A program made the position numbers and the translations under genes. Source: Cupriavidus malaysiensis (GTDB lineage Bacteria; Pseudomonadota; Gammaproteobacteria; Burkholderiales; Burkholderiaceae). From it: a stretch of DNA of 64,000 nt. A model generated the notes under the pieces. The model was given only the letters and a program-made list of their open reading frames with translations, made no database searches and had not been told where the DNA came from. Below are positions 1 through 64,000 of the stretch, piece after piece; position 1 is the stretch's first letter; the number at the start of each line of letters is the position of its first letter. The stretch is from contig NZ_CP017755.1 in assembly GCF_001854325.1 (NCBI RefSeq), positions 3,324,587-3,388,586 on the forward strand, written 5' to 3'.

Positions 1-1
1 C

Positions 2-592
2 ACGCCTGGCTACACGCCTGGCAATACGTCCAGGCAGCGCGCGCGCCCCTGGTACGAGGAAGAAGGGTTGGACGAAGCATCGGGCTGGTCGGATGTGTCG
101 ATGGCGGTCACGCCTTCCGGCCCGCAGCGCCGGCACCCGGAGAACAGGCCGGGCCGCTGGCAGGAAACGCCACCGCGGCGCGTCGCGCCGAAGGGATACC
201 AGCGCTCCGATGAGCGCATCCGCGAAGACGTATGCGAGCGCCTCGCGTACTGCGAGGGCATCGACGTCAGCGATGTTTCGGTCGAAGTCGACGGCGGCAT
301 GGTCACCCTGTCGGGAAGCGTCGCGCACCGCGGCGAGAAGTACACCATCGAAGACGTTGCCGACGACGTGTTCGGCGTCAAGGAAGTCAGCAACCAGATC
401 CGCGTGCGGCGTGAGAGCGGCGGGCCGTCCGCGTCGTCGCGATGGGGCGCCAGCGCTACGTCAGCCTCGTCGACATCCCCGGGCAGCACGGCCAGCGGCC
501 AAGCCGGCGGCCCGGAGGCTGGAAAGCACGACGTGCCCCCGCCCGGCCGCGACGCGGCGGGCAGCGCGACGCGGCCGGGCAAGCCGGTGTGA
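2..592 (+). CDS. BON-domain protein, 5' end outside window
   Basis: The frame is open from the first complete codon of the window to the stop at 590-592, so the true start probably lies upstream; TTG at 68 is only the first start codon seen inside. One BON domain spans about 205-415, recognised from DERIREDVCERL, then VEVDGGMVTLSGSVAHR, then the closing VKEVSNQIRV. BON domains are small alpha/beta modules found in OsmY-like and membrane-associated stress proteins. The remainder is a Ser/Gly/Pro-rich tail of about 60 residues, probably disordered. The visible N-terminus is Arg/Trp/Glu-rich and shows no signal peptide, but the true N-terminus is missing. It heads a run of small stress-type genes. 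The domain call is firm; the role is inferred. Confidence 0.75.
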   Translation, partial: TPGYTPGNTSRQRARPWYEEEGLDEASGWSDVSMAVTPSGPQRRHPENRPGRWQETPPRRVAPKGYQRSDERIREDVCERLAYCEGIDVSDVSVEVDGGMVTLSGSVAHRGEKYTIEDVADDVFGVKEVSNQIRVRRESGGPSASSRWGASATSASSTSPGSTASGQAGGPEAGKHDVPPPGRDAAGSATRPGKPV

Positions 593-668
593 GCCACGCT
601 CGCAGCCGCGCTCGCGAGCGCGGCGAGGCGGGCCCGGAAGGGCCGGCCCGCCACGCAGCAGCAATGTC

Positions 669-1181
669 ATGGCCAAGACCTCTCCCAAGACTTCCACGCC
701 CAAGGCCCGCAAGACCCTGAGGAAGCGCTCCAGCGCGGCCCGGACCGGTTCCGTCGCTTCCGATCCGGGCCCGGCCGGGCCGGATGACGTGGAAGAGGCC
801 GCGCAACTCGAGGACGGCCTGTCGCTGCGCGACCACTTACGGCATCAGGCACCCGGCGACGACCCCTTGTTCGACGAGACTTCCCACGCCGCCGAAGCCC
901 TTCCCGCCGATGTGCCGGTAGACAAGGCCGACCAGACCGACCGGAGGGTCGAGGTGCCACCGGCGGAGGCCGGGCTCGAGACGCAGGAGAGCCAGGTGGA
1001 AAGCGCACAGGGGCTGGAGGCCGAAGTCCGGGGCGAACCCGCGCCGGCAGGACCGCCGCGCAAGGCGGCGGAGGCGGATAGCGGCGCCGGCACCGGCGGG
1101 AAGGCGTCCACCGGCAGGCGCGGCGTACGCGGCGGCAAGCGGCGCCAGGCGCGCGCAGGTCGCCAGGCCCCCACGCACTAG
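669..1181 (+). CDS. Unrecognised low-complexity protein with basic ends
   Basis: A 170-residue frame starts at ATG 669, 76 bases after the BON gene. It has a Lys/Arg/Thr/Ser-rich start (MAKTSPKTSTPKARKTLRKR), an acidic middle (DDVEEAAQLEDG, VPVDKADQTDRR) and an Arg/Gly-rich end (RRGVRGGKRRQARAGR). No folded domain, signal peptide or membrane segment is evident. The charge layout resembles nucleic-acid- or polyphosphate-associated disordered proteins, which would suit the CYTH-CHAD neighbour, but that is only a suggestion. Its stop overlaps the stop of the convergent CYTH-CHAD gene by four bases (1178-1181). No strong ribosome binding site precedes the ATG, so expression is less certain than for the neighbours. 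Confidence 0.5.
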   Translation: MAKTSPKTSTPKARKTLRKRSSAARTGSVASDPGPAGPDDVEEAAQLEDGLSLRDHLRHQAPGDDPLFDETSHAAEALPADVPVDKADQTDRRVEVPPAEAGLETQESQVESAQGLEAEVRGEPAPAGPPRKAAEADSGAGTGGKASTGRRGVRGGKRRQARAGRQAPTH

Positions 1182-2941
1182 GCGGGCAGGCTTGCCGCCT
1201 TGAATCGTTTCCAGAGGCAGCGCAGTTCCTCTTTGTCTGCGCCAACCCTTCCCGCGATACTGCCACGCGCATAGCCGCAGCCGGTCGCCAGCTTCCGCCG
1301 ACCGGCCGCCAGGCGGCGCAGTAAGGTCTGCGCCACGGTCATGTCATTGAGCCAACCCAGGTCATCCTGCAGGTGCCCCAGATGCTCGCGGTAGCGTCCC
1401 GCCTTTTTCGCGGGCAGCAGTGCATCGAAGAACGCGGTCGCATAGCGCAGCTTCTTCGCCGCGATGCGGGCACGATGGCGCTTGTGCTCGTCGAGCTTTG
1501 CCATGCCCCGCCCGCGCTTGAGCAGCTTGCGTTGCCGTTTGCGCAGGATGGTCCGCGCAAAGGCCCTGACCGGCGCGGCAAGCTCGACACGCTGCGCCTC
1601 GCCGGCATCCTGGCGCCAGCCCGCGCTTGCCAGCCAATGGCTCAGCGTCAGGATCAAGCGCGTGTAGCGCTCGGAGTCCACCGCATGCGCGGCGACTTGC
1701 CGGTCATGGGCTGAAACCGCCTCTGCGGCGGCCACCACCGCGTCTGCGCCCACATCCTCCGGCGCGTCACTGAAGGCGTCAGGCAAGGTCGAAGTGGCCA
1801 GCACCTCCCAGTCCCGCGCGGGGCCCAGCTGGTCGGCGATCCACCTGAGCTCCGCCTCGAGTGCGGGCGGGCAGGCCAGCAGCGGCCGGAAGAGATCCAG
1901 CGCCGAGCGCAGGCGGCGCAAGCCGACCCGCATCTGGTGCACGCCCTCCGGATTGATGCCATGGATCACGCAGCGTTCGTTTCCCGAGATCTGCGCCAGG
2001 CAGTTGCGGGCGATGCGCAGGAAAGCGGCTTCCGTCGAGTCATCGTCGGCAAGCTTGAGAGGCTGGGCCCGGACCACGACATCCGGCTCGTCGACCACCA
2101 GCGCATAGCCGTGGTCACCCTTGCTGGCGCGGCTCAGCCGCATCGGCATCACATCGAGCAGTTGCAGGGCCAACGCGGACAGTTGGGCCGGCTGTCCGGC
2201 CTGGATCTCCAACTCGAGCTCGCGGATCGGCGCCGTGGCACCGTTCGCGCGGATGACCCCGCGGTCGACGGCCAGTTCGACCTCATCGCCCTGGCGCAAG
2301 CGCAAGCGCATGACAGTGCGCTCGACGTCCGTGATGAAGATCGGACTCAGGCAGCCGGCCAGGGCGCCATCGCGCAGCAGCATGCCAAGCGCGGTCCCCT
2401 CCGGCACTTCGTCGCGCAGCGCAGAAAGATCGGGGGTGCTGCCGGAGATGGCATGCTCGTATTCTTCCCGCTCGTAGACTCCGCCATGCTGCGTGCCGGC
2501 GGTCTTCAGCGTCTGCACGAAGTGTTTCCCCGCCTGCCGCACACGCAGCGACGCATGAGCCCGCCGGAAGTCCAGGTCCGGCGTGTCGAAGTACGTGCTC
2601 ACGAGCCTGTCGCGGTGCGGCGGCTTCACGCGCGAGGAAGAGAGCAGGGGCAGGCCGAGCAGTGGCTCGACGCGGTCCTGCAGCAATTCGAGCTTCAATT
2701 CGCGTTCCACGTTGGCGCGCTGGGCCGGATCTCCGAGTTCGGCGAAGACGCGAGCCTGCACCGCGTTCATGACCCCGAGGATCTGATCGCTGGTCGGGCC
2801 GCTTGCCGTCACGCCCCTGGCATCCTTCGGCTTCGCGCCGGGCGGATCGAACACGAAGACCGTGTCGAACCTGCCGGCCGACTCCTTCTTCAGGCACCGG
2901 TTGAGCGCCTTCAGGTACCGTATCTTGACCGTCTTGGACAT
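1178..2941 (-). CDS. CYTH and CHAD domain protein
   Basis: A 587-residue protein. The CYTH domain begins with the ELKL signature at residues 81-84 and continues with basic strands such as LVSTYFDTPDLDFRR and LRVRQAGKHFVQTLKTAG. A CHAD domain occupies roughly the C-terminal half (PEGVHQMRVGLRRLRSALDL, and RARIAAKKLRYATAFFDALL, with the conserved His and Arg/Lys that bind polyphosphate). CYTH enzymes act on triphosphorylated substrates in a tunnel fold, and CHAD domains bind polyphosphate granules, so a polyphosphate-linked role is likely. Unusually, about 78 residues precede the ELKL motif, whereas most family members start at it. They include VFVFDPPGAKPKDARGV and look coding. The enzymatic reaction cannot be fixed from sequence. 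Confidence 0.85.
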   Translation of the reverse strand: MSKTVKIRYLKALNRCLKKESAGRFDTVFVFDPPGAKPKDARGVTASGPTSDQILGVMNAVQARVFAELGDPAQRANVERELKLELLQDRVEPLLGLPLLSSSRVKPPHRDRLVSTYFDTPDLDFRRAHASLRVRQAGKHFVQTLKTAGTQHGGVYEREEYEHAISGSTPDLSALRDEVPEGTALGMLLRDGALAGCLSPIFITDVERTVMRLRLRQGDEVELAVDRGVIRANGATAPIRELELEIQAGQPAQLSALALQLLDVMPMRLSRASKGDHGYALVVDEPDVVVRAQPLKLADDDSTEAAFLRIARNCLAQISGNERCVIHGINPEGVHQMRVGLRRLRSALDLFRPLLACPPALEAELRWIADQLGPARDWEVLATSTLPDAFSDAPEDVGADAVVAAAEAVSAHDRQVAAHAVDSERYTRLILTLSHWLASAGWRQDAGEAQRVELAAPVRAFARTILRKRQRKLLKRGRGMAKLDEHKRHRARIAAKKLRYATAFFDALLPAKKAGRYREHLGHLQDDLGWLNDMTVAQTLLRRLAAGRRKLATGCGYARGSIAGRVGADKEELRCLWKRFKAASLPA

Positions 2942-3037
2942 AGGTGCAGCCCCCCTGATGCAACATTGCTGGAGCCGGGTCCCGGCTCACTGTAGCGGCC
3001 GGTGGACCGCAGCCGGCACGCTTGCCGGGCCCGTCGG

Positions 3038-3247
3038 CTAGTGTTCGCCGGGGCCCTGGCGGGCGTGCAGCACCGCAGCCAGCCATTCATTGCCCGCTTG
3101 CGACAACCGGGCCATGTGCCGTTCCCGCGTTCCGCGCACGATCAGTTTGTGGCGTTCGAGCGTGGTGAGGTCGTCCGCATTGAGCCATGCGGCTTCGCCG
3201 CCGGATTGCAGAACCAATAGCGCGGCGAGTTCATGTGCGCTGATCAT
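3038..3247 (-). CDS. Small unrecognised protein, 69 aa
   Basis: ATG at 3247 is preceded by GGAGGA at good spacing. The product starts MISAHELAALLVLQSGGEAA and contains DDLTTLERHKLIVRG, then LSQAGNEWLAAVL. The pattern of short helices followed by a basic strand resembles a minimal winged-helix fold, but I do not recognise the family. It is soluble, with no signal peptide. A near-consensus sigma-54 element lies at 3279-3294, about 32 bases upstream of the start and reading towards this gene. Together with the divergent element at 3518-3533 this suggests co-control with the secreted-protein gene at 3582. Confidence 0.7.
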   Translation of the reverse strand: MISAHELAALLVLQSGGEAAWLNADDLTTLERHKLIVRGTRERHMARLSQAGNEWLAAVLHARQGPGEH

Positions 3248-3278
3248 CGTCGTGTCGTCCTCCAAAGCCTGAATACCG

Positions 3279-3294
3279 AGCAATCGGCATGCCA
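3279..3294 (-). promoter_or_regulatory. Candidate sigma-54 promoter for the gene ending at 3038
   Basis: On the minus strand it reads TGGCAT, five bases, TTGCT. That is 9 of 10 matches to TGGCAC-N5-TTGC, with the GG and GC pairs exactly 12 bases apart. It ends 32 bases before the ATG at 3247. Confidence 0.6.
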
Positions 3295-3517
3295 GGCACT
3301 GCCGGCCGCCGGCCATGCCGTCCTGCCGGAATCGCGGCGCGCCGCGTGAGGCACCCGCCTGGCGGCGGGACATTCGATGGCGCGCCACGTGCGGAGCCAG
3401 TACCGGTAAATCTTGCCGCCGTCCCGGGCAATTCCTTCCGCCGGCCGGTGCCCCCCGCCCGCCCGGCACGGAGGGCCATCCCGCGCGGCGGCCCCTCGCT
3501 ACCGGCGGGACTGCCGC

Positions 3518-3533
3518 TGGTATGACGGTTGCA
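3518..3533 (+). promoter_or_regulatory. Candidate sigma-54 promoter for the gene at 3582
   Basis: It reads TGGTAT, five bases, TTGCA: 8 of 10 consensus matches, a complete -12 box, and 12-base spacing. The start codon lies 49 bases downstream, which fits a short leader. Confidence 0.55.
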
Positions 3534-3581
3534 GCGATGCAGGGACATGCCGCCCCGCCGCCCAGACCCAAGGAGAGCCCG

Positions 3582-3935
3582 ATGAAGCCTCATGCCCTCG
3601 CCTGTGCGCTGTTGCTCGCCGCTGCCGCCCTGGCCGCGCGGACGCCGTGCGCGCAAACCGAGCCGCCCCGTACCGACCAAGGCCCCAAGGGCAGTCGCAT
3701 CGTCGGCCCGCAAGCGCCCGGCGCTCCGCCACCGGCATCGCGCGCGGGCGCCTCCAATCCGGGCGGACTGGGCAGGACGGAGGCCGATATTCCCGTCGAG
3801 CCGGCCACCGGCATCAAGCCCGCTTCCGCAAGCGCCGGCCGCAACGATCGCGACGGCCTGCATGGCCGGGCGCGCAAGGGAACCGGCGGGGCCGCACCGG
3901 ACCAGGTACGCGAACCGGATGCGCAGGGACGCTGA
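3582..3935 (+). CDS. Putative secreted low-complexity protein
   Basis: A 117-residue protein whose ATG is preceded by AAGGAGAGCCCG. The N-terminus (MKPHALACALLLAAAALAA) is a typical Sec signal peptide, probably cleaved after an Ala-rich stretch near residue 24 (PCAQ). The mature part is Pro/Gly/Ala/Arg-rich (KGSRIVGPQAPGAPPPASR, IPVEPATGIKPASASAGRND) and has no recognisable fold. It is likely an exported, disordered envelope or periplasmic protein. The sigma-54-type element at 3518-3533 directly precedes it. The family is not recognised and the function is unknown. Confidence 0.7.
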   Translation: MKPHALACALLLAAAALAARTPCAQTEPPRTDQGPKGSRIVGPQAPGAPPPASRAGASNPGGLGRTEADIPVEPATGIKPASASAGRNDRDGLHGRARKGTGGAAPDQVREPDAQGR

Positions 3936-3939
3936 GCGC

Positions 3940-3954
3940 GGGAACGAAGCTTGC
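3940..3954 (+). promoter_or_regulatory. Candidate sigma-54 promoter for the DUF2795 gene
   Basis: It reads GGGAAC, five bases, TTGC: 8 of 10 matches with correct 12-base GG to GC spacing. It lies 76 bases before the ATG at 4030. It is weaker than the pair at 3279 and 3518. Confidence 0.4.
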
Positions 3955-4029
3955 CTGTCCCATGGCCAGACGCGGTGCGCGCGGCCGACGCGGCACTGCG
4001 GATCGTTCGACCAGCAAGGAGACCGCTCC

Positions 4030-4269
4030 ATGACCGAAAAGTTGAAGCAACACGACACTGCGCACCGCGCAAGCGACACCGGGCCGAGCCCGATCGAGCT
4101 GCAGCGCGCCCTGAAAGGGGTGGACTATCCAGCCAGCAGACAGGCACTGATCGAGCAGGCCACCAGGGCAAAGGCCGGCAAGCCGATCCTGCGCGAGCTG
4201 GAACGGTTGCCGGACAGGCGCTTCGAGTCGCCCGCCGAGGTCTCGCGCGAGATCGGCAAGATGCATTGA
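4030..4269 (+). CDS. DUF2795 domain protein
   Basis: A 79-residue protein starting at ATG 4030 behind AAGGAG. The core ELQRALKGVDYPASRQALIE, then LRELERLPDRRFESPAEVSR, matches the DUF2795 family, small helical proteins of unknown function that are common in stress islands of Burkholderiales. In this family the fold covers almost the whole protein; here about 20 hydrophilic residues precede it. No signal peptide. A candidate sigma-54 element lies at 3940-3954. It sits between an exported protein and a periplasmic BON protein on the same strand. No biochemical role is known to me. Confidence 0.85.
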   Translation: MTEKLKQHDTAHRASDTGPSPIELQRALKGVDYPASRQALIEQATRAKAGKPILRELERLPDRRFESPAEVSREIGKMH

Positions 4270-4329
4270 AGGCGCGCATCGGCGCAGCCTTCCTCCACCA
4301 CAGATCATTGACCACAGATGCCGGAGCAG

Positions 4330-4710
4330 ATGATGAGAATCCCGTATCGAATCCAACTTGCCACCTTGGCCGCATTGCTCGCCGTTGCCGCGGGCGCCTC
4401 TGCGCAGACGTACGGCGCTCCCGCCGACAACCGTAGCAGCGGCTACAGCAGCGGCACGACGGGCGCTGATGGCACCTCCGGCTCCAACCAGCCGATCACC
4501 GACAGCACCGTAACCACCAAGATCAAGACCAAGCTGCTCGCGACCAAGGACCTCAAATCGACCGGCATCCACGTCGTCACGAAGAACGGCATGGTGACGC
4601 TGACCGGCAGCGTGCCCAGCGACGCGGAACATGCGACCGCCTTGCAGGTGGTCCGTTCGGTCGATGGCGTGCGTGATGTGAACGACGAACTGAACGTGCA
4701 AGCGCGCTGA
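4330..4710 (+). CDS. Periplasmic BON-domain protein (OsmY-like)
   Basis: Two in-frame ATG codons (4330 and 4333) follow GGAG at 4323; 4333 has the better spacing. An ATG twelve bases upstream lacks a binding site. Residues 1-25 form a signal peptide (LATLAALLAVAAGASAQ). A Ser/Gly/Tyr-rich linker leads to one BON domain (ITDSTVTTKIKTKLLATKDL, then VVTKNGMVTLTGSVPS, ending VRDVNDELNVQAR). BON proteins of this type are periplasmic and rise under osmotic or envelope stress in enterobacteria, where OsmY carries two BON domains rather than one. The gene ends the plus-strand stress run and converges on the glycan operon. Confidence 0.85.
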   Translation: MMRIPYRIQLATLAALLAVAAGASAQTYGAPADNRSSGYSSGTTGADGTSGSNQPITDSTVTTKIKTKLLATKDLKSTGIHVVTKNGMVTLTGSVPSDAEHATALQVVRSVDGVRDVNDELNVQAR

Positions 4711-4804
4711 GGCGCGGCCGCCCGGGCGGCTGACCCGCCCATTGCGTCAGGGACGGCGCCATCCGTCCCTGCTGGCGTCTGCAGCCGGCGGCGGCGCGCG
4801 GCGC

Positions 4805-5752
4805 TCAGCCGGCCACCTCCCGCAGCGCGGTATCCCAGTCGGCGACAAAGCGTTCGATGCCGAAGCGCTTGCGCGCCGTGCGCATGCCCTCGCGCCCCAG
4901 TTCGCGGGCGAACTCGGGGTCTGCCAGCAAGGCGCGCATGGCCCCGATCAGCACTTCCGGCCGCGTGTCGGCAATGCCGTTGACGCCGCTGCGGATCACG
5001 GTCGCGACTTCCGTGACCGCCAGCGCCACCACCGGCATGCCGATCGCCATGGCTTCCACCAGCGCCAGGCCGAGGCTGGTATAGCGCACCGGATGGAAGA
5101 AGAAGCGGTAGTGCGACAGGAAGGCCGGCAACTCCGGGTTCGGAATCTCGCCAAGGCCGCCCTCCTCCTCCGACGCCATGCCGACCAGGTCGATCGGCAC
5201 AGCCTGCCTGGCCGCACGGAACAGATCCACGCCCAGTCGCCGGCCGCGCCGGCCCAGATGGTTGACCGCGCACACACCCCGTGCCAGGCCGCCGTCATAG
5301 CGGACCGCGGGATCGATCAGCACGCCATGCTCGATCACGCGGGCCGGGGTCGGACCGCTGTCCCACATCAGCGCGTTGAAGGGGGTCACATGCACCAGCA
5401 AGGTCTGCGGGTCCTGCACCGGGTGCAAGGTGGCGGTGGGATGGGCCTGCGGCGGATCGTGTTCGAGATAGATGGCCGGCAGCCTGCGCTGGGCCGGCGT
5501 CAGCCACTCCAGGCGGTCGCGATGGTAGTGGTCGCGGTGCTGGTACAGCACGCAGTCCACCTCCAGCCCGGCGAGCCGGTCGGCCGCCACCTCGTGGACG
5601 TTCGGCCCCCAGGGCAACGCGCCGCAGCGCCCGGCATAACCCGGCGGGAATCCGGGCCGGGTGACCAGGTACAGCTCATGTGGAATCTGCGACAGGTAGT
5701 ACAGGTAGTTGCCGTGGACATGCCAGGTGAGGACGCGCAGGCGCTTTTTCAT
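4805..5752 (-). CDS. Glycosyltransferase, GT4-like
   Basis: A 315-residue protein, last gene of the minus-strand glycan operon. ATG at 5752 follows AAGGAG and overlaps the stop of the upstream GT9 gene as ATGA, indicating translational coupling. The C-terminal half carries the retaining GT-B nucleotide-sugar site (LVEAMAIGMPVVALAVTEVA, then GVNGIADTRPEVLIGAMRAL). The N-terminal Rossmann half is short and holds histidine-rich segments (VLYQHRDHYHRD, YLEHDPPQAHPT). The length is below the usual 360-400 residues. It should transfer a sugar from an NDP donor in the cytosol; donor and acceptor are unknown. Confidence 0.8.
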   Translation of the reverse strand: MKKRLRVLTWHVHGNYLYYLSQIPHELYLVTRPGFPPGYAGRCGALPWGPNVHEVAADRLAGLEVDCVLYQHRDHYHRDRLEWLTPAQRRLPAIYLEHDPPQAHPTATLHPVQDPQTLLVHVTPFNALMWDSGPTPARVIEHGVLIDPAVRYDGGLARGVCAVNHLGRRGRRLGVDLFRAARQAVPIDLVGMASEEEGGLGEIPNPELPAFLSHYRFFFHPVRYTSLGLALVEAMAIGMPVVALAVTEVATVIRSGVNGIADTRPEVLIGAMRALLADPEFARELGREGMRTARKRFGIERFVADWDTALREVAG

Positions 5753-6813
5753 CCTTCATCTCCTTGCCGCAGCAGTGCCATCGCCGCGCCGACCACCGCG
5801 GCCGGCTCGATGCGCAGTGCGCAGATGTGCCCGTACGGGCAATCGTGAAAGCCGCACGGCCGGCACGGCGGCTGGTCCGCCAGCACGATGTGGCGCCCGT
5901 GGTCGAGTGGCGCCCAGCGCGCGCTTTCGCTGCCGCAGGACACCACCACGCTGCGCCCGCCGACGGCGGCACTGAGGTGCGACACACCGGTATCGTTGCA
6001 GACCAGCAGGCGGGCCCGGCGCAACAGCACGGCCAGGCTGCCGAGCGAGGTCTGCCCGCACAGGTTGACCGTGCCGGCGCCGACCGCCGCGCACAGGGTG
6101 CGCGCGAGATCGGCTTCTTCCGCCGCTCCCGTCACCACGATCCGCCACGGCTTGCGCAGGCTGCGCGCCACGGCGGCGAAGCGGTCCACCGGCCAGCGCC
6201 GGGATGGCAGGCGCGCGCCGGGATGGATGCACACATAGGCGCCGGCCGCGAGGCCGTGCGTGCGCGCCAGTTGGTCCCAGCCGGTGAAATCGGCAGCCTG
6301 CAGCGGAAACTCGAGCCCGGCACCGCAAGGCCGGTAGCCGAGGCTGGACGTCAGCGCCAGCAGGCGCTCGATCTCATGGCCGCCCGGCCACGGCAGCAGC
6401 CGCGGACCCGGTGCCGCGCTGCCTGCATGCGTGCCGAAGCCGGCCCACGCTGCCGCGCCGAACGCCCGCACGATGCGATTGCTGCGCTGGCCGCTGCCGT
6501 GCATCTGCAGCGCGAGATCGAAGCGTTCTTCGCGCATCTGCGCGAGGAAGGCGGCCAGCCGGCCGGCTGGCGCGGCCTGCTCGGGAAAGCCCGGCGCGCC
6601 CGGAAAAGCCACGAAGCGGTCGACCAGGGGACGGTAGCGCTCGACGAAGGTGCGCGCCCACGGCAGCCCGACCAGTGCAATCTCGGCGCCGCCCTCTCCC
6701 TGCCGCAGCGCCCTCAGGGCGGGCACCGCGCACAGCAGGTCGCCGAGCTGCAGCGCACGGAACACCGCGATACGCCGCCCCCTGCCTGCCGTCTCCACGC
6801 TGGTCGCGACCAT
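5749..6813 (-). CDS. GT9-family glycosyltransferase (heptosyltransferase-like)
   Basis: A 354-residue protein. The open frame runs much further upstream, but ATG at 6813 has GAGGAAAC in front and begins a recognisable GT9 fold (RRIAVFRALQLGDLLCAVPA). Further hallmarks are QMHGSGQRSN, the donor-site motif IHPGARLPSRRWPVDRFAAV, and VCNDTGVSHLSAAVGGRSVV. GT9 enzymes mostly transfer ADP-heptose to lipopolysaccharide inner core at the cytoplasmic membrane face. A Cys-rich C-terminal segment (PPCRPCGFHDCPYGHIC) matches one near the end of the second GT9 in this operon and may bind metal. The exact donor is unproven. Confidence 0.85.
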   Translation of the reverse strand: MVATSVETAGRGRRIAVFRALQLGDLLCAVPALRALRQGEGGAEIALVGLPWARTFVERYRPLVDRFVAFPGAPGFPEQAAPAGRLAAFLAQMREERFDLALQMHGSGQRSNRIVRAFGAAAWAGFGTHAGSAAPGPRLLPWPGGHEIERLLALTSSLGYRPCGAGLEFPLQAADFTGWDQLARTHGLAAGAYVCIHPGARLPSRRWPVDRFAAVARSLRKPWRIVVTGAAEEADLARTLCAAVGAGTVNLCGQTSLGSLAVLLRRARLLVCNDTGVSHLSAAVGGRSVVVSCGSESARWAPLDHGRHIVLADQPPCRPCGFHDCPYGHICALRIEPAAVVGAAMALLRQGDEG

Positions 6814-6830
6814 GACCGTTTCCTCGTTCG

Positions 6831-7820
6831 CTAGAGAAAGACCGTGCGGAAGGCCAGCCCCCCGCGCAGCCGCCAGTACACCGAACAGAGCGGGATCAGC
6901 GCCGACGTCGCGGCCATCTCCACGACATGGCCGGGGGCATGGCTGGTGCCGCGCAGCCGCCGCGCGCAGAACGCTGCGGTGAGCGCCGCCCACGCCGCCG
7001 CCGCCGCCCCGGCCAGCGCCGGCCGGCCGGCCAGGGCCGCCACCACCGTCAGCAGCACGCTGGCCGTGCTCGCGTAGTAATGCCACGGTGGCCTGGCCCG
7101 GATGCGGCGGCGGTAGAGGAGCGGATGCTTCTTGTAGAGCAGCGCGTCGAAGTAGACCTTGGACTGCTCGGCGATGCTGCTGCCCCAGCGCGCGGGCCGC
7201 ACCGGATGCACGACCAGCGCCGCGCCGGCGGCTACCACCGGCAAGGTGTGTTCGAGCAGGCGATAGTGCAGGTCCGAATCTTCGCGCCAGGCGCGCTGGA
7301 AACGCTCGTCGAAGCCGCCGAGACGCTCCAGCGCGGCGCGGCGCACGAAGCAGTTGGCGGTCACGAACTCGGCGTCCATGAGCCCCCCCGTATTGCGCTC
7401 GTGATCGGTCGGCCGGCGCGAAAGCGGCACCAGCACCTTGCCGGCGGCGGCGGCGGCGTCGGGCACCGCTTCCAGTGTCTTCCATCCCTGCGCCAGCCAG
7501 GCCGCGTCCGCGATGGTGTCGTCGTCGGTGAAAGCGATCACCTCGCCGCGCGCCATGCGCCAGCCGGCATTGCGCGCCGCCGCCGGGCCCCGGGTGCGCG
7601 GCACCGCCAGGTATTGCCAGGCCACGGGCCCGGCGCCGCCCGGCGCGGCCGCCAGCGCGGACACCAGCCGCTCCACCTCCTGCTGGCAGCCATCGTCGGC
7701 CACTACCACCTCGTAGGGCGGGCAGCCGGCCTGGCGGGAGACGGCGGCCAGGCAGCGCGCCAGCAGCGCCGGCCGCCGGTACGTCGCGATGACCACGGAA
7801 AGGCGCACCGGGAGACTCAT
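6831..7820 (-). CDS. GT2-family glycosyltransferase with C-terminal membrane segments
   Basis: A 329-residue protein. ATG 7820 begins MSLPVRLSVVIATYRRPALL, the classic GT2 start, and overlaps the carbamoyltransferase stop as ATGA. Motifs in order are VVVADDGC (first Asp pair), NAGWRMARGEVIAFTDDDT (the DxD metal and nucleotide site) and FDERFQRAWREDSDLHYRLL (catalytic-base region). Two hydrophobic segments near the C-terminus (SVLLTVVAALAG; LAGAAAAAWAALTAAFC) suggest membrane anchoring. It is an inverting transferase using an NDP-sugar; acceptor unknown. A weak ribosome binding site fits coupling to the upstream gene. Confidence 0.85.
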   Translation of the reverse strand: MSLPVRLSVVIATYRRPALLARCLAAVSRQAGCPPYEVVVADDGCQQEVERLVSALAAAPGGAGPVAWQYLAVPRTRGPAAARNAGWRMARGEVIAFTDDDTIADAAWLAQGWKTLEAVPDAAAAAGKVLVPLSRRPTDHERNTGGLMDAEFVTANCFVRRAALERLGGFDERFQRAWREDSDLHYRLLEHTLPVVAAGAALVVHPVRPARWGSSIAEQSKVYFDALLYKKHPLLYRRRIRARPPWHYYASTASVLLTVVAALAGRPALAGAAAAAWAALTAAFCARRLRGTSHAPGHVVEMAATSALIPLCSVYWRLRGGLAFRTVFL

Positions 7821-9568
7821 GGCGCCGTGCCCGCCGCCGGCTTGGTCACCAGGTAGGGACCGATGGCGAGAGCATCGAGCGGCGAGGTCCAGAAGCACGC
7901 CAGCGCATCGTGCGGCGTGCAGACGATGGGCTCGCCGCGGATGTTGAACGAGGTGTTGACCAGCACCGGCACGCCGGTGCGCCGCTCGAACGCCGCCAGC
8001 AGGTCATAGTAGGCCGGATTGTGCTTGCGCCGGATCGTCTGCACCCGCGCCGTGCCATCGACATGGCAGACGGCGGGGATGCGCGCGGCACGTTCGGGCC
8101 GGACCCGGTAGACGAAGAGCATGAAGGGCGCGCTGCCGTCGCCGGGACGCCCGGCCTCGAACCAGTCCCCGGCGCGCTCCTCCATGACAACCGGCGCCAC
8201 CGGCCGGAAATCCTCGCGGTCCTTGAGCAGGTTCAGCCGCCGCTGCATGCCGGCGTCGAGCGGCGAGGCCAGGATCGAGCGCGCGCCCAGCGCACGCGGA
8301 CCGAACTCCATGCGGCCCTGGAACCATGCGACGATGCGGCCCCGCGCCAGCAGCTCCGCCACTTCCTCGGCGGGCTCCGCCATGCGCCGGAACGGCTGCC
8401 CCGAGGCCTCCAGCAGGCTGCGGATCTCGTCCTCCCCATAGGCAGGTCCCCAATAGGCGTGCTGCATGGACCAGCGCCGCAGCGGCTGCGCGCCCTGCTC
8501 GCGGTCCACCAGCAAGGCCGCACCGAGCGCCGTGCCGGCATCGCCCGCGGCCGGCTGCACCCAGACCGCGTCGAACGGCCCGTGGTCACGCAGGCGGGTG
8601 TTCATCACGCAGTTCAATGCCACCCCGCCGGCCAAGGCAAGCTGCCGTTCGCCCGAGGCGTCCGCCAGCCAGCGCGCCATGCGCAGCACGGTCTCTTCGA
8701 GCACCTGCTGCAGCGAGCGGGCGATGTCGCAATGCACCGCTTCCAGCGGCGCGCCCCGCTGGCGCGCCGGCCCCAACAGCGGCGCCAGCTCCCTGGCCTC
8801 GGTGCGGTAGCCGCCCGCATCGTCCGCGCGTAACAGCTCGCGCAGCGCCAGCAGGTACGCGGGCTTGCCGAAGGAGGCCAGCGCCATGACCTTGTACTCG
8901 TCGGAGGAATGGAGGAAACCGAGATGGCGCGTGATCCGCTCGTAGAGCAGGCCGAGCGAGTGCGGCAGCTCGACCTGCCGCAGCCGGCGGTAGGCAAGGC
9001 CGTCGAAGACGCCGTAGCTGGTGCTGGTCCGCTCGCCGCGGCCGTCCATGGTCAGCACCGCGCAGCGGCGGAACGGGGCAGCGAGAAAGGCACTGGCCTC
9101 GTGGGCGCTGTGATGCTCGACGAAGTGCCAGTGAAAGCGATGCCCCTGGCGCGCGCCGGCGAAGCGTGCGGCGAGGTGATGCGGCGCGCCGTCGGCGAGC
9201 TGGCGCGGTGCGTTGACGATATAGGAGCGGAACAGGCCGTCCCAGGGCGATGCCGTGCCGGCTGCGCGCCGGCGGGCCGACGGCTCCAGCGGCAGCGTCA
9301 CCACGTCCTGCCCCGGCTGTGCGCCCGGCAGCAGGTGCGGTGCCAGCGAGTAGGCCACGTGATCGACGTCGCGCAGCAGGATGCCGGCCTCGGCCAGGCA
9401 GTAGTCGATCGCGTGGTACGGCAGTTCCCAGGCCGAGAACGGCACCGGTCTCTTGCCGTGCTTGATCCGCGTGAAGCGCTCTTCCTCGGCCGCCGCGAGC
9501 ACCTCGCCGTCGCGCACCAGGCAGGCGGCGCTGTCGTGGTACGCCGCATTGATTCCCAAGGTGTACAT
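7817..9568 (-). CDS. NodU/CmcH-family carbamoyltransferase
   Basis: A 583-residue protein with a full-length family architecture. The N-terminal Kae1-like domain starts MYTLGINAAYHDSAACLV and includes AAEEERFTRIKHGK and the metal-binding cluster VEHHSAHEASAFLAAPF. The C-terminal YrdC-like domain includes FQGRMEFGPRALGARSILA and the closing FNIRGEPIVCTPHDAL. These enzymes use carbamoyl phosphate and ATP to place an O-carbamoyl group on a sugar or antibiotic scaffold, as in Nod factors and cephamycin. Within this operon a carbamoylated surface sugar is the natural reading. GGGAGG precedes ATG 9568. The substrate cannot be told from sequence. Confidence 0.9.
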   Translation of the reverse strand: MYTLGINAAYHDSAACLVRDGEVLAAAEEERFTRIKHGKRPVPFSAWELPYHAIDYCLAEAGILLRDVDHVAYSLAPHLLPGAQPGQDVVTLPLEPSARRRAAGTASPWDGLFRSYIVNAPRQLADGAPHHLAARFAGARQGHRFHWHFVEHHSAHEASAFLAAPFRRCAVLTMDGRGERTSTSYGVFDGLAYRRLRQVELPHSLGLLYERITRHLGFLHSSDEYKVMALASFGKPAYLLALRELLRADDAGGYRTEARELAPLLGPARQRGAPLEAVHCDIARSLQQVLEETVLRMARWLADASGERQLALAGGVALNCVMNTRLRDHGPFDAVWVQPAAGDAGTALGAALLVDREQGAQPLRRWSMQHAYWGPAYGEDEIRSLLEASGQPFRRMAEPAEEVAELLARGRIVAWFQGRMEFGPRALGARSILASPLDAGMQRRLNLLKDREDFRPVAPVVMEERAGDWFEAGRPGDGSAPFMLFVYRVRPERAARIPAVCHVDGTARVQTIRRKHNPAYYDLLAAFERRTGVPVLVNTSFNIRGEPIVCTPHDALACFWTSPLDALAIGPYLVTKPAAGTAP

Positions 9569-9583
9569 GGTGCCCTCCCCCGC

Positions 9584-10777
9584 TCAAGGCATGGCCGCCG
9601 CATCGGGCGGGGCCGGCCCGGCTGCCGTGGCGAGCGGGCGCAGCGGGGTCCACGCCGCAGCCGCAGGCATGGCGTCGGCGCCCCGCGAACCGCCCCCGCG
9701 CAGCAGTTCGATGCCCGCGGCGGCGGCGCTCTCCGCCGTCACGTTCTCCAGGCAGGCATGGTGTCCGTGGGCGCAGACGCTGCTATGGCAGTACCGGCAT
9801 GGCACGTCGTGGAACAGGGTGCGATGCGGTGTCAGCCACGGTGTGTGCTGCGGATTGGTGAGCGCGTACAGAGCCACCACCGGCGTGCCGACCGCGCAGG
9901 CAAGATGGACCGGACCGCTGTTGTTCGACACCAGCAGGCGTGCGCCTTCGATCAGCGCGGCCAGCTCGCCGACGCGGAAACGGCCGGCCGCGGCATGCAC
10001 GCGTGCCGATGCGGATGTCGCGCAGACACGTTCCACCAGCGGCGCCTCGTCCTCGCTGCCGGTCACGATCACCGGCATGCCGCTCGCCTCGGCCAACAGC
10101 GCCGCGGCCCTGCCGAAGCGCTCCGCGGGCCACCGCCTCGAGGCCGCCGAAGCGCCAGGATGGGCGACGAGATAACCCCGCCCGGTCTCGCCTGGCAACA
10201 GCCGGTTGAGCGCCACGCGGACACTGAGCCGTTCGCCGGCACGGACCCGGTAGCGCAGGCGCTCGTCCGCGGTGTGCGCTTGCACCGTCGCCACGAGGTC
10301 GAGCTGGCGGCGCACTTCGTGGCGCGAATGCCTTGCCGGTTCCCGCTCCTCGACCCAATGTGTCAGGAGCGCATAGGCATTTTCGCGACAGTACGCCAGC
10401 CGCAGAGGGATGCCGGCCATCAGGCACAACAATGCCGCCGGCAGGGGATTCTGGCTGTAGACGGTGAAGATGACGGCCGCATCGAAGCGCTGCCTGGAAA
10501 GCTGCTCGACCATGGTGCCGGCCGGGATATCGGAGCCTGCCTCGGCGGCCGTGCGCGACCATGGCGCGTTCCACGCGATCACTTCGGCCACATCGGACAG
10601 GCCGCCGCCCAGTACCGCCGCGCCACGGGAAGTCAGCAAGGTCAAGCGTCTCCCGGGCGCGCTTTCACGCAAGGCGGCCAACGCGGGCGTGGTCATCAGC
10701 ACGTCGCCCAGGTTGTCGAGCCGTACGCACAGGATGCGGCGGGCGTCCGCCCATGCAGGCAGTCGCGGGGCCGTCAT
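9584..10777 (-). CDS. GT9-family glycosyltransferase (heptosyltransferase-like)
   Basis: A 397-residue protein. ATG 10777 follows GGGGAG and overlaps the HAD gene stop as ATGA. It starts DARRILCVRLDNLGDVLMTT, the ADP-heptose:LPS heptosyltransferase signature, and carries AHPGASAASRRWPAERFGRA, then SNNSGPVHLACAVGTPVVALY. A Cys/His cluster (VPCRYCHSSVCAHGHHAC) follows, parallel to that of the other GT9 here. Pairing two GT9 enzymes with a GmhB-like phosphatase points to heptose or a related sugar in the product. The final 40 residues are Ala/Pro-rich. Confidence 0.88.
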   Translation of the reverse strand: MTAPRLPAWADARRILCVRLDNLGDVLMTTPALAALRESAPGRRLTLLTSRGAAVLGGGLSDVAEVIAWNAPWSRTAAEAGSDIPAGTMVEQLSRQRFDAAVIFTVYSQNPLPAALLCLMAGIPLRLAYCRENAYALLTHWVEEREPARHSRHEVRRQLDLVATVQAHTADERLRYRVRAGERLSVRVALNRLLPGETGRGYLVAHPGASAASRRWPAERFGRAAALLAEASGMPVIVTGSEDEAPLVERVCATSASARVHAAAGRFRVGELAALIEGARLLVSNNSGPVHLACAVGTPVVALYALTNPQHTPWLTPHRTLFHDVPCRYCHSSVCAHGHHACLENVTAESAAAAGIELLRGGGSRGADAMPAAAAWTPLRPLATAAGPAPPDAAAMP

Positions 10778-11406
10778 GGTTGCTCCCCGCCCGGCCCGGC
10801 ACCCGGCCTGCCGGCGCGCTCGACCAGGCGCGCAGCCATGTCGAGATCCTGCACGGTATAGTCCGGCTCCCGCCACGAATCGATGCGCCACTCGGTCTCG
10901 TTGCCGTTGTCGACCAGGATCGTGGTGCAGCCGGCGCGCCGCCCGGCCTCGATGTCGTCGAGAATGTCACCGATCATCCATGAGTGCTTCAGGTCGAAAT
11001 GCAGCCACGCCGCCGCTTGCAGCAGCATCCCCGGCGCCGGCTTGCGGCACAGGCAACGCGCGCGCAGGCCCGGCAGCCGTCCATCGGGATGGTGCGGACA
11101 ATAGAAAAAGCCGTCCAGCCGCGCGCCGTTGGCGCGGAACAGCTCGGCCAGCCGCTGCTGGACCAGCACCAGGGATTCGCTGCGGAAGCATCCCAGCGCG
11201 ACCCCGGGCTGGTTCGACACCACCACCAGCGGCATCCCCGTGGCGCCCAGGCAGCGCAGCGCGGTGGCCGCGTGCGGCGCCAGGCGGATCCGCCGCGGGT
11301 CGGCGTTGTAGGGCACGTCTTCGATCAGCGTGCCGTCCTTGTCGAGCAGCACGGCGCCCGCGTGGCGGTCGGCATGACGGTCGGCATCACGGTCGGCTAG
11401 GGCCAT
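10774..11406 (-). CDS. HAD-family phosphatase, GmhB/HisB-like
   Basis: A 210-residue protein. ATG 11406 has GGGAG upstream and overlaps the SDR gene by ten bases. HAD motifs are in order: VLLDKDGTLIEDVPYN (nucleophile Asp plus DGT), VVVSNQPGVALG (motif II), a Cys/His zinc loop CPHHPDGRLPGLRARCLCRK, and SWMIGDILDDIEAGRRAGC (motif IV). This matches D-glycero-D-manno-heptose-1,7-bisphosphate 7-phosphatase and relatives, which dephosphorylate sugar bisphosphates before nucleotide activation. The N-terminus carries an extra Asp/Arg/His repeat (ADRDADRHADRH) encoded by a tandem repeat at 11362-11397. Substrate is inferred from family and from the two GT9 neighbours. Confidence 0.85.
   Translation of the reverse strand: MALADRDADRHADRHAGAVLLDKDGTLIEDVPYNADPRRIRLAPHAATALRCLGATGMPLVVVSNQPGVALGCFRSESLVLVQQRLAELFRANGARLDGFFYCPHHPDGRLPGLRARCLCRKPAPGMLLQAAAWLHFDLKHSWMIGDILDDIEAGRRAGCTTILVDNGNETEWRIDSWREPDYTVQDLDMAARLVERAGRPGAGPGGEQP
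11362..11397. repeat. Short tandem repeat inside the HAD gene start
   Basis: Three near-identical 12-base units based on CGGTCGGCATGA encode the repeated Asp/Arg/His residues at the phosphatase N-terminus. Confidence 0.7.
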
Positions 11407-12149
11407 GACGTCTCCCGCATCGGCAGGACCATCAGCTCCGGGATCACCGAGCCTTGCGGCTGGGTGAGCGCGAAGATGACCGCCTGCGCCACGTGTTCCG
11501 GTGCCTGCAGCACGGCCGGATCGATTTCGGGGAAGCGTTCCAGCAGGAATGGCGTGCGCATGCCGCCCGCGATGATGGCGCTGACCCGGATGCCGAAGGG
11601 ACGCAGCTCCGCATGCAGGGCATGGGACATGCCGAGCAGGCCCCATTTGCTGGCATGGTAGGCCGACGCATTGGGCCAGGCGCGGCACGACGCCGTCGAG
11701 GCGATGTTGACGATATCCCCGCCGCCGCGTGCCTTCAGCATCGGCACCACGCCGTGCGCCATCAGGTACGGGCCGTAGAGGTTCGTCATCAGCACGCGCA
11801 GCCAGCTCTGCGGCGAAATCTCGTCGACCGGCAGCGTGATGTCGATGGCCGCGTTGTTGATCACGCCGTCGATGTGTCCGCAGTGCTCGACCACGTCCGC
11901 CAGCGCCGCGTCGACGCCGGCCGCGTCGCAGACATCGAGATGCATCGGGTACACCAGGGGCCAGCCGCCGGCGACCGATCCGGCCGACAGGCGCTCGGCA
12001 CATCGCTGCGCCCGCCCGGCTTCCCGGTCCAACACCACCACGCCGGCACCACAGGCGTGCAACTGTGCGCAGATGGCCGTCCCCAGCCCGCCGCCGCCGC
12101 CCGTCACCAGATAGACCTTCTCGCGCAAATCCGTCCGCTCGTGCGTCAT
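11397..12149 (-). CDS. Short-chain dehydrogenase/reductase
   Basis: A 250-residue classical SDR. GGGGAGG precedes ATG 12149. The coenzyme site is VYLVTGGGGGLGTAICAQL, the structural motif is NNAAID, and the catalytic Ser, Tyr and Lys lie in NIASTASC and SAYHASKWG. Asp-41 after the second strand (VVVLDREAG) favours NAD(H). It is the first enzyme gene of the glycan operon, so it probably oxidises or reduces a sugar or activated sugar, but SDRs are too diverse to say. The C-terminus (GSVIPELMVLPMRETSWP) resembles family members annotated as YciK/SDR. It overlaps the following HAD gene. Confidence 0.85.
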   Translation of the reverse strand: MTHERTDLREKVYLVTGGGGGLGTAICAQLHACGAGVVVLDREAGRAQRCAERLSAGSVAGGWPLVYPMHLDVCDAAGVDAALADVVEHCGHIDGVINNAAIDITLPVDEISPQSWLRVLMTNLYGPYLMAHGVVPMLKARGGGDIVNIASTASCRAWPNASAYHASKWGLLGMSHALHAELRPFGIRVSAIIAGGMRTPFLLERFPEIDPAVLQAPEHVAQAVIFALTQPQGSVIPELMVLPMRETSWP

Positions 12150-12188
12150 GACCGCCTCCCCGACAATGGCAAGCCGTTCCGGCCCGGA

Positions 12189-12752
12189 TCAAGGGGTGCG
12201 GGCCGAGCGGGCCGCCGCGGGTTCCTCCCGGTCCGCGCGCACGCTGGTCTGCTCCACTTCCCGGGCGCCACCGTCCTCGAGCAGCTGCTTGGTGCGGCCG
12301 AGGTCGCTGCTGTCGACCCGCACCGCCAGCACCACACCGGCCTGCGGCGATTCCGGCCCGTCGACCGAGCGCGCTTCCCGCGCCGGCCGCATCGACCCCA
12401 GGGCTCCCATCAGCGAGCCGAGATAGGCGCCCACCCCGGTCGCCAGCATCAGCACGATCAGCGAGCCACTCCCCAAGGAGACGATGGCGCCCACGCCAAG
12501 CACCGCGCCGGCCGTGCCCCCGAGCGCCACGCCACGCCAGGCACCACGCCCGGCACCGCGCGCGCCGGCATCGGCCGCAACGTCGCCGCCGATCGGGAAG
12601 CGTGCGTGCTGCCCGGCCGGATTGATATAGAAGACCTCCAGGTCTTCGTCACGGAATCCGGCCTTGCGCACACGCTGCAGCGCCCGCTCGGCCTCCTCGA
12701 AGGTGACGAACCTGCCCGCCACGACATAAGTACCCGCTACGATCATCGACAT
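12189..12752 (-). CDS. Glycine-rich membrane-associated protein, unknown function
   Basis: A 187-residue protein behind GGAGG. The first 60 residues form a small alpha/beta domain (GTYVVAGRFVTFEEAERALQ, then GFRDEDLEVFYINP) like those found in stress proteins that permute or sense envelope change. A Gly/Ala-rich stretch follows (WRGVALGGTAGAVLGVGAIV, then LMLATGVGAYLGSLMGAL), compatible with a glycine-zipper pair of membrane helices. The tail has a second short alpha/beta unit (GVVLAVRVDSSDLGRTKQLL). I do not know a named family. It lies 23 bases downstream of the DUF3008 gene and 39 bases upstream of the SDR gene, so it is probably co-transcribed with the glycan operon. Confidence 0.7.
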   Translation of the reverse strand: MSMIVAGTYVVAGRFVTFEEAERALQRVRKAGFRDEDLEVFYINPAGQHARFPIGGDVAADAGARGAGRGAWRGVALGGTAGAVLGVGAIVSLGSGSLIVLMLATGVGAYLGSLMGALGSMRPAREARSVDGPESPQAGVVLAVRVDSSDLGRTKQLLEDGGAREVEQTSVRADREEPAAARSARTP

Positions 12753-12775
12753 CGCGGCCTCCTTTCTCTCCCGGC

Positions 12776-13015
12776 TCACGCCGCCACGGCGCTGCTCCAT
12801 TGCATTGCGAACGACGCAATGAACCAGGCCTTGTCCTTGACATGCCTGGGCTTGCCCTTGTGCGGGGTCGAGGCCATCTTGGCGAGTTCCTTTTCGGACA
12901 TCGACGCGTACATCGACTTCGACGCGCCTTTCAGTTTGCCGACCGTCTTCTTGCCGCGCCTGGCCGACAAGGCAACGCCGGCCGCGATCTGCTGCGCCTT
13001 GGACCTGGCTGGCAT
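12776..13015 (-). CDS. DUF3008 family small basic protein
   Basis: A 79-residue protein. ATG 13015 follows CGGAG. MPARSKAQQIAAGVALSARR, then GKLKGASKSMYASMSEKELA, then the basic end KMASTPHKGKPRHV is the DUF3008 pattern: small Lys-rich cytoplasmic proteins of unknown function. The C-terminus is longer than usual and ends FIASFAMQWSSAVAA. It is the first gene of the leftward transcription unit that continues into the glycan operon. A candidate sigma-54 element lies 48 bases upstream (13063-13077). Confidence 0.8.
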   Translation of the reverse strand: MPARSKAQQIAAGVALSARRGKKTVGKLKGASKSMYASMSEKELAKMASTPHKGKPRHVKDKAWFIASFAMQWSSAVAA

Positions 13016-13062
13016 CGTGGTCTCCGTGCTGGCGCTACGCGGCGCCGATGCGCTGCATCGAC

Positions 13063-13077
13063 GCACACATCGTGCCC
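13063..13077 (-). promoter_or_regulatory. Candidate sigma-54 promoter for the DUF3008/glycan unit
   Basis: The minus strand reads GGGCAC, five bases, GTGC: 8 of 10 matches with correct spacing, 48 bases before ATG 13015. Confidence 0.45.
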
Positions 13078-13274
13078 GGCGAACGCAGGTGCGTCCCAGG
13101 CCCTGCGCGCGAACGCGGCAGGGGCGCGGCAGGGGCGCGGGGGGAGGCGGCGCGCAGCGGAAATTACACAGGCGAACGGAAAAAAATACGCTGCCGGCAG
13201 AGCCAAGCGGGACAAAGCGCCGGGTGGCCATCCTGCACGGTCACGTCCCGGCCCGGAAGCGGCCCCGCCCCGCC

Positions 13275-13290
13275 TGGCACACTCCGTGCA
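13275..13290 (+). promoter_or_regulatory. Candidate sigma-54 promoter for the glycosyltransferase unit
   Basis: It reads TGGCAC, five bases, GTGCA. The -24 box is perfect and the overall match is 9 of 10, with 12-base spacing. Expected transcription start is near 13301, which falls on the first base of the hairpin at 13300-13323. Confidence 0.6.
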
Positions 13291-13299
13291 CCGGCCGGA

Positions 13300-13323
13300 G
13301 CATTGCCGTCGGGACGGCAATGC
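13300..13323 (+). repeat. Perfect 10-bp inverted repeat at the predicted transcript start
   Basis: GCATTGCCGT and ACGGCAATGC are separated by the four-base loop CGGG. There is no T tract, so this is not a terminator. It would form the 5' end of the mRNA or serve as an operator. Confidence 0.7.
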
Positions 13324-13356
13324 CGATCCACACGCGAGCCTGCGAGGAATGCCGAT

Positions 13357-14628
13357 ATGCGAAGGATTGCCCTCATCAGCGAGCATGCCTCGCCGCTGGC
13401 AAGCGCCGGCAACGTCGACAGCGGCGGCCAGAACATCTACGTGGCGCAGATTGCGCGCCACCTTGGCCGCCTGGGCTATGCGGTCGACATCTTCACCCGC
13501 AAGGACAAGGCCTTGTTGCCGGCAGAGGTGGAGATGGCGCCGAACGTCACCGTCATCCATGTACCGGCCGGTCCGGCAGTGCAGATCGCCAAGGAACGCC
13601 TGCTGCCTTACATGGCGGAGTTCGGCGAATTCGTCGCCAGCGTGGTGGGCGCGCGTCCCGGCGAATACCTGGCACTGCATGCCAATTTCTTCATGTCCGG
13701 CCAGGCCGCGCTGCAGGTCCGCCAGCGCCATGCCATTCCGCTCGTGACGACATTCCATGCGCTGGGCAAGATCCGCCGCATGTACCAAGGGGACGCGGAC
13801 GGCTTCCCCGACGAACGCTTCGCCATCGAGGAACGCCTGGTGCGCGAGAGCGACTGCGTCATCGCGGAATGCGCGCAGGATCGCCACGACCTGCTTTCCC
13901 TGTACGACGCGGCCGCCGAGCGCATCGAGACCATCCCCTGCGGCTTCGACCTGGCCGAATTCTCGCCGCTGCCGCGCCAGGCCGCGCGCCGCGCGCTGGG
14001 CTGGCCGCCACACGACTTCGTGCTGCTCCAGCTGGGCCGGCTGGTGCCGCGCAAGGGCATCGACAACGTGGTGCGCGCGCTGGCCCGCATGCGGCAGCGC
14101 GACGGCTTGCCGGCGCGCCTCTACATCGTCGGCGGCAATTCCGTGCGGCCGAGCACGACCGCCACGCCGGAGATCGGCCGCCTGCGCGACATCGCCGCAT
14201 CCGAAGGCGTGGCGAACCACGTCACATTCGTCGGCCGGCGCGAACGGGCGGCCCTGCGCCAGTACTACTGCGCCGCCGACGTCTTCGTCACCACGCCGTG
14301 GTACGAGCCCTTCGGCATCACTCCGGTGGAGGCCATGGCCTGCGCGGTACCGGTGATCGGTTCCGCTGTCGGCGGCATCCGCTCGACCGTCGTCGACGGC
14401 CGCACCGGCTTCCTGGTGCCGCCGAATGATCCGGATGCGCTGGCCGAACGCGCGCTCCGCCTCGCCAGCCAGCCGAGCCTGGCCGAGAAGATGGGCATGG
14501 CCGGCTGGCGGCGCGCGCAGTCCCACTTTACCTGGGCGGACGTGGCGTGCCGCCTCGCGGCGGTCTACGAGCGCCTGTCCGGCGCCGCAGGGCGGCCGCC
14601 CGTGCTACCGAAGCGGGCCGTGGCCTGA
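13357..14628 (+). CDS. GT4-family glycosyltransferase, MshA/sucrose-synthase-like
   Basis: A 423-residue protein with GAGGA ahead of ATG 13357. The N-terminus holds the family's donor/acceptor loop ([20 protein letters not shown], then [10 protein letters not shown]). The C-terminal half holds [40 protein letters not shown] and [20 protein letters not shown], the retaining GT-B site with the EX7E glutamates. The closest named relatives I can recall are MshA (mycothiol), BshA (bacillithiol) and sucrose/sucrose-phosphate synthases. The next two genes encode a UDP-sugar decarboxylase and a PIG-L deacetylase, so a glycan or small glycoside is made here. Specificity is open. Confidence 0.85.
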
Positions 14629-14650
14629 AGCCCGCGAGGAGAGAATCATC

Positions 14651-15694
14651 ATGTGCCCGCACCCGACCACACGCGTCCTCGTCACCGGCGGCGCCGGCTT
14701 CCTCGGTTCGCATCTCTGCGAGCGGCTGGTGGAAGCCGGCCACGACGTGCTCTGCGTCGACAATCTTTGCACCGGCAGCAAGGCGAACATCGCCCACCTG
14801 CTCGGGACTGGCAATTTCGAGTGGATGCGGCACGACATCACGTTTCCGCTCTACGTGGAAGTCGACCAGATCTACAACCTGGCCTGCCCGGCCTCGCCCT
14901 TGCACTATCAGCGGGACCCGGTACAGACCACCAAGACCAGCGTGCACGGCGCCATCAACATGCTCGGCCTTGCCAAGCGGACCAAGGCCCGCATCCTGCA
15001 GGCCTCGACCAGCGAGGTCTACGGCGATCCGGCGCAGCACCCCCAGCCGGAGCACTATTGGGGCAACGTCAACCCGTGCGGGCCACGCGCCTGCTATGAC
15101 GAGGGCAAGCGCTGCGCGGAGACGCTATTCATGGACTACCGGCGCCAGCATGCGGTGGACGTGCGCATCGCGCGCATCTTCAACACATTCGGCCCGCGCA
15201 TGCAGTTCGGCGACGGGCGGGTGGTGTCCAACCTGATCGTCCAGGCCCTGGCCGGCGAGCCGCTGACGCTGCACGGCGACGGCAGGCAGACGCGCTCGTT
15301 CTGCTATGTGGACGACCTGGTGGATGGCCTGATACGGCTGATGTCCTTGACCAGCGCGCCGGCCCAGCCGGTCAACCTGGGCAACCCGACGGAGCACACC
15401 ATGCTGGAGCTGGCGCAGCGCGTGCTGAACGTGACCGGCTCCGGCTCGCCGATCGCCTGGTGCCCCCTGCCGGTGGACGATCCGCGCCAGCGCTGCCCCG
15501 ATATCGCGGTGGCCATCGAGCGCCTGCAATGGCGGCCGACGGTCGAGCTGGACGAGGGGCTGCGCCGCACGGTCGACGATTTCCGCCGGCGCCTGGCTGC
15601 CGCGGGTACCGGCTCGCCGCCGCCCGCGCGCATCGAGCACCGGCCCGGCCCGCGCCCCGCCACGGCCCGCGTCGCCAACGTGGCGCCGGACTAG
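14651..15694 (+). CDS. UDP-glucuronate decarboxylase (UDP-xylose synthase)
   Basis: A 347-residue extended SDR; GAGGAG precedes ATG 14651. NAD site [49 protein letters not shown], and the catalytic YDEGKR hexapeptide in [13 protein letters not shown]. These together are diagnostic of Uxs-type UDP-glucuronic acid decarboxylases, which make UDP-xylose with an internal NAD cycle. The core is complete and the last 30 residues (Pro/Arg/Ala-rich) are an extra tail. It lies 22 bases after the glycosyltransferase gene. It probably supplies UDP-xylose or a related pentose donor to one of the nearby transferases. Confidence 0.88.
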
Positions 15695-15714
15695 CGCCGG
15701 CGCGGCCAGGCACT

Positions 15715-16479
15715 GTGACGTCCACGTCCATGTCCATGTCCATGTCCATCCAGCATCCCTTGCTCCTGGTCTCACCGCACCTGGACGACGCCGTATTCAG
15801 CTGCGGCAACCTGATCGCTGCCTGTCCCGGCTCGGTGGTCGTGACCCTCTTCGCCGGCGTGCCGCGTCACGGCACGCCGGCACCGCAGTGGGACCGCCGG
15901 GCCGGCTTCGCCAGCGCCCGCGAAGCGGTCGAGGCGAGACGCGAGGAAGACCGCGCGGCACTCTCCCTGTTGAACGCCGAACCCGTGTGGCTGGATTTTC
16001 TCGACCACCAGTACGGCAACTCACCGACCGCCGGGCAGGTCGCCGCCAGGCTGGAGACGCTGCTGGCCAATTACCGCAGCTGCGCGGTGGTGGTCCCCTG
16101 CGGCCTGTACCACTCCGACCACCTGCTCGCGCATCGGGCCTGCGCCAGCTTGTGGGCGCAGTACGCCGAAGACGGCCCGCCATGGCTGTTCTACGAGGAT
16201 GCTTTCTACCGGCGCTCCAGCGGTGCGCTGCACGCCCTGCTGCTGCGGTGGCACATGCTCGGGCTGAAGGCGACCCCGGTCGACCTGGCCATCAGCGAGC
16301 AGATGCCGCGCAAGGCACGCGCCTGCAACGCCTACGGCAGCCAGATCAGCCTGTTCGACAGCGCGACCCTGGGCGACCTCAGCGCACCCGAGCGCTACTG
16401 GCGCTGGGAAAAGACGCCGTCCGGCGCAGCGCCGCGCCGCGCGGGGCTGTCGGCGGAGACCCCCGCCGGCCTGGTCTGA
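15715..16479 (+). CDS. PIG-L family deacetylase
   Basis: A 254-residue zinc-dependent N-deacetylase of the LmbE/PIG-L group. SPHLDDAVFSCGNLI is the metal motif (usually HPDD, here HLDD), followed by AREAVEARREEDRAALSLLN and the second His motif YHSDHLLAHRA. Such enzymes remove N-acetyl from GlcNAc-containing glycosides or lipids, as MshB and BshB do in thiol synthesis. The start is uncertain: GTG 15715 has AGG upstream, and ATG 15730, 15736 and 15742 lie in a TCCATG tandem repeat. The repeat gives an N-terminal TSTSMSMSMS that is probably not structural. Third gene of the divergent glycan unit, 20 bases after uxs. Confidence 0.82.
   Translation: MTSTSMSMSMSIQHPLLLVSPHLDDAVFSCGNLIAACPGSVVVTLFAGVPRHGTPAPQWDRRAGFASAREAVEARREEDRAALSLLNAEPVWLDFLDHQYGNSPTAGQVAARLETLLANYRSCAVVVPCGLYHSDHLLAHRACASLWAQYAEDGPPWLFYEDAFYRRSSGALHALLLRWHMLGLKATPVDLAISEQMPRKARACNAYGSQISLFDSATLGDLSAPERYWRWEKTPSGAAPRRAGLSAETPAGLV
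15722..15747. repeat. TCCATG tandem repeat at the deacetylase start
   Basis: About four 6-base units (one reads TCCACG) give three consecutive in-frame ATG codons. Unit gain or loss keeps the frame and only changes the number of Ser-Met pairs and start codons. Confidence 0.7.
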
Positions 16480-16534
16480 ACCACCTGGCGCCCCGCGCCG
16501 GCCGCTTGCCATGCCGCCGCTTGCCATGCCGGCG

Positions 16535-16930
16535 TCATCGATCGCCGCGCGCAGCGAGGCCGTCCACGAACTGTTCCAGTTCGCTGCCGGGATCCTCCGC
16601 CCCGGTGTTCTCGACGCAGGCGGCGCTGTCGTCCGCGTCGAGCGGCCAGAGTGCGCGGGCCGGCTCGCGCGCCGTGCCGATACGGCGCCGGCGCACGTGT
16701 CCGCCGGCGTCGCGCAGCGCCTGCTCCGCGGCCCCCTGCAAGTCGCCACCGTTCACGAGGACGATGGCGCCGCCTTCGTGCGCATAGGTGGCGGCGCGGC
16801 GCCCGCCGAGGCGGCACAGCCGGACCTCACGCACCGGGATGCCCATCCGGTAGAGCGACGCCACGGCCTGGCGCGCGGCCGCGCCATCGGCGAATTTCGC
16901 TGTCAGTACGGATCTCATCGTGGATCTCAT
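16535..16930 (-). CDS. Unrecognised 131-aa protein
   Basis: ATG 16930 has GGAGGG eight bases upstream; an internal ATG at 16918 would give MRSVLTAKF. The first 90 residues look like a compact alpha/beta domain (SVLTAKFADGAAARQAVASL, then MGIPVREVRLCRL, then GGAIVLVNGGDLQGAAEQAL). It resembles the heat-shock/stress protein repeat domains with strand-helix-strand pairs that recur next to BON genes in Burkholderiales, but I cannot name it. The tail is acidic. It lies 27 bases after a BON gene and probably shares its transcript, which would start at the SDR gene upstream. Confidence 0.6.
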   Translation of the reverse strand: MRSTMRSVLTAKFADGAAARQAVASLYRMGIPVREVRLCRLGGRRAATYAHEGGAIVLVNGGDLQGAAEQALRDAGGHVRRRRIGTAREPARALWPLDADDSAACVENTGAEDPGSELEQFVDGLAARGDR

Positions 16931-16957
16931 CGCTTCTGCCCTCCGTCCGGTGCGGCG

Positions 16958-17539
16958 TCAGTCCTGCACATGGGGCGGGCGGACGCTGACCAGGTTGTGC
17001 ACCCGCCCGACGCCGTAGATGTCGAAGCCGATCCAGTCCAGGCGCCGCCTGAACCGTTCCTCGGGCACCTCGCCATGGAAGGTCGCAACGCCGCCCCTGA
17101 CTTCGACCCATACCCGGCTGAAGGCAGTGCCTTCCTGAGGCTGCCGCAGGCGGGCCAGCAAGGCATGGTGCAGGCGCAGGTCGACAGCGCCGCCGGATGG
17201 TGCCGCAGCGGATTCGCTGCGTTCCTGCAGGCCGGCATGCCGGCCTGCCGCGAAGGCTTCCTCGAAGGCGTCGGCATAGCCGGCGCGATAGCCGCGCCGA
17301 TAGGCCTCGCGCAGCGGCGGCGGCAGGGGAAGGCTGCCATAGGCGCGTGCCGGCATCCTGGCCAGGCGGGGATCACCGGGCGCTTCGCGCGGCAGCCTTT
17401 CGCGCTGGTTGCCGTAGCGTCCGCCGCTCAGGTCCCGCACGCGGCCGGGCCGATAGGGGTCGGCCACGTCGCTGTACCCTTGTTCCGTGCCGCCGTAGCG
17501 GCGCTCCGCGCGCCAGCGGCGGGTTTCGTCTTCAGGCAT
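16958..17539 (-). CDS. BON-domain protein with long basic N-terminus
   Basis: A 193-residue protein. Of two in-frame ATGs, 17539 (MPEDETRRW) sits seven bases after AAGGAGA, whereas 17545 abuts it, so 17539 is chosen. Residues 1-110 are Arg/Tyr/Gly-rich with a helical stretch (LREAYRRGYRAGYADAFEEA). A BON domain occupies about 125-190 (VDLRLHHALLARLRQ, then VWVEVRGGVATFHGEVPEER, then VHNLVSVRPPHVQ). No signal peptide is seen, so it is probably cytoplasmic, unlike the OsmY-like protein at 4330. It follows the SDR gene by 19 bases. Confidence 0.75.
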   Translation of the reverse strand: MPEDETRRWRAERRYGGTEQGYSDVADPYRPGRVRDLSGGRYGNQRERLPREAPGDPRLARMPARAYGSLPLPPPLREAYRRGYRAGYADAFEEAFAAGRHAGLQERSESAAAPSGGAVDLRLHHALLARLRQPQEGTAFSRVWVEVRGGVATFHGEVPEERFRRRLDWIGFDIYGVGRVHNLVSVRPPHVQD

Positions 17540-17558
17540 GGCCATTCTCCTTGCGACG

Positions 17559-18416
17559 TCATCCGTTGACGACCTCGCCACCATTGATGTGCAAGACCTG
17601 CCCCGTGACATAGCTCGCCGCATCGGAGGCCAGGAACACGTAGCCCGCCGCGGCCTCGAACGGCTGCCCCGGACGGCCCATGGGCGTGGACCTGCCGAAC
17701 TCGGCGACCTGCCCGGGCGGGAACGTCGAGGGAATCAGCGGGGTCCAGATCGGCCCTGGGGCGACGGCGTTGACGCGAATGCCGCGCTTGACCACCTGCA
17801 GCGCCAGGGAGCGCGTGAACGACACGATCGCACCTTTCGTGGCCGAGTAGTCGAGCAGATGCGCGCTGCCACGATAGGCGGTCACCGAAGCGGTGTTGAC
17901 GATGGCGCTGCCGGCCTGCAGGTGCGGCAGAACGGCACGCGTGAGGTAGAACATCGAAAACACATTGCTGGCGAAGGTCGATGCGATCTGCTCGTCGTCG
18001 ATCTGCTCGAGCGCCGTCTGCACATGTTGTTCGCCGGCATTGTTGACCAGGATGTCGAGATGCCCGGACCAGGCCAGCGCCGCCTTGGCCGTGGCATCCG
18101 CCGCGCCGGGAACCGACAGGTCTCCCGGCAGCAACAGGCTGCGCCGGCCCGCGGCGCAGACCAGGCGCTCGCTTTCGCGCGCGTCGTCCTCCTCGTCCAG
18201 GTACGCGATCGCCACGTCGGCGCCTTCGCGCGCGAACGCCACGGCGATGGCCCTGCCGATGCCGCTGTCGGCGCCGGTCACCAGCGCCACCTTGCCCGCC
18301 AGCCGTCCGCTGCCGGCGTAGTCGCCCGCACCGCTATCCGGCCGTGGCGTCATGGCCGACTCCAGGCCGGGCTGCCGCTCCTGGTGCTGCGCTGGAACTT
18401 GCGTGGGTGTCGCCAT
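17559..18416 (-). CDS. Short-chain dehydrogenase (YghA/glucose-dehydrogenase-like)
   Basis: A 285-residue SDR; AAGGGGGG precedes ATG 18416. A 40-residue Gln/Pro-rich leader typical of YghA-like SDRs is followed by VALVTGADSGIGRAIAVAFA, VNNAGEQHV, TASVTAYRGSAHLLDYSATK (catalytic Ser, Tyr, Lys) and LHINGGEVVNG. Family members oxidise or reduce aldehydes, alcohols or sugars with NADP(H) and are often general-stress proteins (for example GsiB-linked YhdF/YdaD in Bacillus). Candidate sigma-54 element at 18498-18512. It probably heads an operon with the BON gene and the 131-aa protein downstream. Confidence 0.85.
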   Translation of the reverse strand: MATPTQVPAQHQERQPGLESAMTPRPDSGAGDYAGSGRLAGKVALVTGADSGIGRAIAVAFAREGADVAIAYLDEEDDARESERLVCAAGRRSLLLPGDLSVPGAADATAKAALAWSGHLDILVNNAGEQHVQTALEQIDDEQIASTFASNVFSMFYLTRAVLPHLQAGSAIVNTASVTAYRGSAHLLDYSATKGAIVSFTRSLALQVVKRGIRVNAVAPGPIWTPLIPSTFPPGQVAEFGRSTPMGRPGQPFEAAAGYVFLASDAASYVTGQVLHINGGEVVNG

Positions 18417-18497
18417 GGTGCCCCCCTTGCGTTCGATGTGCCGGCATCTGCCGCCACCGGCGCCGGGTCCGTGGCGCCGCCCCGTCCTGAAGCCGCC

Positions 18498-18512
18498 GCA
18501 AGATCCATGCCG
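18498..18512 (-). promoter_or_regulatory. Candidate sigma-54 promoter for the SDR/BON unit
   Basis: The minus strand reads CGGCAT, five bases, TTGC. The -12 box is complete, 8 of 10 positions match, and spacing is 12. It lies 82 bases before ATG 18416. Confidence 0.45.
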
Positions 18513-18717
18513 CGTTTCGGGCCCGGCGATCGCGCACGGTTGGTTGGCGGCCTCCTGCTTCGCGCAGCACGGACGTGCGCCGGCACCGCGCGGCGGGCGC
18601 CTGCGCTCATGCGCAAGCGGTACGATCTGCCTGCCCGCGGCACCGGCCCGCCGGGCAAGGCGGGCGGCGATGGCGCGACGCGCCGTCGCTGGCACAGCCG
18701 CCATCAGCGGACCGCCG

Positions 18718-19485
18718 TCATTGTTCGGCATAAGCCCACAACAACCCTCCGTCGATCAGCAAGGAGGCACCGGTGATGTAGTCACCGTCCGCACTGGCCA
18801 GGAAGGCCGCCAACCCGGCCACGTCTTCCGGCGTGCCGAGCCGGCGCAGCGGAATGTTATCCAGCAGGTCCGCCATCTCGCGCGGATTGGCTTGCAGCGA
18901 GCGGTTGATGGCGGTGCCGATGGCACCCGGCGCGATGTTGTTGACGGTGATGCCGAGCGGCGCCAGTTCGATGGCGAGGTTGCGCGTCAGCATGCGCAGC
19001 CCGCCCTTGCTGACGCAATAGCTGGTGAAGTGGGGAAAGCACAGGTCCTCATGCACCGAACTGATGTTGATGATCCTGCCTCCCGCACCGACGGCGCGGC
19101 GATGCCTGGCAAAAGCCTGCGCCAGGAAGTACGGCCCCTTGAGGTTGGTCTCCAGCACCAGGTCGTAGTCGGCCTCGGTGGCGTCGAGGAAGGGCGCGCG
19201 GACTTCGACGCCGGCATCGTTGACCAGTAAGTCGATCGCGCCGGCGGCGGCGATTCCCTCGTCCATCAGGCGGGTGAGCTGCGCCACGTCCCTGACATCG
19301 GCGGCGACGATGAACGCTCGCCGCCCCGCCGCGCGGACCGCCTGCGCCGTCTGCTCGGCAGCCGCATTGCAGTGATGCGCCGCCACTACGACGTCCGCGC
19401 CTTCCTGCGCGAAGCGGATGGCGATGGCGCGCCCGATGCCGCTGCCGCCGCCGGTGACCAGCGCGGTTCTGCCCGCCAGTCTCAT
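18718..19485 (-). CDS. Short-chain dehydrogenase (glucose 1-dehydrogenase-like)
   Basis: A 255-residue classical SDR: TALVTGGGSGIGRAIAIRFA, then LVNDAGVEV (Asp where Asn is usual in NNAG), NISSVHEDLCFPHFTSYCVSK (catalytic Ser, Tyr, Lys) and the closing ITGASLLIDGGLLWAYAEQ. The AAHHCNAAAEQ after the second strand and the closing motif resemble glucose 1-dehydrogenases. No ribosome binding site is evident; instead its ATG overlaps, as ATGA, the stop of a proline-rich frame (19482-19811), so it may be translated by coupling. Substrate unknown. Confidence 0.8.
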   Translation of the reverse strand: MRLAGRTALVTGGGSGIGRAIAIRFAQEGADVVVAAHHCNAAAEQTAQAVRAAGRRAFIVAADVRDVAQLTRLMDEGIAAAGAIDLLVNDAGVEVRAPFLDATEADYDLVLETNLKGPYFLAQAFARHRRAVGAGGRIINISSVHEDLCFPHFTSYCVSKGGLRMLTRNLAIELAPLGITVNNIAPGAIGTAINRSLQANPREMADLLDNIPLRRLGTPEDVAGLAAFLASADGDYITGASLLIDGGLLWAYAEQ

Positions 19486-19811
19486 GGCCGCCCGCTGGCC
19501 GCGCGAGCGGCGGCGGCGAGCACAGCGCGCCGCCAGGTCACAGCGGGCTGCGGCGCCGCCAGGCGCCACGGCATGGCAGCCTGGCGCCGCAGGACGCGGC
19601 ACGGCCACGATGCCGGCCATCCGGCCGCCACGGGGGCAGCCGAGCCACGCCCGCGAAGCGGCGGCCTGCTCTCGCTCGCCCGCATCGGCGGTGGCGGCGG
19701 CAGGTCGCCCGGGGGCGGGTCGTTGACCGGCTCCGGCGGTCCGGGTGGCGGCTCCGGCGGCGGTGTTTCAGGTTCTTTCGGCGGTATGGCGGGATCGGGC
19801 GTGATATGCAC
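19482..19811 (-). CDS. Proline-rich small protein with GTG start (tentative)
   Basis: A GTG at 19811 sits behind AAGGAG and opens a 109-residue frame starting HITPDPAIPPKEPETPPPEP, the look of short Pro-rich proteins found beside stress genes in Burkholderiales. After about residue 45 the sequence becomes Arg/Ala-rich and less convincing, so the gene may originally have ended near 19680. Its stop overlaps the SDR start as ATGA, which argues that translation does run through. An ATG at 19816 in another frame shares the same binding site but gives a basic, non-coding-looking product. Confidence 0.45.
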   Translation of the reverse strand: MHITPDPAIPPKEPETPPPEPPPGPPEPVNDPPPGDLPPPPPMRASESRPPLRGRGSAAPVAAGWPASWPCRVLRRQAAMPWRLAAPQPAVTWRRAVLAAAARAASGRP

Positions 19812-20196
19812 GGCATCTTCTCCTTGCCCCTGGCGTGCCGCCGCTGCCGGCCGGCGCCGCGCGCTCTGGCGAGCCGGTGCCGGTGTCCTGCTTCGGGGCC
19901 CTTCCGGGCCTGAGGCGTGCGCAGCTTCCCCGGGGTCTCGCACATTGAAATGGCAAGAACCGTGCCGAACCGGGCGGATTGCGGCGCCGAATCGCCGGGA
20001 CCGCTGCCATGCCACAGCGACCATGGCCGCCACGATTTCGCCAGCACGTCGTCCTATTCCTACAGCAGGATCGGACCGCTGCGGAAAGATACCGCCTTGA
20101 TTTCCCCCTACGCTAAACTCCAGCCGGTGAACTTCGCGCCGCCGCCGGGCGGCAAGGCAAGGGATCCGATCCGGAATCCACTACTGGGAGCACGCC
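19812..20196. other. Intergenic region with a near-palindromic sigma-54 element
   Basis: Between the leftward proline-rich/SDR unit and the rightward DUF3309 gene. It contains the element at 19951-19967, which scores on both strands. The rest, including a TTGATT-like hexamer at 20096, shows no clear signal. Confidence 0.5.
19953..19967 (-). promoter_or_regulatory. Candidate sigma-54 promoter, possibly bidirectional
   Basis: The minus strand reads CGGCAC, five bases, TTGC: 9 of 10 matches, correct spacing, 142 bases before GTG 19811. On the plus strand 19951-19965 reads TGGCAA, five bases, GTGC (8 of 10), directed towards the DUF3309 gene. Confidence 0.5.
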
Positions 20197-20355
20197 ATGG
20201 GCCTCGGCACAATCCTGCTCATCATTCTTCTCTTGCTACTGATCGGAGCGCTACCCGCCTGGCCGTACAGCGCGGGGTGGGGTTATTGGCCAAGCGGCGG
20301 ACTGGGCCTGGTGCTGCTGATCGTGCTGGTGCTCGTCTTCCTGGGCAGATTCTAG
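20197..20355 (+). CDS. DUF3309 small membrane protein, 52 aa
   Basis: ATG 20197 to TAG 20353-20355, with GGGAG upstream. The product starts MGLGTILLIILLLLLIGALP, continues with WPYSAGWGYWPSGGLG and ends in a second hydrophobic run LVLLIVLVLVFLGRF. This two-helix layout with a Trp/Tyr/Gly turn (AWPYSxxWGYxPSGGLG) is the DUF3309 signature. Members are tiny inner-membrane proteins of unknown role, frequent beside CsbD and BON genes in proteobacteria. Confidence in the gene is high despite its size because the family motif is complete. Confidence 0.9.
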   Translation: MGLGTILLIILLLLLIGALPAWPYSAGWGYWPSGGLGLVLLIVLVLVFLGRF

Positions 20356-20657
20356 GGCCGTGCAGCGGCCTCGCAAGCCTTACATCGGGCGGCAATACTT
20401 ACCGCCGGCGATGGCATGCGGTGCGGGCATGCCGCCTTGCGCGCGGCCCGCCGGGGCCGCCTGTACGCACGGCACGGATTATGCGGGAGAGCAGAGGTGC
20501 AAGGAGGCAGGAAAACGCCGCCTGCGCACGCGCTGCGCCGACACCGCGACGCGGCCGGACGTTGCCCATCGCGCACGGTCGCGCGCCGACAGGCCTCGGG
20601 GCGTCGACGCTGGCGGTGTGCGGCGTGCGGCGTCATTCACAGCTAGGAGAGCGAACC
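20356..20657. other. Gap between DUF3309 and CsbD genes
   Basis: These 302 GC-rich bases carry no convincing frame. Several GG-to-GC pairs occur one base off the sigma-54 spacing and were not accepted. No terminator hairpin with a T tract was found. Confidence 0.5.
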
Positions 20658-20861
20658 ATGAACTGGGATCAGATCGAAGGCAAATGGGATCAAGCCAAGG
20701 GGAAGGTGAAGGAAAAGTGGGGAAAACTCACGGACGATGATCTGACTTACATCAACGGCAAGCGCGACCAGCTCGCCGGGCGTCTCCAGGAACGCTACGG
20801 ATACACCAAGGAAAGAACGGAAGAAGAAATGAAGGCGTGGGAACGGGATACGCGCTGGTAA
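20658..20861 (+). CDS. CsbD family stress protein
   Basis: A 67-residue protein; TAGGAGA precedes ATG 20658. MNWDQIEGKWDQAKGKVKEK, then GKLTDDDLTYINGKRDQLAG and a C-terminal EEEMKAWERDTRW are the complete CsbD pattern (YjbJ in E. coli). These are abundant hydrophilic proteins induced by sigma-B in Bacillus and by stationary or osmotic stress in proteobacteria; the molecular role is unknown. The length is standard. It stands alone, with no downstream partner on the strand for 441 bases. Confidence 0.93.
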   Translation: MNWDQIEGKWDQAKGKVKEKWGKLTDDDLTYINGKRDQLAGRLQERYGYTKERTEEEMKAWERDTRW

Positions 20862-21302
20862 AACCAGATAACGGGGCGCGTGATGCGGCGGGCGGGGATG
20901 CCAAGGCGGCGTCCTCGCCCGCTCCTGCTTCCACCCTCTCCGTTTCCCGCTCGGACACTACGGTCCACGCACGTACCAGGGCGCGATCTTGTCCGGCACG
21001 CTCGCGTAGCCCCGGCCCGTCTGGATGCCTGCGGCTTTGTCTCGCCGGCGCCAGCCTGGCGCGGCTGCCCGGCCGCCACCGGTCGAAAGTTCGCGCGGCG
21101 GTTGCAAAAGTTACAAGGTCATCGGCTTCAGCGGCCCTTGCCGCCCCAGGACGCATTGCCGGCGCGCCTCGACACGAAGCCTGAGACCTGCGCGGCGCGT
21201 GCCTCGCGCGCCGCCGTCGCCCCGCTGTGCTTGCGACGCATCACTGCCTGGGCCGCGTGCCGGCATGGCTGATGCGAGGTTGCTCGCCAAGGAGGTATCG
21301 CC
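20862..21302. other. Gap upstream of the ThDP-enzyme operon
   Basis: These 441 bases have no convincing frame. A 12-spaced GG/GC element at 21261-21275 (CGGCAT, five bases, ATGC; 7 of 10) lies just before the operon start and is too weak to list as a promoter. AAGGAGG at 21289 is the ribosome binding site of the next gene. Confidence 0.5.
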
Positions 21303-23120
21303 ATGCACCCCACGGTTGCCGACTTCGTCCTCAAACGCCTGCGCGAATGGGGCATCTACCGCATCTATGGCTATCCCGGGGACGGGATCAATGGCCTGAT
21401 GGGGGCTTTCGGCCGAGCCCGCAATGATCCCGAATTCATCCAGGTACGCCATGAGGAGCTGGCTGCCTTCATGGCTTGCGCCCATGCCAAGTTCACTGGC
21501 GAAACGGGCGTGTGCCTGGCCACTTCCGGCCCCGGCGCCATCCATCTGCTCAACGGGCTGTATGACGCCCGCCTCGATCACCAGCCGGTCGTTGCCATCG
21601 TCGGCCAGCAGAAGCGCGCGGCGCTGGGCGGCGACTACCAGCAGGAAGTCGACCTGATCACCCTGTTCAAGGATGTCGCCGGTGCCTTTGTCGCCATGGC
21701 GGTCGATCCCGCGCAAGTGCGCCATCTGGTCGACCGTGCCGTACGTATCGCCCGCGAGCAGCGTACCGTGACCTGCATCATCCTTCCCAACGATCTGCAG
21801 AACCTTCCCGCCGTCCCGGTCCCGCCACGCCAGCACGGCACGGTGCATAGCGGCATCGGTCACACCGCGCGGGCGAAGGTACCCGACCTGGTCGAGCTGC
21901 GCATCGCGGCCGATGTCCTGAACCAGGGCAGGAAGGTCGCCATGCTGGTTGGCGCGGGGGCTCTCGATGCGACCGACGAAGTCCTCGACGTCGCGCGCCG
22001 GCTCGGCGCCGGCGTGGCCAAGGCGCTGCTCGGCAAGGCGGCCGTGCCGGACGACGTGCCCTTCGTGACGGGTTCCATCGGCCTGCTTGGCACCAAGCCG
22101 AGCTGGGACCTGATGAACGGTTGCGATACCCTGCTCATGGTCGGCTCCGGCTTTCCATACTCGGAATTCCTGCCGAAGGAGGGCGACGCCCGCGGCGTCC
22201 AGATCGACATCGATGCGCGCATGCTCAACCTGCGCTACCCCATGGAGGTGTGCCTGCAGGGCGATAGCGGGGCGACCCTGCGCGCGCTGCTGCCCTTGCT
22301 GAAGCAGAAGCCGCTCGATTGGCAGCAGGAGATCGAGAAGAACGTCAGCCGCTGGTGGGACGTGCTGGCCAGCCGCGCCGCCGTCGAAGCGCACCCGATC
22401 AACCCGCAGCGCGTCTTCCACGAGTTGTCGCTACGCCTGCCCGACCGCTGCATCCTCACCTGCGACTCCGGCTCGGCCGCCAACTGGTACGCACGCGACC
22501 TGCGCATCCGCCGCGGCATGATGGCCTCGCTGAGCGGCGGCCTGGCCACCATGGGGCCCGCGGTGCCTTATGCGATCGCCGCCAAGTATGCGCATCCGGA
22601 CCGGCATGTGATCGCCATGGCCGGCGACGGCGCCATGCAGATGAACGGCATCAATGGCTTGATCACCATTGCGCGCGACTGGCGCAAGTGGAGCAACCCG
22701 GGCTTGACCGTCATGGTGCTGAACAATGGCGACCTCAACCAGGTGACGTGGGAACAGCGGGTCATGGAAGGCGATCCGAAGTTCCCGGTGTCGCAGGACG
22801 TGCCCACGTTCGGCTACGCGAAGTTCGCCGAGGCGCTCGGGCTCAACGGCATCCGGGTGGACCGCGCGGACGCGGTCGGCCCGGCCTGGGAGCAGGCCCT
22901 CGGCGCGCAGGTGCCGACCGTGCTGGAGATGGTCACGGATCCGGATGTGGCGCCGCTGCCTCCCCATGTCACCGTCAAGCAGGCGCGGGCCTACTTCACC
23001 GCCATGCTGCGCGGCGACGACGACGCCGGCGGGACCCTGCGCGCGGCCTTCATGCAGGTCTGGGAATCGCTCTTCCCGTCCAGCGAACGCCGCCACGCTG
23101 AAGCCGAGGAGCATCGATGA
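21303..23120 (+). CDS. Thiamine-diphosphate-dependent enzyme, PoxB/acetolactate-synthase family
   Basis: A 605-residue protein behind a near-perfect AAGGAGG. All three family domains are present. The Pyr domain holds the activating glutamate in VRHEELAAFMACAHAKFTGE, then CLATSGPGAIHLLNGLYDA. The middle domain runs about 195-330. The PP domain holds the metal/ThDP motif MAGDGAMQMNGINGL, ending in the paired Asn of VMVLNNGDLNQ. The family decarboxylates 2-keto acids such as pyruvate or oxalyl-CoA. It heads a coupled operon with an enolase-superfamily enzyme, an FAD/Fe-S oxidoreductase and an ASRT homologue. That context suggests catabolism of a sugar acid or hydroxy acid; the substrate is open. 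Confidence 0.88.
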   Translation: MHPTVADFVLKRLREWGIYRIYGYPGDGINGLMGAFGRARNDPEFIQVRHEELAAFMACAHAKFTGETGVCLATSGPGAIHLLNGLYDARLDHQPVVAIVGQQKRAALGGDYQQEVDLITLFKDVAGAFVAMAVDPAQVRHLVDRAVRIAREQRTVTCIILPNDLQNLPAVPVPPRQHGTVHSGIGHTARAKVPDLVELRIAADVLNQGRKVAMLVGAGALDATDEVLDVARRLGAGVAKALLGKAAVPDDVPFVTGSIGLLGTKPSWDLMNGCDTLLMVGSGFPYSEFLPKEGDARGVQIDIDARMLNLRYPMEVCLQGDSGATLRALLPLLKQKPLDWQQEIEKNVSRWWDVLASRAAVEAHPINPQRVFHELSLRLPDRCILTCDSGSAANWYARDLRIRRGMMASLSGGLATMGPAVPYAIAAKYAHPDRHVIAMAGDGAMQMNGINGLITIARDWRKWSNPGLTVMVLNNGDLNQVTWEQRVMEGDPKFPVSQDVPTFGYAKFAEALGLNGIRVDRADAVGPAWEQALGAQVPTVLEMVTDPDVAPLPPHVTVKQARAYFTAMLRGDDDAGGTLRAAFMQVWESLFPSSERRHAEAEEHR

Positions 23121-24214
23121 GCGGCGGCGATTCAATGCGGCTCCAGGCCATCGAAGCGCGCGCCTACCGCATTCCGACCGAAACGGCGGAGTCCGACGGC
23201 ACGCTGTGCTGGGACAGCGAGACGCTGGTCGTCGTCAACGTGTCGGCCGGCGGCATCACGGGAATGGGCTACGGCTACTCCGATGCCTCCGCGGCAGCGC
23301 TGATCGGACAGCGCCTGGCGCCTTGCCTGGTGGGCCGGAACGCGTTCGCGGTCGAAGCGTGCTGGCAGGCGATGGCCGCTTCGGTACGCAACCTGGGACG
23401 CTCCGGCTTGTGCGCGCAGGCCATCGCAACCGTGGACATCGCGCTCTGGGACCTCAAGGCACGCCTGCTCGGCGTGTCGCTGGCGCGCCTGCTCGGCGTC
23501 GTGCGCGACGCCGTGCCGGCCTACGGCAGCGGCGGCTTCACCAGCATGAACCTGATGCAATTGCGGGAGCAGGCGAAAGCCTGGAGCGAAGCGGGCTTCG
23601 GCCGCATCAAGATCAAGATCGGACGCGACCCCGCCGGCGACGTGGCACGTGTCAGCGCCGCGCGGCAGGCGGCCGGCCCGAAGACGGAGCTGTACGTGGA
23701 CGCCAATGGCGCCTACCGGGTCGCCCAGGCGATCGGCTTGGCGCACCAGTTCGCCGACTACGACGTGAGCTGGCTCGAAGAACCCGTATCGTCCGACGAC
23801 ATCGCCGGCCTGCGCCAGGTCCGCCGGCACGCACCGCCCGGCATGGCGGTCTCCGCCGGGGAGTACGCCTTCACGGTGGACGACTTCCGGCGCCTGCTGC
23901 AGCGAGGCGCGGTGGATGTGCTGCAGGCCGACGCAAGCCGTTGCGGCGTCACGGGCTGGTTGCAGGCCGCTGCGTTATGCGAGGCCTTCCATACGCCGTT
24001 GTCCAGCCATTGCGTGCCAGCGCTGCATGCGACGCTGTGCTGCGTCGCGCAGCCGGCCATCCACGTCGAAGTCTTCCATGATCACGCGCGTATCGAACAC
24101 ACCCTGTTCGACGGCGTGCCGCCCTTGCGGGACGGCTGCCTCCGGCCATGGCAAGACGCGCCGGGATTCGGCCTGACCTTCAAGGAGAGGGACGCGCAAT
24201 GCTATCTCGTCTAG
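23117..24214 (+). CDS. Enolase-superfamily (mandelate racemase/dehydratase-like) enzyme
   Basis: A 365-residue protein starting in the ATGA overlap with the ThDP gene; an internal ATG at 23135 is also possible. The barrel carries KIKIG (Lys-x-Lys acid/base), metal-ligand acids in LYVDANGAY, WLEEPV and VSAGEYAF, then LQADASRCGVTGW and LSSHCVPALHA. Asp and His in the last two would form the His-Asp dyad of the mandelate-racemase subgroup, whose members are mainly acid-sugar dehydratases and racemases. The capping domain (IPTETAESDGTLCWDSETLV) is complete. It should bind Mg and abstract an alpha proton of a carboxylate. Its stop overlaps the start of the large oxidoreductase by 16 bases. Confidence 0.85.
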   Translation: MSGGDSMRLQAIEARAYRIPTETAESDGTLCWDSETLVVVNVSAGGITGMGYGYSDASAAALIGQRLAPCLVGRNAFAVEACWQAMAASVRNLGRSGLCAQAIATVDIALWDLKARLLGVSLARLLGVVRDAVPAYGSGGFTSMNLMQLREQAKAWSEAGFGRIKIKIGRDPAGDVARVSAARQAAGPKTELYVDANGAYRVAQAIGLAHQFADYDVSWLEEPVSSDDIAGLRQVRRHAPPGMAVSAGEYAFTVDDFRRLLQRGAVDVLQADASRCGVTGWLQAAALCEAFHTPLSSHCVPALHATLCCVAQPAIHVEVFHDHARIEHTLFDGVPPLRDGCLRPWQDAPGFGLTFKERDAQCYLV

Positions 24215-27162
24215 TCCAGCCCGGTCCCCCGGGTGCAGCGGGTGCAGCGGGTGCCGCCGAGGCGGCGCGCAGGGTGGACGCCGTGGGGCTGCAGCGCGCC
24301 TTGCGCGAGGCCGTCGACGGCGAGATCCGCTTCGATGACGGCAGCCGGGCCTTGTACGCGACCGATGCGTCGAACTACCGGCAGGTGCCGATCGGCGTGG
24401 TGGTGCCGCGCACCATCGACGCCGTGGTGGCCACGGTCGAGCAATGCCGCCGCTACGGCGCGCCGGTATTGTCGCGCGGCGGCGGCACCAGCCTGTGTGG
24501 ACAGTGCTGCAATGTCGCCGTGGTCATCGACTTCTCGAAATACCTCAACCGCATCGTGGCGCTCGACCCCGGCGAGAAGACCGCGCGGGTGCAGCCGGGC
24601 GTGGTGCTGGACCGGCTCCGGGAAGCCGCGGAGGTCCACCACCTGACCTTCGCGCCCGATCCGGCCACGCACTCCCATAACACGCTGGGCGGCATGATCG
24701 GCAACAATTCCTGCGGTCCGCACTCGGTCATGGGTGGCGAGACCGTGCGCAATGTGATCGAACTCGATGTCCTCACCTACGATGGCACGCGCATGGTGGT
24801 CGGCGCCACGACACAAGAGGCCTGGGACCTGCTGTGCGCGCGCGGCGACCGCGTCGGCGCCATCTACCGCTCGTTGCGAAAACTGCGCGACACCTATGCG
24901 GACAGCATCCGCCGCCATATGCCGCGCATTCCGCGCCGGGTTTCCGGTTACAGCCTGGAGGCTTTGCTGCCCGAGTATGACGGCAACATCGCCCACGCCC
25001 TGGTGGGTTCGGAAGGCACCTGCGTGGTGGTGCTGGAGGCCAAGGTGCAGCTGGTCGACAGCCCCTTGGCACGGTCGGTACTGGCGCTGGGGTATCCGGA
25101 CGTCTACCGCGCGGCCGACCATGTCACCCGCATCATGGCTCATCATCCGATCGCCCTGGAGGGCCTGGACGACAGGCTGGTCGCCGACATGAAAGCGGTC
25201 GGCCTGCACACCGGGGATATCGGCTTGCTGCCGGAAGGAAAGGGATGGCTGCTGGTAGAGTTCGGCGGCAAGGACAAGGGCGAATCGGACCACCACGCAC
25301 GCACGCTCATGGAGGCGCTGCGCGGCGAGGACCGGCCGCCCACCATGAAGCTGTACGACGACCCCGTGGTCGAACGGCACCTGTGGCGGGTGCGCGAAGC
25401 CGGGCTGGGCGCCACCGCGCACGTGCCGAACCGCAAGATCACCTGGGAGGGCTGGGAAGACTCCGCCGTGCCGCCCGACCGCCTGGGCGAATACCTGCGC
25501 AAGCTCCGCGCCCTGTTCGAGGCATACGGCTATGGTTGCGACCTGTACGGCCATTTCGGCCAGGGCTGCGTGCACACGCGGATCGATTTCGACCTGGAGA
25601 GTGCCGACGGTATCCGCCAATGGCGCAGCTTCCTGCAAGAGGCGGCGAAGCTGGTGGTCAGCCTGGGCGGCTCGATCTCGGGCGAACACGGCGACGGGCA
25701 GTCCAAGGCCGAGTTGCTTCCCATCATGTACCCGCCGGATCTGATGCGCGCCTTCCACGCTTTCAAGCGCACCTGGGACCCGGCCAACAAGCTCAATCCC
25801 GGCAAGGTCGTGGACGCGTGGCACGTGGAAGACAATCTTCGCCTCGGCGTCGACTACGACCCGCCCGAACAGCCCGTCCACTTCCACTACGCCAGCGACA
25901 ACGGCAGCTTCCCGCACGCCATCCTGCGCTGCGTCGGCGTGGGCGAATGCCGCAAGGCCGAGGGGCTGATGTGTCCCAGCTACATGGCGACGCAAGAGGA
26001 GCTTCACTCCACGCGCGGGCGCGCGCGCATGCTGTTCGAAATGCTGCATGGCGATGTGCTGCAGGATGGCTGGCGCTCCGAAGCGGTCCACGAGGCCCTC
26101 GACCTGTGCCTGTCCTGCAAGGGATGCAAGGGTGAATGCCCGGTCAAGGTCGACATGGCGACGTACCGGGCCGAGTTCCTGGCGCACTTCTATGCGGGAC
26201 GGATCCGTCCGCGCGAAGCCTATGCCTTCGGCCTGATCGACCGCTGGGCCAGGATCGGGACCCGCATGCCAGGCCTGGCCAACCTGCTGACGCATGCCGA
26301 GCCGTTCGCTTCGGCGGCCCGCCGCCTCGCCCATATCGCGTCCGGCCGCGAGATTCCCAATTTCGCGGCGACCTCCTTCCGGCAATGGTTTGCCCGCCGC
26401 GCCTCCCGGCCGTCGCCGGGCCGGCGCGTCCTGCTCTGGCCTGACACCTTCACCAACGCCTTCCACCCGGACATTGCCCGCGATGCCGTGGCCGCGCTCG
26501 AGCTTGCCGGCTATGCGGTGGACATCCCCCCGCATGCGTTGTGCTGCGGCCGGCCGCTCTACGAGTTCGGCATGCTCGACCGCGCGCGCGCCTATCTGCG
26601 CCGCGTGCTGGAAGTCCTGCACGACGACATCCGCGACGGCACGCCGCTCATCGTGCTGGAACCAGCGTGCCTGTCGGTATTCCATGACGAAATGCCGGAT
26701 CTTCTCGCCGGCAGTGCGCAGGCCAGGCGCCTGCGGCAACAGTCCACGCTGCTCGCCGACTTCCTTTGCGCGGAAGAGAAAAGCGGCCTTTTCCCCCAAG
26801 TGGAGACAGACGCCATCGTGCATCCACACTGTCACCACAGGAGTGTGCTGGGACTGGATGGAGAGACGGCACTGCTCGATGCGCTCGGCGTGCGGTATCG
26901 CCTGCTCGATTCCGGCTGCTGCGGCATGGCCGGCGCCTTCGGTCTCCACCCGGCCAGGCAAGGCATCTCCATGGCATGCGCGGAACGCGTGCTGCTGCCC
27001 GCGATCCGCGGCGCCGCGGCGCAGACGCTGGTCATCGCGGACGGTTTCAGCTGCCGGGAACAGATACGCCAGAACACCAGCGCCGTGCCCCTGCACATCG
27101 CGCAGGTCCTGCGGCTGGCGAGCGAGCGTGCCAACCGGGAAAACGGAGACATTGCACCATGA
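24199..27162 (+). CDS. Large FAD-linked/Fe-S oxidoreductase, D-2-hydroxyacid dehydrogenase type
   Basis: A 987-residue protein with AAGGAG before ATG 24199. Domains in order: FAD-binding PCMH (VLSRGGGTSLCGQCCNVAVV, then NTLGGMIGNNSCGPHSVMGG); FAD-oxidase C-terminal domain (FGQGCVHTRIDFDLE, then GSISGEHGDGQSKAELLPIM); 4Fe-4S ferredoxin domain (CVGVGECRKAEGLMCPSY, then CLSCKGCKGECPVKVD); and two CCG domains (LCCGRPLYEFGML, then GCCGMAGAFGLHP). This is the YdiJ/D-2-hydroxyglutarate dehydrogenase layout: hydroxy acid to keto acid, with electrons passed by Fe-S to a membrane acceptor. It fits upstream of a 2-keto acid decarboxylase-type enzyme. The leader is Gly/Ala/Pro-rich. Confidence 0.9.
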   Translation: MLSRLVQPGPPGAAGAAGAAEAARRVDAVGLQRALREAVDGEIRFDDGSRALYATDASNYRQVPIGVVVPRTIDAVVATVEQCRRYGAPVLSRGGGTSLCGQCCNVAVVIDFSKYLNRIVALDPGEKTARVQPGVVLDRLREAAEVHHLTFAPDPATHSHNTLGGMIGNNSCGPHSVMGGETVRNVIELDVLTYDGTRMVVGATTQEAWDLLCARGDRVGAIYRSLRKLRDTYADSIRRHMPRIPRRVSGYSLEALLPEYDGNIAHALVGSEGTCVVVLEAKVQLVDSPLARSVLALGYPDVYRAADHVTRIMAHHPIALEGLDDRLVADMKAVGLHTGDIGLLPEGKGWLLVEFGGKDKGESDHHARTLMEALRGEDRPPTMKLYDDPVVERHLWRVREAGLGATAHVPNRKITWEGWEDSAVPPDRLGEYLRKLRALFEAYGYGCDLYGHFGQGCVHTRIDFDLESADGIRQWRSFLQEAAKLVVSLGGSISGEHGDGQSKAELLPIMYPPDLMRAFHAFKRTWDPANKLNPGKVVDAWHVEDNLRLGVDYDPPEQPVHFHYASDNGSFPHAILRCVGVGECRKAEGLMCPSYMATQEELHSTRGRARMLFEMLHGDVLQDGWRSEAVHEALDLCLSCKGCKGECPVKVDMATYRAEFLAHFYAGRIRPREAYAFGLIDRWARIGTRMPGLANLLTHAEPFASAARRLAHIASGREIPNFAATSFRQWFARRASRPSPGRRVLLWPDTFTNAFHPDIARDAVAALELAGYAVDIPPHALCCGRPLYEFGMLDRARAYLRRVLEVLHDDIRDGTPLIVLEPACLSVFHDEMPDLLAGSAQARRLRQQSTLLADFLCAEEKSGLFPQVETDAIVHPHCHHRSVLGLDGETALLDALGVRYRLLDSGCCGMAGAFGLHPARQGISMACAERVLLPAIRGAAAQTLVIADGFSCREQIRQNTSAVPLHIAQVLRLASERANRENGDIAP

Positions 27163-27530
27163 ACCGATCCATCGGCAAGCGCATCTGGGCGATCGCGGAG
27201 GGCTATCTGCCGGAAGCCGCAGAAGGCAAGCCGCGCGCGCTGCAGAGCCACGAGGTCGCGTGCATCCTGAATGCCGGCGACCACGACGCGCACGTCCGCC
27301 TGACACTGTACTTCGCCGACCGGGAGCCGGTCGGGCCCTACCGCTTCAGTGTGCTGGCGCGCCGCACCTTGCATCTGCGCTTCAACGACCTGAAGGAGCC
27401 GGCCATTCCTATCGGCACGGATTACGCCAGCGTCTTCGAGTCCGACCAGCCGGTCATCGTGCAGCACACCCGCCTCGACAGCCGGCAGGGCCTGGCCCTC
27501 ATGACGACGCTCGCCTACACGGCCGATTAG
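27159..27530 (+). CDS. Anabaena sensory rhodopsin transducer-like protein (ASRT, PF07100 family)
   Basis: A 123-residue protein whose ATG overlaps the previous stop as ATGA. SIGKRIWAIAEGYLP, SHEVACILNAGDHDAHVRL, YFADREPVGPYRFSVLARR, LRFNDLKEPAIPIGTDYASV and VQHTRLDSRQGLALMTT match, in order and over the whole length, the ASRT fold I recall: a small beta-sandwich tetramer that binds DNA and NADPH/sugar ligands and partners sensory rhodopsin in Anabaena. No rhodopsin gene lies in this window. As last gene of a catabolic operon it may sense a metabolite of that pathway or bind carbohydrate. The function here is unknown; the family call is strong. Confidence 0.88.
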   Translation: MNRSIGKRIWAIAEGYLPEAAEGKPRALQSHEVACILNAGDHDAHVRLTLYFADREPVGPYRFSVLARRTLHLRFNDLKEPAIPIGTDYASVFESDQPVIVQHTRLDSRQGLALMTTLAYTAD

Positions 27531-27833
27531 CGCCTGCCAAGCCTGCTGCCACCCTCGGCAGGCGCGCGACGGCGACGAGGCCACCGCGGTGAGAGTGCGG
27601 CATAGGGCGGGTTCCATGCAGCGAACGCACCGATCCGGGCACCCGGGCACTCGCATCATCCATCGCGAGCACGCCGGTCCGATGCCGACCCGCCCCTGGG
27701 TTCCGCTATGCGCCGTCATGGCGACGACGGCTTTCGCGCGTGGTACGCATTCTGCTTCGCCCACATCGCAGGCACCCGGTTCGTACACCCGCGTGCCCGC
27801 GCATCCCACCCGTTCTTCGTGAAGGAGACCACG
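27531..27833. other. Gap between ASRT and CBS genes
   Basis: A plus-strand element at 27741-27756 is the only clear signal in these 303 bases. No hairpin with a T tract closes the ASRT operon here. Confidence 0.5.
27741..27756 (+). promoter_or_regulatory. Candidate sigma-54 promoter for the CBS gene
   Basis: It reads TGGTAC, five bases, CTGCT: 8 of 10 consensus matches, spacing 12, located 78 bases before ATG 27834. Confidence 0.5.
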
Positions 27834-28298
27834 ATGCAAGAAGCGCTATCCCAGGATGGCAGCGGCCCTTGCGTAGCCGATGCGATGACGCGAGATCCCG
27901 CTTACCTGGCCGCGGAGGATACGGTGCGCCATGCCGCCGAGCTGATGGCGGACCTGCAAGTCGGCGCCCTTCCGGTCTGCGTCGGCCGCCGGCTGGTCGG
28001 CATGCTGACCGACCGCGACATCGCGATACGCTGCGTGGCCTGCGGCAAGCCGGCAGAGACTACGAGCGTGGCGGAGGCGATGTCGGGCGCCTTGCAGTGG
28101 TGCAGCGCGTCCGACACGCTCGCAACCGCGGCGCGGATGATGGCGCAGGCCCAGGTGCGCCGCCTTCCGGTGATCGACGCCGATCATCAACTCATCGGCA
28201 TCCTGTCGCTCGGCGACCTGGCGACCCGGCCAGCCGTCGAAACCGATTCCGGCCAAGCGCTGGCGCGCATCTCCTCGCCCTCGACCCGCGCCCGCTAG
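27834..28298 (+). CDS. Two-CBS-domain protein
   Basis: A 154-residue protein behind AAGGAG. CBS1 covers about 12-68 (VADAMTRDPAYLAAEDTVRH, then VGALPVCVGRRLVGMLTDRD) and CBS2 about 75-135 (VAEAMSGALQWCSASDTLAT, then VRRLPVIDADHQLIGILSLG). Standalone CBS pairs (Bateman modules) bind adenine nucleotides such as AMP, ATP or NAD and act as energy sensors. Such proteins are common in stress islands of Burkholderiales next to BON and hemerythrin genes. The length is normal with a short Ser/Arg tail. Target protein unknown. The candidate sigma-54 element upstream links it to the other stress genes. Confidence 0.9.
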   Translation: MQEALSQDGSGPCVADAMTRDPAYLAAEDTVRHAAELMADLQVGALPVCVGRRLVGMLTDRDIAIRCVACGKPAETTSVAEAMSGALQWCSASDTLATAARMMAQAQVRRLPVIDADHQLIGILSLGDLATRPAVETDSGQALARISSPSTRAR

Positions 28299-28479
28299 TC
28301 GATTCCCGAGTCCATGGGCGGGCTGCCGCCGGACGCCCGCGCAGCACCGGCGGCGCTCATGGAGAAGCCGCCATGAAGCTGGATTTACCAGTATGCGCTG
28401 GCTATTCCTGCCTGCTCGCACATCGATGCACACGCCGACGTACCCGCCACGCGAGCCTTCCCCCCGCCTCCACCGGCAG

Positions 28480-28528
28480 CCACCCGCTGCCACCCGCCTC
28501 CACCCGCCTCCACCCGCGCGGACCTCGG
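28480..28528. repeat. Low-complexity CCACCCG-type tandem repeat
   Basis: Units of about 11-12 bases built on CACCCGCCTC follow each other between the CBS gene and the convergent iron-permease-like gene. No coding or structural role is visible. Confidence 0.6.
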
Positions 28529-28557
28529 CGACGACCGCGACGTCCTGCCGCGTCCCG

Positions 28558-29052
28558 TCACGCGCCGGCCCCCTCCGGCCCCGGCGCCGCCCCCCGTTTT
28601 GCCTCGAGCGCCAGGGCCCGGTAATAGTCAGCCAGACGGGTAAGGCTCGCCTCATCCAGTTCTTCGATCGCCACCAGGTTCATGCTCGCTCCCCGGCTCG
28701 ACGCCAGCAACTCGTCGAGCTTCAGGTGCAAGGCGATCGAATCGCGATTCTGGCTTTGCTGGATCAGGAACACCATCAGGAACGTGATGACATTGGTCAC
28801 CGTGTTGGCGACCAGTTGCCAGGCATCGGAGTAGTGGAAGATCGGCGCCACGGCGCCCCACAGCAGGGTGGCGCCCAAGGCTGCGATGAAGGCCCAGGAC
28901 GACCCGGCCGCACCGGTCGCCCAGCGCGACACGCGATCGAACGTCTGCCCCGGCGACGCGGCCCCTTCCGCAGGCCCATGATGGCGGTGCCCTGCCAGGC
29001 CGGCGCAGACCCGTACGCAGCGCCTGACCCAATACGGCTGCCTGATTCGCAT
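28558..29052 (-). CDS. Low-affinity iron permease family membrane protein
   Basis: A 164-residue protein; AGGGGAA precedes ATG 29052. After a basic N-terminus come two membrane helices (SSWAFIAALGATLLWGAVAP; LVANTVTNVITFLMVFLIQQ), then the conserved QSQNRDSIALHLKLDELL and a soluble C-terminus with EELDEASLTRLADYYRAL. This is the bacterial low-affinity iron permease (Fet4-related) family pattern. Iron transport by bacterial members is assumed from the yeast homologue rather than shown, so the name is a family label. Nearby hemerythrin and CBS genes give a metal or redox-stress context. Confidence 0.85.
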   Translation of the reverse strand: MRIRQPYWVRRCVRVCAGLAGHRHHGPAEGAASPGQTFDRVSRWATGAAGSSWAFIAALGATLLWGAVAPIFHYSDAWQLVANTVTNVITFLMVFLIQQSQNRDSIALHLKLDELLASSRGASMNLVAIEELDEASLTRLADYYRALALEAKRGAAPGPEGAGA

Positions 29053-29115
29053 GCTGTTCCCCTATCGAGCCGATATCCCTGCGCACCTGCGCAATCGTCC
29101 CGGCCGGCAGCGTCC

Positions 29116-29457
29116 TTAATTGCGCAAACGCCAGATCCGCGCGCCAAGCCGCAGGCCATAGATGGAGGCCGCGGCAGCCGCGACGCCCAACAGCTCGTCC
29201 GCCACGCCACCGGCGTTGCGCAGCAGCAGGATGGCCTCACGGAAGGTGAAGAGGACCAGGAGTGCCATCGCCAGAACGTCCGCCAGGCGGGCCGTGCGGA
29301 CGACATCGCCGATCCCCGCCTCTGCCATCGTGTTCATCCGCTCCGGCTCCGCCTCCAGATGACTTCCCGGCTCCTGTCGCACCCCGGCCTCCTCCTGCCC
29401 CTGCCGTGGCCGGGCCGGCCTTCCGTTCCAGTTTCCGCCAGGCCAGCGTATCGCCAT
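29116..29457 (-). CDS. Small membrane protein, unknown
   Basis: A 113-residue protein. ATG 29457 lies five bases after GGAGG; an earlier ATG nine bases upstream overlaps that site and is less likely. The first 50 residues are hydrophilic (Arg/Gly/Gln-rich). Two hydrophobic segments follow (DVLAMALLVLFTFREAILLL and ELLGVAAAAASIYGLRLG) and the chain ends basic (RIWRLRN), giving a likely hairpin in the inner membrane. I do not recognise the family. It is read in the same direction as, and 63 bases before, the iron-permease-like gene, so co-transcription is plausible. Confidence 0.65.
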   Translation of the reverse strand: MAIRWPGGNWNGRPARPRQGQEEAGVRQEPGSHLEAEPERMNTMAEAGIGDVVRTARLADVLAMALLVLFTFREAILLLRNAGGVADELLGVAAAAASIYGLRLGARIWRLRN

Positions 29458-29557
29458 ATCGGCCTCCATCGAGACGTGAATCGTCGTGCCGCTTGCTGCC
29501 TTGCGCCACACGGTGCGGTTCGCGCACCGCGCCCCGGCGGGCCTGCTGCCCGGCCTG

Positions 29558-30022
29558 CTAGCGCACGAGCTCCGCTTGTCTCGCGCGCATGCGTTCTGCC
29601 AGTTCCGACAGATCGACGTCGTGCTGGATCAAGGCGGGGAACAGCTCATCTTCTTCTTCGTGGATATGATGCTCGACGTTCTCGCCCAACACAGTGAAGC
29701 GGGCTTCGAACAACGCATCCCCCGGATGCATCCGCTCCAGTTCGGCAATCAGCTTCTTCGCGCCATCATGCTCCACCAGCGCCTCGTCGATGAGCGGGCC
29801 GAATGCGTCCGGGTCGCTTTCCCGTACGAAGGGATAGAAGAGAGACTCTTCCAGCTCCGTATGCGCCTTCAAGGCGGCACAGGTCTCGCTGGCAATCCGG
29901 CCGCCGCTTCCGCCGTCAGCTGCCTTGGCGAAATCCCGGAAGGCCTTCTGGACTTTCCGATGATCATCGATCAGCAGGGACAATGCCGCTTTTTGCGCCG
30001 CGGGGATGTCTGTCTTGTTCAT
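29558..30022 (-). CDS. Hemerythrin HHE cation-binding domain protein
   Basis: A 154-residue four-helix protein behind AGGAG. Iron-ligand motifs are in order: LLIDDHRKVQKAFRDF, CAALKAHTELEESLFYPFVR, ALVEHDGAKKLIAELE and VEHHIHEEEDELFPAL. This is the complete H-HxxxE-H-HxxxE set of a di-iron hemerythrin-like domain. Family members bind oxygen or NO, or store iron; the DUF-type HHE proteins of Burkholderiales are often stress-linked. Cytoplasmic, no signal peptide. It lies 100 bases upstream of the small membrane protein on the same strand. No sigma-54 element was found upstream. Confidence 0.9.
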   Translation of the reverse strand: MNKTDIPAAQKAALSLLIDDHRKVQKAFRDFAKAADGGSGGRIASETCAALKAHTELEESLFYPFVRESDPDAFGPLIDEALVEHDGAKKLIAELERMHPGDALFEARFTVLGENVEHHIHEEEDELFPALIQHDVDLSELAERMRARQAELVR

Positions 30023-30180
30023 GGCTTTCTCCTATCGGGAATCATCGAGCCTGCCGCGACGACCCAGGCAGGCAGCGTATGCGCTCTCGCCACAAGGCGT
30101 CGCGCGGTCCGGCCGGCGCGCCGCTTCGCTCGCATGCCGCGAGGACCGGATCATGCTCCGGCCAGCACCGGCCCTTCGCC

Positions 30181-30699
30181 TCAGGGCCGCGTATCCGAGG
30201 TCAGGCGCTCCGCCATCTGCAGATGGCGTTCCAGGGCGGGTAGCGTCTTCACCGCGAAGGCCTGCACGTCCTTGTCCCTGGAGTCCTTGGTTGCCTGGCG
30301 GAACAATGCCACCGCCTCGTGGTGCGCCTTGACGCCGATGGTATCCGCGTACTCCCGGTCGAAATCCGCCTGCTGCAGGGACTCCAGCCGGGCCAGGGCA
30401 TGCTCGGTCTCCGGCGTCGGCCCGGCCGGCAAGGCCACGCCCTTTCTCCGGGCCAGCCGCTCCAGTTCCTCGGCAGCCATCTGATGATCATGCAGCATGG
30501 CATCGGCGAACCGCCTCACCTCCACGTTCTGCGTGTGCGTGGCCGCGAGGCGGCTGGCCTGCATTTCCAGCTCGCCCGCCTGGTCCGCCTTGCGCAGGAA
30601 TTCCTGCTCCTGGGCGGTGACCGCATGGACGCCGGCAGCGCCGGCCATCGCCAGCACGGCAATCGACAGCCGCATGGCCTTTCGTAGTGTCTTGCTCAT
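30181..30699 (-). CDS. DUF4142 periplasmic protein
   Basis: A 172-residue protein; AGGAAG precedes ATG 30699. The signal peptide is about residues 1-28 (LRKAMRLSIAVLAMAGAAGV, then HAVTAQ). The mature part is an all-helical, ferritin-like DUF4142 domain: FLRKADQAGELEMQASRLAA, then VRRFADAMLHDHQMAAEELE, then FDREYADTIGVKAHHEAVAL. The family is widespread in periplasms of Burkholderiales and is of unknown function; its HDH and AHHEA histidines could bind metal. It lies beside the hemerythrin gene on the same strand, 158 bases upstream of it. Confidence 0.88.
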   Translation of the reverse strand: MSKTLRKAMRLSIAVLAMAGAAGVHAVTAQEQEFLRKADQAGELEMQASRLAATHTQNVEVRRFADAMLHDHQMAAEELERLARRKGVALPAGPTPETEHALARLESLQQADFDREYADTIGVKAHHEAVALFRQATKDSRDKDVQAFAVKTLPALERHLQMAERLTSDTRP

Positions 30700-31151
30700 A
30701 CTGTGCTTCCTGACATGGTCAATCACTCCATCGCCGTCGCCGAACGCGCTTCGGTGCCGGCTGGCACGGGCGGATTCGCACGCTGCCCGCATCGGCCACG
30801 ACGCGGCGGCGGCCAGCCCGTTCCCATTGCCGTCTCCCTGCTCGCAATTGGTGTGCCATCCGGACGCGGCGTCTTCGCGCCTTCGCGTCGTGCGCGGACG
30901 CGCGCAGTCGGCAGAATGTGCTACGGCGACTTGAAAAATCTTCACGCGCTTGCCATGAGACGCAGCGCGGTGGCGGTGGATCTGCCGGGGTATGGCGGGG
31001 AGCGCCAAAGATGACGGCGCCAGGACGATAGACGGGGACAGCCGAAGGACGGCCGGGCAAACGCGCTGGCGAGCGATCGCTCTCGCGCCCGAGCCGTTCG
31101 AGCACTCGCCGGCGGCATGCCCGCGGCCCGTTCGGGGCGGCAGACGCGCGG
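30700..31151. other. Gap between DUF4142 and the response regulator
   Basis: These 452 bases contain no frame that looks coding and no hairpin with a T tract. Possible upstream signals for the DUF4142 gene were examined; GG/GC pairs occur one base off the sigma-54 spacing. Confidence 0.5.
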
Positions 31152-32561
31152 CTACGGGGAAGGTGGGAAAGCAGGTGGCTTTCCCACCGCACGCAGGCTG
31201 CGGATCGATTCCGGCAGCTTGCCGGTCGCCTCGTAGTATTCGAGCTTGTTGTAGAGCGTCTTCAAGCTCACGCCCAGGATCTGCGCGGTCTTCTTCTTGA
31301 CGCCATCGCATTTCAGCAGGGTGGCGAAGATCAATTCCCGTTCGACTTCGTCGATCGAGGTACCGACATGGAAGGAGATGATCGACGGGTCCGGCGCCGG
31401 CTCCGGTGCGGCAACCAACGTGATACCGATATCGTCGATCAGGTCGTTCGTCGCCATGATGTGCGCGCGATGCACCACGTTGCGCAGTTCCCGTACATTG
31501 CCCGGCCAGGAGTGCGCGCGCAGGCTCAGCAAAGCACCTTCGCCGAAGCGCCGCTCGGTTCCGTAGCGCGCATTGAGAACCGCGAGGAATCTGGCCGCGA
31601 GCACGTCGATGTCATCGACGCGCTCACGCAGCGGCGGAATCACGATGGGGAATACATTCAAGCGATGGAACAGGTCGACGCGGAACCTGCCTTCTGCCAC
31701 GGCTTCGAGCGGGTCACGATTGGTGGCGGCAATGATGCGGCAGTTGGCCTGGCACTCGCCGTGTCCGCCCACACGGAGATAGGCGCCGGACTCCAGGGTT
31801 CGCAACAGCTTCACCTGGAGTTCCACCGGCATTTCGGTCACTTCGTCCAGGAAGAGCGTGCCGGTGCCGGCCTGGTCGAAGTAGCCCTGATGTTGGCGAT
31901 GGGCGCCGGTGAAACTGCCTTTCTCATGGCCGAAGAACTCGCTCTCCAGCAGCATCGGCGAGATCGCACCGCAGTTGACCGGGGTGAACGGCGCTTCACG
32001 CCTGGCCGACAGTTCATGCAGCGTCTGTGCGACGAGCTCCTTTCCGGTACCGCTCTCGCCGACCAGGAAGACCGAGGCATCCGTCCGCGCGACGCGTTCC
32101 AGCTCGTGGTACATATGGCGCATGGCCCGCGACGTGCCGATCAGGCGCCCGAATCCACCGCTCTCCGTCACCTGTCCCGCCGCGCCGCTTCCGAATGGCC
32201 GGGGCTTTTTCTGTTTCTCGATCGCGCGCAGCAAGGCGAGCAGATGCTGCGGGTCGACCGGCTTGGTCAGGTAGTCGGTTGCGCCGGCACGCATCGCATG
32301 GATGGCCGTGTCGACGCTGGCGCGGCCGGTCATCACAATGAACGGCGCCTCGCCGATGTCGGCGCCTGCCAGCAGATCCACGCCGTCCCCATCGGGCAGC
32401 ATCAGGTCCGCCAGGATGGCGTCCGGCCGTTGCGCGCCGAGATACAACTCCGCTTCGCGCAGCGTCCCTGCGGAATCGGCCGTGAAGCCTTCTGCCACCA
32501 CCAGACTGGCCAGTGCATCGCATACGGCCTTGTCATCATCGACGATCAAAAGATTGGTCAT
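31152..32561 (-). CDS. Sigma-54-dependent response regulator (NtrC family)
   Basis: A 469-residue protein. The receiver domain has the acidic pocket in LLIVDDDKAV, phospho-acceptor Asp-52 in LADLMLPDGDG, the switch Thr in MTGRAS and Lys in YLTKPVDP. The AAA+ domain (about 140-380) has Walker A GESGTGKE, the sigma-54-contacting loop as GSFTGA, Walker B FLDEV and arginine fingers in EGRFRVDLFHRL. The C-terminal Fis-type helix-turn-helix is VKKKTAQILGVSLKTLYNKL. It should activate sigma-54 promoters when phosphorylated. No histidine kinase gene adjoins it, so the partner is elsewhere. Several candidate -24/-12 promoters in this window make it a plausible local activator. Confidence 0.93.
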   Translation of the reverse strand: MTNLLIVDDDKAVCDALASLVVAEGFTADSAGTLREAELYLGAQRPDAILADLMLPDGDGVDLLAGADIGEAPFIVMTGRASVDTAIHAMRAGATDYLTKPVDPQHLLALLRAIEKQKKPRPFGSGAAGQVTESGGFGRLIGTSRAMRHMYHELERVARTDASVFLVGESGTGKELVAQTLHELSARREAPFTPVNCGAISPMLLESEFFGHEKGSFTGAHRQHQGYFDQAGTGTLFLDEVTEMPVELQVKLLRTLESGAYLRVGGHGECQANCRIIAATNRDPLEAVAEGRFRVDLFHRLNVFPIVIPPLRERVDDIDVLAARFLAVLNARYGTERRFGEGALLSLRAHSWPGNVRELRNVVHRAHIMATNDLIDDIGITLVAAPEPAPDPSIISFHVGTSIDEVERELIFATLLKCDGVKKKTAQILGVSLKTLYNKLEYYEATGKLPESIRSLRAVGKPPAFPPSP

Positions 32562-33368
32562 GGTCTCGCTCGATACTACGGCTACGGTGATCTCGCTTCA
32601 TTGACCGCGAGATCGCGCCAGCGTTGCCTTCGGCAATCGAATCCGCTGTGTTTCCGCATAGCCGCCTGCCCTCACGAAACCATCGGAAATTGCACCTGCT
32701 CCTTCCTTGCCTCGGGCGATCCCCCTTGCGGATGTCGCCCTGCAAAACGATCCACTACCCTGGGACTGGATACATTGCCGAATGGAACAGCAATCGCCTC
32801 CTCAGGAGCAGGGAGGCAAGAGGCGCATTCCCGCGCAGAGAGACTTCATCCCGCCTGGCAAGGCTCAGGTCCGGACCGGCGAATTCGCTGCCTTCCGAAT
32901 TCGCTCGTTGGAATTTCCAGACAGATTTCCAAACCACGGGTTCTTTGATCTTTCCATTGCATGCAAGCGCCCCATCGATCATCTGCCCGAGCAGCGCCAC
33001 CGCGCGACGGGAAGCCATGCCGCGCCCATCATCGACGGCAAGGCAAGCTGCCGCTTGGCGCGCTGGCCGGCGTATGCACCGCTGAAGTCGTACTACTTGT
33101 CAGCAGCATAGAGATTGCATCGCCCACCGTCACTGCAGGGAAGCTGTACGGAACAGGTCCATTCCGGTGAACTGCCGGCGGCGGGGCATGATTCCGCATG
33201 AGTGCCGGCCGCCCCCCTGCAGGCGGGAGCCGATTTTCGCGCGCGGCGGCTGGCGGCGCGGCTTCGCACGCGCCTGCGGGACGTGGGGCTCCCGCAAGCT
33301 GCCGATAGTGGGATGCAGAACCGCGATGTGGCGATTGCGAGGTGGCGATTGCGAGGTGGTGTCTGGTT
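32562..33368. other. Gene-poor region upstream of the response regulator
   Basis: These 807 bases have visibly lower GC than the flanks, at least around 32620-33130. I see no convincing gene, terminator, tRNA or repeat. It could be decayed or foreign DNA. Confidence 0.5.
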
Positions 33369-33423
33369 TCAGACGGGTTCCGGAAGCGGGGGGCGATCCC
33401 CGGGGCCAGCATCAGCGGGCGTC

Positions 33424-33480
33424 GTCGGTGCGTCCACGGCGTCCATCGCGTCTGTGGCGTCCACCGCGTCCATGGCGCGA
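33424..33480. repeat. 9-base-period repeat encoding Asp-Ala-x
   Basis: Units of the form GCGTCCA plus two variable bases recur about six times. On the minus strand they encode Asp-Ala followed by Val, Met or Thr. Confidence 0.6.
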
Positions 33481-33595
33481 TGTGGCATCGTATATTCGCT
33501 CCCCCTGCCATACAGGCCATCGAGGAGTTCACGGCTCTTCTCGACCAGTCGCGCCGTCTCGACAATGACTTCGGCGGCCCTTGCCTGAGCCGCGG

Positions 33596-33652
33596 ATGTT
33601 GCGGATGTTGCGGATGTTGCGGATGTTGCCGATGTTGCCGATGTTGACGATC
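33596..33652. repeat. 9-base tandem repeat (TTGCGGATG)
   Basis: About six units, four as TTGCGGATG and two or more as TTGCCGATG, ending in TTGACGATC. The repeat lies exactly where the two coding-like frames of the tentative split gene exchange. Confidence 0.75.
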
Positions 33653-33825
33653 GGCGCCGCCGTTTCGATTGACGCGCGGGCCAAACCTTTACAAAAGGCA
33701 TTCTCGACGCCCTCCAGTATCTGGTAATCCCCGGTCTTGCTTGTGCATTGCACCACGAGAGTATAGATGCATGCGTGCATCACGGCATGAGCTTTTTGTG
33801 GGGGTACAGATGCGATCTTCGACAT

Positions 33826-34222
33826 GCTCGTCGTTGCGATCACGCCTGCAAGCCAGGGACTTCCGCAAAATCGGATGGTGCTTAGGACACTCGGCAGCCG
33901 GATCTGCTGGGGCCACCGGGTTCGCCGGATCCGGCCCGGCACATGCAATCACGCTGCGGAGCACAAAGCGACGGCAGGCCACGCGGGACGACGGCATGCC
34001 CCCGCCTCCCGCTGTACCAGGTACCGGAGAAACCACCACACCCGGCTCCGTGCCGGGCAGCGATGACGGCGCATGCGACGAGGCCTCAAGTTCCGCCGCT
34101 CGGTGCCGTAGGTTCAATGTGACGCCGCCTCCTGTTCTCATCTGTACGCACGGGGGGTGCAGGGCACACCGCCCCTGTCACGACGTCATCCCATCCGGAC
34201 TCCAACCTCCGCAAGATCCAAG
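33826..34222. other. Gap upstream of the chemoreceptor gene
   Basis: About 400 bases between the tentative split gene and the chemoreceptor. No convincing frame, terminator or promoter was seen. Confidence 0.5.
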
Positions 34223-36028
34223 ATGTCCTCCCTGCGTATCCGTATCGTCCTCATCACCTCGGCCACCGTGGTCGGCGCGCTGGCCTTGTGCGGCGCCGCC
34301 ACCTATTCGATCGTACGAAGCAGCACCCTGGAAAGCATCGACGAAAACCTGACCGCCATCGCCGGCAGCAACACGCTGGCCATCGACAAATGGGTCGCCG
34401 CCAAGGCGCTGGCGGTCAAGACCACCGCCGACGAAGTCGAGCATGGCGACCCGCGCGGCCTGGTCAAGCACATGGGCAACGCCAACGGCTTCCCGATCAC
34501 GACCATCGGCTGGACCGACAAGACCTTCCTGTCCACCAGCACCACCACGCCCAAGGACTACGACCCGACGGTCCGGCCCTGGTACAAGTCGGCCATCGCC
34601 GCCGGCAAGCTCGCCGTCACCAAGCCCTACGGCGACGTGTCGACCGGCGTTCCCTACGTGTCCTTCGCCGCCCCCTTGCTCCGCAACGGCGAGGCGACCG
34701 GCGCGCTGAGCGGGGCCGTGCCGCTGGAAGACGTGCGGCAGGTGGTGGCCGCCGTGCACCCGACGCCGTCCAGCCTGGCATTCGTGGTCGCGCGCGACGG
34801 CCAGGTGATCGCGCACCCCGACGCCAAGCTGATACTGAAGCCGGCCACCGAGGTGGCAGCCGCGCTCACGCCGGAGCTGCTGGCCACGCTGGCAGGCGCC
34901 AGCACGCCCCAGGAGGTCGAGCTGGCCGGCGCGCCCAAGCTGCTCAAGGCCAAGGCCGTGAGCGGCACCGACTGGTACCTGGTGATCGCGCTCGACAAGG
35001 CCGAGGCCACCGCGGGCCTCGGCCACGTGGTGCGCATGCTGTGCGCGGCCGTGGTCCTGCTCACGCTGGCCGCCGCGGGCATCGCCGCCTTCTTCACCGC
35101 GCACGCGTTCGGCCGCCTGTCCCGGGTACGCGATGCGATGGACACCATCGGTTCCGGCGCCGGCGACCTGACCCACCGGCTCCCGGTCGATGGCAATGAC
35201 GAAGTGGCGCAGATTTCCGCCTCCTTCAACAGCTTCGTGGAGAAAATCGGCGAGGTGCTGCTCAAGGTGCGCATGGCCGTCGACAGCATGGCATCGGCCA
35301 CCGCGGAAATCGAAAGCGGGAACCGCGACCTGTCCAGCCGCACGGAGACCTCCGCCGGCAGCCTCGAGGAAACCTCGGCGGCGCTGACCCAGCTGGCGGC
35401 AAGCGTGAAGAACTCCGCCGACTACGCCCAGCAGGCCACGCGCCTGGCCGGCGAAGCCAGCGAAACGGCCGACCGCGGCGGCGCGGTGGTGTCGAGCGTG
35501 GTCAGCACCATGGACGAGATCGCCAAGGCGTCGACGCAGATCGCCGAGATCATCGGCGTGATCGACAGCATCGCCTTCCAGACCAACATCCTCGCGCTCA
35601 ACGCCGCGGTCGAGGCCGCACGCGCCGGCGAGAACGGCCGCGGCTTCGCCGTGGTCGCCGGCGAGGTACGCACCCTGGCCCAGCGCAGCGCCACCGCCGC
35701 GCGCGAGATCAAGGCACTGATCCAGGCAGCCGAGGCCAGCGTCAACAACGGCGCCGAACGCGTGCAGGCGGCCGGCAGCGCAATGGGCGACATCGTCGCC
35801 GACATCCAGCGCGTCACCCGCATCATCGGCGACATCGACGCAGCCATGCGCGAGCAGAACACCGGCATCCGCGAGATCGACCGCAGCGTCGCCGAGCTGG
35901 ACCAGGCCACGCAGCAGAACGCCGCCCTGGTGGAGCAATCGACGGCCGCCTCGGCGATGCTCAATGAACAGGCGCAAGCCCTGGCCGGCACCGTCGGCCT
36001 GTTCAAGCTGCGCGGCATGGCTGGCTGA
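34223..36028 (+). CDS. Methyl-accepting chemotaxis protein with Cache sensor
   Basis: A 601-residue receptor. First membrane helix about 7-30 ([20 protein letters not shown]). Periplasmic double-Cache domain about 35-275, with the small-ligand signature [20 protein letters not shown]. Second helix about 276-300 ([20 protein letters not shown]). HAMP about 300-350. Cytoplasmic signalling domain with the hairpin tip [20 protein letters not shown] followed by [20 protein letters not shown]. It should sense an amino or organic acid outside and control CheA. It lacks a C-terminal CheR-tethering pentapeptide. ATG 34223 has only a weak binding site; an upstream ATG adds 22 residues with no membrane logic. 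Confidence 0.92.
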
Positions 36029-36127
36029 GGCGCGCCGACTGCACTGGCGGCGACGGTCCCTCGCTGCCGCCTGGCACAGCGACCGCCCGCAATCGGGCTC
36101 CGGACGGCCGCGTCAGAACAGCTGGTG

Positions 36128-36904
36128 TCAGTGCGCCAGCGTCAGCGCAACCTTGGCGTCTCCCAAGCGCGCTTCGTAGTAACCGCCCTGGGTCACGTCG
36201 ACCGGCACGGTCAGCGTGCCGGTGGTCACGACGGAACCCTCGGCGATGTGCAGGCGCTGCTTGCCGAGCCGGTCCCAGAGGAAGGCGAGCGACAAGAACG
36301 GATTCGTCCTGTCGTCGCCGGCCAGCGAAGCCGCGATGCGGTCGCCCTCGCGCCAGAGCCCGGCCTCCCCGTCAAAGGACGAGCCGGCGGTGAATCCGAG
36401 CCGGTCGCCCCGGACCAGGGCGTGGAAGCCGACGTTGTCGCCGACGAAGCTCGGCTGCCCCACGGCCTTGCGGTCCAGGTAGCGGCTGCAGACCACCTCC
36501 ACGGCCAGGGAAGCCTCCGCGAGCATCGAAGCGGCGTCGAAGGCCTCGTCCGCCGGCGACACCTCCCGTGAAAAGCGCAAGGACACTTCAACCTCCAGCG
36601 TGGCGCCCCGGCCGGCAGGCAGTCGCACGGGCGCGCCGGAAGCGAAGACGCGCGAAGGGATCAGCACCCCGGTGGCCGGCGGGTTGGGCAAGGCCCCACG
36701 CAGGCCACGGGGCGAAGCGCCGGCCAGTTTCCAGCCGGCCGTGCCTTCGCCGAGCTGCTCGACGAATCCAGCCTGTACCGCGTAGCCCTCCTCCAGCGTC
36801 GCCGGGCGCTCCTCCTCGGGCAACGCCTCGATCGACGTGCCCGCGCGCAATGCGGAAGCCAGCCGCAGGGCTGCGCGGCGGGGGTCGAAGCTCGTGTCTT
36901 TCAT
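36128..36904 (-). CDS. 2-keto-4-pentenoate hydratase/fumarylacetoacetase-fold family enzyme
   Basis: A 258-residue protein. Features of the MhpD-like group: EEGYAVQAGFVEQLGEGTAG, then GWKLAGAS, EVEVSLRFSRE, VGDNVGFHALVRGDRLG and the closing DVTQGGYYEARLGDAKVALT. Such enzymes hydrate 2-hydroxypenta-2,4-dienoates in aromatic meta-cleavage or decarboxylate oxalocrotonate, using a divalent metal. No other aromatic-pathway gene is nearby, so the substrate is unclear. ATG 36904 has no strong binding site; an in-frame ATG at 36952 (MAKAIKDPNFS) is an alternative. The frame continues still further upstream into an SDR remnant. Confidence 0.8.
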   Translation of the reverse strand: MKDTSFDPRRAALRLASALRAGTSIEALPEEERPATLEEGYAVQAGFVEQLGEGTAGWKLAGASPRGLRGALPNPPATGVLIPSRVFASGAPVRLPAGRGATLEVEVSLRFSREVSPADEAFDAASMLAEASLAVEVVCSRYLDRKAVGQPSFVGDNVGFHALVRGDRLGFTAGSSFDGEAGLWREGDRIAASLAGDDRTNPFLSLAFLWDRLGKQRLHIAEGSVVTTGTLTVPVDVTQGGYYEARLGDAKVALTLAH

Positions 36905-37098
36905 ATGCTGTCTGTCCAGGCTGAAGTTCGGGTCCTTGATCGCCTTTGCCATGCGGGCAGTGTCTTTCCGCCCGGCATCGGCAAATGCCCCGGGGTGTTC
37001 CGCCGGGCGGATCCGCGCCGGGATCCGCCAGCCTTCCGGGGCACGTGAAGATCGTGCGGGCCCAACGATACCAAACCCTCGCGTGAGCGCAAAGCCGG

Positions 37099-37261
37099 TC
37101 GATGCCTCGCTCCTTGCGGGCAGCGCCACGCGCCAGCCCATGCGCCCGAATGCGCGCGCCGTGGCCCGACCTGTGCCTGCCGACGAACCGGTGATCACCA
37201 CGCATCCCCGGGACCGCCGTCCGGCAACGGACGCATACGCGGCACGCAGTGCCGCCGCCAT
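37099..37261 (-). pseudogene. Remnant of a short-chain dehydrogenase N-terminus
   Basis: From ATG 37261 the frame reads MAAALRAAYASVAGRR, then CVVITGSSAGTGRATARAFG, then MGWRVALPARSEA. The TGSSAGTG glycine motif and following strand are those of an SDR coenzyme site, but after about 55 residues similarity stops and no catalytic motifs follow. The frame remains open into the hydratase gene, so a fused translation is possible in principle. A decayed SDR gene is the simpler reading. Confidence 0.6.
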
Positions 37262-37470
37262 GGCATGACCGGGACCTGGACATCCACCATCGCGATGGGT
37301 CCGATCCGTCGGCCCGAGCCGCACCCGGCAGGGTCCAGAAAGACCCCCCTTCCTGCCTGGAAAAAAAGGGGGTTGAAAACAGACAGTGGCACGCCGGAAG
37401 GCTGTGTAGAGGTCGTTCAAGAGGTCGTTCGCGCCTGGCATGCGGCGGAATGCGTGTACGAATAGGGGCC

Positions 37471-37854
37471 TCAGTGGCTTGGCCTTCCTCTCAGGCTCCG
37501 CTCGGGCTCCGCCTCTATCAAGGCGCGGACACGCGCCCAGCGCGGAAACTGTTCGTCGTATTCCTGAATGGATATATCCGCGAGATGAGAGCAGGCCTCA
37601 TCCGGCAAAGCGATGCTGCACGTCTCGCGCCAAAGGACAATCCCCGCCATACGCACCACCCGCATGCGCATCTCCCGCGGAACGGGGAACTGTGAAATAT
37701 ACGCAGGCAGCCGCTCCATGTAGACACAACGACGCAACTCGACGTGCAGCAGCCCGCGGCCCGAGCGCCGGATCAACGTCACGCGTCCAACCTTCGCGCC
37801 CACGTAGATGGCACGAAGCATGAGCACCAGGACGATAACCGTTGCGACCAGCAT
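37471..37854 (-). CDS. Unrecognised protein with N-terminal membrane helix
   Basis: A 127-residue protein. ATG 37854 lies four bases after GGAGG; a GTG twelve bases upstream is a weaker option. Residues 1-16 (MLVATVIVLVLMLRAI) are a membrane anchor. The rest is soluble and unusually rich in Arg, Cys and Met for this window (GKVGRVTLIRR, CVYMERLPAYISQFPVPREM, LWRETCSIALPDEACSHLAD). I do not recognise a family. Codon use is less GC-biased than its neighbours. It lies downstream of the phasin gene on the same strand, 98 bases away. Moderately confident it is real. Confidence 0.6.
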   Translation of the reverse strand: MLVATVIVLVLMLRAIYVGAKVGRVTLIRRSGRGLLHVELRRCVYMERLPAYISQFPVPREMRMRVVRMAGIVLWRETCSIALPDEACSHLADISIQEYDEQFPRWARVRALIEAEPERSLRGRPSH

Positions 37855-37952
37855 CCCGCCTCCCACTGGAGCCAGGCCTCCGCATTGCCAATCGGCGCCC
37901 TCGCCCGGAAACCGAGGACTGCGCGATCCATTGCGGGCCCGGCCCCGAGGGA

Positions 37953-38522
37953 TCAGCGCCTTGCCTCCGTACGCGCTGACTCCGCATTGATCTTGCGCGC
38001 GGCGCTCGAGGCAGCCGTGGCTGCGTCGATCACCTGATGTTCGGCCAGCTCGATGGCGTACCTGGTCGCCTGCTGCATGGAATCATAGAAGGCAGCAGTG
38101 GAAGCCAAGGTCGATTGCCAGGCGCTCCATGTGCCGTCGGTGCGAATCGGCGCACCTTGTGCCTTGTCAAAGGCCTGCTGCATATTGCGCAGACTTGAAT
38201 CGAAATGGGCTTGCGCGACCTTCTGGTACTCGGCACGTGCACCGGCAGCAATCTCGCACAGGCGCAGCGCGCAGCTTCGCATGCTTTCCGTTGCCGGCTC
38301 GACCAGGCTCATCTGCAGCGCTACGAGTTCTGGCACGTCCTTGACCGTGGCAGCCTTGAGCACATGCTTCTGGCTTGCCGCCAGGCTCTCGCTGAGCATC
38401 TGCATGCCTAGTGCCGTCAGTTGCTCGCAGGCATTCAGGGTCTTTGTGGTCAGTCCGACGACGATATCGAAGCTGGCGGCTTGCACGGCCTTCAGCGATT
38501 CCAGATCTGATGCTTGCATCAT
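37953..38522 (-). CDS. Phasin family protein
   Basis: A 189-residue amphipathic helical protein. Two adjacent ATGs (38522 and 38519) follow GGAG; 38519 has the better spacing. The phasin pattern is seen in DLESLKAVQAASFDIVVGLT, EQLTALGMQMLSESLAASQK, and SSLRNMQQAFDKAQGA, with a C-terminal helix TRYAIELAEHQVIDAATAA. Phasins coat polyhydroxyalkanoate granules and affect their size and number; many Burkholderiales keep several. No PHA synthase gene lies nearby. Length is normal for the PhaP group. Confidence 0.85.
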   Translation of the reverse strand: MMQASDLESLKAVQAASFDIVVGLTTKTLNACEQLTALGMQMLSESLAASQKHVLKAATVKDVPELVALQMSLVEPATESMRSCALRLCEIAAGARAEYQKVAQAHFDSSLRNMQQAFDKAQGAPIRTDGTWSAWQSTLASTAAFYDSMQQATRYAIELAEHQVIDAATAASSAARKINAESARTEARR

Positions 38523-38639
38523 GCGCTCCTGTGGGTGCTCCCGAGGCGCTTTCGTGCCGGGAAGCGTGGGGTCTTCGGTATTCCCGGGGCTGCCTTGGCT
38601 TTGGCGGGACCTGCGCATCGCGCCAGGCCCGGCAGATCC

Positions 38640-38957
38640 CTAGCCGCCGTCCGCCTTCGCCTTCGCCTCCGCCTCCGCCTCTGGCAGCGGTGCCAGCGCT
38701 TGCCCGCTTGGCCAAACCGGCTCGACTATCGCCGTCATGGGCAAGCGCGAGTGGCTCAGCAGCGCTGCGACGCGCATCAGTCGATGCTCGCACATGTCGA
38801 CCACATCGATGCTCAAGCTTTCTGTCCCGCGCTCGGCATCCACATGGGCCGAAACACCGCCAATCTTGTCGTTGTACGGCGCCAAGCCTTGCCAGATGGC
38901 GACGACGTGCAGGACACCACTTGTCGATTGCACGGTCAATCGTTGCTTGGCGTTCAT
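38640..38957 (-). CDS. Unrecognised 105-aa protein
   Basis: ATG 38957 starts MNAKQRLTVQSTSGVLHVVA. The body alternates strands and short helices (AHVDAERGTESLSIDVVDMC, HRLMRVAALLSHSRLPMTAI) and the C-terminus is a charged repeat AEAEAKAKADGG encoded by 6-base tandem units at 38648-38680. No signal peptide or membrane segment. The ribosome binding site is weak. It is read in the same direction as the phasin gene, 117 bases upstream of it. Plausible but not assignable. Confidence 0.55.
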   Translation of the reverse strand: MNAKQRLTVQSTSGVLHVVAIWQGLAPYNDKIGGVSAHVDAERGTESLSIDVVDMCEHRLMRVAALLSHSRLPMTAIVEPVWPSGQALAPLPEAEAEAKAKADGG

Positions 38958-39395
38958 GAGGGCCCCGCTTCCATGGAAAGAACCAGCCTAATGAACCTGC
39001 CGGAAAAGACAAAGCAGAACCGCCTGTCCTCAATCAGACCCTTGCGGACATGCTTAAGCCGCCAATGGCCGCCATTGAGCGCCATTGGCCGCCATTGATC
39101 CGTCGCTCATCGATTTGCGGGCCATGCGACAACGCGCGCATGGCCGCGCGGCCGGCGCGAGCTGAGCCGAAGCACGAGAGTGTGGCGAGCGATCCTTCTT
39201 CTTCGGCGGATCGGCCAGCGCATCCATGTCAACGACCGCGGGACGTTGGTGCCATTGGCGCGTTCGGGCATCGGGGATGCCATACCGCAAGTCTCCCATG
39301 TACTACTATGCCCTATGCCCTCGTCCTGATGGCGTCCATCCGGACGGCCCGCCCTCCCCGGCAACCCGCGCTGAATCCTTTCGCGAAGAGGGACC
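38958..39395. other. Divergent gap with a 9-bp inverted repeat
   Basis: 438 bases between the leftward 105-aa gene and the rightward phosphatase gene. The inverted repeat at 39061-39089 is the only clear structure. Confidence 0.5.
39061..39089. repeat. Perfect 9-bp inverted repeat, possible operator
   Basis: GCCAATGGC, an 11-base spacer and GCCATTGGC. The flanks also repeat GGCCGCCATTGA directly. The position upstream of the leftward gene would suit a regulator site. Confidence 0.55.
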
Positions 39396-39938
39396 ATGTC
39401 ACTGCAGAAAGTCATGCTCATCCGCCATGCGGAAAAGCCCTCTCCCGATGACGGCGGGGTGGACGAAGCGGGCAAGCCCGATTCAGAGAGCCTGAGCCCG
39501 CGCGGCTGGCAGCGCGCAGGTGCGCTGGTCCGGTTCTTTTATCGCGATCCATGTCCGGCAGCCGCAGAGATCGTCACACCGGATGTCATCTTCGCGGCAG
39601 GCGTGGGTTCCGGTAGCCAGAGCAGGCGATCGATGCAGACGGTCAGTCCTCTTTCCGCCCTGCTGCACATGGAACGTTCGACGCCATTGGTCACCCAGCA
39701 CCTGAAGGACGACGTGGACGGACTGGTCGCCGACGTCAAGCATCGGGACGGCGCCGTGCTCATCGCGTGGGAGCATAAACTCCTCGCGCAGATCGTGAAT
39801 CAGTTGTCCGACCAACAGCTATCGCCTGCCCCCTGGCCGGACGACAGGTTCGACATGGTCTGGATTCTCGTGCGCGCAGGCAAGGCGTGGAACTGGCGCC
39901 AGGTCCCACAGCGCCTGCTTGCCGGGGATTCGTCGTGA
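39396..39938 (+). CDS. Histidine phosphatase superfamily protein
   Basis: A 180-residue protein with AGAGGG before ATG 39396. The catalytic motif is KVMLIRHAEKP (RHxxR/K type, as RHAEKP), then LSPRGWQRAGALVRFFY, and the second catalytic His in VLIAWEHKLLAQIV. SixA/phosphoglycerate-mutase-like phosphatases remove phosphate through a phospho-His. The insert GVGSGSQSRRSMQTVSPLSA holds further active-site Arg. Substrate unknown; small members of this type act on phosphohistidine or small phosphoesters. Cytoplasmic, no signal peptide. Confidence 0.8.
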   Translation: MSLQKVMLIRHAEKPSPDDGGVDEAGKPDSESLSPRGWQRAGALVRFFYRDPCPAAAEIVTPDVIFAAGVGSGSQSRRSMQTVSPLSALLHMERSTPLVTQHLKDDVDGLVADVKHRDGAVLIAWEHKLLAQIVNQLSDQQLSPAPWPDDRFDMVWILVRAGKAWNWRQVPQRLLAGDSS

Positions 39939-40322
39939 CGCGCGCGGCCCATCCACCGGATATCTGCCACGGATTCGATCCAGGCACCACGCCGGGTTCC
40001 AAGTCGACCTTGCCTTCCGCATACCGCCATCAAGCGGCGTCGTAATGCGCGCTACGCCAGCGGTGCGCGGGAGGGACCGGCGCGCGTAGCCTTTGCCCGC
40101 GCGCTTTCAGGTAGGCGGACGTCAACCGCAGGACGCCGCACATGGCGTAGGCGGCTTCCGGCCGCGAACCCACGCCCCGGTTCGGCCTGAGACTGCCGCC
40201 GGACGGGCTGCAGGCGAGCAAGCTGGCACACCGCCACCGCAGCACGGGGTGCCCCCTCAATCGGTTGAGCAGCGAGGTCATTGGCCAGGTCTCGTCAGCG
40301 ACGACGGAATGGTATGCCCGAA

Positions 40323-40350
40323 GCCCTCCCTTCCATGCGGAAGGGAGGGC
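40323..40350. repeat. Perfect 12-bp inverted repeat with 4-base loop
   Basis: GCCCTCCCTTCC, loop ATGC, GGAAGGGAGGGC. There is no T tract on either side, so a standard intrinsic terminator is unlikely. Confidence 0.75.
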
Positions 40351-40760
40351 GCAAGCACCAGTGGTCCCCCCGCAGCGAGTCTAGAGAGCGTCCGTGTCCA
40401 AAGCCAGACCGGGAGGGTGTACGAAATGCGAGCCAGCTGGACGGAGCGCTGGCTGGCTTCTATCCGTCCACAATCCGGCTGATGAGCCATGGCGGCGTCT
40501 GGTTGAGGCGCCCAGGCGCGTCGTCGCGCTGGTGACGCCAGGCGTGAGCCGCCAATTTGCCGTGAAGCGCGACAGCGGGGGGCGATGACCCAGCGTGATG
40601 CCATGGCCGGATCGCCGGGACAGCGCTCGCGCCCGCACCGTGAAATTTTCACGAGCCAGCGCAGGTAAATTTTCCGCGGGGAGCACAACGCTCTTTCGTC
40701 TCCGAGACCATGTCGCCAGCATCCTCCTGGCCTGCGTTGCCCTCGCCGTCTGCCCCGCAC

Positions 40761-40776
40761 TGGTACGCGATATGCA
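40761..40776 (+). promoter_or_regulatory. Candidate sigma-54 promoter for the gene at 40821
   Basis: It reads TGGTAC, five bases, ATGCA: 8 of 10 matches, spacing 12. The start codon is 45 bases downstream. Confidence 0.5.
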
Positions 40777-40820
40777 ACCAGTCCTGGACCCGTGGCCCTC
40801 TTTCCCAGGGAGAATTGGAC

Positions 40821-41168
40821 ATGCAACGCAAACTCGCTCTCACGGCCGTACTCGCTTTGGGTCTCGGCACCGTCGCGGCCAGTGCGGCCGCCCACGATCC
40901 GGCACCGGCGACCCCACCTGCCGATGCATCTGCCTACAGCGATCAGCGGATCAGCGACCAGGACGCCCGGCACAGCGGCGACGACGGCACCGTGGCACGC
41001 CGGGCGGACGATGACAAGTCGAGGTCGACGGACCGGCTGCACCGGAGAACCCACAGAATGGCGCCACCCCGCGGCGAACGTGATACGGATACCGGCAGCG
41101 GCAGCGGCAGCGGAGACAGCAGCGGCAGCACCACACGCCCTGGCGGCGGCGGCGCGCCGGGACGTTGA
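40821..41168 (+). CDS. Putative exported low-complexity protein
   Basis: A 115-residue protein with AGGGAGA before ATG 40821. The signal peptide is about 1-24 (LALTAVLALGLGTVAASAAA, then H). The mature chain is hydrophilic and disordered: Asp/Ser/Arg-rich (DQRISDQDARHSGDDGTVA) and ending in a Gly/Ser repeat (DTGSGSGSGDSSGS). It resembles in style the exported protein at 3582 and has the same kind of upstream -24/-12 element. No domain recognised; probably periplasmic. Confidence 0.65.
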   Translation: MQRKLALTAVLALGLGTVAASAAAHDPAPATPPADASAYSDQRISDQDARHSGDDGTVARRADDDKSRSTDRLHRRTHRMAPPRGERDTDTGSGSGSGDSSGSTTRPGGGGAPGR

Positions 41169-41602
41169 AGTCGCGCGGGACGGGATGGACGGCGCATCGG
41201 CGCGGGCCGCGCCGACGCGCTGCGGGTTCAGCGCAGCGGACAGCGTCATGCTGCCGTGGCGCATCGGGCCCGGCATCACTATCCCTATGACGTGGGCACG
41301 CCGGCTCTTACATATTTTTACAGCAGGTGCTTACCCGCTTGACTAGCCTTAGGGGTACTCGCGAGGTACTCGCGCTGACCTGGCCATCCCGCTCTGATCA
41401 GCGCGAAACCGACGGGCCGGACGGCCGATTCTCTCAGGTTGCGCCGATGCAGCGATTCGCCATCGGTACGCACATTGCGACATAAGCGAAACGGGGACAT
41501 GTGGGCCGGGTTGTGTGGTGGTGCCCTGGCGCCCTGGCGTCATTGCGACCATGCAGCCTGGCGGGCTTTTGTATTGTCATGCGCTGTTCGCTGGAGAACG
41601 CC
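41169..41602. other. Gap upstream of the HlyD-like gene
   Basis: 434 bases without a convincing gene. A short AT-rich patch lies at 41308-41322, and a direct repeat GGTACTCGCG occurs twice at about 41354-41377. Confidence 0.5.
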
Positions 41603-42970
41603 ATGCCCGACTCCCTCGAACCCGACTCGCTCGAACCCGATTCTCTCGAACACCGCCAGGACGTCAGCGGCCGTCCTGCGACGGCGCTCCACGGACCGAC
41701 GCATGAGGGCCAGGTCGCCGATTGGCGCCGGCCCCTGGCCGCGCGGCCCCTGTGGCGGCTGCTGCCGCGCACGGCCGGCTACGGCTTCGTCCTGTTCGTC
41801 GTCTGGGCAGTGCTGACGGTGATGTTCCCCAATGTGTTCACGCGCAGTTCCGAACGTGCCGTGGTCAACAGCCCGGTGATCCTGATCACCTCTCCGGTGG
41901 AAGGCGTGGTGACCGGGCAGATGGTGGCGGCGGGCAGGCCCTTCCAGGCGGGCCAGGGCCTGATGACCGTGCAGAATCCCAATATCGACCGCTCCCTGCT
42001 GGTCGAGCTCACCGGCAAGAAGCTCGACAACCAGCAGCGCTACGACGCGGCCAAGGCCAAGCTCGAAGGCGAGCAGGCGCTGCTGGCCGCGAACACGCGC
42101 GACCTGCAGCGCTACCATGCCGCCGCGGAACAGGAGCATTCCGCCAACGTGCGCGCGCTGCAGGCGCGCCTGGCCGCCGCCAAGGCGCAGGTCGACCAGC
42201 AGGAGGAGGTGGTCAACCGCAACCAGGCCATGCAGTGGGCGGGCGCGGTCAGCGAGGCCTATACCAATGCCTCGCGCTACCAGCTCTCGGTGCTCAACAA
42301 CGCCCGGGCCGCGGTCAAGGCCGAGCTGGACAATGCCGTGGGCAACCGCGAGGCCTCGAAGAGCAAGGTCTTCATCTCGGCCACCGACGGACCGGTGGCG
42401 GCGCTGCAGCAGCAGCATGTCCTGCTCAGCGCCGACATTGTGCAGCTGCAGGCGCAGATGCAGCAGCTGCAGGACTACGGCGCCTCCGTCGACAAGCTGA
42501 TCGCCAGCGAGCAAAGCAGGCTGGAGCGCTTGTCCAACCTGGAAATCCGCGCCACCGATGCCGGGGTCATCGAGGACGTCCTCGCCGCGCCCGGCACGCG
42601 CGTCGCCGCGGGCGCCACGCTGGCGCGCGCCAGCAACTGTTCGCAGACCCGGGTGGTGGCGGTGTTCCCGCGCAGCCTGAGCGACGACCTGCTGCCCGGC
42701 ACCCGGCTGCGCGTCCATATCGACGGCGTGCCGTCCGAATTGCCGGCTGCGGTGGCCGATATCCTGCCGCGCGCGCCGGACGGCGAGCAGGCGCGCTATT
42801 TCGTGCCGTTCCCGCCCATCGAGAAGAACGAGATCTATGTGATCGCCAAGCTCGACAAGCCGCTGCCGGCCACACCCCGCCTGGCCACCGCCGACGCCGC
42901 GCAGCGCTGCGCGATGGGTCGCTGGGCGAAGGTGAGCCTGGTACGCAGCTGGCTGGGGACACGCCTTTGA
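41603..42970 (+). CDS. HlyD/EmrA-like membrane fusion protein (orphan)
   Basis: A 455-residue protein; CTGGAG precedes ATG 41603. A cytoplasmic tail with a tandem DSLEP repeat and a Trp/Arg-rich stretch precedes one membrane helix (YGFVLFVVWAVLTVMFPNVF). Then come a lipoyl half (ITSPVEGVVTGQMVAAGRPF), a long coiled coil (about 150-320), the second lipoyl half (EIRATDAGVIEDVLAAPGTR) and a beta-barrel (LLPGTRLRVHIDGVPSEL). This is the periplasmic adaptor layout of type I secretion, EmrAB-type efflux or polysaccharide export (Alg44-like). No transporter or outer-membrane partner is adjacent. A complete, apparently functional protein; the cargo is unknown. Confidence 0.82.
   Translation: MPDSLEPDSLEPDSLEHRQDVSGRPATALHGPTHEGQVADWRRPLAARPLWRLLPRTAGYGFVLFVVWAVLTVMFPNVFTRSSERAVVNSPVILITSPVEGVVTGQMVAAGRPFQAGQGLMTVQNPNIDRSLLVELTGKKLDNQQRYDAAKAKLEGEQALLAANTRDLQRYHAAAEQEHSANVRALQARLAAAKAQVDQQEEVVNRNQAMQWAGAVSEAYTNASRYQLSVLNNARAAVKAELDNAVGNREASKSKVFISATDGPVAALQQQHVLLSADIVQLQAQMQQLQDYGASVDKLIASEQSRLERLSNLEIRATDAGVIEDVLAAPGTRVAAGATLARASNCSQTRVVAVFPRSLSDDLLPGTRLRVHIDGVPSELPAAVADILPRAPDGEQARYFVPFPPIEKNEIYVIAKLDKPLPATPRLATADAAQRCAMGRWAKVSLVRSWLGTRL
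41606..41650. repeat. Three 15-base tandem units encoding DSLEP
   Basis: Units CCCGACTCCCTCGAA, CCCGACTCGCTCGAA and CCCGATTCTCTCGAA differ only at third positions, so the peptide repeat appears to be kept by selection or to be of moderate age. Confidence 0.75.
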
Positions 42971-43277
42971 GCAACAAGGGACTGCCGGTCGCTGCATCAA
43001 TATCCTCGCTCGCTTGTTCAAGCGCGCGCCGCCAGGGTCAAGGTCGGCGGATTCGGTTCCGGTCCAGCACCGTGCCTGCAGGGCCAAGGCGTTCACGCAG
43101 GATGCGCGAGCCAACGCGAGCGGACCAAGGTTCACAAGCCCGACTCCGCCTCATTGACCGACGGCAGTTGGCGCAGGATCCGACAACCGCAGAGCGAGTA
43201 TTTCGTTAGCAGACAGATATGAAAAAAGCGGGCTCGCCGCCCGCTTCGCCGTACACATGGTGCGCGGTGTTTCATGC
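42971..43277. other. Gap ending in the pqi terminator
   Basis: 307 bases between the convergent HlyD-like and pqiC genes. The only clear structure is the terminator at 43221-43245. Confidence 0.6.
43221..43245 (-). terminator. Intrinsic terminator of the pqi operon
   Basis: On the minus strand AGCGGGC, loop GGCGA, GCCCGCT is followed by TTTTTTC. It lies about 33 bases after the pqiC stop. Confidence 0.85.
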
Positions 43278-43886
43278 CTAGCGCTCAAGGGACTGCACGC
43301 TGGCGGCTATGTTGGTCGCGGTTGCGGCGAGGATCTCTCGGTACGCATTCACCACGCCGTCCACCTGCCCCGGTGCCGGCACTTCCATTTCAGTGCGGCC
43401 GCTCAGGACTTTGCCGTCCGGAAGTCGCCGCACGGTCCAGGTGATCGTTGCCGCGGCCCGCTTGCCCACATCGGCGTCAAGGCTGACCACCTCGGTTGTC
43501 ACGCGGAACGCGGGCTGCGCCGCCGACAGGCCGTGCTGATAGACATCCACCGCATCAAGACTCGATTGCAGGTGCTGCGACAGCGCATCGCGTAGCTCGT
43601 CCGGCAATGAAGACGCCCAGCGCGATGTGTCGAGCAGCTCGACAACGCTGCCGGTGCCGTCACGCACCACCAACTGAGCGCGATTCAGGCGCTCCGGCAC
43701 ACGCACTGGCGTGACCTCGATCCATAGTGGCCCGCCGGTCCGGCTGGCCCGCCCGGTCACGGCCGCCGCGGCCTTGGCCGGGCTGGCCGCCAGCGTGTAG
43801 TAATGCGGCTCGGGCGACGCGCAGCCGTTCATCAGGGCCGCAGCCGCGAGGGCAGGTGGAAACAGCAGGGTCAGGCGTGTCATCAT
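43278..43886 (-). CDS. pqiC: PqiC-type auxiliary lipoprotein
   Basis: A 202-residue protein. Lipoprotein signal peptide with lipobox in AAAALMNGCASPEPHYYTL (Cys as first mature residue). The ABC-type transport auxiliary domain is seen in YYTLAASPAKA, PLWIEVTPVRVPERLNRAQL and RWASSLPDELRDALSQHLQS. In E. coli PqiC anchors the PqiAB lipid-transport needle to the outer membrane. It is the third gene, and its start overlaps the pqiB stop; the terminator lies directly after. Adjacent ATGs at 43886 and 43883 are both possible starts. Confidence 0.87.
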   Translation of the reverse strand: MMTRLTLLFPPALAAAALMNGCASPEPHYYTLAASPAKAAAAVTGRASRTGGPLWIEVTPVRVPERLNRAQLVVRDGTGSVVELLDTSRWASSLPDELRDALSQHLQSSLDAVDVYQHGLSAAQPAFRVTTEVVSLDADVGKRAAATITWTVRRLPDGKVLSGRTEMEVPAPGQVDGVVNAYREILAATATNIAASVQSLER

Positions 43887-45514
43887 TTCTCTTCCCTCTT
43901 TCCTTGCAGGAGCGCTTCGGGATGCCGTTCGAGATAATCGGTGAGCGTGCGCAGCGAAGCGGCAGTTCGTGTGAGTTCCTGCATCATCCGCCGTGTGTCC
44001 TGCTGCAGTGATGCGTCGGGCGCCAGCGCGCCATTGGCCGTGGCGAGCGTGCGGCGCGCATCCTCCAGCGCCGCCAGCACCTGCGGCGCCACATCGCCAT
44101 TGACCTGTGCCACGAGCTTGTCCGCGTTGACGAGCATCCTGTTCATCGACACCATCGCCGTGCGCGCGTCCTGGCCGATCTGGTCGAACGGGACTTTGCC
44201 GATCTTGGTCACGATGTCACCGAGCTTGGCCTGCAGTTCGTCAAAGGTGCCCGGCGTGGTCGGGAGTTGTGGAGGCGACGCGTTCAGGTCAAGCTCATCG
44301 GGCAGAGGCGCCTTGGGAAAGAAGTCGAGTGCCACGTATAGCTGGCCGGTCAGCAGGTTGCCGGTGCGCAGCTGCGCACGCATGCCGCGCTGTACCAGGC
44401 TGTGCACGATGGCAAGCTTGCGTGTGTCGTCGGCCACGTCTTTCTCGCGCAGGCCCATGCGGGACGGATATAGCTCCACCACCACGGGCATGCGGAAGGC
44501 TTTCTTGTCACGCTGGTATTCGATACCGATCGAGCGTACCTGCCCGACCGTCACGCCGCGGAAATCGACAGGCGCGCCGGGCGACAAGCCGCGCACCGAC
44601 TGATCAAAGTTGAGGACTGCCAGCGCGGGGGCGAGCTCCTCCGGTTCCTTCATGGCTTCGGACTGGTCGGCCGCCAGCAGGAACTCGGTGTTCTCCGCGG
44701 CTGCGGTATGCGCGGCCGAGCGCTCCGGGGCCTGGAATGCCACGCCGCCAAGCATCACGGTGACCAGCGACTGCGTGGATAGCTTCAGCCCGTTCGCGTC
44801 GAGCTTGAGGTCGACGCCGCTGGCATGCCAGAAGCGCGTATCGGCGGAGACGAGCTTGTCATAGGGCTTGTTGACGAAGACCCGCAGCGTGATGTCGCGG
44901 CCGTTCGGCTCGAGCTGGTAGGCCACTACATGGCCGACTGGCACACGACGATAGTAGACCGGTGAGCCAATGTCGAGCGAGCCCAGGTCTTGCGCGCGGA
45001 GCACGAACTGCCTGCCCGAGGCATCGGTGGTGATGACGGGTGGGACTTCGAGCCCGGTGAAGCTGTGCGCCGTCTCGGCAGACTTGCCCGCATCCACGCC
45101 GATATAGGCGCCGGACAGCAGCGTCTCCAGCCCCGACACGCCGCTGATGGCAAAGCGCGGCCGTACCACCCAGAAACGTGTATCGGCCACGGCGAAGTTC
45201 CTGGCGTCCTTTGTCAGTTCAATGGTCGCGATCACATGAGAGCGGTCCGCCGCCAGCCGTGCCGCTTTGACCAGGCCGATATCGACGTCCTTGTAGCGCA
45301 CGGGGGTTTTACCGGGCGTCAGGCCTTCCGCGGTGTGGAATGTGACGGTGATTTCCGGCCCGCGCGACGTCAGTGTGTGGATCAGCAGCGAAAGTCCGAC
45401 CACCGCGGCAACGATGGGAATCAGCCAGACCAGCGAAGGCAGCCAGCGCGCGGGCGGCCTGCGGTCCGGCAGCGGTATGCTTTGCGGCGTGGGAGGATCA
45501 ATGTGTTCCGGCAT
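43883..45514 (-). CDS. pqiB: PqiB intermembrane lipid transport protein (three MCE domains)
   Basis: A 543-residue protein. One N-terminal membrane helix (LVWLIPIVAAVVGLSLLIHT) is followed by three MlaD/MCE domains beginning EITVTFHTAEGLTPGKTPVR, LGSLDIGSPVYYRRVPVGHV and LSPGAPVDFRGVTVGQVRSI, and a long C-terminal helix (about 430-540) that forms the coiled-coil needle. PqiB hexamers bridge inner and outer membranes to carry phospholipid. Length and domain number match the E. coli protein. It overlaps pqiA by 17 bases. Confidence 0.92.
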   Translation of the reverse strand: MPEHIDPPTPQSIPLPDRRPPARWLPSLVWLIPIVAAVVGLSLLIHTLTSRGPEITVTFHTAEGLTPGKTPVRYKDVDIGLVKAARLAADRSHVIATIELTKDARNFAVADTRFWVVRPRFAISGVSGLETLLSGAYIGVDAGKSAETAHSFTGLEVPPVITTDASGRQFVLRAQDLGSLDIGSPVYYRRVPVGHVVAYQLEPNGRDITLRVFVNKPYDKLVSADTRFWHASGVDLKLDANGLKLSTQSLVTVMLGGVAFQAPERSAAHTAAAENTEFLLAADQSEAMKEPEELAPALAVLNFDQSVRGLSPGAPVDFRGVTVGQVRSIGIEYQRDKKAFRMPVVVELYPSRMGLREKDVADDTRKLAIVHSLVQRGMRAQLRTGNLLTGQLYVALDFFPKAPLPDELDLNASPPQLPTTPGTFDELQAKLGDIVTKIGKVPFDQIGQDARTAMVSMNRMLVNADKLVAQVNGDVAPQVLAALEDARRTLATANGALAPDASLQQDTRRMMQELTRTAASLRTLTDYLERHPEALLQGKREEK

Positions 45515-46916
45515 GGTCGGCTTGCGAAGAATCGAGGGAATGGGGCGGCGAATCGAAGGTATCCCACAGCAGGCGGGGATCGAAACTCAATGATGCGAGC
45601 ATGGTCAGTACGACCACCGCGGCAAAGGCCAGGGCGCCGGCCCCTGGGGTGATGGTGGCGAGCGCCCCGGCCCGTACCAGCGATGCCAGCAGTGCCACCA
45701 CGAAGATGTCGAGCATGGACCACCGGCCGATGACTTCGACCAGCGCGTAGAGCCTGGTCTGCTCCCGGATGCGCCAGGTTGAGCGGCGGCGCACCGTCAG
45801 TAACAGCAGCGTCAGGATCATCATCTTCAACAGCGGGACGACGACGCTGGCGATCAGCACGACCAGAGACAGCAGGTGCGAGCCCGACAGCCACAGATAG
45901 ACCACACCTGACAGGATGGTGTCGTGCTGGGTGCCGAAGATGGACTGCGTCACCATGATCGGCAGCAGGTTGGCCGGGATATAGAGCAGGTAGGCGGACA
46001 GCAGAAAGGCCCAGGCACGGGTCATGCTGGCGGGCTTTCGACGATGCAGTACAGCGCCGCAGCGCGGACAGGGAGCTCCTGCCAGCGCCATCGGACTGAG
46101 CAGAGCACACGCATGGCACGCCAGCAGGCCCTGCGCGGTCGCGGTCGGGTGGTGCGGCCGGTGCGCGCTCATGACGCGGTATCCGGGGGGGCGGCTGGCA
46201 CCCTGTCCGTCCCGCGCACATCGAGGTGGTGCCAGATGGTGCCAGAGGTCGCACGGGGGGAACGACAGGATGGCGGCGAGGACCGCCACCAGTGCGCCGA
46301 ACGACCAGAGCGCCACGCCCGGCAGCACCTGCGCGACGGTAGAGAGTTTCACCAGCGTGACAAGCACCCCGATCATGAACACCTCGATCATGCCCCAAGG
46401 GCGGGTCAGCAGGATGGCGCGCGCGATGCGATGGAACGCGCGCGGCTTGCGGTGCCGGGCCATCGGCACGAGCAGGAAACCCATCATGAGCAGCTCGGCC
46501 AACGGCAGCAGGAGCGTGGTGGCGAACACGAGCAGGGCCACCAGCGGCATGTCGTCCGTGTAGAGCACCTGTATCGCGCCCCACAGGGTGGTCTCCATGC
46601 GCGTGCCCTTGAGGTCCATGGCGACGATCGGGTACATGTTGGAGATCAACAACAGGACCACGGCCGTCACGACGAGCGGCAGCAGGCGGCGGTAGGCCCG
46701 CGTACTGTCGCGATACAACTCCGCGCCGCAGCGCCGGCAGATGGCCCGTTCCCCCGTCTCCATTGCCGTGCGGACGTGAAGTGCGTCGCAATGCTCGCAC
46801 GCGATCAGCCGATGTCGATCCTGGCCCGGAGGCAGCGGAGGCAGCGGAGACAGGGGGGGCTGATGCACGGCAGGAATCCAGGGAGCAGGACGATGAAGTC
46901 CGGCATTCTGCTCCAT
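45498..46916 (-). CDS. pqiA: PqiA inner-membrane protein (two PqiA domains)
   Basis: A 472-residue protein carrying two PqiA units. Each starts with a rubredoxin-like zinc motif (IACEHCDALH with CRRCGAEL; LACHACALLSP with CPRCGAVLH) followed by four membrane helices (for example LVVTAVVLLLISNMYPIVAM and LLSAYLLYIPANLLPIMVTQ). PqiA is the inner-membrane partner of PqiB. The 45-residue N-terminal extension is Pro-rich. ATG 46916 is chosen; a GTG at 46925 is possible. Both lie inside the operator at 46911-46944, and the divergent TetR gene starts 128 bases away, so TetR-type repression is likely rather than SoxRS control. Confidence 0.9.
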   Translation of the reverse strand: MEQNAGLHRPAPWIPAVHQPPLSPLPPLPPGQDRHRLIACEHCDALHVRTAMETGERAICRRCGAELYRDSTRAYRRLLPLVVTAVVLLLISNMYPIVAMDLKGTRMETTLWGAIQVLYTDDMPLVALLVFATTLLLPLAELLMMGFLLVPMARHRKPRAFHRIARAILLTRPWGMIEVFMIGVLVTLVKLSTVAQVLPGVALWSFGALVAVLAAILSFPPCDLWHHLAPPRCARDGQGASRPPGYRVMSAHRPHHPTATAQGLLACHACALLSPMALAGAPCPRCGAVLHRRKPASMTRAWAFLLSAYLLYIPANLLPIMVTQSIFGTQHDTILSGVVYLWLSGSHLLSLVVLIASVVVPLLKMMILTLLLLTVRRRSTWRIREQTRLYALVEVIGRWSMLDIFVVALLASLVRAGALATITPGAGALAFAAVVVLTMLASLSFDPRLLWDTFDSPPHSLDSSQADHAGTH

Positions 46917-46944
46917 AATGACCACATTGTCATGATGACATACA
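46911..46944 (-). promoter_or_regulatory. Bipartite TetR-type operator over the pqi start
   Basis: The minus strand reads TGTATGTCATCATGAC, six bases, GTCATTATGGAG. The same layout occurs at 48588-48621 upstream of the RND operon (16 of the first 20 bases identical, same spacer). A -10-like GATAAT is at 46944-46949 on the minus strand. Its core also forms the palindrome TGTCATGATGACA on the plus strand (46928-46940). Confidence 0.65.
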
Positions 46945-47043
46945 TTATCTTACAAAGGGCGTGGGCGAGCCGCGGGCGTGCAGGATGCCGTCCCGCGCTG
47001 TGCCATAATCGCCCGTCAAACAAGCTCGCTCCTCCTATCGAAG

Positions 47044-47751
47044 ATGTCCGCCGATCCCGAATTCCAAGACCATCGTCCACGCGTTGCTGCTGAACGGCGT
47101 GCGCGGATGCGCAGGCGTCTCATCGAAAGTGCGATGATCGTCTTTGCGCAGCGGGGCATTGGCTCCAGCGTGATTCCGGAGGTCATCGCAGCGGCCGGGG
47201 TCTCGCAGGGCTCCTTCTATAACTACTTCCGCACCAACGATGATCTGCTTGCGGCCGTCAGCGATGCGCTCAGTCACGATATGGTGCAGATGATCGATGG
47301 CGTCGTGGGCGAAGTCGAGGATCCGGCGCTGCGCGTTGCGACCGCCGGTCGGCTGTATCTGCACCTTGTGCGCACTTATCCGGTGGTGGCGCGGTTTCTT
47401 TCCAGCACGGGTTTCAGTCTCGTCGGCAAGCAGAGCGCGATCTATGAACACCTGCCCACGGATATCAAGGAAGGCGTGAAGCGCGGCACGTTCGGCGAGG
47501 ACGCCGCCGACGTGGGACTGGACCTGGCGACGGGCGCGGTGCTGATCGCCGTCCAGCGCATTGCTAACGGCAGAACGGCCAGGGATTATCCCGAGCGCAT
47601 CGTCCGTGCGGTGTTGAGAGCGCTTGGCGCACCGGCATCGAGCGCTGCAAAGCTGGTCGCAGCACCCCTGCCGAAGCTGGTCGCGGCTCCGGAATCTCTC
47701 CTCAAGACGGCGCAGCAGCGGCTCGCCGCGCTCGCCGAAGCCGACAGTTAG
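47044..47751 (+). CDS. TetR family regulator (near pqi)
   Basis: A 235-residue regulator. ATG 47044 gives MSADPEFQDHRPRV; an earlier ATG at 46978 would add 22 residues without logic. The helix-turn-helix is RRRLIESAMIVFAQRGIGSS, then VIPEVIAAAGVSQGSFYNYF. The C-terminal ligand domain (about 75-200) ends in an Ala/Leu-rich tail. It is divergent from pqiA with 127 bases between them, so it probably represses pqi and itself. The shared operator suggests it also governs the RND pump, together with the second TetR protein. Ligand unknown. Confidence 0.88.
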   Translation: MSADPEFQDHRPRVAAERRARMRRRLIESAMIVFAQRGIGSSVIPEVIAAAGVSQGSFYNYFRTNDDLLAAVSDALSHDMVQMIDGVVGEVEDPALRVATAGRLYLHLVRTYPVVARFLSSTGFSLVGKQSAIYEHLPTDIKEGVKRGTFGEDAADVGLDLATGAVLIAVQRIANGRTARDYPERIVRAVLRALGAPASSAAKLVAAPLPKLVAAPESLLKTAQQRLAALAEADS

Positions 47752-47767
47752 CGATCGCGCGCCGCGC

Positions 47768-48481
47768 CTATGACGCGTCGCTGATCGTTTCGCCGAGCAT
47801 GTCCTCGAACAGCACGATGTTCGCGCTTAGCGGCGAACTCGATATGGCGTCGGCCGTCGCGCTTTCCACGCCCAGTGCGCGCAATGCCACGGCGGCGGCA
47901 AGTTCCGAAAAATCATCGGCGCACTCGGTCTCCAGCATGCGGTGCATCGCACTCATTGCCGCGCCCGTCACGATGTTGAAGGCCAGCGTGACCGGCATGC
48001 GCGCGAAGCGATTGCGGCGCATCCCTTCTTCTATGTCCCGGCGGACAAATTCCAGCATATTCGGCGCCTGCTGACCCGCCCAGCCGAACTGTCCCAGGAT
48101 GCCCGCCACGCCGGGCTGGTGTACCGCCAGCATCGAGGCCAGGCGTATGCCGATGGCGATGTGTTCGGCAGGATCGTCATGGCTCCGCACGATGGGGTCG
48201 GCCACTCGCACCCACTGTTCGGCGACCCTCCCGATCAGTTCGCGCATGATCGCATCGGACGACGGAAAGTACTTGTAGAACGTTCCGCGCGACACCTGCG
48301 CCGCGACGATGATGTCGTCGATCGAAGGCGATGCGGTGCGATTCTCCACAAGCAACTGCAAGGCGCTGCTCAGCAACAGCGAACGCATGCGCTGGCGCCG
48401 CCTGGCCGCAACGCGCTGACGATGGTCGATCGCCTTCCACGGCTCTCCTTCAGCGGCAAATCCCTTCTCTATCACGGTCAT
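47768..48481 (-). CDS. TetR family regulator (near RND pump)
   Basis: A 237-residue regulator; GAGGAG precedes ATG 48481. The helix-turn-helix is RMRSLLLSSALQLLVENRTA, then SIDDIIVAAQVSRGTFYKYF. The effector domain contains MLAVHQPGVAGILGQFGWAG and FNIVTGAAMSAMHRMLE. It converges on the other TetR gene (stops 17 bases apart) and is divergent from the RND operon, the usual position for a local repressor. The two TetR proteins have similar recognition helices (VSQGSFYNYF and VSRGTFYKYF), in keeping with the shared operator. Confidence 0.88.
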   Translation of the reverse strand: MTVIEKGFAAEGEPWKAIDHRQRVAARRRQRMRSLLLSSALQLLVENRTASPSIDDIIVAAQVSRGTFYKYFPSSDAIMRELIGRVAEQWVRVADPIVRSHDDPAEHIAIGIRLASMLAVHQPGVAGILGQFGWAGQQAPNMLEFVRRDIEEGMRRNRFARMPVTLAFNIVTGAAMSAMHRMLETECADDFSELAAAVALRALGVESATADAISSSPLSANIVLFEDMLGETISDAS

Positions 48482-48587
48482 TGATCTGTTCTCTCCTCGG
48501 GAGCACGGATCGGCAGGGCCGCACGCGCCTTCTCCGCCTCATGCGCTTGCGCCCTGCCGATGATGCATCACCCACAACATAATAAAT

Positions 48588-48623
48588 TGTACGTCATCCT
48601 GACATTCAAGTCAGTATGATGTA
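48588..48623 (+). promoter_or_regulatory. Bipartite TetR-type operator at the RND promoter
   Basis: TACGTCATCCTGAC (48590-48603) and GTCAGTATGATGTA (48610-48623) form an imperfect inverted repeat (12 of 14) across six bases. The half TGTACGTCATCCTGACATTC matches the pqi operator at 16 of 20 positions. Confidence 0.7.
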
Positions 48624-48627
48624 TATT
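48599..48627 (+). promoter_or_regulatory. Sigma-70-type promoter of the RND operon
   Basis: -35 CTGACA (48599-48604), a 17-base spacer and -10 TATATT (48622-48627). The TetR-type operator overlaps both boxes, a repressor arrangement. The leader to TTG 48763 is about 130 bases. Confidence 0.6.
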
Positions 48628-48762
48628 TCGGGCTCTTGGGAAGGGCGAATGCCCGAACAGGCCTGCTGTCGCTGATGCCCAGAACGAGTCCGTTGCATTG
48701 GCTCGGTGGCGCGAACCGCTGATGACTCGCAGGCGAGTGACGGACCCACTGGAGCGTAGAAA

Positions 48763-49884
48763 TTGAACAGGAATCATCGAGCAGCAGTGCTCACCCTCGT
48801 CGCGGCAGCGAGCCTGCTGGCGGCGTGCACGAAGAAGCCCGCGTCTGAACACACGGACGTGAGACCGGTACGGACCGTGGTCGTCGGGCGCAGCAACGGC
48901 ACGGTCGGCGCGAACTACTCGGGCGAAATTCGCGCGCGTTACGAAAGCCAGCTGGGATTCCGCACGGCGGGCAAGGTCGTCGCCCGGATGGTGGAAGTGG
49001 GCAGCCATGTCAAGCGCGGCCAGCCGTTGTTGCAGCTCGATCCCACCCAGGAGACGTTGCAGGTGGCGGCGGCTGGCGCCGAGGCCGATGCAGCGAGAAG
49101 CCGCGTGGCCCAGGCACGGGTCGACGTGAAGCGTACCGAGCAACTGCTGGCGCAGAACTTTGCCTCGCAGGCCGAGCTGGACCAGCAGCGCCTGGCGCTC
49201 AATCAGGCCGAAGCCCAGTTGCGCTCGGCCCAGGCGCGCCAGCAACTGAACGCCAATATGCGCGGGTTCACCACGCTCGTGGCCGACCGCGATGGCGTGG
49301 TCAGCGCCATCAACGCGGAAGCCGGCCAGGTGGTGGCGGCCGGCCAGTCGATTGTCACCGTTGCGGCCGACGGCGAGCGCGAGGTGTCGATCAGCATTCC
49401 CGAGTCGCGCGTAGACGAACTGCGCAAGGCCACGACGCTCACGATCACGGTGTGGGCACATCCGGAAAAGTCGTGGAGCGGCAAGCTCCGCGAGCTTGCG
49501 CCGGACGCTGACAGCGTCACGCGCGCGTACTCTGCGCGCGTTTCGATTCTGGACGCTGACGCCGATCCCAGCCTCCTGCGTCTGGGTATGACCGCTTCCG
49601 TCATGGTTCCAGACGTGAACGGCAGTGGCGCGATGCGCGTGCCGCTGACCGCCATCGTCGATCACGAGCGTGGTCGCCAGGTGTGGGTGGTGGACCCTAA
49701 GACGTCAAGGGTGACAGCGCGTGAAGTGAAGCTTGGCGCTGCGCAGAACGACAGCGTCATTGTGGTGGCGGGTCTGGCAGGCGGCGAGACGGTGGTGAGC
49801 GCCGGCGTGCATATGCTGCAGCCCGGCCAGCAGGTGAAGGTGGCGAAGGCGGTGGCCCTGGCCCAGGCGGGAGGTTCGAAGTGA
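48763..49884 (+). CDS. RND efflux periplasmic adaptor (lipoprotein)
   Basis: A 373-residue protein starting at TTG 48763, eight bases after GGAG. Lipoprotein signal with lipobox LLAACTKKP. Lipoyl halves ARYESQLGFRTAGKVVARMV and FTTLVADRDGVVSAINAEAG flank an alpha-hairpin (AEADAARSRVAQARVDVKRT). Beta-barrel and membrane-proximal domains follow (EVSISIPESRVDELRKATTL). This is the AcrA/MexA group. It links the inner-membrane pump and TolC partner encoded next. Its stop overlaps the pump start as GTGA. Confidence 0.92.
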   Translation: MNRNHRAAVLTLVAAASLLAACTKKPASEHTDVRPVRTVVVGRSNGTVGANYSGEIRARYESQLGFRTAGKVVARMVEVGSHVKRGQPLLQLDPTQETLQVAAAGAEADAARSRVAQARVDVKRTEQLLAQNFASQAELDQQRLALNQAEAQLRSAQARQQLNANMRGFTTLVADRDGVVSAINAEAGQVVAAGQSIVTVAADGEREVSISIPESRVDELRKATTLTITVWAHPEKSWSGKLRELAPDADSVTRAYSARVSILDADADPSLLRLGMTASVMVPDVNGSGAMRVPLTAIVDHERGRQVWVVDPKTSRVTAREVKLGAAQNDSVIVVAGLAGGETVVSAGVHMLQPGQQVKVAKAVALAQAGGSK

Positions 49885-52800
49885 AAGGCGTCAATCTGTC
49901 CGAATGGGCGCTCAAGCACCCGCAGATGATCGCATTCCTGTTGTTGCTGTTGTCAGTGGCCGGGGTGCTGGCCTACGGCAGCCTGGGCCAGAAGGAAGAC
50001 CCCGAGTTCACGATCAAGACGATGGTGGTGCAGGCCTACTGGCCGGGAAGCTCCGCGCAGCAGATGGCCGACCAGGTTGCCGACAAGCTTGAGCGCAAGT
50101 TGCAGGAGGTGGCGGAGATCGACTATACGTCCACCTACGTGAAGCCGGGGGAGACGCAGATCAAGGTCAACCTGCGCGAGGAAGTACCGCGCTCCGCCGT
50201 ACCGGGTGTGTGGTATCAGGTCCGCAAGAAGATAGGTGACATCCGCCAAACCCTGCCGCAGGGCACGCAGGGGCCCTTCTTCAATGACGAGTTCGGGGAC
50301 ACGTTCGGCAATCTCTACGCCATCACCGGCGACGGATTCAACTATGACGACCTGCGACGGATCGCCGATGCCGCGCGTAACGAGTTCCTTCGCGTCGACG
50401 ACGTCAACAAGGTCGACCTGGTCGGCAAGCAGGAACAGAGTATCTATGTGGAAGTCTCCACTGCCAAGCTCGCTTCGTTGGGGATCGATCCGGCACTGAT
50501 TGCCCAGACCCTGGCGCAAACCAACGTGGTGACGTCGGGCGGGACGGTGCAGACCAGCGCCGAACGGGTGCGGCTGGACGTGAGCGGCGAGTTCGACTCC
50601 GTCGAGGGCATCCGCGCCATCGGCATCCGTGCCGGCCAGCGCACCTTCCGGCTGGGCGATATTGCTGATGTACGTCGCGGTTTCGTGGAGCCGGCCACCT
50701 CGCGGATGCGCTTCAACGGCAACGAGGCCATCGGTCTTGCGGTGAGCATGCGCAAAGGCGGCGACGTGATCCGGCTCGGCACGAAGCTCGATGAAACGGT
50801 GAAGCGCATCGAGTCCACACTGCCGGTCGGGGTGCAGATTCATGCGGTCAGCGACCAGCCGCGCATCGTCGAGCATTCCGTTTTCGAATTCAAGAAGAGT
50901 CTCGCCGAGGCGGTGGTCATCGTGCTCGTGGTGAGTTTCCTGTCGCTGGGCCTGCGGACGGGACTGGTCGTTGCACTGAGCATCCCGCTCGTGCTGGCCA
51001 TGACGTTCCTGGCGATGTACGTGATGGGGATCGACCTGCAACGCATCTCGCTCGGTGCGCTGATCATCGCGCTCGGGCTGCTGGTCGACGACGCCATCAT
51101 CGCCGTCGAAATGATGGCGCTGAAGCTCGAGCAGGGCTGGGACAAGTTCCGCGCCGCCACCTACGCCTACACGGCCACTGCATTCCCGATGCTCACCGGC
51201 ACGCTGATCACGGCGGCGGGCTTTCTTCCGGTCGGCTTCGCCAAGTCCGGCACCGGCGAGTATGTGTACTCGCTGTTTCAGGTGGTGGGAATCTCGCTGC
51301 TGCTGTCGTGGATCGTGGCCGTGCTGTTCACGCCATACCTCGGTTTCAAGCTGTTGAAGGCGCATGTGCACGCCTCGCATGACGAGGAGGCGGTCTACCA
51401 ACGCGGCTTCTATGTCAAGTTCCGCCGCTTCATCGATTTCTGCCTGAGACAGCGCGTGTGGGTGCTCGGCATCACGCTCGCCGCGTTCGTGGGCGCGCTG
51501 GTGCTGTTCAAGGCAGTGCCCCAGCAGTTCTTTCCGGCATCGGACCGGGCCGAGCTGATCGTGGATATGTGGATGCCGGAGGCCTCGACGTTCGAGGCGA
51601 GCCAGAGCGAGGTGCGCAAGCTCGATGCGATGCTCAAGGGCGATCCGGACATCGCCGCGGTGACCAGCTTCGTGGGCAATGGCGCGCCGCGCTTCTACCT
51701 GCCGCTCGATGCACAGACGCCGAACCTGAACCTGGGCGAGATGATCGTGATGACCAAGGGCGGCGAGGCACGTGAGCGCGTGAAGGAAAAGCTCGAGAAG
51801 CTCTTCGCGGAAGACTTTCCCAACGTACGTGGCCGCGTCAACCGGCTCGAGAACGGTCCGCCGGTCGGTTACCCGGTGCAGTTTCGCGTGTACGGGCAGG
51901 ACAACGACAAGGTCCGTGCCATCGGGGACAAGGTGGCGGCCATCATGCGTGAGGAGCCGCACGTGCGCCAGGTCAACCAGGACTGGGGCGAGCGCATCAA
52001 GCGCGTGCAGGTCGACGTCGATCAGGACAAGGCACGTGCGCTGGGCGTCAGCTCAGGCCAGATCAAGCAGGCGCTGGAGGCATCGATCTCGGGCACGCCG
52101 ATCACGCAGTTCCGCGAGGAAGACCAGGATATCGACGTTGTATCGCGCCTCGTCGCAGCGGAGCGCACGGACCTGAACAACCTGAAGGACGCCAAGATCT
52201 ATGTGCGCGACGGCAAGTTCGTGCCGGTCTCGCAGGTGGCCCGCCTCACGCTCGCCAGCGAGGAAGGTGAGCTGTGGCGGCGCAACCGCGTGCCGACGAT
52301 GACCGTGCGTGCCGATATCGCCGGGGCGCAGGCGCCCGACGTCACGCGTGCGTTGCAGCCCAGGATCGACGCCCTCGAGAAGGATCTGCCGCTCGGTTAC
52401 GGCATTGAGATCGGCGGTGCGGCGGAATCGAGCGCGAAGGCACAACGCTCAGTGTTTGCTGTGATGCCCTTGACCATTATCGCGGTGCTCGTGCTGTTGA
52501 TGATCCAGTTGCAGGACATGAAGAAGATGGCGATTGTCCTGATGACCGCGCCGCTCGGCCTGATCGGTGTGAGCGTGGTGCTGGCCGCCTTCCGGATTCC
52601 GTTCGGTTTCGTTGCGATGCTCGGTGTCATCGCGCTCGCTGGCATGATCATCCGCAACTCGGTGATCCTGGTCGTGCAGATCGACGAGGACGTGCGCGCC
52701 GGCGTTCCGCTGTGGACGGCCATCGTCGAGGCGGCGGTGCGGCGTTTGCGGCCGATCGTGCTGACGGCACTGGCGGCCATCCTGGCGATGGTGCCGCTCA

Positions 52801-52934
52801 CCCATTCTGTGTTCTGGGGCCCCATGGCGTGGGCAATCATGGGCGGCCTCGCCGTGGCCACGGTGCTGACGCTCGTGTTCCTTCCCACCTTGTATGCGAC
52901 GTGGTACCGGGCCAAGCGCCCCGCGACCGTCTGA
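49881..52934 (+). CDS. RND efflux pump inner-membrane transporter
   Basis: A 1017-residue protein beginning at GTG 49881. Twelve membrane helices and two large periplasmic loops as expected: first helix IAFLLLLLSVAGVLAYGSLG, the signature LLVDDAIIAVEMMALKLEQG in helix 4 with the proton-relay aspartates, a TrpGlySer-like PGSSAQQMADQVADKLERKL in the porter domain, and a second-half helix set ending VLTLVFLPTLYATWYRAKRP. The porter sequence resembles MexK/TriC-type pumps more than AcrB. Substrates are unknown; a TetR-controlled tripartite pump usually exports drugs, detergents or lipids. Confidence 0.93.
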   Translation: MKGVNLSEWALKHPQMIAFLLLLLSVAGVLAYGSLGQKEDPEFTIKTMVVQAYWPGSSAQQMADQVADKLERKLQEVAEIDYTSTYVKPGETQIKVNLREEVPRSAVPGVWYQVRKKIGDIRQTLPQGTQGPFFNDEFGDTFGNLYAITGDGFNYDDLRRIADAARNEFLRVDDVNKVDLVGKQEQSIYVEVSTAKLASLGIDPALIAQTLAQTNVVTSGGTVQTSAERVRLDVSGEFDSVEGIRAIGIRAGQRTFRLGDIADVRRGFVEPATSRMRFNGNEAIGLAVSMRKGGDVIRLGTKLDETVKRIESTLPVGVQIHAVSDQPRIVEHSVFEFKKSLAEAVVIVLVVSFLSLGLRTGLVVALSIPLVLAMTFLAMYVMGIDLQRISLGALIIALGLLVDDAIIAVEMMALKLEQGWDKFRAATYAYTATAFPMLTGTLITAAGFLPVGFAKSGTGEYVYSLFQVVGISLLLSWIVAVLFTPYLGFKLLKAHVHASHDEEAVYQRGFYVKFRRFIDFCLRQRVWVLGITLAAFVGALVLFKAVPQQFFPASDRAELIVDMWMPEASTFEASQSEVRKLDAMLKGDPDIAAVTSFVGNGAPRFYLPLDAQTPNLNLGEMIVMTKGGEARERVKEKLEKLFAEDFPNVRGRVNRLENGPPVGYPVQFRVYGQDNDKVRAIGDKVAAIMREEPHVRQVNQDWGERIKRVQVDVDQDKARALGVSSGQIKQALEASISGTPITQFREEDQDIDVVSRLVAAERTDLNNLKDAKIYVRDGKFVPVSQVARLTLASEEGELWRRNRVPTMTVRADIAGAQAPDVTRALQPRIDALEKDLPLGYGIEIGGAAESSAKAQRSVFAVMPLTIIAVLVLLMIQLQDMKKMAIVLMTAPLGLIGVSVVLAAFRIPFGFVAMLGVIALAGMIIRNSVILVVQIDEDVRAGVPLWTAIVEAAVRRLRPIVLTALAAILAMVPLTHSVFWGPMAWAIMGGLAVATVLTLVFLPTLYATWYRAKRPATV

Positions 52935-52963
52935 TCGCGGATCGGATGTTGAGAGTGATTGTG

Positions 52964-54319
52964 ATGAAGCGATTGAATATGGCCCTGCGGGCCGGACAGG
53001 TGGCCCTCGGCTGCATGCTTTTCCTGAGCGCCGGGGATTCCGGCGCGATCGACCTCGTGGGCGCCTATGAGCAGGCGTTGGCGCATGATCCGACAACCCT
53101 TGCCGCGAACGATGCGCTGACGGCCGGGCAGGAGAAGGCCGTGCAGGGCCGCGCCCTGCTGCTTCCCAGCGTCAGATTGCAGGGGGGAGTGGGCCGGACC
53201 GTGGCGCATGCGTCCGCGGCTGACGACGGCGCGTCGCTGATCTCGCCCAATACTTCGGGCACCTTGAGGCAGGCCGGCGTGGTGCTGGTGCAGCCGATAT
53301 ACGACCGCGGCGCGGTGGCGGCGAAGAAGCAACTGCGCGAGCAGACGAACCTGGCGCAAACACAGTTCGGCCAGTCGCGCCAGGATCTCGCCCTGCGTGT
53401 GGCCGAAGCCTACTTCGGCGTGGTACTGGGCGAGGAGACGCTACGCGTGGTGCAGGCCGAGAAGGCGGCCCTGCGGCAGCAGCGCGACCGCGCCAGGGCC
53501 CGCTTCGACATCGGGCAGGGCAAGATCACCGACCTACATGAGGCCCAGGCGCGCCTGGACGGCGTGGAGAGCCGTGAAGTGACGGCGCAATCCGCGCTGG
53601 AGCAGCGTCGCACGCGCTTCCAGGAGATCGTCGGCACGTCGCCCGATCAACTAAGCGGGCTCGCGGCCCGCTTTGTGCCACGGCCGCCGGAGCCGGACAA
53701 TCTCGCGGCGTGGCAGGCCAGGGGGGAAGAGCAGAGCTTCCTCGTCAAGACCCGGCAGTCGGAACTCGACATTGCCGGCGCCGAGATCGACAAGTACCGT
53801 CTCGCCAGCCGCCCGACCGTATCGCTCGTGGCGGGTTACACCACACAAGGGCAGAGCGGCAATCTAGCTCCCTGGGTTGCGGCCAATACGCGCTCCGCGA
53901 CGGTGGGGTTGCAAGTCAACATTCCGCTGTACGCAGGCGGCGGACTGGACTCGCGCGAGCGGGAGTCCGTTGCGAAGAAGAGCCAGGCCGAGCAGCAGCT
54001 TGCTGCGGCCCGGCGCGATGTGCGCCTGAGCGTGCAGGACGGGTTTCTGTCGGTGAAGACCGGCGTGTCGCGTATCGCTGCACTTGAGCAGTCGTTGACG
54101 TCGGCACGTAGCGCGCTGGCGGCGACGACCCTTGGCCGGGACGTTGGCACCCGCACCGAGCCCGACGTGCTCGACGCGCAGCAGCGCGTGTTCGCCGCTG
54201 AATTGGACGTGGTGCAAGCACGGCTGGACTACCTGCTCGGCCGCCTGCGGCTTGCCGCAGCGACGGGCGAATTGAGCGAGGACACCCTCCGTTCGCTCAG
54301 CGACTGGCTCGCTTCCTGA
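52964..54319 (+). CDS. TolC-family outer-membrane channel protein
   Basis: A 451-residue protein, 30 bases after the pump gene. ATG 52964 (MKRLNMALRAGQ) gives a good signal peptide ending near DSGAIDL; an ATG 18 bases earlier is possible. The two TolC repeat halves are seen as LVGAYEQALAHDPTTLAAND, RARARFDIGQGKITDLHEAQ and TRQSELDIAGAEIDKYRLAS, VGLQVNIPLYAGGGLDSRER, RDVGTRTEPDVLDAQQRVFA. It forms the outer-membrane exit duct for the RND pump and is nearest to type I/TolC proteins by its DxxxAQ motifs. Completes a three-gene efflux operon. Confidence 0.92.
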   Translation: MKRLNMALRAGQVALGCMLFLSAGDSGAIDLVGAYEQALAHDPTTLAANDALTAGQEKAVQGRALLLPSVRLQGGVGRTVAHASAADDGASLISPNTSGTLRQAGVVLVQPIYDRGAVAAKKQLREQTNLAQTQFGQSRQDLALRVAEAYFGVVLGEETLRVVQAEKAALRQQRDRARARFDIGQGKITDLHEAQARLDGVESREVTAQSALEQRRTRFQEIVGTSPDQLSGLAARFVPRPPEPDNLAAWQARGEEQSFLVKTRQSELDIAGAEIDKYRLASRPTVSLVAGYTTQGQSGNLAPWVAANTRSATVGLQVNIPLYAGGGLDSRERESVAKKSQAEQQLAAARRDVRLSVQDGFLSVKTGVSRIAALEQSLTSARSALAATTLGRDVGTRTEPDVLDAQQRVFAAELDVVQARLDYLLGRLRLAAATGELSEDTLRSLSDWLAS

Positions 54320-54331
54320 CCAGGACCTCCC

Positions 54332-54841
54332 ATGCTCGGTGATCTGCAGCACTATTGGAGCGGTAGCTTCCTGGCCGCCAACGCGTTCATCGGCTTGAAC
54401 CTGGTGGGCGCGTTGCTGCTCGGCATGCTGGTGGGCTACGAGCGGTCGTACAACGGTCGTGCCGCCGGCATGCGCACCTATGGGCTCGTCTGCATGGCGT
54501 CCACCGCGCTGACCGTGTCCGTCGGTCACGCGCCGCTCTGGTACGGCGGCACCACAGCGCACATCCAGGCAGATTCGGCACATGCCATCCAGGGCGTCAT
54601 CACCGGCATCGGCTTCCTCCGCGCCGGGGTCATCATGAAGGACGGCATGCGCGTCCGCGGCCTGACGACCGCTGCATCTGTCTGGGCCGTTGCCGCGACG
54701 GGCGTGCTCCTTGGGGTTGGGTTCTATGCGGCTGCGCTGCTGCTCGCCGTCCTATGCGTGGGCTCGATGTCTCTGGTGCATCCGCTGGAGTCTCGGCGGG
54801 AGAACGCGGAAGGGATTTCCATCCGCCAAAAAACCGCTTGA
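54332..54841 (+). CDS. MgtC/SapB family membrane protein
   Basis: A 169-residue protein starting 12 bases after the tolC-like gene, so likely the fourth gene of the operon. Membrane helices with the MgtC hallmarks: LNLVGALLLGMLVGYERSYN, AAGMRTYGLVCMASTALTVS, VITGIGFLRAGVIMKDGMRV, RGLTTAASVWAVAATGVLLG. The C-terminal ACT-like extension of long MgtC proteins is absent. The family includes virulence factor MgtC, which acts on the F-type ATP synthase and Mg adaptation in Salmonella. Linkage to the pump is unusual; role here unknown. Confidence 0.9.
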   Translation: MLGDLQHYWSGSFLAANAFIGLNLVGALLLGMLVGYERSYNGRAAGMRTYGLVCMASTALTVSVGHAPLWYGGTTAHIQADSAHAIQGVITGIGFLRAGVIMKDGMRVRGLTTAASVWAVAATGVLLGVGFYAAALLLAVLCVGSMSLVHPLESRRENAEGISIRQKTA

Positions 54842-54866
54842 AATGAGATTAATTCCCATTTACAAT
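54838..54866 (+). promoter_or_regulatory. Sigma-70 promoter with a Fur box in its spacer
   Basis: -35 TTGAAA (54838-54843), a 17-base spacer and -10 TACAAT (54861-54866). TGAGATTAATTCCCA (54844-54858) between them matches the Fur 7-1-7 consensus at 10 of 14 positions. The -35 box begins inside the last codons of the mgtC-like gene. Downstream lie about 390 bases without a gene, then the Fur-family gene. Confidence 0.65.
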
Positions 54867-55253
54867 GCGTTCCATCGTTCAGCGCGCAAGCGAAAGCAGC
54901 ACAAGGGAAGCGGTGGAAGGCAGCGGCAAACCCTGTCCTCCTCCATCCCCAAGCCGGCGCCGCGAACGAACAGGATTCCGGTAGCGTCGCCCTCGGCGGC
55001 GCACCCAACCGTCTTTTGTGGGGACCGCTCCGTCACGCGGAGCGTTTGGCAGTAGCCAGTCGTCAGAGGACCGGTGCGGCAATGAGACCCGCCAATCCGG
55101 TCGCTACTCGGGCGACAAGCCAGGCCACCTTTTTATTCCTGCGCGCCGTGCCTGCCACGGCGCGCGCCGCTCGGGGCGTCGCGCAGCGGCCCGGTGGTCT
55201 GCCAGGCCTCCGCGCGGCGTCCCGGCCATCCGCCCTTGCCGGGCTTGTGCCGC
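54867..55253. other. Long leader or small-RNA region behind the Fur-box promoter
   Basis: About 390 bases lead from the Fur-box promoter to the Fur-family gene. A 39-codon frame from ATG 54865 would start on the -10 box and is not credible. A hairpin CGCTCCG, TCACG, CGGAGCG (55026-55044) is followed by only TTT. A riboswitch was considered but no known motif fits. Confidence 0.5.
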
Positions 55254-55700
55254 ATGCTTATGCCACCCGATAGCTCCGATCCCATCGACCTGAAGCGCGC
55301 CGGCCTGAAGGCCACCTCGCCGCGCATGCGCGTGCTGGAGGTGTTCCGCGCCAGCACCCAGCGCCACCTGAGCGCCGAAGAGGTCTATCGCGCGCTGCTG
55401 TCGCAGGACCTCGATGCCGGGCTGTCGACCATCTACCGCGTGCTCAACCAGCTGGTGCAGGCGAACATCCTGGTGCGCCGCACCTTCGAGTCCGACCATG
55501 CGGTGTTCGAGCTCAACGAGGGCGGCCACCACGACCACCTGATCTGCGTGAGCTGCGGCCGCGTCGAGGAGTTCACCGACGAGGGCATCGAACGGCGCCA
55601 GCGCGAGGTGGCCTCGGCCAAGAACTTCGCGCTGCGCGAGCACATGCTGGTGCTGTACGGCCTGTGCCCGGCGTGCCACGCGCGCGAGTCGCTGGACTGA
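55254..55700 (+). CDS. Fur-family metalloregulator
   Basis: A 148-residue protein. ATG 55254 or 55260; the binding site is weak. Winged helix: KATSPRMRVLEVFRASTQRH, then LSAEEVYRALLSQDLDAGLS and TIYRVLNQLVQANILVRRTF. Dimer/metal region: EGGHHDHLICVSCGRVEEFT (Fur metal site with CxxC) and LCPACHARESLD (second CxxC). The HHDHLICxxCG stretch is that of true Fur rather than Zur or PerR. The promoter with a Fur box at 54838 suggests autoregulation or control by another Fur. Genomes of this group often keep more than one Fur; the main copy is usually beside omlA/smpA, so this may be a paralogue. Confidence 0.9.
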   Translation: MLMPPDSSDPIDLKRAGLKATSPRMRVLEVFRASTQRHLSAEEVYRALLSQDLDAGLSTIYRVLNQLVQANILVRRTFESDHAVFELNEGGHHDHLICVSCGRVEEFTDEGIERRQREVASAKNFALREHMLVLYGLCPACHARESLD

Positions 55701-55749
55701 AGACGGGGGCCGGCGCGCCCCGCCACCCGCATCCATCGGAGGCTGCACC

Positions 55750-56007
55750 ATGGCCCGCAGCAGCAAGCCGCTCCCCGAACTCAGGCAGATGCTGGCGCAA
55801 TGCCTGCTCGAAGTACCCGGCTGCGGCGACTGCGAGTTGCGCGCGGTCTGCGTGCATCGCCCCGACCATACCGGCTGCAACTGGAGCGCGGAGGTCGACT
55901 TCCCTGCGCGCGGCGAGGAGGAGGCGGTGCGCGACCTGCCGCGGGCCCGCCGCGTGATCGTGCTGATGCGCGAACGCTACAACGTCGTACCGGGCAGCGC
56001 TGCCTGA
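55750..56007 (+). CDS. Cys-rich conserved hypothetical protein, 85 aa
   Basis: GGAGG precedes ATG 55750, 49 bases after the Fur-family gene. The chain has a Cys cluster in the first 45 residues (CLLEVPGCGDCELRAVC, then VHRPDHTGCNWS), spaced like a metal or Fe-S site, then a helix-rich tail (AVRDLPRARRVIVLMRERYN). No signal peptide. Proximity to the Fur gene on the same strand suggests a metal-related role, but I do not know this family. Confidence 0.65.
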   Translation: MARSSKPLPELRQMLAQCLLEVPGCGDCELRAVCVHRPDHTGCNWSAEVDFPARGEEEAVRDLPRARRVIVLMRERYNVVPGSAA

Positions 56008-56094
56008 AGCACGCGGGACGCTGCGGCGGGGCGCGCGCGGTTAGAATTGGCGCCGCGCGCCGCTGCCGCGGCGGCATGACCTTCCCGCCCTCGC

Positions 56095-56913
56095 ATGCTC
56101 CCTGCTTTTTCCCCGCGCCGCTGCGCGCTTGCCGCCGGCCTGCTGCTGTGCGGCCTGTTCCTGTCCGGCCAGGCGTCGGCACAGGCCGATGCCCCGGCCG
56201 AGGCGAAACCGGACGCCCCCGCCGGCAACTGGAAGATCGCCGCCGGCCCGGGCGTCTACGTCGCGCCCGACTTCCCCGGCTCGCGCCACGCGCTGGTCTA
56301 TCCCATCGTCTACCAGGACATCGACTACGCCGGGCGCTTCTTCTCGCGCGGCTTCGATTTCCTCGGTGCCTACCTGCTCAACAACGATGTGTGGCAGGTC
56401 GGCGCCGACTTCCAGCTCGACCCCACCTGGCGCCGCGCGCGCGACGATGCGCGCCTGAACGGCCTGGGCGACGTGCAGATGACGGTGCGCGCGCGCGCTT
56501 TCGCGCAGGCGCAGATCTCCTTCGTCACGCTGTCGGCCGACCTGGCGCAGGACATCGGCGGCCAGAAGCAGGGCCTGATCGCCAACGGCGACGTGCTGTT
56601 CAGCCTGCCGGCCGGCAAATGGCTGTTCACGATGGGCCCGGGCGTGACCTGGGGCAACGGGCAGTACATGCGCACCTTCTTCGGCGTGAACGCGCAGCAG
56701 AGCCGGGATTCGGGCCTGCCGGTGTACAGCGTGGGGGCCGGGCTGCGCGAGTGGCACGCTAACGCCATCGTCAGCTACGACATCTCGCGCCGCTGGTCGG
56801 CGCTGGGGGCGGTGACCTTCGCCCGCTTGCGCGGCGATGCCGGGGCCAGCCCGATCACGGAGCGGCGCCAGCAATGGACCGCGATGGGCGCGCTGACCTA
56901 TCGCTTCCGCTGA
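56095..56913 (+). CDS. MipA/OmpV family outer-membrane protein
   Basis: A 272-residue protein. Signal peptide about 1-30 (LAAGLLLCGLFLSGQASAQA). The beta-barrel pattern of MipA/OmpV: WKIAAGPGVYVAPDFPGSRH, FFSRGFDFLGAYLLNNDVWQ, ANGDVLFSLPAGKWLFTMGP, YSVGAGLREWHANAIVSYDI, and the C-terminal aromatic end TAMGALTYRFR. In E. coli MipA scaffolds the murein-synthesising complex; in Vibrio OmpV is a major porin. The barrel is complete. It is read alone after the Fur cluster. Confidence 0.87.
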   Translation: MLPAFSPRRCALAAGLLLCGLFLSGQASAQADAPAEAKPDAPAGNWKIAAGPGVYVAPDFPGSRHALVYPIVYQDIDYAGRFFSRGFDFLGAYLLNNDVWQVGADFQLDPTWRRARDDARLNGLGDVQMTVRARAFAQAQISFVTLSADLAQDIGGQKQGLIANGDVLFSLPAGKWLFTMGPGVTWGNGQYMRTFFGVNAQQSRDSGLPVYSVGAGLREWHANAIVSYDISRRWSALGAVTFARLRGDAGASPITERRQQWTAMGALTYRFR

Positions 56914-56974
56914 CGGTCTCGGCGACGGTCCCGCGACGCGGGGTGGCGTCCCGCCCTGCCGCCCTGCGCGGCAC

Positions 56975-57886
56975 TCAGCTGCGCGCGGCGGACGGTGCCG
57001 CCACCGGCGCGGCCGGCCGCAGCACCAGCCAGACGGCGCCGCCGATCAGCGCGCCGCCGGCCAGGTGGGCCCAGGACAACCGCTCGCCCAGGAACAGCGC
57101 CCCCCACACCACGCCGAACGGCGGAATCAGGAAGGTCACGGTCAACGAGCGCACCGGACCGAGGTCGGCGATCAGGCGGTAGTAGAGGATGTAGGCGATG
57201 GCGGTACACAGCATGCCCACGGCGACCATCGCGCCCCATACCGTCGGCCCGGCCAGCGGCAGCGTATTGTGCTGCCACAGCGAGACGGCGCTGAACGGCA
57301 GCAGGAAGAGCGTGGCGCCCACCATGCTGCCCGCCGCCACCAGGCGGCTGTCGAGGCCGCCGCGCGCCGTGATCCACTTGCGCGCCAGGAAGCCGGCCAG
57401 GCCGTAGCAGGCGGTCGCCACCAGGCAGGCTGCCGCGCCCAGCAGCACCTGCGCCGTGAAGGCCACGGGACCGCTGCGCGTCAGCACCGCCACGCCGGCC
57501 ACGCCGAGCACCACGCCGAGCGCCTTGGCACGCGTCAGCCGTTCGGCGAAGAACAGCGTCCCGATCAGCACTCCCATCAGCGGCGTCATGGCATTGAACA
57601 CGGCCGAATAGCCGGCCGGCAGCCACAGCGCGGCCACCGCGTACATGACGAAGGGGATGCCGGAGTTGATCACGCCCAGGGCCATCACCGCCGGCCATTT
57701 GCCCCGCATGTCCCAGCGCACGCGCAGCAGCACCAGGCAGCCGGCCAGCGTGACGGCACCGATCAGCACGCGCAGGAAGGCCGCGGTCAGCGGGCCCAGC
57801 ACGGGAGCGCCGATGCGGATGAAGAGGAAGCTGGCGCCCCAGATGGCGGATAGCGCCAGCAGGCGGGCGAGGTCGGAGACGGTCAT
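56975..57886 (-). CDS. EamA-family (DMT) transporter
   Basis: A 303-residue protein with ten membrane helices in two EamA halves: LLALSAIWGASFLFIRIGAP opens the first, with TPLMGVLIGTLFFAERLTRA closing it; LLGAAACLVATACYGLAGFL opens the second, with LIPPFGVVWGALFLGERLSW closing it. The repeated glutamate (FFAER, FLGER) is typical. Drug/metabolite-superfamily exporters of this type move amino acids or small metabolites; the substrate is unknown. ATG 57886 has a weak binding site. Divergent from the PadR-like gene, with a candidate small RNA between. Confidence 0.88.
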   Translation of the reverse strand: MTVSDLARLLALSAIWGASFLFIRIGAPVLGPLTAAFLRVLIGAVTLAGCLVLLRVRWDMRGKWPAVMALGVINSGIPFVMYAVAALWLPAGYSAVFNAMTPLMGVLIGTLFFAERLTRAKALGVVLGVAGVAVLTRSGPVAFTAQVLLGAAACLVATACYGLAGFLARKWITARGGLDSRLVAAGSMVGATLFLLPFSAVSLWQHNTLPLAGPTVWGAMVAVGMLCTAIAYILYYRLIADLGPVRSLTVTFLIPPFGVVWGALFLGERLSWAHLAGGALIGGAVWLVLRPAAPVAAPSAARS

Positions 57887-58187
57887 GGCGGGGGAAAAGG
57901 CGTCGATGGCAGTGGGAATCCGGAGTTGCCCGGTGTTGCCATTACAGCACCGCTGGCAGCCGCTTGCTGGCTGATTTCGGACATTTCCCCACGCCGGCCG
58001 CCAGCGCATGATGCAAGGATTGGGGCCGGGGGCCAGTCCCGGCCGAACCGGCCTGCCCGCCAGAGGGAAATGCGGCGATCGGCAGGAGAAAGACGCCGGA
58101 TGCGGGCGCGATGTGCGCGGTTGTCACCTTGCGAGGGCGGGACCGTGGACTCCTCCCCCACTGAAGAAGGGAGTGTGATACAGGATG

Positions 58188-58217
58188 GTGACAACCTGTA
58201 TTAAGCAGATTTAAAAT
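58188..58217 (+). promoter_or_regulatory. Candidate promoter of a short transcript
   Basis: -35-like GTGACA (58188-58193), an 18-base spacer and -10 TAAAAT (58212-58217). Confidence 0.4.
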
Positions 58218-58223
58218 CTGATC

Positions 58224-58294
58224 TGCGCCAGAGTTAATTGACCCCTCCGACGCATTCCCGACAAGCCGCCACGGACGTGGCGGCTTCTTTTTTT
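58224..58294 (+). ncRNA. Candidate small RNA of about 70 nt
   Basis: The stretch between the promoter-like pair and the terminator has no reading frame and ends in a strong hairpin with a T tract. The interpretation as a small RNA rests only on those two signals; a leader or attenuator for the PadR-like gene is the alternative. Confidence 0.3.
58264..58294 (+). terminator. Intrinsic terminator
   Basis: AGCCGCCAC, loop GGAC, GTGGCGGCT, then TCTTTTTTT. A nine-pair perfect stem with a T tract, reading rightward. No plus-strand gene lies between it and the divergent EamA gene. Confidence 0.85.
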
Positions 58295-58323
58295 GCCGCT
58301 CTATGCGGCGCACGGTTCACAAC

Positions 58324-58329
58324 TATAAT
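58324..58329 (+). promoter_or_regulatory. -10 box TATAAT upstream of the PadR-like gene
   Basis: A perfect TATAAT 41 bases before ATG 58371; no good -35 box is found at 17 bases. Confidence 0.35.
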
Positions 58330-58370
58330 TCAAAGTCAACCGTTGGCGTACATGCTGCGTTTGCAGCGTC

Positions 58371-58688
58371 ATGAAACGACAGTTCCTTGGCTTGCTAGCC
58401 CGAGTCTACGTCCTCCAGTTCGCGTTCGAGGTGCCGGCCACCGTGGCCATGCTCGCGGACATGCTGATGGAGTATGGCTTCCAGGTGGATATCGGCTCCG
58501 TCCGGCCGCTGCTGCGCGCGCTGCAGATGGATGGGTATATCGAGAGCGTGCTGCGCGACGGCATCGGGCGCGTCTACCTCATCACCGAACGCGGTCGCGA
58601 GGAGTTGCGCAACAGCCGCTCCCAGCTCGACCAGTTGTACCGCCGCCTGCATTCGCGCGGCGACGCCTCCGAAGCCGCACAAGGCTGA
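58371..58688 (+). CDS. PadR-like winged-helix regulator
   Basis: A 105-residue protein of one domain. ARVYVLQFAFEVPATVAMLA (helices 1-2), MLMEYGFQVDIGSVRPLLRA and LQMDGYIESVLRDGIGRVYL (recognition helix and wing), ITERGREELRNSRSQLDQLY (dimer helix). Such PadR/MarR-size regulators bind DNA as dimers and usually control an adjacent transporter, here possibly the divergent EamA gene. The stop codon lies in the first unit of a 9-base tandem repeat (58681-58716). The ATG follows a poor binding site. Confidence 0.8.
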   Translation: MKRQFLGLLARVYVLQFAFEVPATVAMLADMLMEYGFQVDIGSVRPLLRALQMDGYIESVLRDGIGRVYLITERGREELRNSRSQLDQLYRRLHSRGDASEAAQG

Positions 58689-58716
58689 TAAGGCTGATAA
58701 GGCTGATAAGGCTGAG
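58681..58716. repeat. Four 9-base tandem units AAGGCTGAT
   Basis: Four units AAGGCTGAT (the last ends GAG). The TGA in the first unit is the PadR-like stop codon. The unit contains no structure other than the repetition. Confidence 0.8.
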
Positions 58717-58916
58717 CCGGGCGCAGCGCATTGCCGGAGCGGGGCATGGCGTGGCATGCGTACCCGTTTCTGCGTGGCGGCGACGATCCCGGCGAGGCGC
58801 GGGGCTCCCGCTGCCAGCAGGATGTGCTAGCGTAGTCACTGCGGCTGTTGCTGCACGTTTCTCGTTTGCGCGGCATCCAGTGTGATGTCTGCAGCGCTCC
58901 GCCAACGTCGGCCTGC

Positions 58917-60869
58917 ATGACCTTCCTACCGCTTTCGCTGAAAACACGCATCGCGCTGAGCACCGTGGCGATCGCTACGGTCTTCAGCGCCGGCATTGCG
59001 CTGGCCTCGCTGTATTTCGCCCAGCGCGACGTGCGGCAGGCGCTGCAGGACCAGCAGGACTCCATCGTCGAGCTGGCCGTCAAGCAGCTCGACACCTCGA
59101 TGAACGACCGCATCACGCTGCTCGAGCACGTGGCCGCGCAATTGTCCGGCCACCTCGACGAGGGCCCGGCGCGGCTGCGCGAACTGGCCCAGCGCAGCGT
59201 CCCGGTGCCGGCCAGCTTCGACGGCGTGGTGGTGGCCGATGCACAGGGCCGCGTGCTGACCCGCAGCGGCGAGCTGGTCGGCATCGGCGACCGCGACTAT
59301 TTCCTCGAACTGGCGCGCACCCTGCAGCCGGTCGTGTCCGCGCCGCTGCGCGCGCGCGTGAACGGCAGCAGCGGCGTGCTGGTCAGCGTCCCCATCTTGT
59401 CGCGCGACGGCGCCTTCCGCGGCCTGGTGGGCGGCTGGCTCGACCTGTCGCGCTCGAATTTCCTGGTGGAGCTGGGACATAGCCGCCTCGGTACCAGCGG
59501 CTACTATTGCCTGGTGTCCGCCGGCAGGCACCCGGTCTACGTGCAGCATCCGGACAGCGCGCTGACCCTGCGGCCGGCGCATGCGATCGGCGATACCTGC
59601 GGCAGCCCCAACCGGGCCGGCGCCCTCGAGTTCCTGCTGCCGCGGCGCCCCGTCATCGCGCGCTACCTGATGGCGAGCACCGGCTGGGAACTGGTCGCGG
59701 TGCTGCCGGCACAGGAGGCCTTCGCGCCGCTGCACCAGCTCGAACTGCTGGTGCTGTACCTGCTGCTGGCGGCGGTCGGCTGCGGCGCGGTGCTGATGTG
59801 GCTGGTGGTGCGCCACATGCTGGCGCCGCTGACACGCCTGCACCAGGTGGTGCGCGACAGCGCCCATGACCCGGCCGCCTATGCGCGCCTGCCGCAGCAG
59901 GGCGGCGACGAGATCCACGACCTCGGACGCGCCTTCGGCCTGCTGATGCGCGAGCTGGAGCGCCGCCGCGAGTTGCTCGACGCCAACGAGCGGCGGCTGC
60001 GTGCCGTCACCGACACCCTGCCGTCGCTGCTGGCCTTCGTCGACACCGACCAGCGCTACCTGTTCAACAACCTGGCCTATGAGCATGCCTATGGCATCCC
60101 GCTCGACCGGCTGCGCGGCATGACGGTCCGGGAAGTGATAGGCGAGTCACGCTACCGCGTGGTCGAGCCGCATATGCGCCAGGCCCTGGCGGGCACCGCC
60201 GCCACCTTCGAGCTGGAGGAGAACGAACCGTCCTATCGCTGCCTGGAGGTCCAGCTGCGGCCGGAATGGAATGCGGGCAACGACCAGGTGGTGGGCGTCC
60301 ATGTGCATGTCATGGACGTCACCCAGCGCAAGCTGGAGACGCTGCGCCTGTCGCGCATCTCGCGCCTGGACCACCTGACCCAGCTGCTGAACCGCAGCGG
60401 CTTCGAGAAGCGCCTGCAGGAGGCCATGGCGCGCAGCCGCGGCCAGCAGCGCCTGATGGCGCTGTGCTACCTCGACATGGACCGCTTCAAGGCAGTCAAC
60501 GACTTCCACGGCCACGGCATCGGCGACCTGCTGCTGCAGGCCTTCGCGCGGCGCGTGCAGCGCTGCGTGCGCCAGGGCGACGCGGTCGCGCGCCTGGGCG
60601 GCGACGAGTTCGCCGTGATCCTCGAGGACCTCGGCAGCGCCGCGGCGGCCCGGCGCGTGGCGCAGGCCATCGTCGAGTCGGTCGGGCGCCACTTCCATAT
60701 CAACGGCATCGTCGCCGACGTCGACGTCAGCATCGGCGTGGCGCTCTACCGCGGCGCCCCGATGGCCGACCACGAGCTGCTGCGCGCGGCGGACGTGCTG
60801 CTGTACCGCGCCAAGGCGGCCGGGCGCGGGCGCTACGAGATCGGCCCGGACGAACTGGCCGGCGCCTGA
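58917..60869 (+). CDS. Membrane diguanylate cyclase with dCache and PAS domains
   Basis: A 650-residue protein. ATG 58917; an ATG at 58848 would add 23 residues. Membrane helix about 9-31 (RIALSTVAIATVFSAGIALA). Periplasmic dCache domain about 35-275 (GIGDRDYFLELARTLQPVVS). Second helix about 280-305 (LELLVLYLLLAAVGCGAVLM), then HAMP and a PAS domain about 360-480 (LPSLLAFVDTDQRYLFNNLA). GGDEF domain from about 490, with RLGGDEFAVI intact and the metal and substrate residues DMDRFKAVND present. It should make cyclic di-GMP in response to an extracytoplasmic ligand. No EAL domain. No RxxD inhibitory site was identified with certainty. Confidence 0.92.
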   Translation: MTFLPLSLKTRIALSTVAIATVFSAGIALASLYFAQRDVRQALQDQQDSIVELAVKQLDTSMNDRITLLEHVAAQLSGHLDEGPARLRELAQRSVPVPASFDGVVVADAQGRVLTRSGELVGIGDRDYFLELARTLQPVVSAPLRARVNGSSGVLVSVPILSRDGAFRGLVGGWLDLSRSNFLVELGHSRLGTSGYYCLVSAGRHPVYVQHPDSALTLRPAHAIGDTCGSPNRAGALEFLLPRRPVIARYLMASTGWELVAVLPAQEAFAPLHQLELLVLYLLLAAVGCGAVLMWLVVRHMLAPLTRLHQVVRDSAHDPAAYARLPQQGGDEIHDLGRAFGLLMRELERRRELLDANERRLRAVTDTLPSLLAFVDTDQRYLFNNLAYEHAYGIPLDRLRGMTVREVIGESRYRVVEPHMRQALAGTAATFELEENEPSYRCLEVQLRPEWNAGNDQVVGVHVHVMDVTQRKLETLRLSRISRLDHLTQLLNRSGFEKRLQEAMARSRGQQRLMALCYLDMDRFKAVNDFHGHGIGDLLLQAFARRVQRCVRQGDAVARLGGDEFAVILEDLGSAAAARRVAQAIVESVGRHFHINGIVADVDVSIGVALYRGAPMADHELLRAADVLLYRAKAAGRGRYEIGPDELAGA

Positions 60870-60908
60870 GCCGGACCCGGCGTCGCCCGCGCTCAGTGCC
60901 TCAGTGCC

Positions 60909-61253
60909 TCAGTGCAGTTCCTCGCCCTTGTCCTCGAAGGCGATGTGGCGTCCGTCGTCGGACTGGTAGCCGAGCTTGGCATCGGCGCCCATCATCTTCT
61001 CCCAGGCCAGCATGGCGTCGGCCACGGCCTGCGGTTCGCCCTTGAATATCAGCACATCGTTGCCGCAGGACGGGCACTGGCCGCCGAAGACGGCATCGAT
61101 GCCCCGCAGGTCCGGAGCCGGGATGGCGTCGAACGTCGTGAACGCGGTCTTGCACGCGCCACACACCAGCTGCGCCGGCCGCAGCGCATCGAGGCGCGCG
61201 CGCGCCTGTTCGGCACGCTCTTGCGGCGTACCCCTCTTCTTGGCTTCACCCAT
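60909..61253 (-). CDS. Zinc-ribbon protein, 114 aa
   Basis: AAGGAT precedes ATG 61253. Two CxxC pairs (LVCGACKTAF and GQCPSCGNDV) form a probable zinc ribbon; a basic N-terminal helix (MGEAKKRGTPQERAEQARAR) and an acidic tail (DDGRHIAFEDKGEELH) surround it. Conserved hypothetical proteins of this type occur in Burkholderiales with no known role. Divergent from fumC with about 250 bases between the genes. Confidence 0.75.
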   Translation of the reverse strand: MGEAKKRGTPQERAEQARARLDALRPAQLVCGACKTAFTTFDAIPAPDLRGIDAVFGGQCPSCGNDVLIFKGEPQAVADAMLAWEKMMGADAKLGYQSDDGRHIAFEDKGEELH

Positions 61254-61502
61254 ATCGGATCCTTGACTGACTGCCGGCGCGGCGACGCGCCATCAACGCC
61301 GGCATTGTAGTGCACCGGCGCCGCATCCCGGTGGCACACCGCCCACATGGCGCGGGCGCCGCAGCTCCGATGCGGCGCATGCACGGCAGCAGGCGCTGCC
61401 CCCATCACCATGGCGTCGACGCCACGGCATATCCTTGTATAGAGTGACATCGCTTACCTGCGGCCGTTCCCGCGCGGCCGATTTCCTTACAAGGAGCCAT
61501 CC

Positions 61503-62912
61503 ATGTCCGAACAGCAGTCTCCCGCCGCCTTCCGCATCGAACAGGACAGCCTCGGCGACGTGCAGGTACCCGCCGACCACCTGTGGGGCGCGCAGACCGA
61601 ACGTTCGCGCCAGAACTTCCGCATCGGCACGGAAAAGATGCCGCCGGCGCTGATCGAGTCCTTCGCCATCCTCAAGCTGTGCGCCGCGCGCGCCAACCGC
61701 GAGCTCGGCGTGCTGGCGCCGGAACTGGCCCAGGCCATCGAGCGCGCGGCCGAGGAGGTGATCGCGGGCCGCTGGGCGCAGGAGTTCCCCCTCTCCGTCT
61801 GGCAGACCGGCTCGGGTACCCAGACCAATATGAACCTCAACGAGGTCATCGCCAACCGTGCCATCCAGCTGCTCGACGGCGAGGTCGGCAGCAAGCGGCC
61901 GGTCCACCCCAACGACCACGTCAATGCCAGCCAGTCGTCCAACGACAGCTTCCCGACCGCGATGCACATCGCCGCCACGCGCGCCATCCAGCGCCAGCTG
62001 CTGCCCGCGCTGGAGACGCTGCAGCAGGCCTTCGGCCGCAAGGTCGAGGCCTTCGCCGACATCGTCAAGGTCGGGCGCACCCATCTGCAGGATGCCGTGC
62101 CGCTGACGCTGGGGCAGGAGTTCTCCGGCTACATGGCGCAGACGGCGCACGCGCAGTCGCGCCTGCAGCAGGCCATGCTGCGCGCCATGCCGGTGCCGCA
62201 GGGCGGCACCGCGGTGGGCACCGGGCTGAACGCACCGCACGGCTTCGCCGCCGCCTTCGCCACGGCGCTGGCCGACTACACCGGCCTGCCGTTCGAGCCC
62301 GCGCCCAACCGCTATGCGCTGCAGGCGGCCCACGACGCGCTGACCGACCTGTCGGCGGCCCTCAACACCACGGCCTCGTCCTTCCTGAAGATCGCGCGCG
62401 ATTTCATGCTGCTGGGCTCGGGGCCGCGCGCCGGCTTCGCCGAACTGCAGCTGCCGGCCAACGAACCCGGCTCCTCCATCATGCCCGGCAAGGTCAACCC
62501 CACCCAGGCCGAAGCGCTGGCGATGGTGTGCTGCCGCGTGATCGGCAACCACACCACCATCACGCTGGCCAACGGGCTGGGCACGCTGGAGCTGAACGCG
62601 TACAAGCCGGTGCTGATCTACAGCCTGATGCAGAGCGTCACGCTGCTGGCCGATGCCGTGGCGAGCTTCGCCGACCATATGGTGGCGGGGGTGCTGGCGG
62701 ACGAGGAGCATATCGCCGAACTGCTGGCGCGCTCCCTGATGCCGGTGACGGCCCTCAATCCGCATATCGGCTACGACAAGGCGGCCGAGATCGCCAAGCT
62801 GGCGGTCAAGCGCAACCTGTCGCTGCGCGAGGCGGCGATCGCCTCCGGGCATGTCAGCGAGGCGCAGTTCGACCAGTGGATCGACCTGAAAGGCATGACG
62901 CGCGAAGTCTGA
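61503..62912 (+). CDS. fumC: Class II fumarate hydratase
   Basis: A 469-residue protein behind AAGGAG. Motifs: GDVQVPADHLWGAQTERSRQ, FPLSVWQTGSGTQTNMNLNE, NDHVNASQSSNDSFPTAMHI, VGRTHLQDAVPLTLGQEF, and the superfamily signature GSSIMPGKVNPTQAEALAMV. This is the iron-independent fumarase of the tricarboxylic acid cycle, converting fumarate to malate; the full length and all active-site segments (including the His/Ser pair in SSIMPGK) are present. Related aspartase and argininosuccinate lyase would lack VWQTGSGTQTNMN. It converges on allA with eight bases between the stops. Confidence 0.95.
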   Translation: MSEQQSPAAFRIEQDSLGDVQVPADHLWGAQTERSRQNFRIGTEKMPPALIESFAILKLCAARANRELGVLAPELAQAIERAAEEVIAGRWAQEFPLSVWQTGSGTQTNMNLNEVIANRAIQLLDGEVGSKRPVHPNDHVNASQSSNDSFPTAMHIAATRAIQRQLLPALETLQQAFGRKVEAFADIVKVGRTHLQDAVPLTLGQEFSGYMAQTAHAQSRLQQAMLRAMPVPQGGTAVGTGLNAPHGFAAAFATALADYTGLPFEPAPNRYALQAAHDALTDLSAALNTTASSFLKIARDFMLLGSGPRAGFAELQLPANEPGSSIMPGKVNPTQAEALAMVCCRVIGNHTTITLANGLGTLELNAYKPVLIYSLMQSVTLLADAVASFADHMVAGVLADEEHIAELLARSLMPVTALNPHIGYDKAAEIAKLAVKRNLSLREAAIASGHVSEAQFDQWIDLKGMTREV

Positions 62913-62919
62913 AAGAAGG

Positions 62920-63471
62920 CTAGGCCGATGCCAGCGCGGCCGGCAGCGCCAGCCAGAGCGGCCGCGCCAGCGTGACCTCGTCGCAGTTGGCGCCCTCGCC
63001 GCCGCGGTCGACCACGGCGAAGCGCGAGGGCGCGCCCACCGCCAGCAGCATGTGATGCCACACGCCGGCGTGATAGTTGACCCCCTGCACGCCATCGGAG
63101 AAGAAGGCACGCACGGCCTCGCGCCGGACCGTGTCGCCGCGTGGCGCCACCACCACCAGGAAGGGCCGGCCGTCCAGCGGCAGGAAGGCCTGGCTGCCCA
63201 GGGGGTGGCGCTCCAGCATGCGGATCGCCAGCGGGTACGCATAGGGCCTGGCCTCGAACAGGTTGATCAATGCGTGGCCCTGCCCGACCTCCACGCGCGC
63301 CAGGCCATGGTGCCGGCGCACCATGCCGCCGTTGATGTCGAAGGCGCCGGCATCGCCGGGAGCGCGCGGCTCGATCACGTCGCCGAAGGGCGCGAAGGCC
63401 GCACGCGTGAGCGGCTCGGCCCGCAGCAGGGTCGAGGGATCCGGCGCGGCGGCCGGGCGGAAAGCAGACAT
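62920..63471 (-). CDS. allA: Ureidoglycolate lyase
   Basis: A 183-residue protein; AAGGAG precedes ATG 63471. AllA pattern: AFAPFGDVIEPRAPGDAGAF, INGGMVRRHHGLARVEVG, VVAPRGDTVRREAVRAFF, GVNYHAGVWHHMLLAVG. The enzyme splits ureidoglycolate to glyoxylate and urea, the last step of allantoin breakdown. The double-stranded beta-helix and the catalytic residues (NYHxGVWHH) are present. Divergent from an MFS gene, with a GntR-type operator close to each gene. No other allantoin gene is in the window. Confidence 0.9.
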   Translation of the reverse strand: MSAFRPAAAPDPSTLLRAEPLTRAAFAPFGDVIEPRAPGDAGAFDINGGMVRRHHGLARVEVGQGHALINLFEARPYAYPLAIRMLERHPLGSQAFLPLDGRPFLVVVAPRGDTVRREAVRAFFSDGVQGVNYHAGVWHHMLLAVGAPSRFAVVDRGGEGANCDEVTLARPLWLALPAALASA

Positions 63472-63516
63472 CGGCAACTCCTTGGACAAATGGCTTGGCT
63501 CCTGTGGGATCGCCCC

Positions 63517-63531
63517 ACTGGTATGACCAGT
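63517..63531. promoter_or_regulatory. GntR-type operator near allA
   Basis: ACTGGT-ATG-ACCAGT, perfect arms. The core TGGTATGACCA fits the FadR-subfamily GntR consensus TNGTNNNACNA. It lies 46 bases upstream of the allA start. Confidence 0.6.
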
Positions 63532-63705
63532 CATGCCTGAATTCTGCGGCAAAGGGCCGAGCCGCACAAGACATCCCCTGCGCGCCGCACTTCCCCGATA
63601 TTTTGCCTGCATGGCGGCTCCTCCCGGTCTTCCCGGTCTTCACGAAGCACCGCGCGCGGCACGGCATGCTTGACACGGGCCTGGCCGGCTCCTACCATTC
63701 GCCGC

Positions 63706-63720
63706 ACTGGTCTGACCTGT
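63706..63720. promoter_or_regulatory. GntR-type operator near the MFS gene
   Basis: ACTGGT-CTG-ACCTGT, arms identical except for one base, same core as the site at 63517-63531. It lies 70 bases upstream of the MFS start. Confidence 0.55.
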
Positions 63721-63789
63721 ACGACTAGTGCACCGGGATCCGCGCCAGGATCCGTCGCGTGACGAAATCAACTACCCAAGGAGACACCC

Positions 63790-64000
63790 GTGACCCCTAC
63801 CGCAAGCGGCCGGGCGGCGCCCGCAGGCACCGCCACCCCGAGCGCGATGGCGCAACTGCAGGAGGACGCCGTTTACCGCAAGGTGGCCTGGCGCCTGATG
63901 CCCTTCCTGATGCTCTGTTATGTCGTGGCCTATCTCGACCGCGTCAATGTCGGCTTCGCCAAGCTCAGCATGCTGGCCGACCTGCAGTTCAGCGAGTCGA
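63790..64000 (+). CDS. MFS transporter, anion:cation symporter type, 3' end outside window
   Basis: The GTG at 63790 follows AAGGAGAC. About 70 residues are seen: a hydrophilic start, then VYRKVAWRLMPFLMLCYVVA and YLDRVNVGFAKLSMLADLQF, the first-helix signature of the ACS family (tartrate, phthalate, allantoate, glucarate carriers) with the conserved Tyr, Asp-Arg and Asn-Val-Gly-Phe-Ala. The divergent allA gene and shared operators suggest import of an allantoin-derived or related anion. The gene runs off the window. Confidence 0.85.
   Translation, partial: MTPTASGRAAPAGTATPSAMAQLQEDAVYRKVAWRLMPFLMLCYVVAYLDRVNVGFAKLSMLADLQFSES

Follow-up and report, generated by a model that had tools for sequence, protein, structure and literature searches.

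The window analysed here is a 64,000-nucleotide stretch of a Cupriavidus genome that is rated 99.99% complete. Between positions 21303 and 27530 of its + strand lie four overlapping genes, which encode a ThDP enzyme, an MR-type enolase-superfamily protein, an FAD/Fe-S dehydrogenase and an ASRT-family protein. A previous, sequence-only reading held that the four are joined by ATGA or longer overlaps, and all of these are present. The ThDP enzyme is pyruvate-oxidase-like and matches the NF006129/PRK08273 profile; its gene (21303..23120, +) is preceded by a Shine-Dalgarno-like AAGGAGG (21289..21295, +; read directly), 7 bases upstream of the start codon. It runs through an ATGA overlap at 23117 into the gene of a candidate acid-sugar dehydratase of the enolase superfamily, MR subgroup (23117..24214, +), for which a second ATG at 23135 agrees with the alignment to the closest solved relative, 3cyj. 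The enolase gene stops at 24214 and overlaps by 16 bases the gene of the 987-aa FAD/Fe-S 2-hydroxy-acid dehydrogenase (24199..27162, +), which may instead begin further upstream, at 24148. Last comes the ASRT gene (27159..27530, +), whose ATG lies within an ATGA. Its 123-aa product matches PF07100 with 160.6 bits (cut-off 25) over profile positions 1-118 of 119 and has the pocket signature SHExxCxxN in the form SHEVACILN. In this pocket, H31 occurs in all of 91 proteins and C35 in 90 of them, the operon protein included, and Arg/His are invariant. An aldolase, a transporter or a regulator is not among the four genes.

The four-gene group is a genuine conserved operon. Comparing 80 ASRT loci from other genomes, we found its order again in 6 (L022, L030, L050, L064, L070 and L082), once with an SDR gene inserted (L043) and in one further sampled genome (G270, locus L096), so the order is not due to chance. 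It is kept across other genera. The earlier idea of a catabolic-type operon, whose order was to be sought in other genomes, is supported, and the operon is conserved elsewhere. The precise ATGA overlap of the ASRT gene is not a general feature of these loci. Gaps between the FAD/Fe-S and ASRT genes were measured in 7 of 11 other loci with both genes, and are estimated at 1, 15, 23, 141 and 540 bp in five, at 2076 bp in L043, with the SDR gene between, and, heuristically, at -85 in L016, which has a split gene. Among 398 genomes, 5 have ASRT loci, 6 have ThDP-plus-dehydrogenase loci and 3 have both (p=1.9e-5, or p=7.6e-4 when the operon's own genome is left out; these values, too, are too good, as the loci are interrelated).

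ASRT itself looks optional and not a fixed part of the pathway, because, of 20 enolase loci observed on plasmids, 17 lack ASRT within ~9.5 kb; the remaining three, with ASRT, had been located via ASRT. Of ten loci with ASRT and the GMC-type dehydrogenase described below, eight have it on the strand opposite the enolase, so at these loci ASRT adjoins the operon without belonging to it. No enolase match occurs at 61 of the 80 ASRT loci in the stretch searched, some contigs being short.

The composition of the operon had been thought undescribed, which was wrong. De Souza, Iyer and Aravind reported this ASRT neighbourhood in 2009, with the same gene partnership, and proposed a sugar sensor (PMC2739507). 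They describe sugar-metabolism neighbourhoods of ASRT-like (ASRAH family 1) genes and name Rubrobacter xylanophilus with the ThDP/dehydratase neighbourhood. The four gene kinds of their ThDP/dehydratase/FAD-ASRT neighbourhood are adjacent in our operon. A literature search by module gene names found no paper, and PMC2739507 is the only relevant one among the matches listed for ASRAH/DUF1362.

The ThDP enzyme scores 1027 bits against NF006129/PRK08273, whose curated cut-off is 724, and falls under the curated cut-offs of the pyruvate oxidase models shown. Its closest solved relatives are PoxB (PDB 3ey9) and pyruvate oxidase. The catalytic E50 is kept in all of 62 ThDP proteins, but the PoxB-type pyruvate pocket is lost: F112, V380 and F465 of PoxB are replaced by Gln, Ser and Gln, as they are in 62, 59 and 57 of the 62 proteins, respectively. 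According to PMC7824062, docking to PoxB puts F112 and V380 2-4 Å from the substrate side chain, and the F112T and V380T variants have 1.7% and 10% of the pyruvate activity left. Because the pocket residues become Gln/Ser/Gln, the substrate is probably, judging from sequence, a polar 2-keto acid rather than pyruvate. The same polar pocket is also found in stand-alone ThDP copies, and therefore is no proof of a sugar substrate in the operon. We also rejected the idea that the ThDP enzyme proves the pathway: of the 26 genomes in the 398-genome draw whose NF006129 protein exceeds the cut-off, 23 have no ASRT match, and 20 of these 23 ASRT-less loci have neither the enolase nor a module dehydrogenase in the fetched stretch (~9 kb per side, less in some).

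The enolase has the KxK motif, His-Asp dyad and metal carboxylates of the MR subgroup. Ten residues (K159, K161, D189, N191, E215, E216, E243, D266, H292 and E312) are identical across 44 enolase loci apart from gaps, and the catalytic positions E243, D266, H292 and E312 have one gap each. The FAD/Fe-S protein combines FAD_binding_4, FAD-oxidase_C, Fer4 and CCG domains in one chain and contains the motifs GHFGQGCVHTR and GEHGDG, to which we presumptively assign their usual roles.

The ThDP enzyme and the enolase are the core of the module. Their partner is the FAD/Fe-S enzyme at 17 of the 44 enolase loci, a GMC/gluconate-2-dehydrogenase set (GMC/Gdh3) at 22, both at none and neither at five; the Fisher p=7.7e-8 for this mutual exclusion is too good, since the loci are interrelated. 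The ten catalytic-site positions of the enolase are the same in FAD and GMC types, with one gap each at two, and no enolase position separates the types by different majority residues of at least 80% in each. Given that the partners exclude one another while the enolase catalytic residues stay the same, these observations suggest one pathway with an exchanged dehydrogenase. The module predicts that two unrelated dehydrogenases perform the same step. GMC and gluconate 2-dehydrogenase subunit 3, as annotated, point to sugar-acid oxidation. Repeated swaps of the dehydrogenase are not shown: on the enolase tree (42 of 44 rows, with L139 and L073 omitted as divergent or partial), the GMC label has to change 5 times and the FAD label 7 times, yet only 1 change is forced by well-supported branches. 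GH15 genes are near 16 and SDR genes near 24 of 39 module loci, and near none of 20 solo-ThDP loci; the corresponding p-values are likewise too good, since the loci are interrelated and the queries were taken from a module locus. Cytochrome oxidase or cytochrome bd genes were seen within the fetched stretch of four plasmid records, with no systematic count.

In the window, the operon is flanked by CsbD, DUF3309, CBS, low-affinity iron permease, hemerythrin, DUF4142 and BON genes, and some loci of relatives carry such stress-type genes by annotation. The idea that the module travels with stress markers as an island was rejected, since the markers are not enriched at module loci. With single-sequence queries and loci of at least 17 kb, and with the CBS query discounted (wrong frame), at least one of eight markers was found at 8 of 36 loci with the module, 8 of 40 with ASRT only and 11 of 19 with a solo ThDP gene. 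The difference between module and solo-ThDP loci (p=0.016) has the opposite direction, with fewer markers at module loci.

We read the operon as a sugar-acid oxidation module with ASRT as an accessory sensor, and put the probability of this general reading at about 0.65. Gene overlap, families, conservation, catalytic residues, dehydrogenase exclusivity, loss of the PoxB hydrophobic pocket and absence of a rhodopsin match were computed here; we infer the substrates, the order of the steps, the electron acceptor, and the ligand, oligomer and target of ASRT. Hydroxy-acid oxidation, dehydration and 2-keto-acid decarboxylation, as anticipated by the sequence-only reading, are consistent with the enzyme families, and the metabolite-sensing role suggested there for ASRT stands as a possibility. 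The exact chemistry that follows is tentative, and we would expect parts of it to be wrong. The four genes would form one operon for respiratory sugar-acid oxidation, in which the FAD/Fe-S enzyme would convert a 2-hydroxy sugar acid into a 2-keto acid and hand the electrons on to quinone via its Fe-S and CCG sites. The ThDP enzyme would remove CO2, probably in an oxidative reaction, from a polar 2-keto acid derived from a sugar, and the enolase would form a 2-keto-3-deoxy acid by dehydrating a sugar acid. ASRT is a candidate cytoplasmic ligand-binding protein for an anionic sugar metabolite that would tune the enzymes or their expression, with no light transduction here. The three enzymes cannot act on one molecule as a simple linear chain, because a 2-keto-3-deoxy acid lacks the 2-hydroxyl. 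In a bolder version, doubtful as a whole, a quinone-linked route would take one carbon off sugar acids: either of two unrelated dehydrogenases would oxidise an aldonate at C2, a pyruvate-oxidase-family enzyme specific for sugars would decarboxylate the 2-keto acid oxidatively, and the aldonate so shortened would be dehydrated. This route, which would be undescribed, would be gated by ASRT as a free-standing sugar-acid sensor, from which the partner of the Anabaena rhodopsin would later have been recruited. The module predicts a branch of the pyruvate oxidase family that acts on a non-pyruvate substrate. Its three enzymes and the candidate sensor form a defined set that can be produced and tested side by side, which makes the ligand of ASRT accessible to experiment.

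The enzymes might instead clear end products that arise elsewhere in the cell after aldol cleavage of what the dehydratase makes. The ThDP enzyme would then be a conventional respiratory pyruvate oxidase, and the FAD/Fe-S enzyme would oxidise D-lactate, glycolate or glycerate. The closest solved relatives agree with this, being PoxB and pyruvate oxidase for the one and D-lactate dehydrogenase/glycolate oxidase for the other, as does the lack of an aldolase among the four genes. However, the replaced PoxB pocket residues, scores under the curated cut-offs for GlcD and YdiJ as well as for the pyruvate oxidase models, and the exchange with GMC/Gdh3, which indicates a sugar acid and not lactate or glycolate, make it unlikely. 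As for ASRT, its 60% identity to Anabaena ASRT might suggest that it works with a rhodopsin from another place in the genome. This is already contradicted, unless the profile has overlooked a divergent rhodopsin: the sequence-only reading had seen no rhodopsin gene in the window and advised checking the rest, and a PF01036 search of the whole genome gave 0 matches. Control genomes in that search were also silent, but the profile is able to detect rhodopsin, as it is positive in a Fischerella genome (E=4.6e-54). There is also no PF01036 match in 48 of 49 ASRT genomes searched.

In a tree of ASRT proteins (93 rows, 123 columns), Anabaena ASRT clusters with ASRTs that, where checked, have no adjoining rhodopsin gene, so its rhodopsin link looks derived. 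From the tree, the photosensory use in Anabaena looks like an offshoot within a family that is linked to carbohydrate genes. The operon ASRT is on a long branch with no supported kin and does not group with the GH13-linked ASRTs of other Cupriavidus genomes, and the tree does not resolve a single origin of FAD-type ASRTs. The family name is misleading, its general function having been questioned already in 2009, and the light-signalling role behind the name does not seem applicable here. It is also improbable that ASRT regulates the operon by binding DNA at a promoter in 20862-21302. According to PMC8660804, Anabaena ASRT binds DNA, forms loops in it and increased the expression of a reporter. 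When the three DNA contacts given there are mapped onto the 2II7 chain with an assumed one-residue offset, Arg is kept in all 91 proteins and Gln in 11 of 12 FAD-type proteins, but the third, Asn, is Asn in only 2 of the 12 and Leu in 8. Moreover, the reported binding looks unspecific, given its affinity of ~10 µM, its weak sequence dependence, the better looping of random-sequence DNA than of the promoter fragment and the increased expression “in all constructs”.

The operon and its proteins resemble several known systems. The enolase shares the KxK motif, His-Asp dyad and metal ligands with L-talarate/galactarate dehydratase (TalrD/GalrD) and other MR-type acid-sugar dehydratases, but scores 196 bits against the TalrD/GalrD NCBIfam equivalog, whose cut-off is 500. 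The ESDGT..W loop of the enolase also occurs in PDB 3cyj, an MR/MLE-like protein that we take to originate from Rubrobacter. YdiJ-type D-2-hydroxyglutarate dehydrogenase likewise has FAD and Fe-S/CCG in a single chain, but the operon protein reaches 434 bits against a cut-off of 1350 for that NCBIfam equivalog. PoxB, a pyruvate:quinone oxidoreductase, has the family, the catalytic Glu and an alignment across 570 residues in common with the ThDP enzyme, and differs in the pocket and in the scores given above. The Anabaena ASR-ASRT pair resembles the operon in its 60%-identical ASRT with the same pocket His and Cys, but the partner genes here are catabolic and the genome gives no rhodopsin match. 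The GMC/Gdh3 exchange, the changed ThDP pocket and the tree placing Anabaena ASRT go beyond the main text of PMC2739507, whose ASRAH family 1 neighbourhoods otherwise show the same four gene kinds and the same proposed sensor role.

The four genes at 21303-27530 overlap and all lie on the + strand. By hmmscan, the product of the first is a ThDP enzyme in which each of the three ThDP domains is found; the other three encode a member of the enolase superfamily (MR/MLE), a protein with FAD_binding_4, FAD-oxidase_C, Fer4 and CCG domains (the FAD/Fe-S dehydrogenase) and a member of the ASRT family (PF07100, 160.6 bits). The dehydrogenase gene ends in an ATGA that also contains the ASRT start codon, and AAGGAGG occurs 7 bases upstream of the first gene's ATG. 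The ThDP enzyme scores above the cut-off of equivalog NF006129 (1027 versus 724 bits), which carries no name beyond "thiamine pyrophosphate-requiring protein". The genome comprises 7.95 Mb in 3 contigs, and the end of the window (64000) is the exact end of contig C2 (3,388,586 bases).

We searched for ASRT relatives in a one-genome-per-species collection, using patterns from six close relatives, and kept the best 80 of 390; neighbouring genes were labelled by single-sequence searches with score thresholds that we chose. The short loci L001-L006 were left out everywhere, the near-duplicates L093, L094 and L099 were omitted from the ASRT tree and the stress-marker count, and one further locus comparison omitted these three plus L053 and L074. 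The gene order noticed in the sequence-only reading is conserved: ThDP, enolase, FAD/Fe-S and ASRT recur on the same strand in 6 of these 80 best loci (L022, L030, L050, L064, L070 and L082, from two Noviherbaspirillum, Paucimonas, and an Oxalobacteraceae, a proteobacterial and an alphaproteobacterial MAG), and at locus L096 of genome G270. Identity to the window proteins in the Oxalobacteraceae loci is 75% for ThDP and 63-68% for FAD/Fe-S. An SDR gene interrupts the order in Geotalea (L043), two Acidobacteria have the same genes rearranged (L073, with a split FAD/Fe-S gene, and L081), and Alkalilimnicola (L016) combines ThDP and ASRT with a FAD/Fe-S gene that is split, no enolase being detected there. 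Both main ideas behind that reading have their priority elsewhere, since this ASRT neighbourhood and a proposed sugar-sensor role were already in print (PMC2739507).

The module exists in two versions, which differ in their dehydrogenase. We assembled 44 enolase loci from plasmid, ASRT and ThDP loci; 17 of 35 plasmid records were picked for variety, and three further records of the 35 (L007, L009, L010) came in via ASRT. FAD/Fe-S occurs in 17 of the 44, GMC/Gdh3 in 22, both in none and neither in 5 (L012, L013, L019, L088, L139; some on short contigs). This exclusivity has a Fisher p of 7.7e-8, which is too optimistic because the loci share kinship. The ten enolase catalytic-site positions that we checked are identical between versions, single gaps aside, and no enolase position in the 44-locus set separates the two types by an 80% criterion. 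The simplest reading is one pathway with a swapped sugar-acid dehydrogenase. GH15 lies near 16 of 39 dehydrogenase-bearing modules and SDR near 24, versus 0 of 20 solo ThDP genes for each. Cytochrome oxidase or cytochrome bd genes were seen incidentally around four plasmid modules, an unsystematic count, and we infer a respiratory use. The GMC/Gdh3 version recurrently includes a protein of ~305-334 aa with no Pfam match (L007:15049-15966, L010:4707-5711), usually encoded between enolase and Gdh3.

ASRT does not seem essential to the module: it lies within ~9.5 kb in just 3 of 20 enolase plasmid loci, all three originally found via ASRT. In 8 of 10 GMC-type loci having both ASRT and enolase it is on the strand opposite to enolase; thus, operon membership is a FAD-type trait. 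Among 398 genomes sampled evenly across the phylum, ASRT is present in 5, own genome included, and ThDP with a module dehydrogenase in 6; three are common to both, which is above chance (p = 1.9e-5; 7.6e-4 excluding the own genome). Besides the own genome, those with ASRT are G270, which has the four-gene order, G418, whose locus L098 is of the GMC type, and two with neither version, G153 and G357.

The pocket His and Cys of ASRT, named in the 2009 paper (PMC2739507), are conserved in 91 and 90 of 91 proteins; together with a further invariant Arg and His, this suggests an anionic ligand. Another paper reports three DNA contacts in Anabaena ASRT, Arg, Gln and Asn (PMC8660804). With numbering matched by an assumed one-residue offset, Arg is present in 91/91 proteins, and Gln and Asn in 11/12 and 2/12 FAD-type proteins.

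A second recurrent setting joins ASRT to a GH13 alpha-amylase-type gene, often with a luciferase-like monooxygenase (Pfam), for example in L023, L038, L052, L055, L057, L060, L072, L091 and L092. Of the 91 ASRT loci in the tree, 22 carry GH13 as their context label, and the setting occurs among cyanobacteria, Bacteroidota, Stenotrophomonas and further Cupriavidus genomes. ASRT adjoins GH13 and luciferase-like genes in 5 of 35 same-genus genomes, and the window ASRT does not group with those of other Cupriavidus; therefore, the window operon was probably acquired separately.

A profile search, a check already named in the sequence-only reading, found no PF01036 rhodopsin match in the own genome, nor did a search for heliorhodopsin, run without a positive control. 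Among 49 ASRT genomes searched, chosen from those behind the 80 best loci, only Fischerella has a rhodopsin match, with one in-frame stop. Its ASRT is followed by GH13 and a luciferase-like gene, and no rhodopsin frame is among the ORFs listed at L038 8500-19500, the place expected if the contig with the match were the ASRT one, read in the same orientation. Anabaena ASRT and those of Mojavia, UBA8803, Fischerella and two Pontibacter make up a six-row group that has support (99/89), in a tree with 29 of 89 inner branches supported and low resolution outside this group. GH13 is in the stretch examined for 3 of 5 group-mates, with a luciferase-like gene in Mojavia, and among the four group-mate genomes searched (all except L046), of which the Mojavia and UBA8803 MAGs are possibly incomplete, only Fischerella has a rhodopsin match, which is not beside its ASRT. 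Most simply, then, the rhodopsin link would be a later recruitment. Another paper describes ASRT as not specific to photosensory signalling and the ASR-ASRT link as a feature of Anabaena PCC 7120 (PMC3198991).

Downstream of the operon by ~3.6 kb, a sigma-54-dependent response regulator (31155-32561, - strand; Sigma54_activat, Response_reg, HTH_8) is a possible regulator of it. The Methylomagnum ASRT also has a sigma-54 regulator ~7 kb away. The window further contains a CYTH and CHAD domain protein (1181-2941, - strand) and the stress-type genes BON, DUF3309, CsbD, CBS, low-affinity iron permease, hemerythrin and DUF4142 (4318-4710, 20197-20355, 20658-20861, 27708-28298, 28558-29052, 29558-30022, 30181-30714). 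Such markers, CBS not counted, were not found as general module companions in loci of at least 17 kb.

In 62 ThDP proteins including that of the window, numbered by E. coli PoxB, E50 and Q112 are present in all, S380 in 59 and Q465 in 57. The pattern at 112, 380 and 465 also occurs in 20, 19 and 18 of 20 solo copies, so it characterises the subfamily in general rather than the operon. Two solo NF006129 matches (G408:C2:123463-125238 and G117:C1:4800049-4801821) have one in-frame stop each, possibly from decay, sequencing error or a match overrunning the gene's own stop. We take PoxB F465 to be a pocket residue and E50 the catalytic Glu. A PoxB study places F112 and V380 within 2-4 A of the substrate alkyl chain by docking, and reports that F112T retains 1.7% and V380T 10% of pyruvate activity (PMC7824062). 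A pyruvate oxidase function is unlikely for the window enzyme, judging from its alignment to E. coli PoxB: the two have E50 in common, whereas F112, V380 and F465 of PoxB are Q, S and Q in the window protein.
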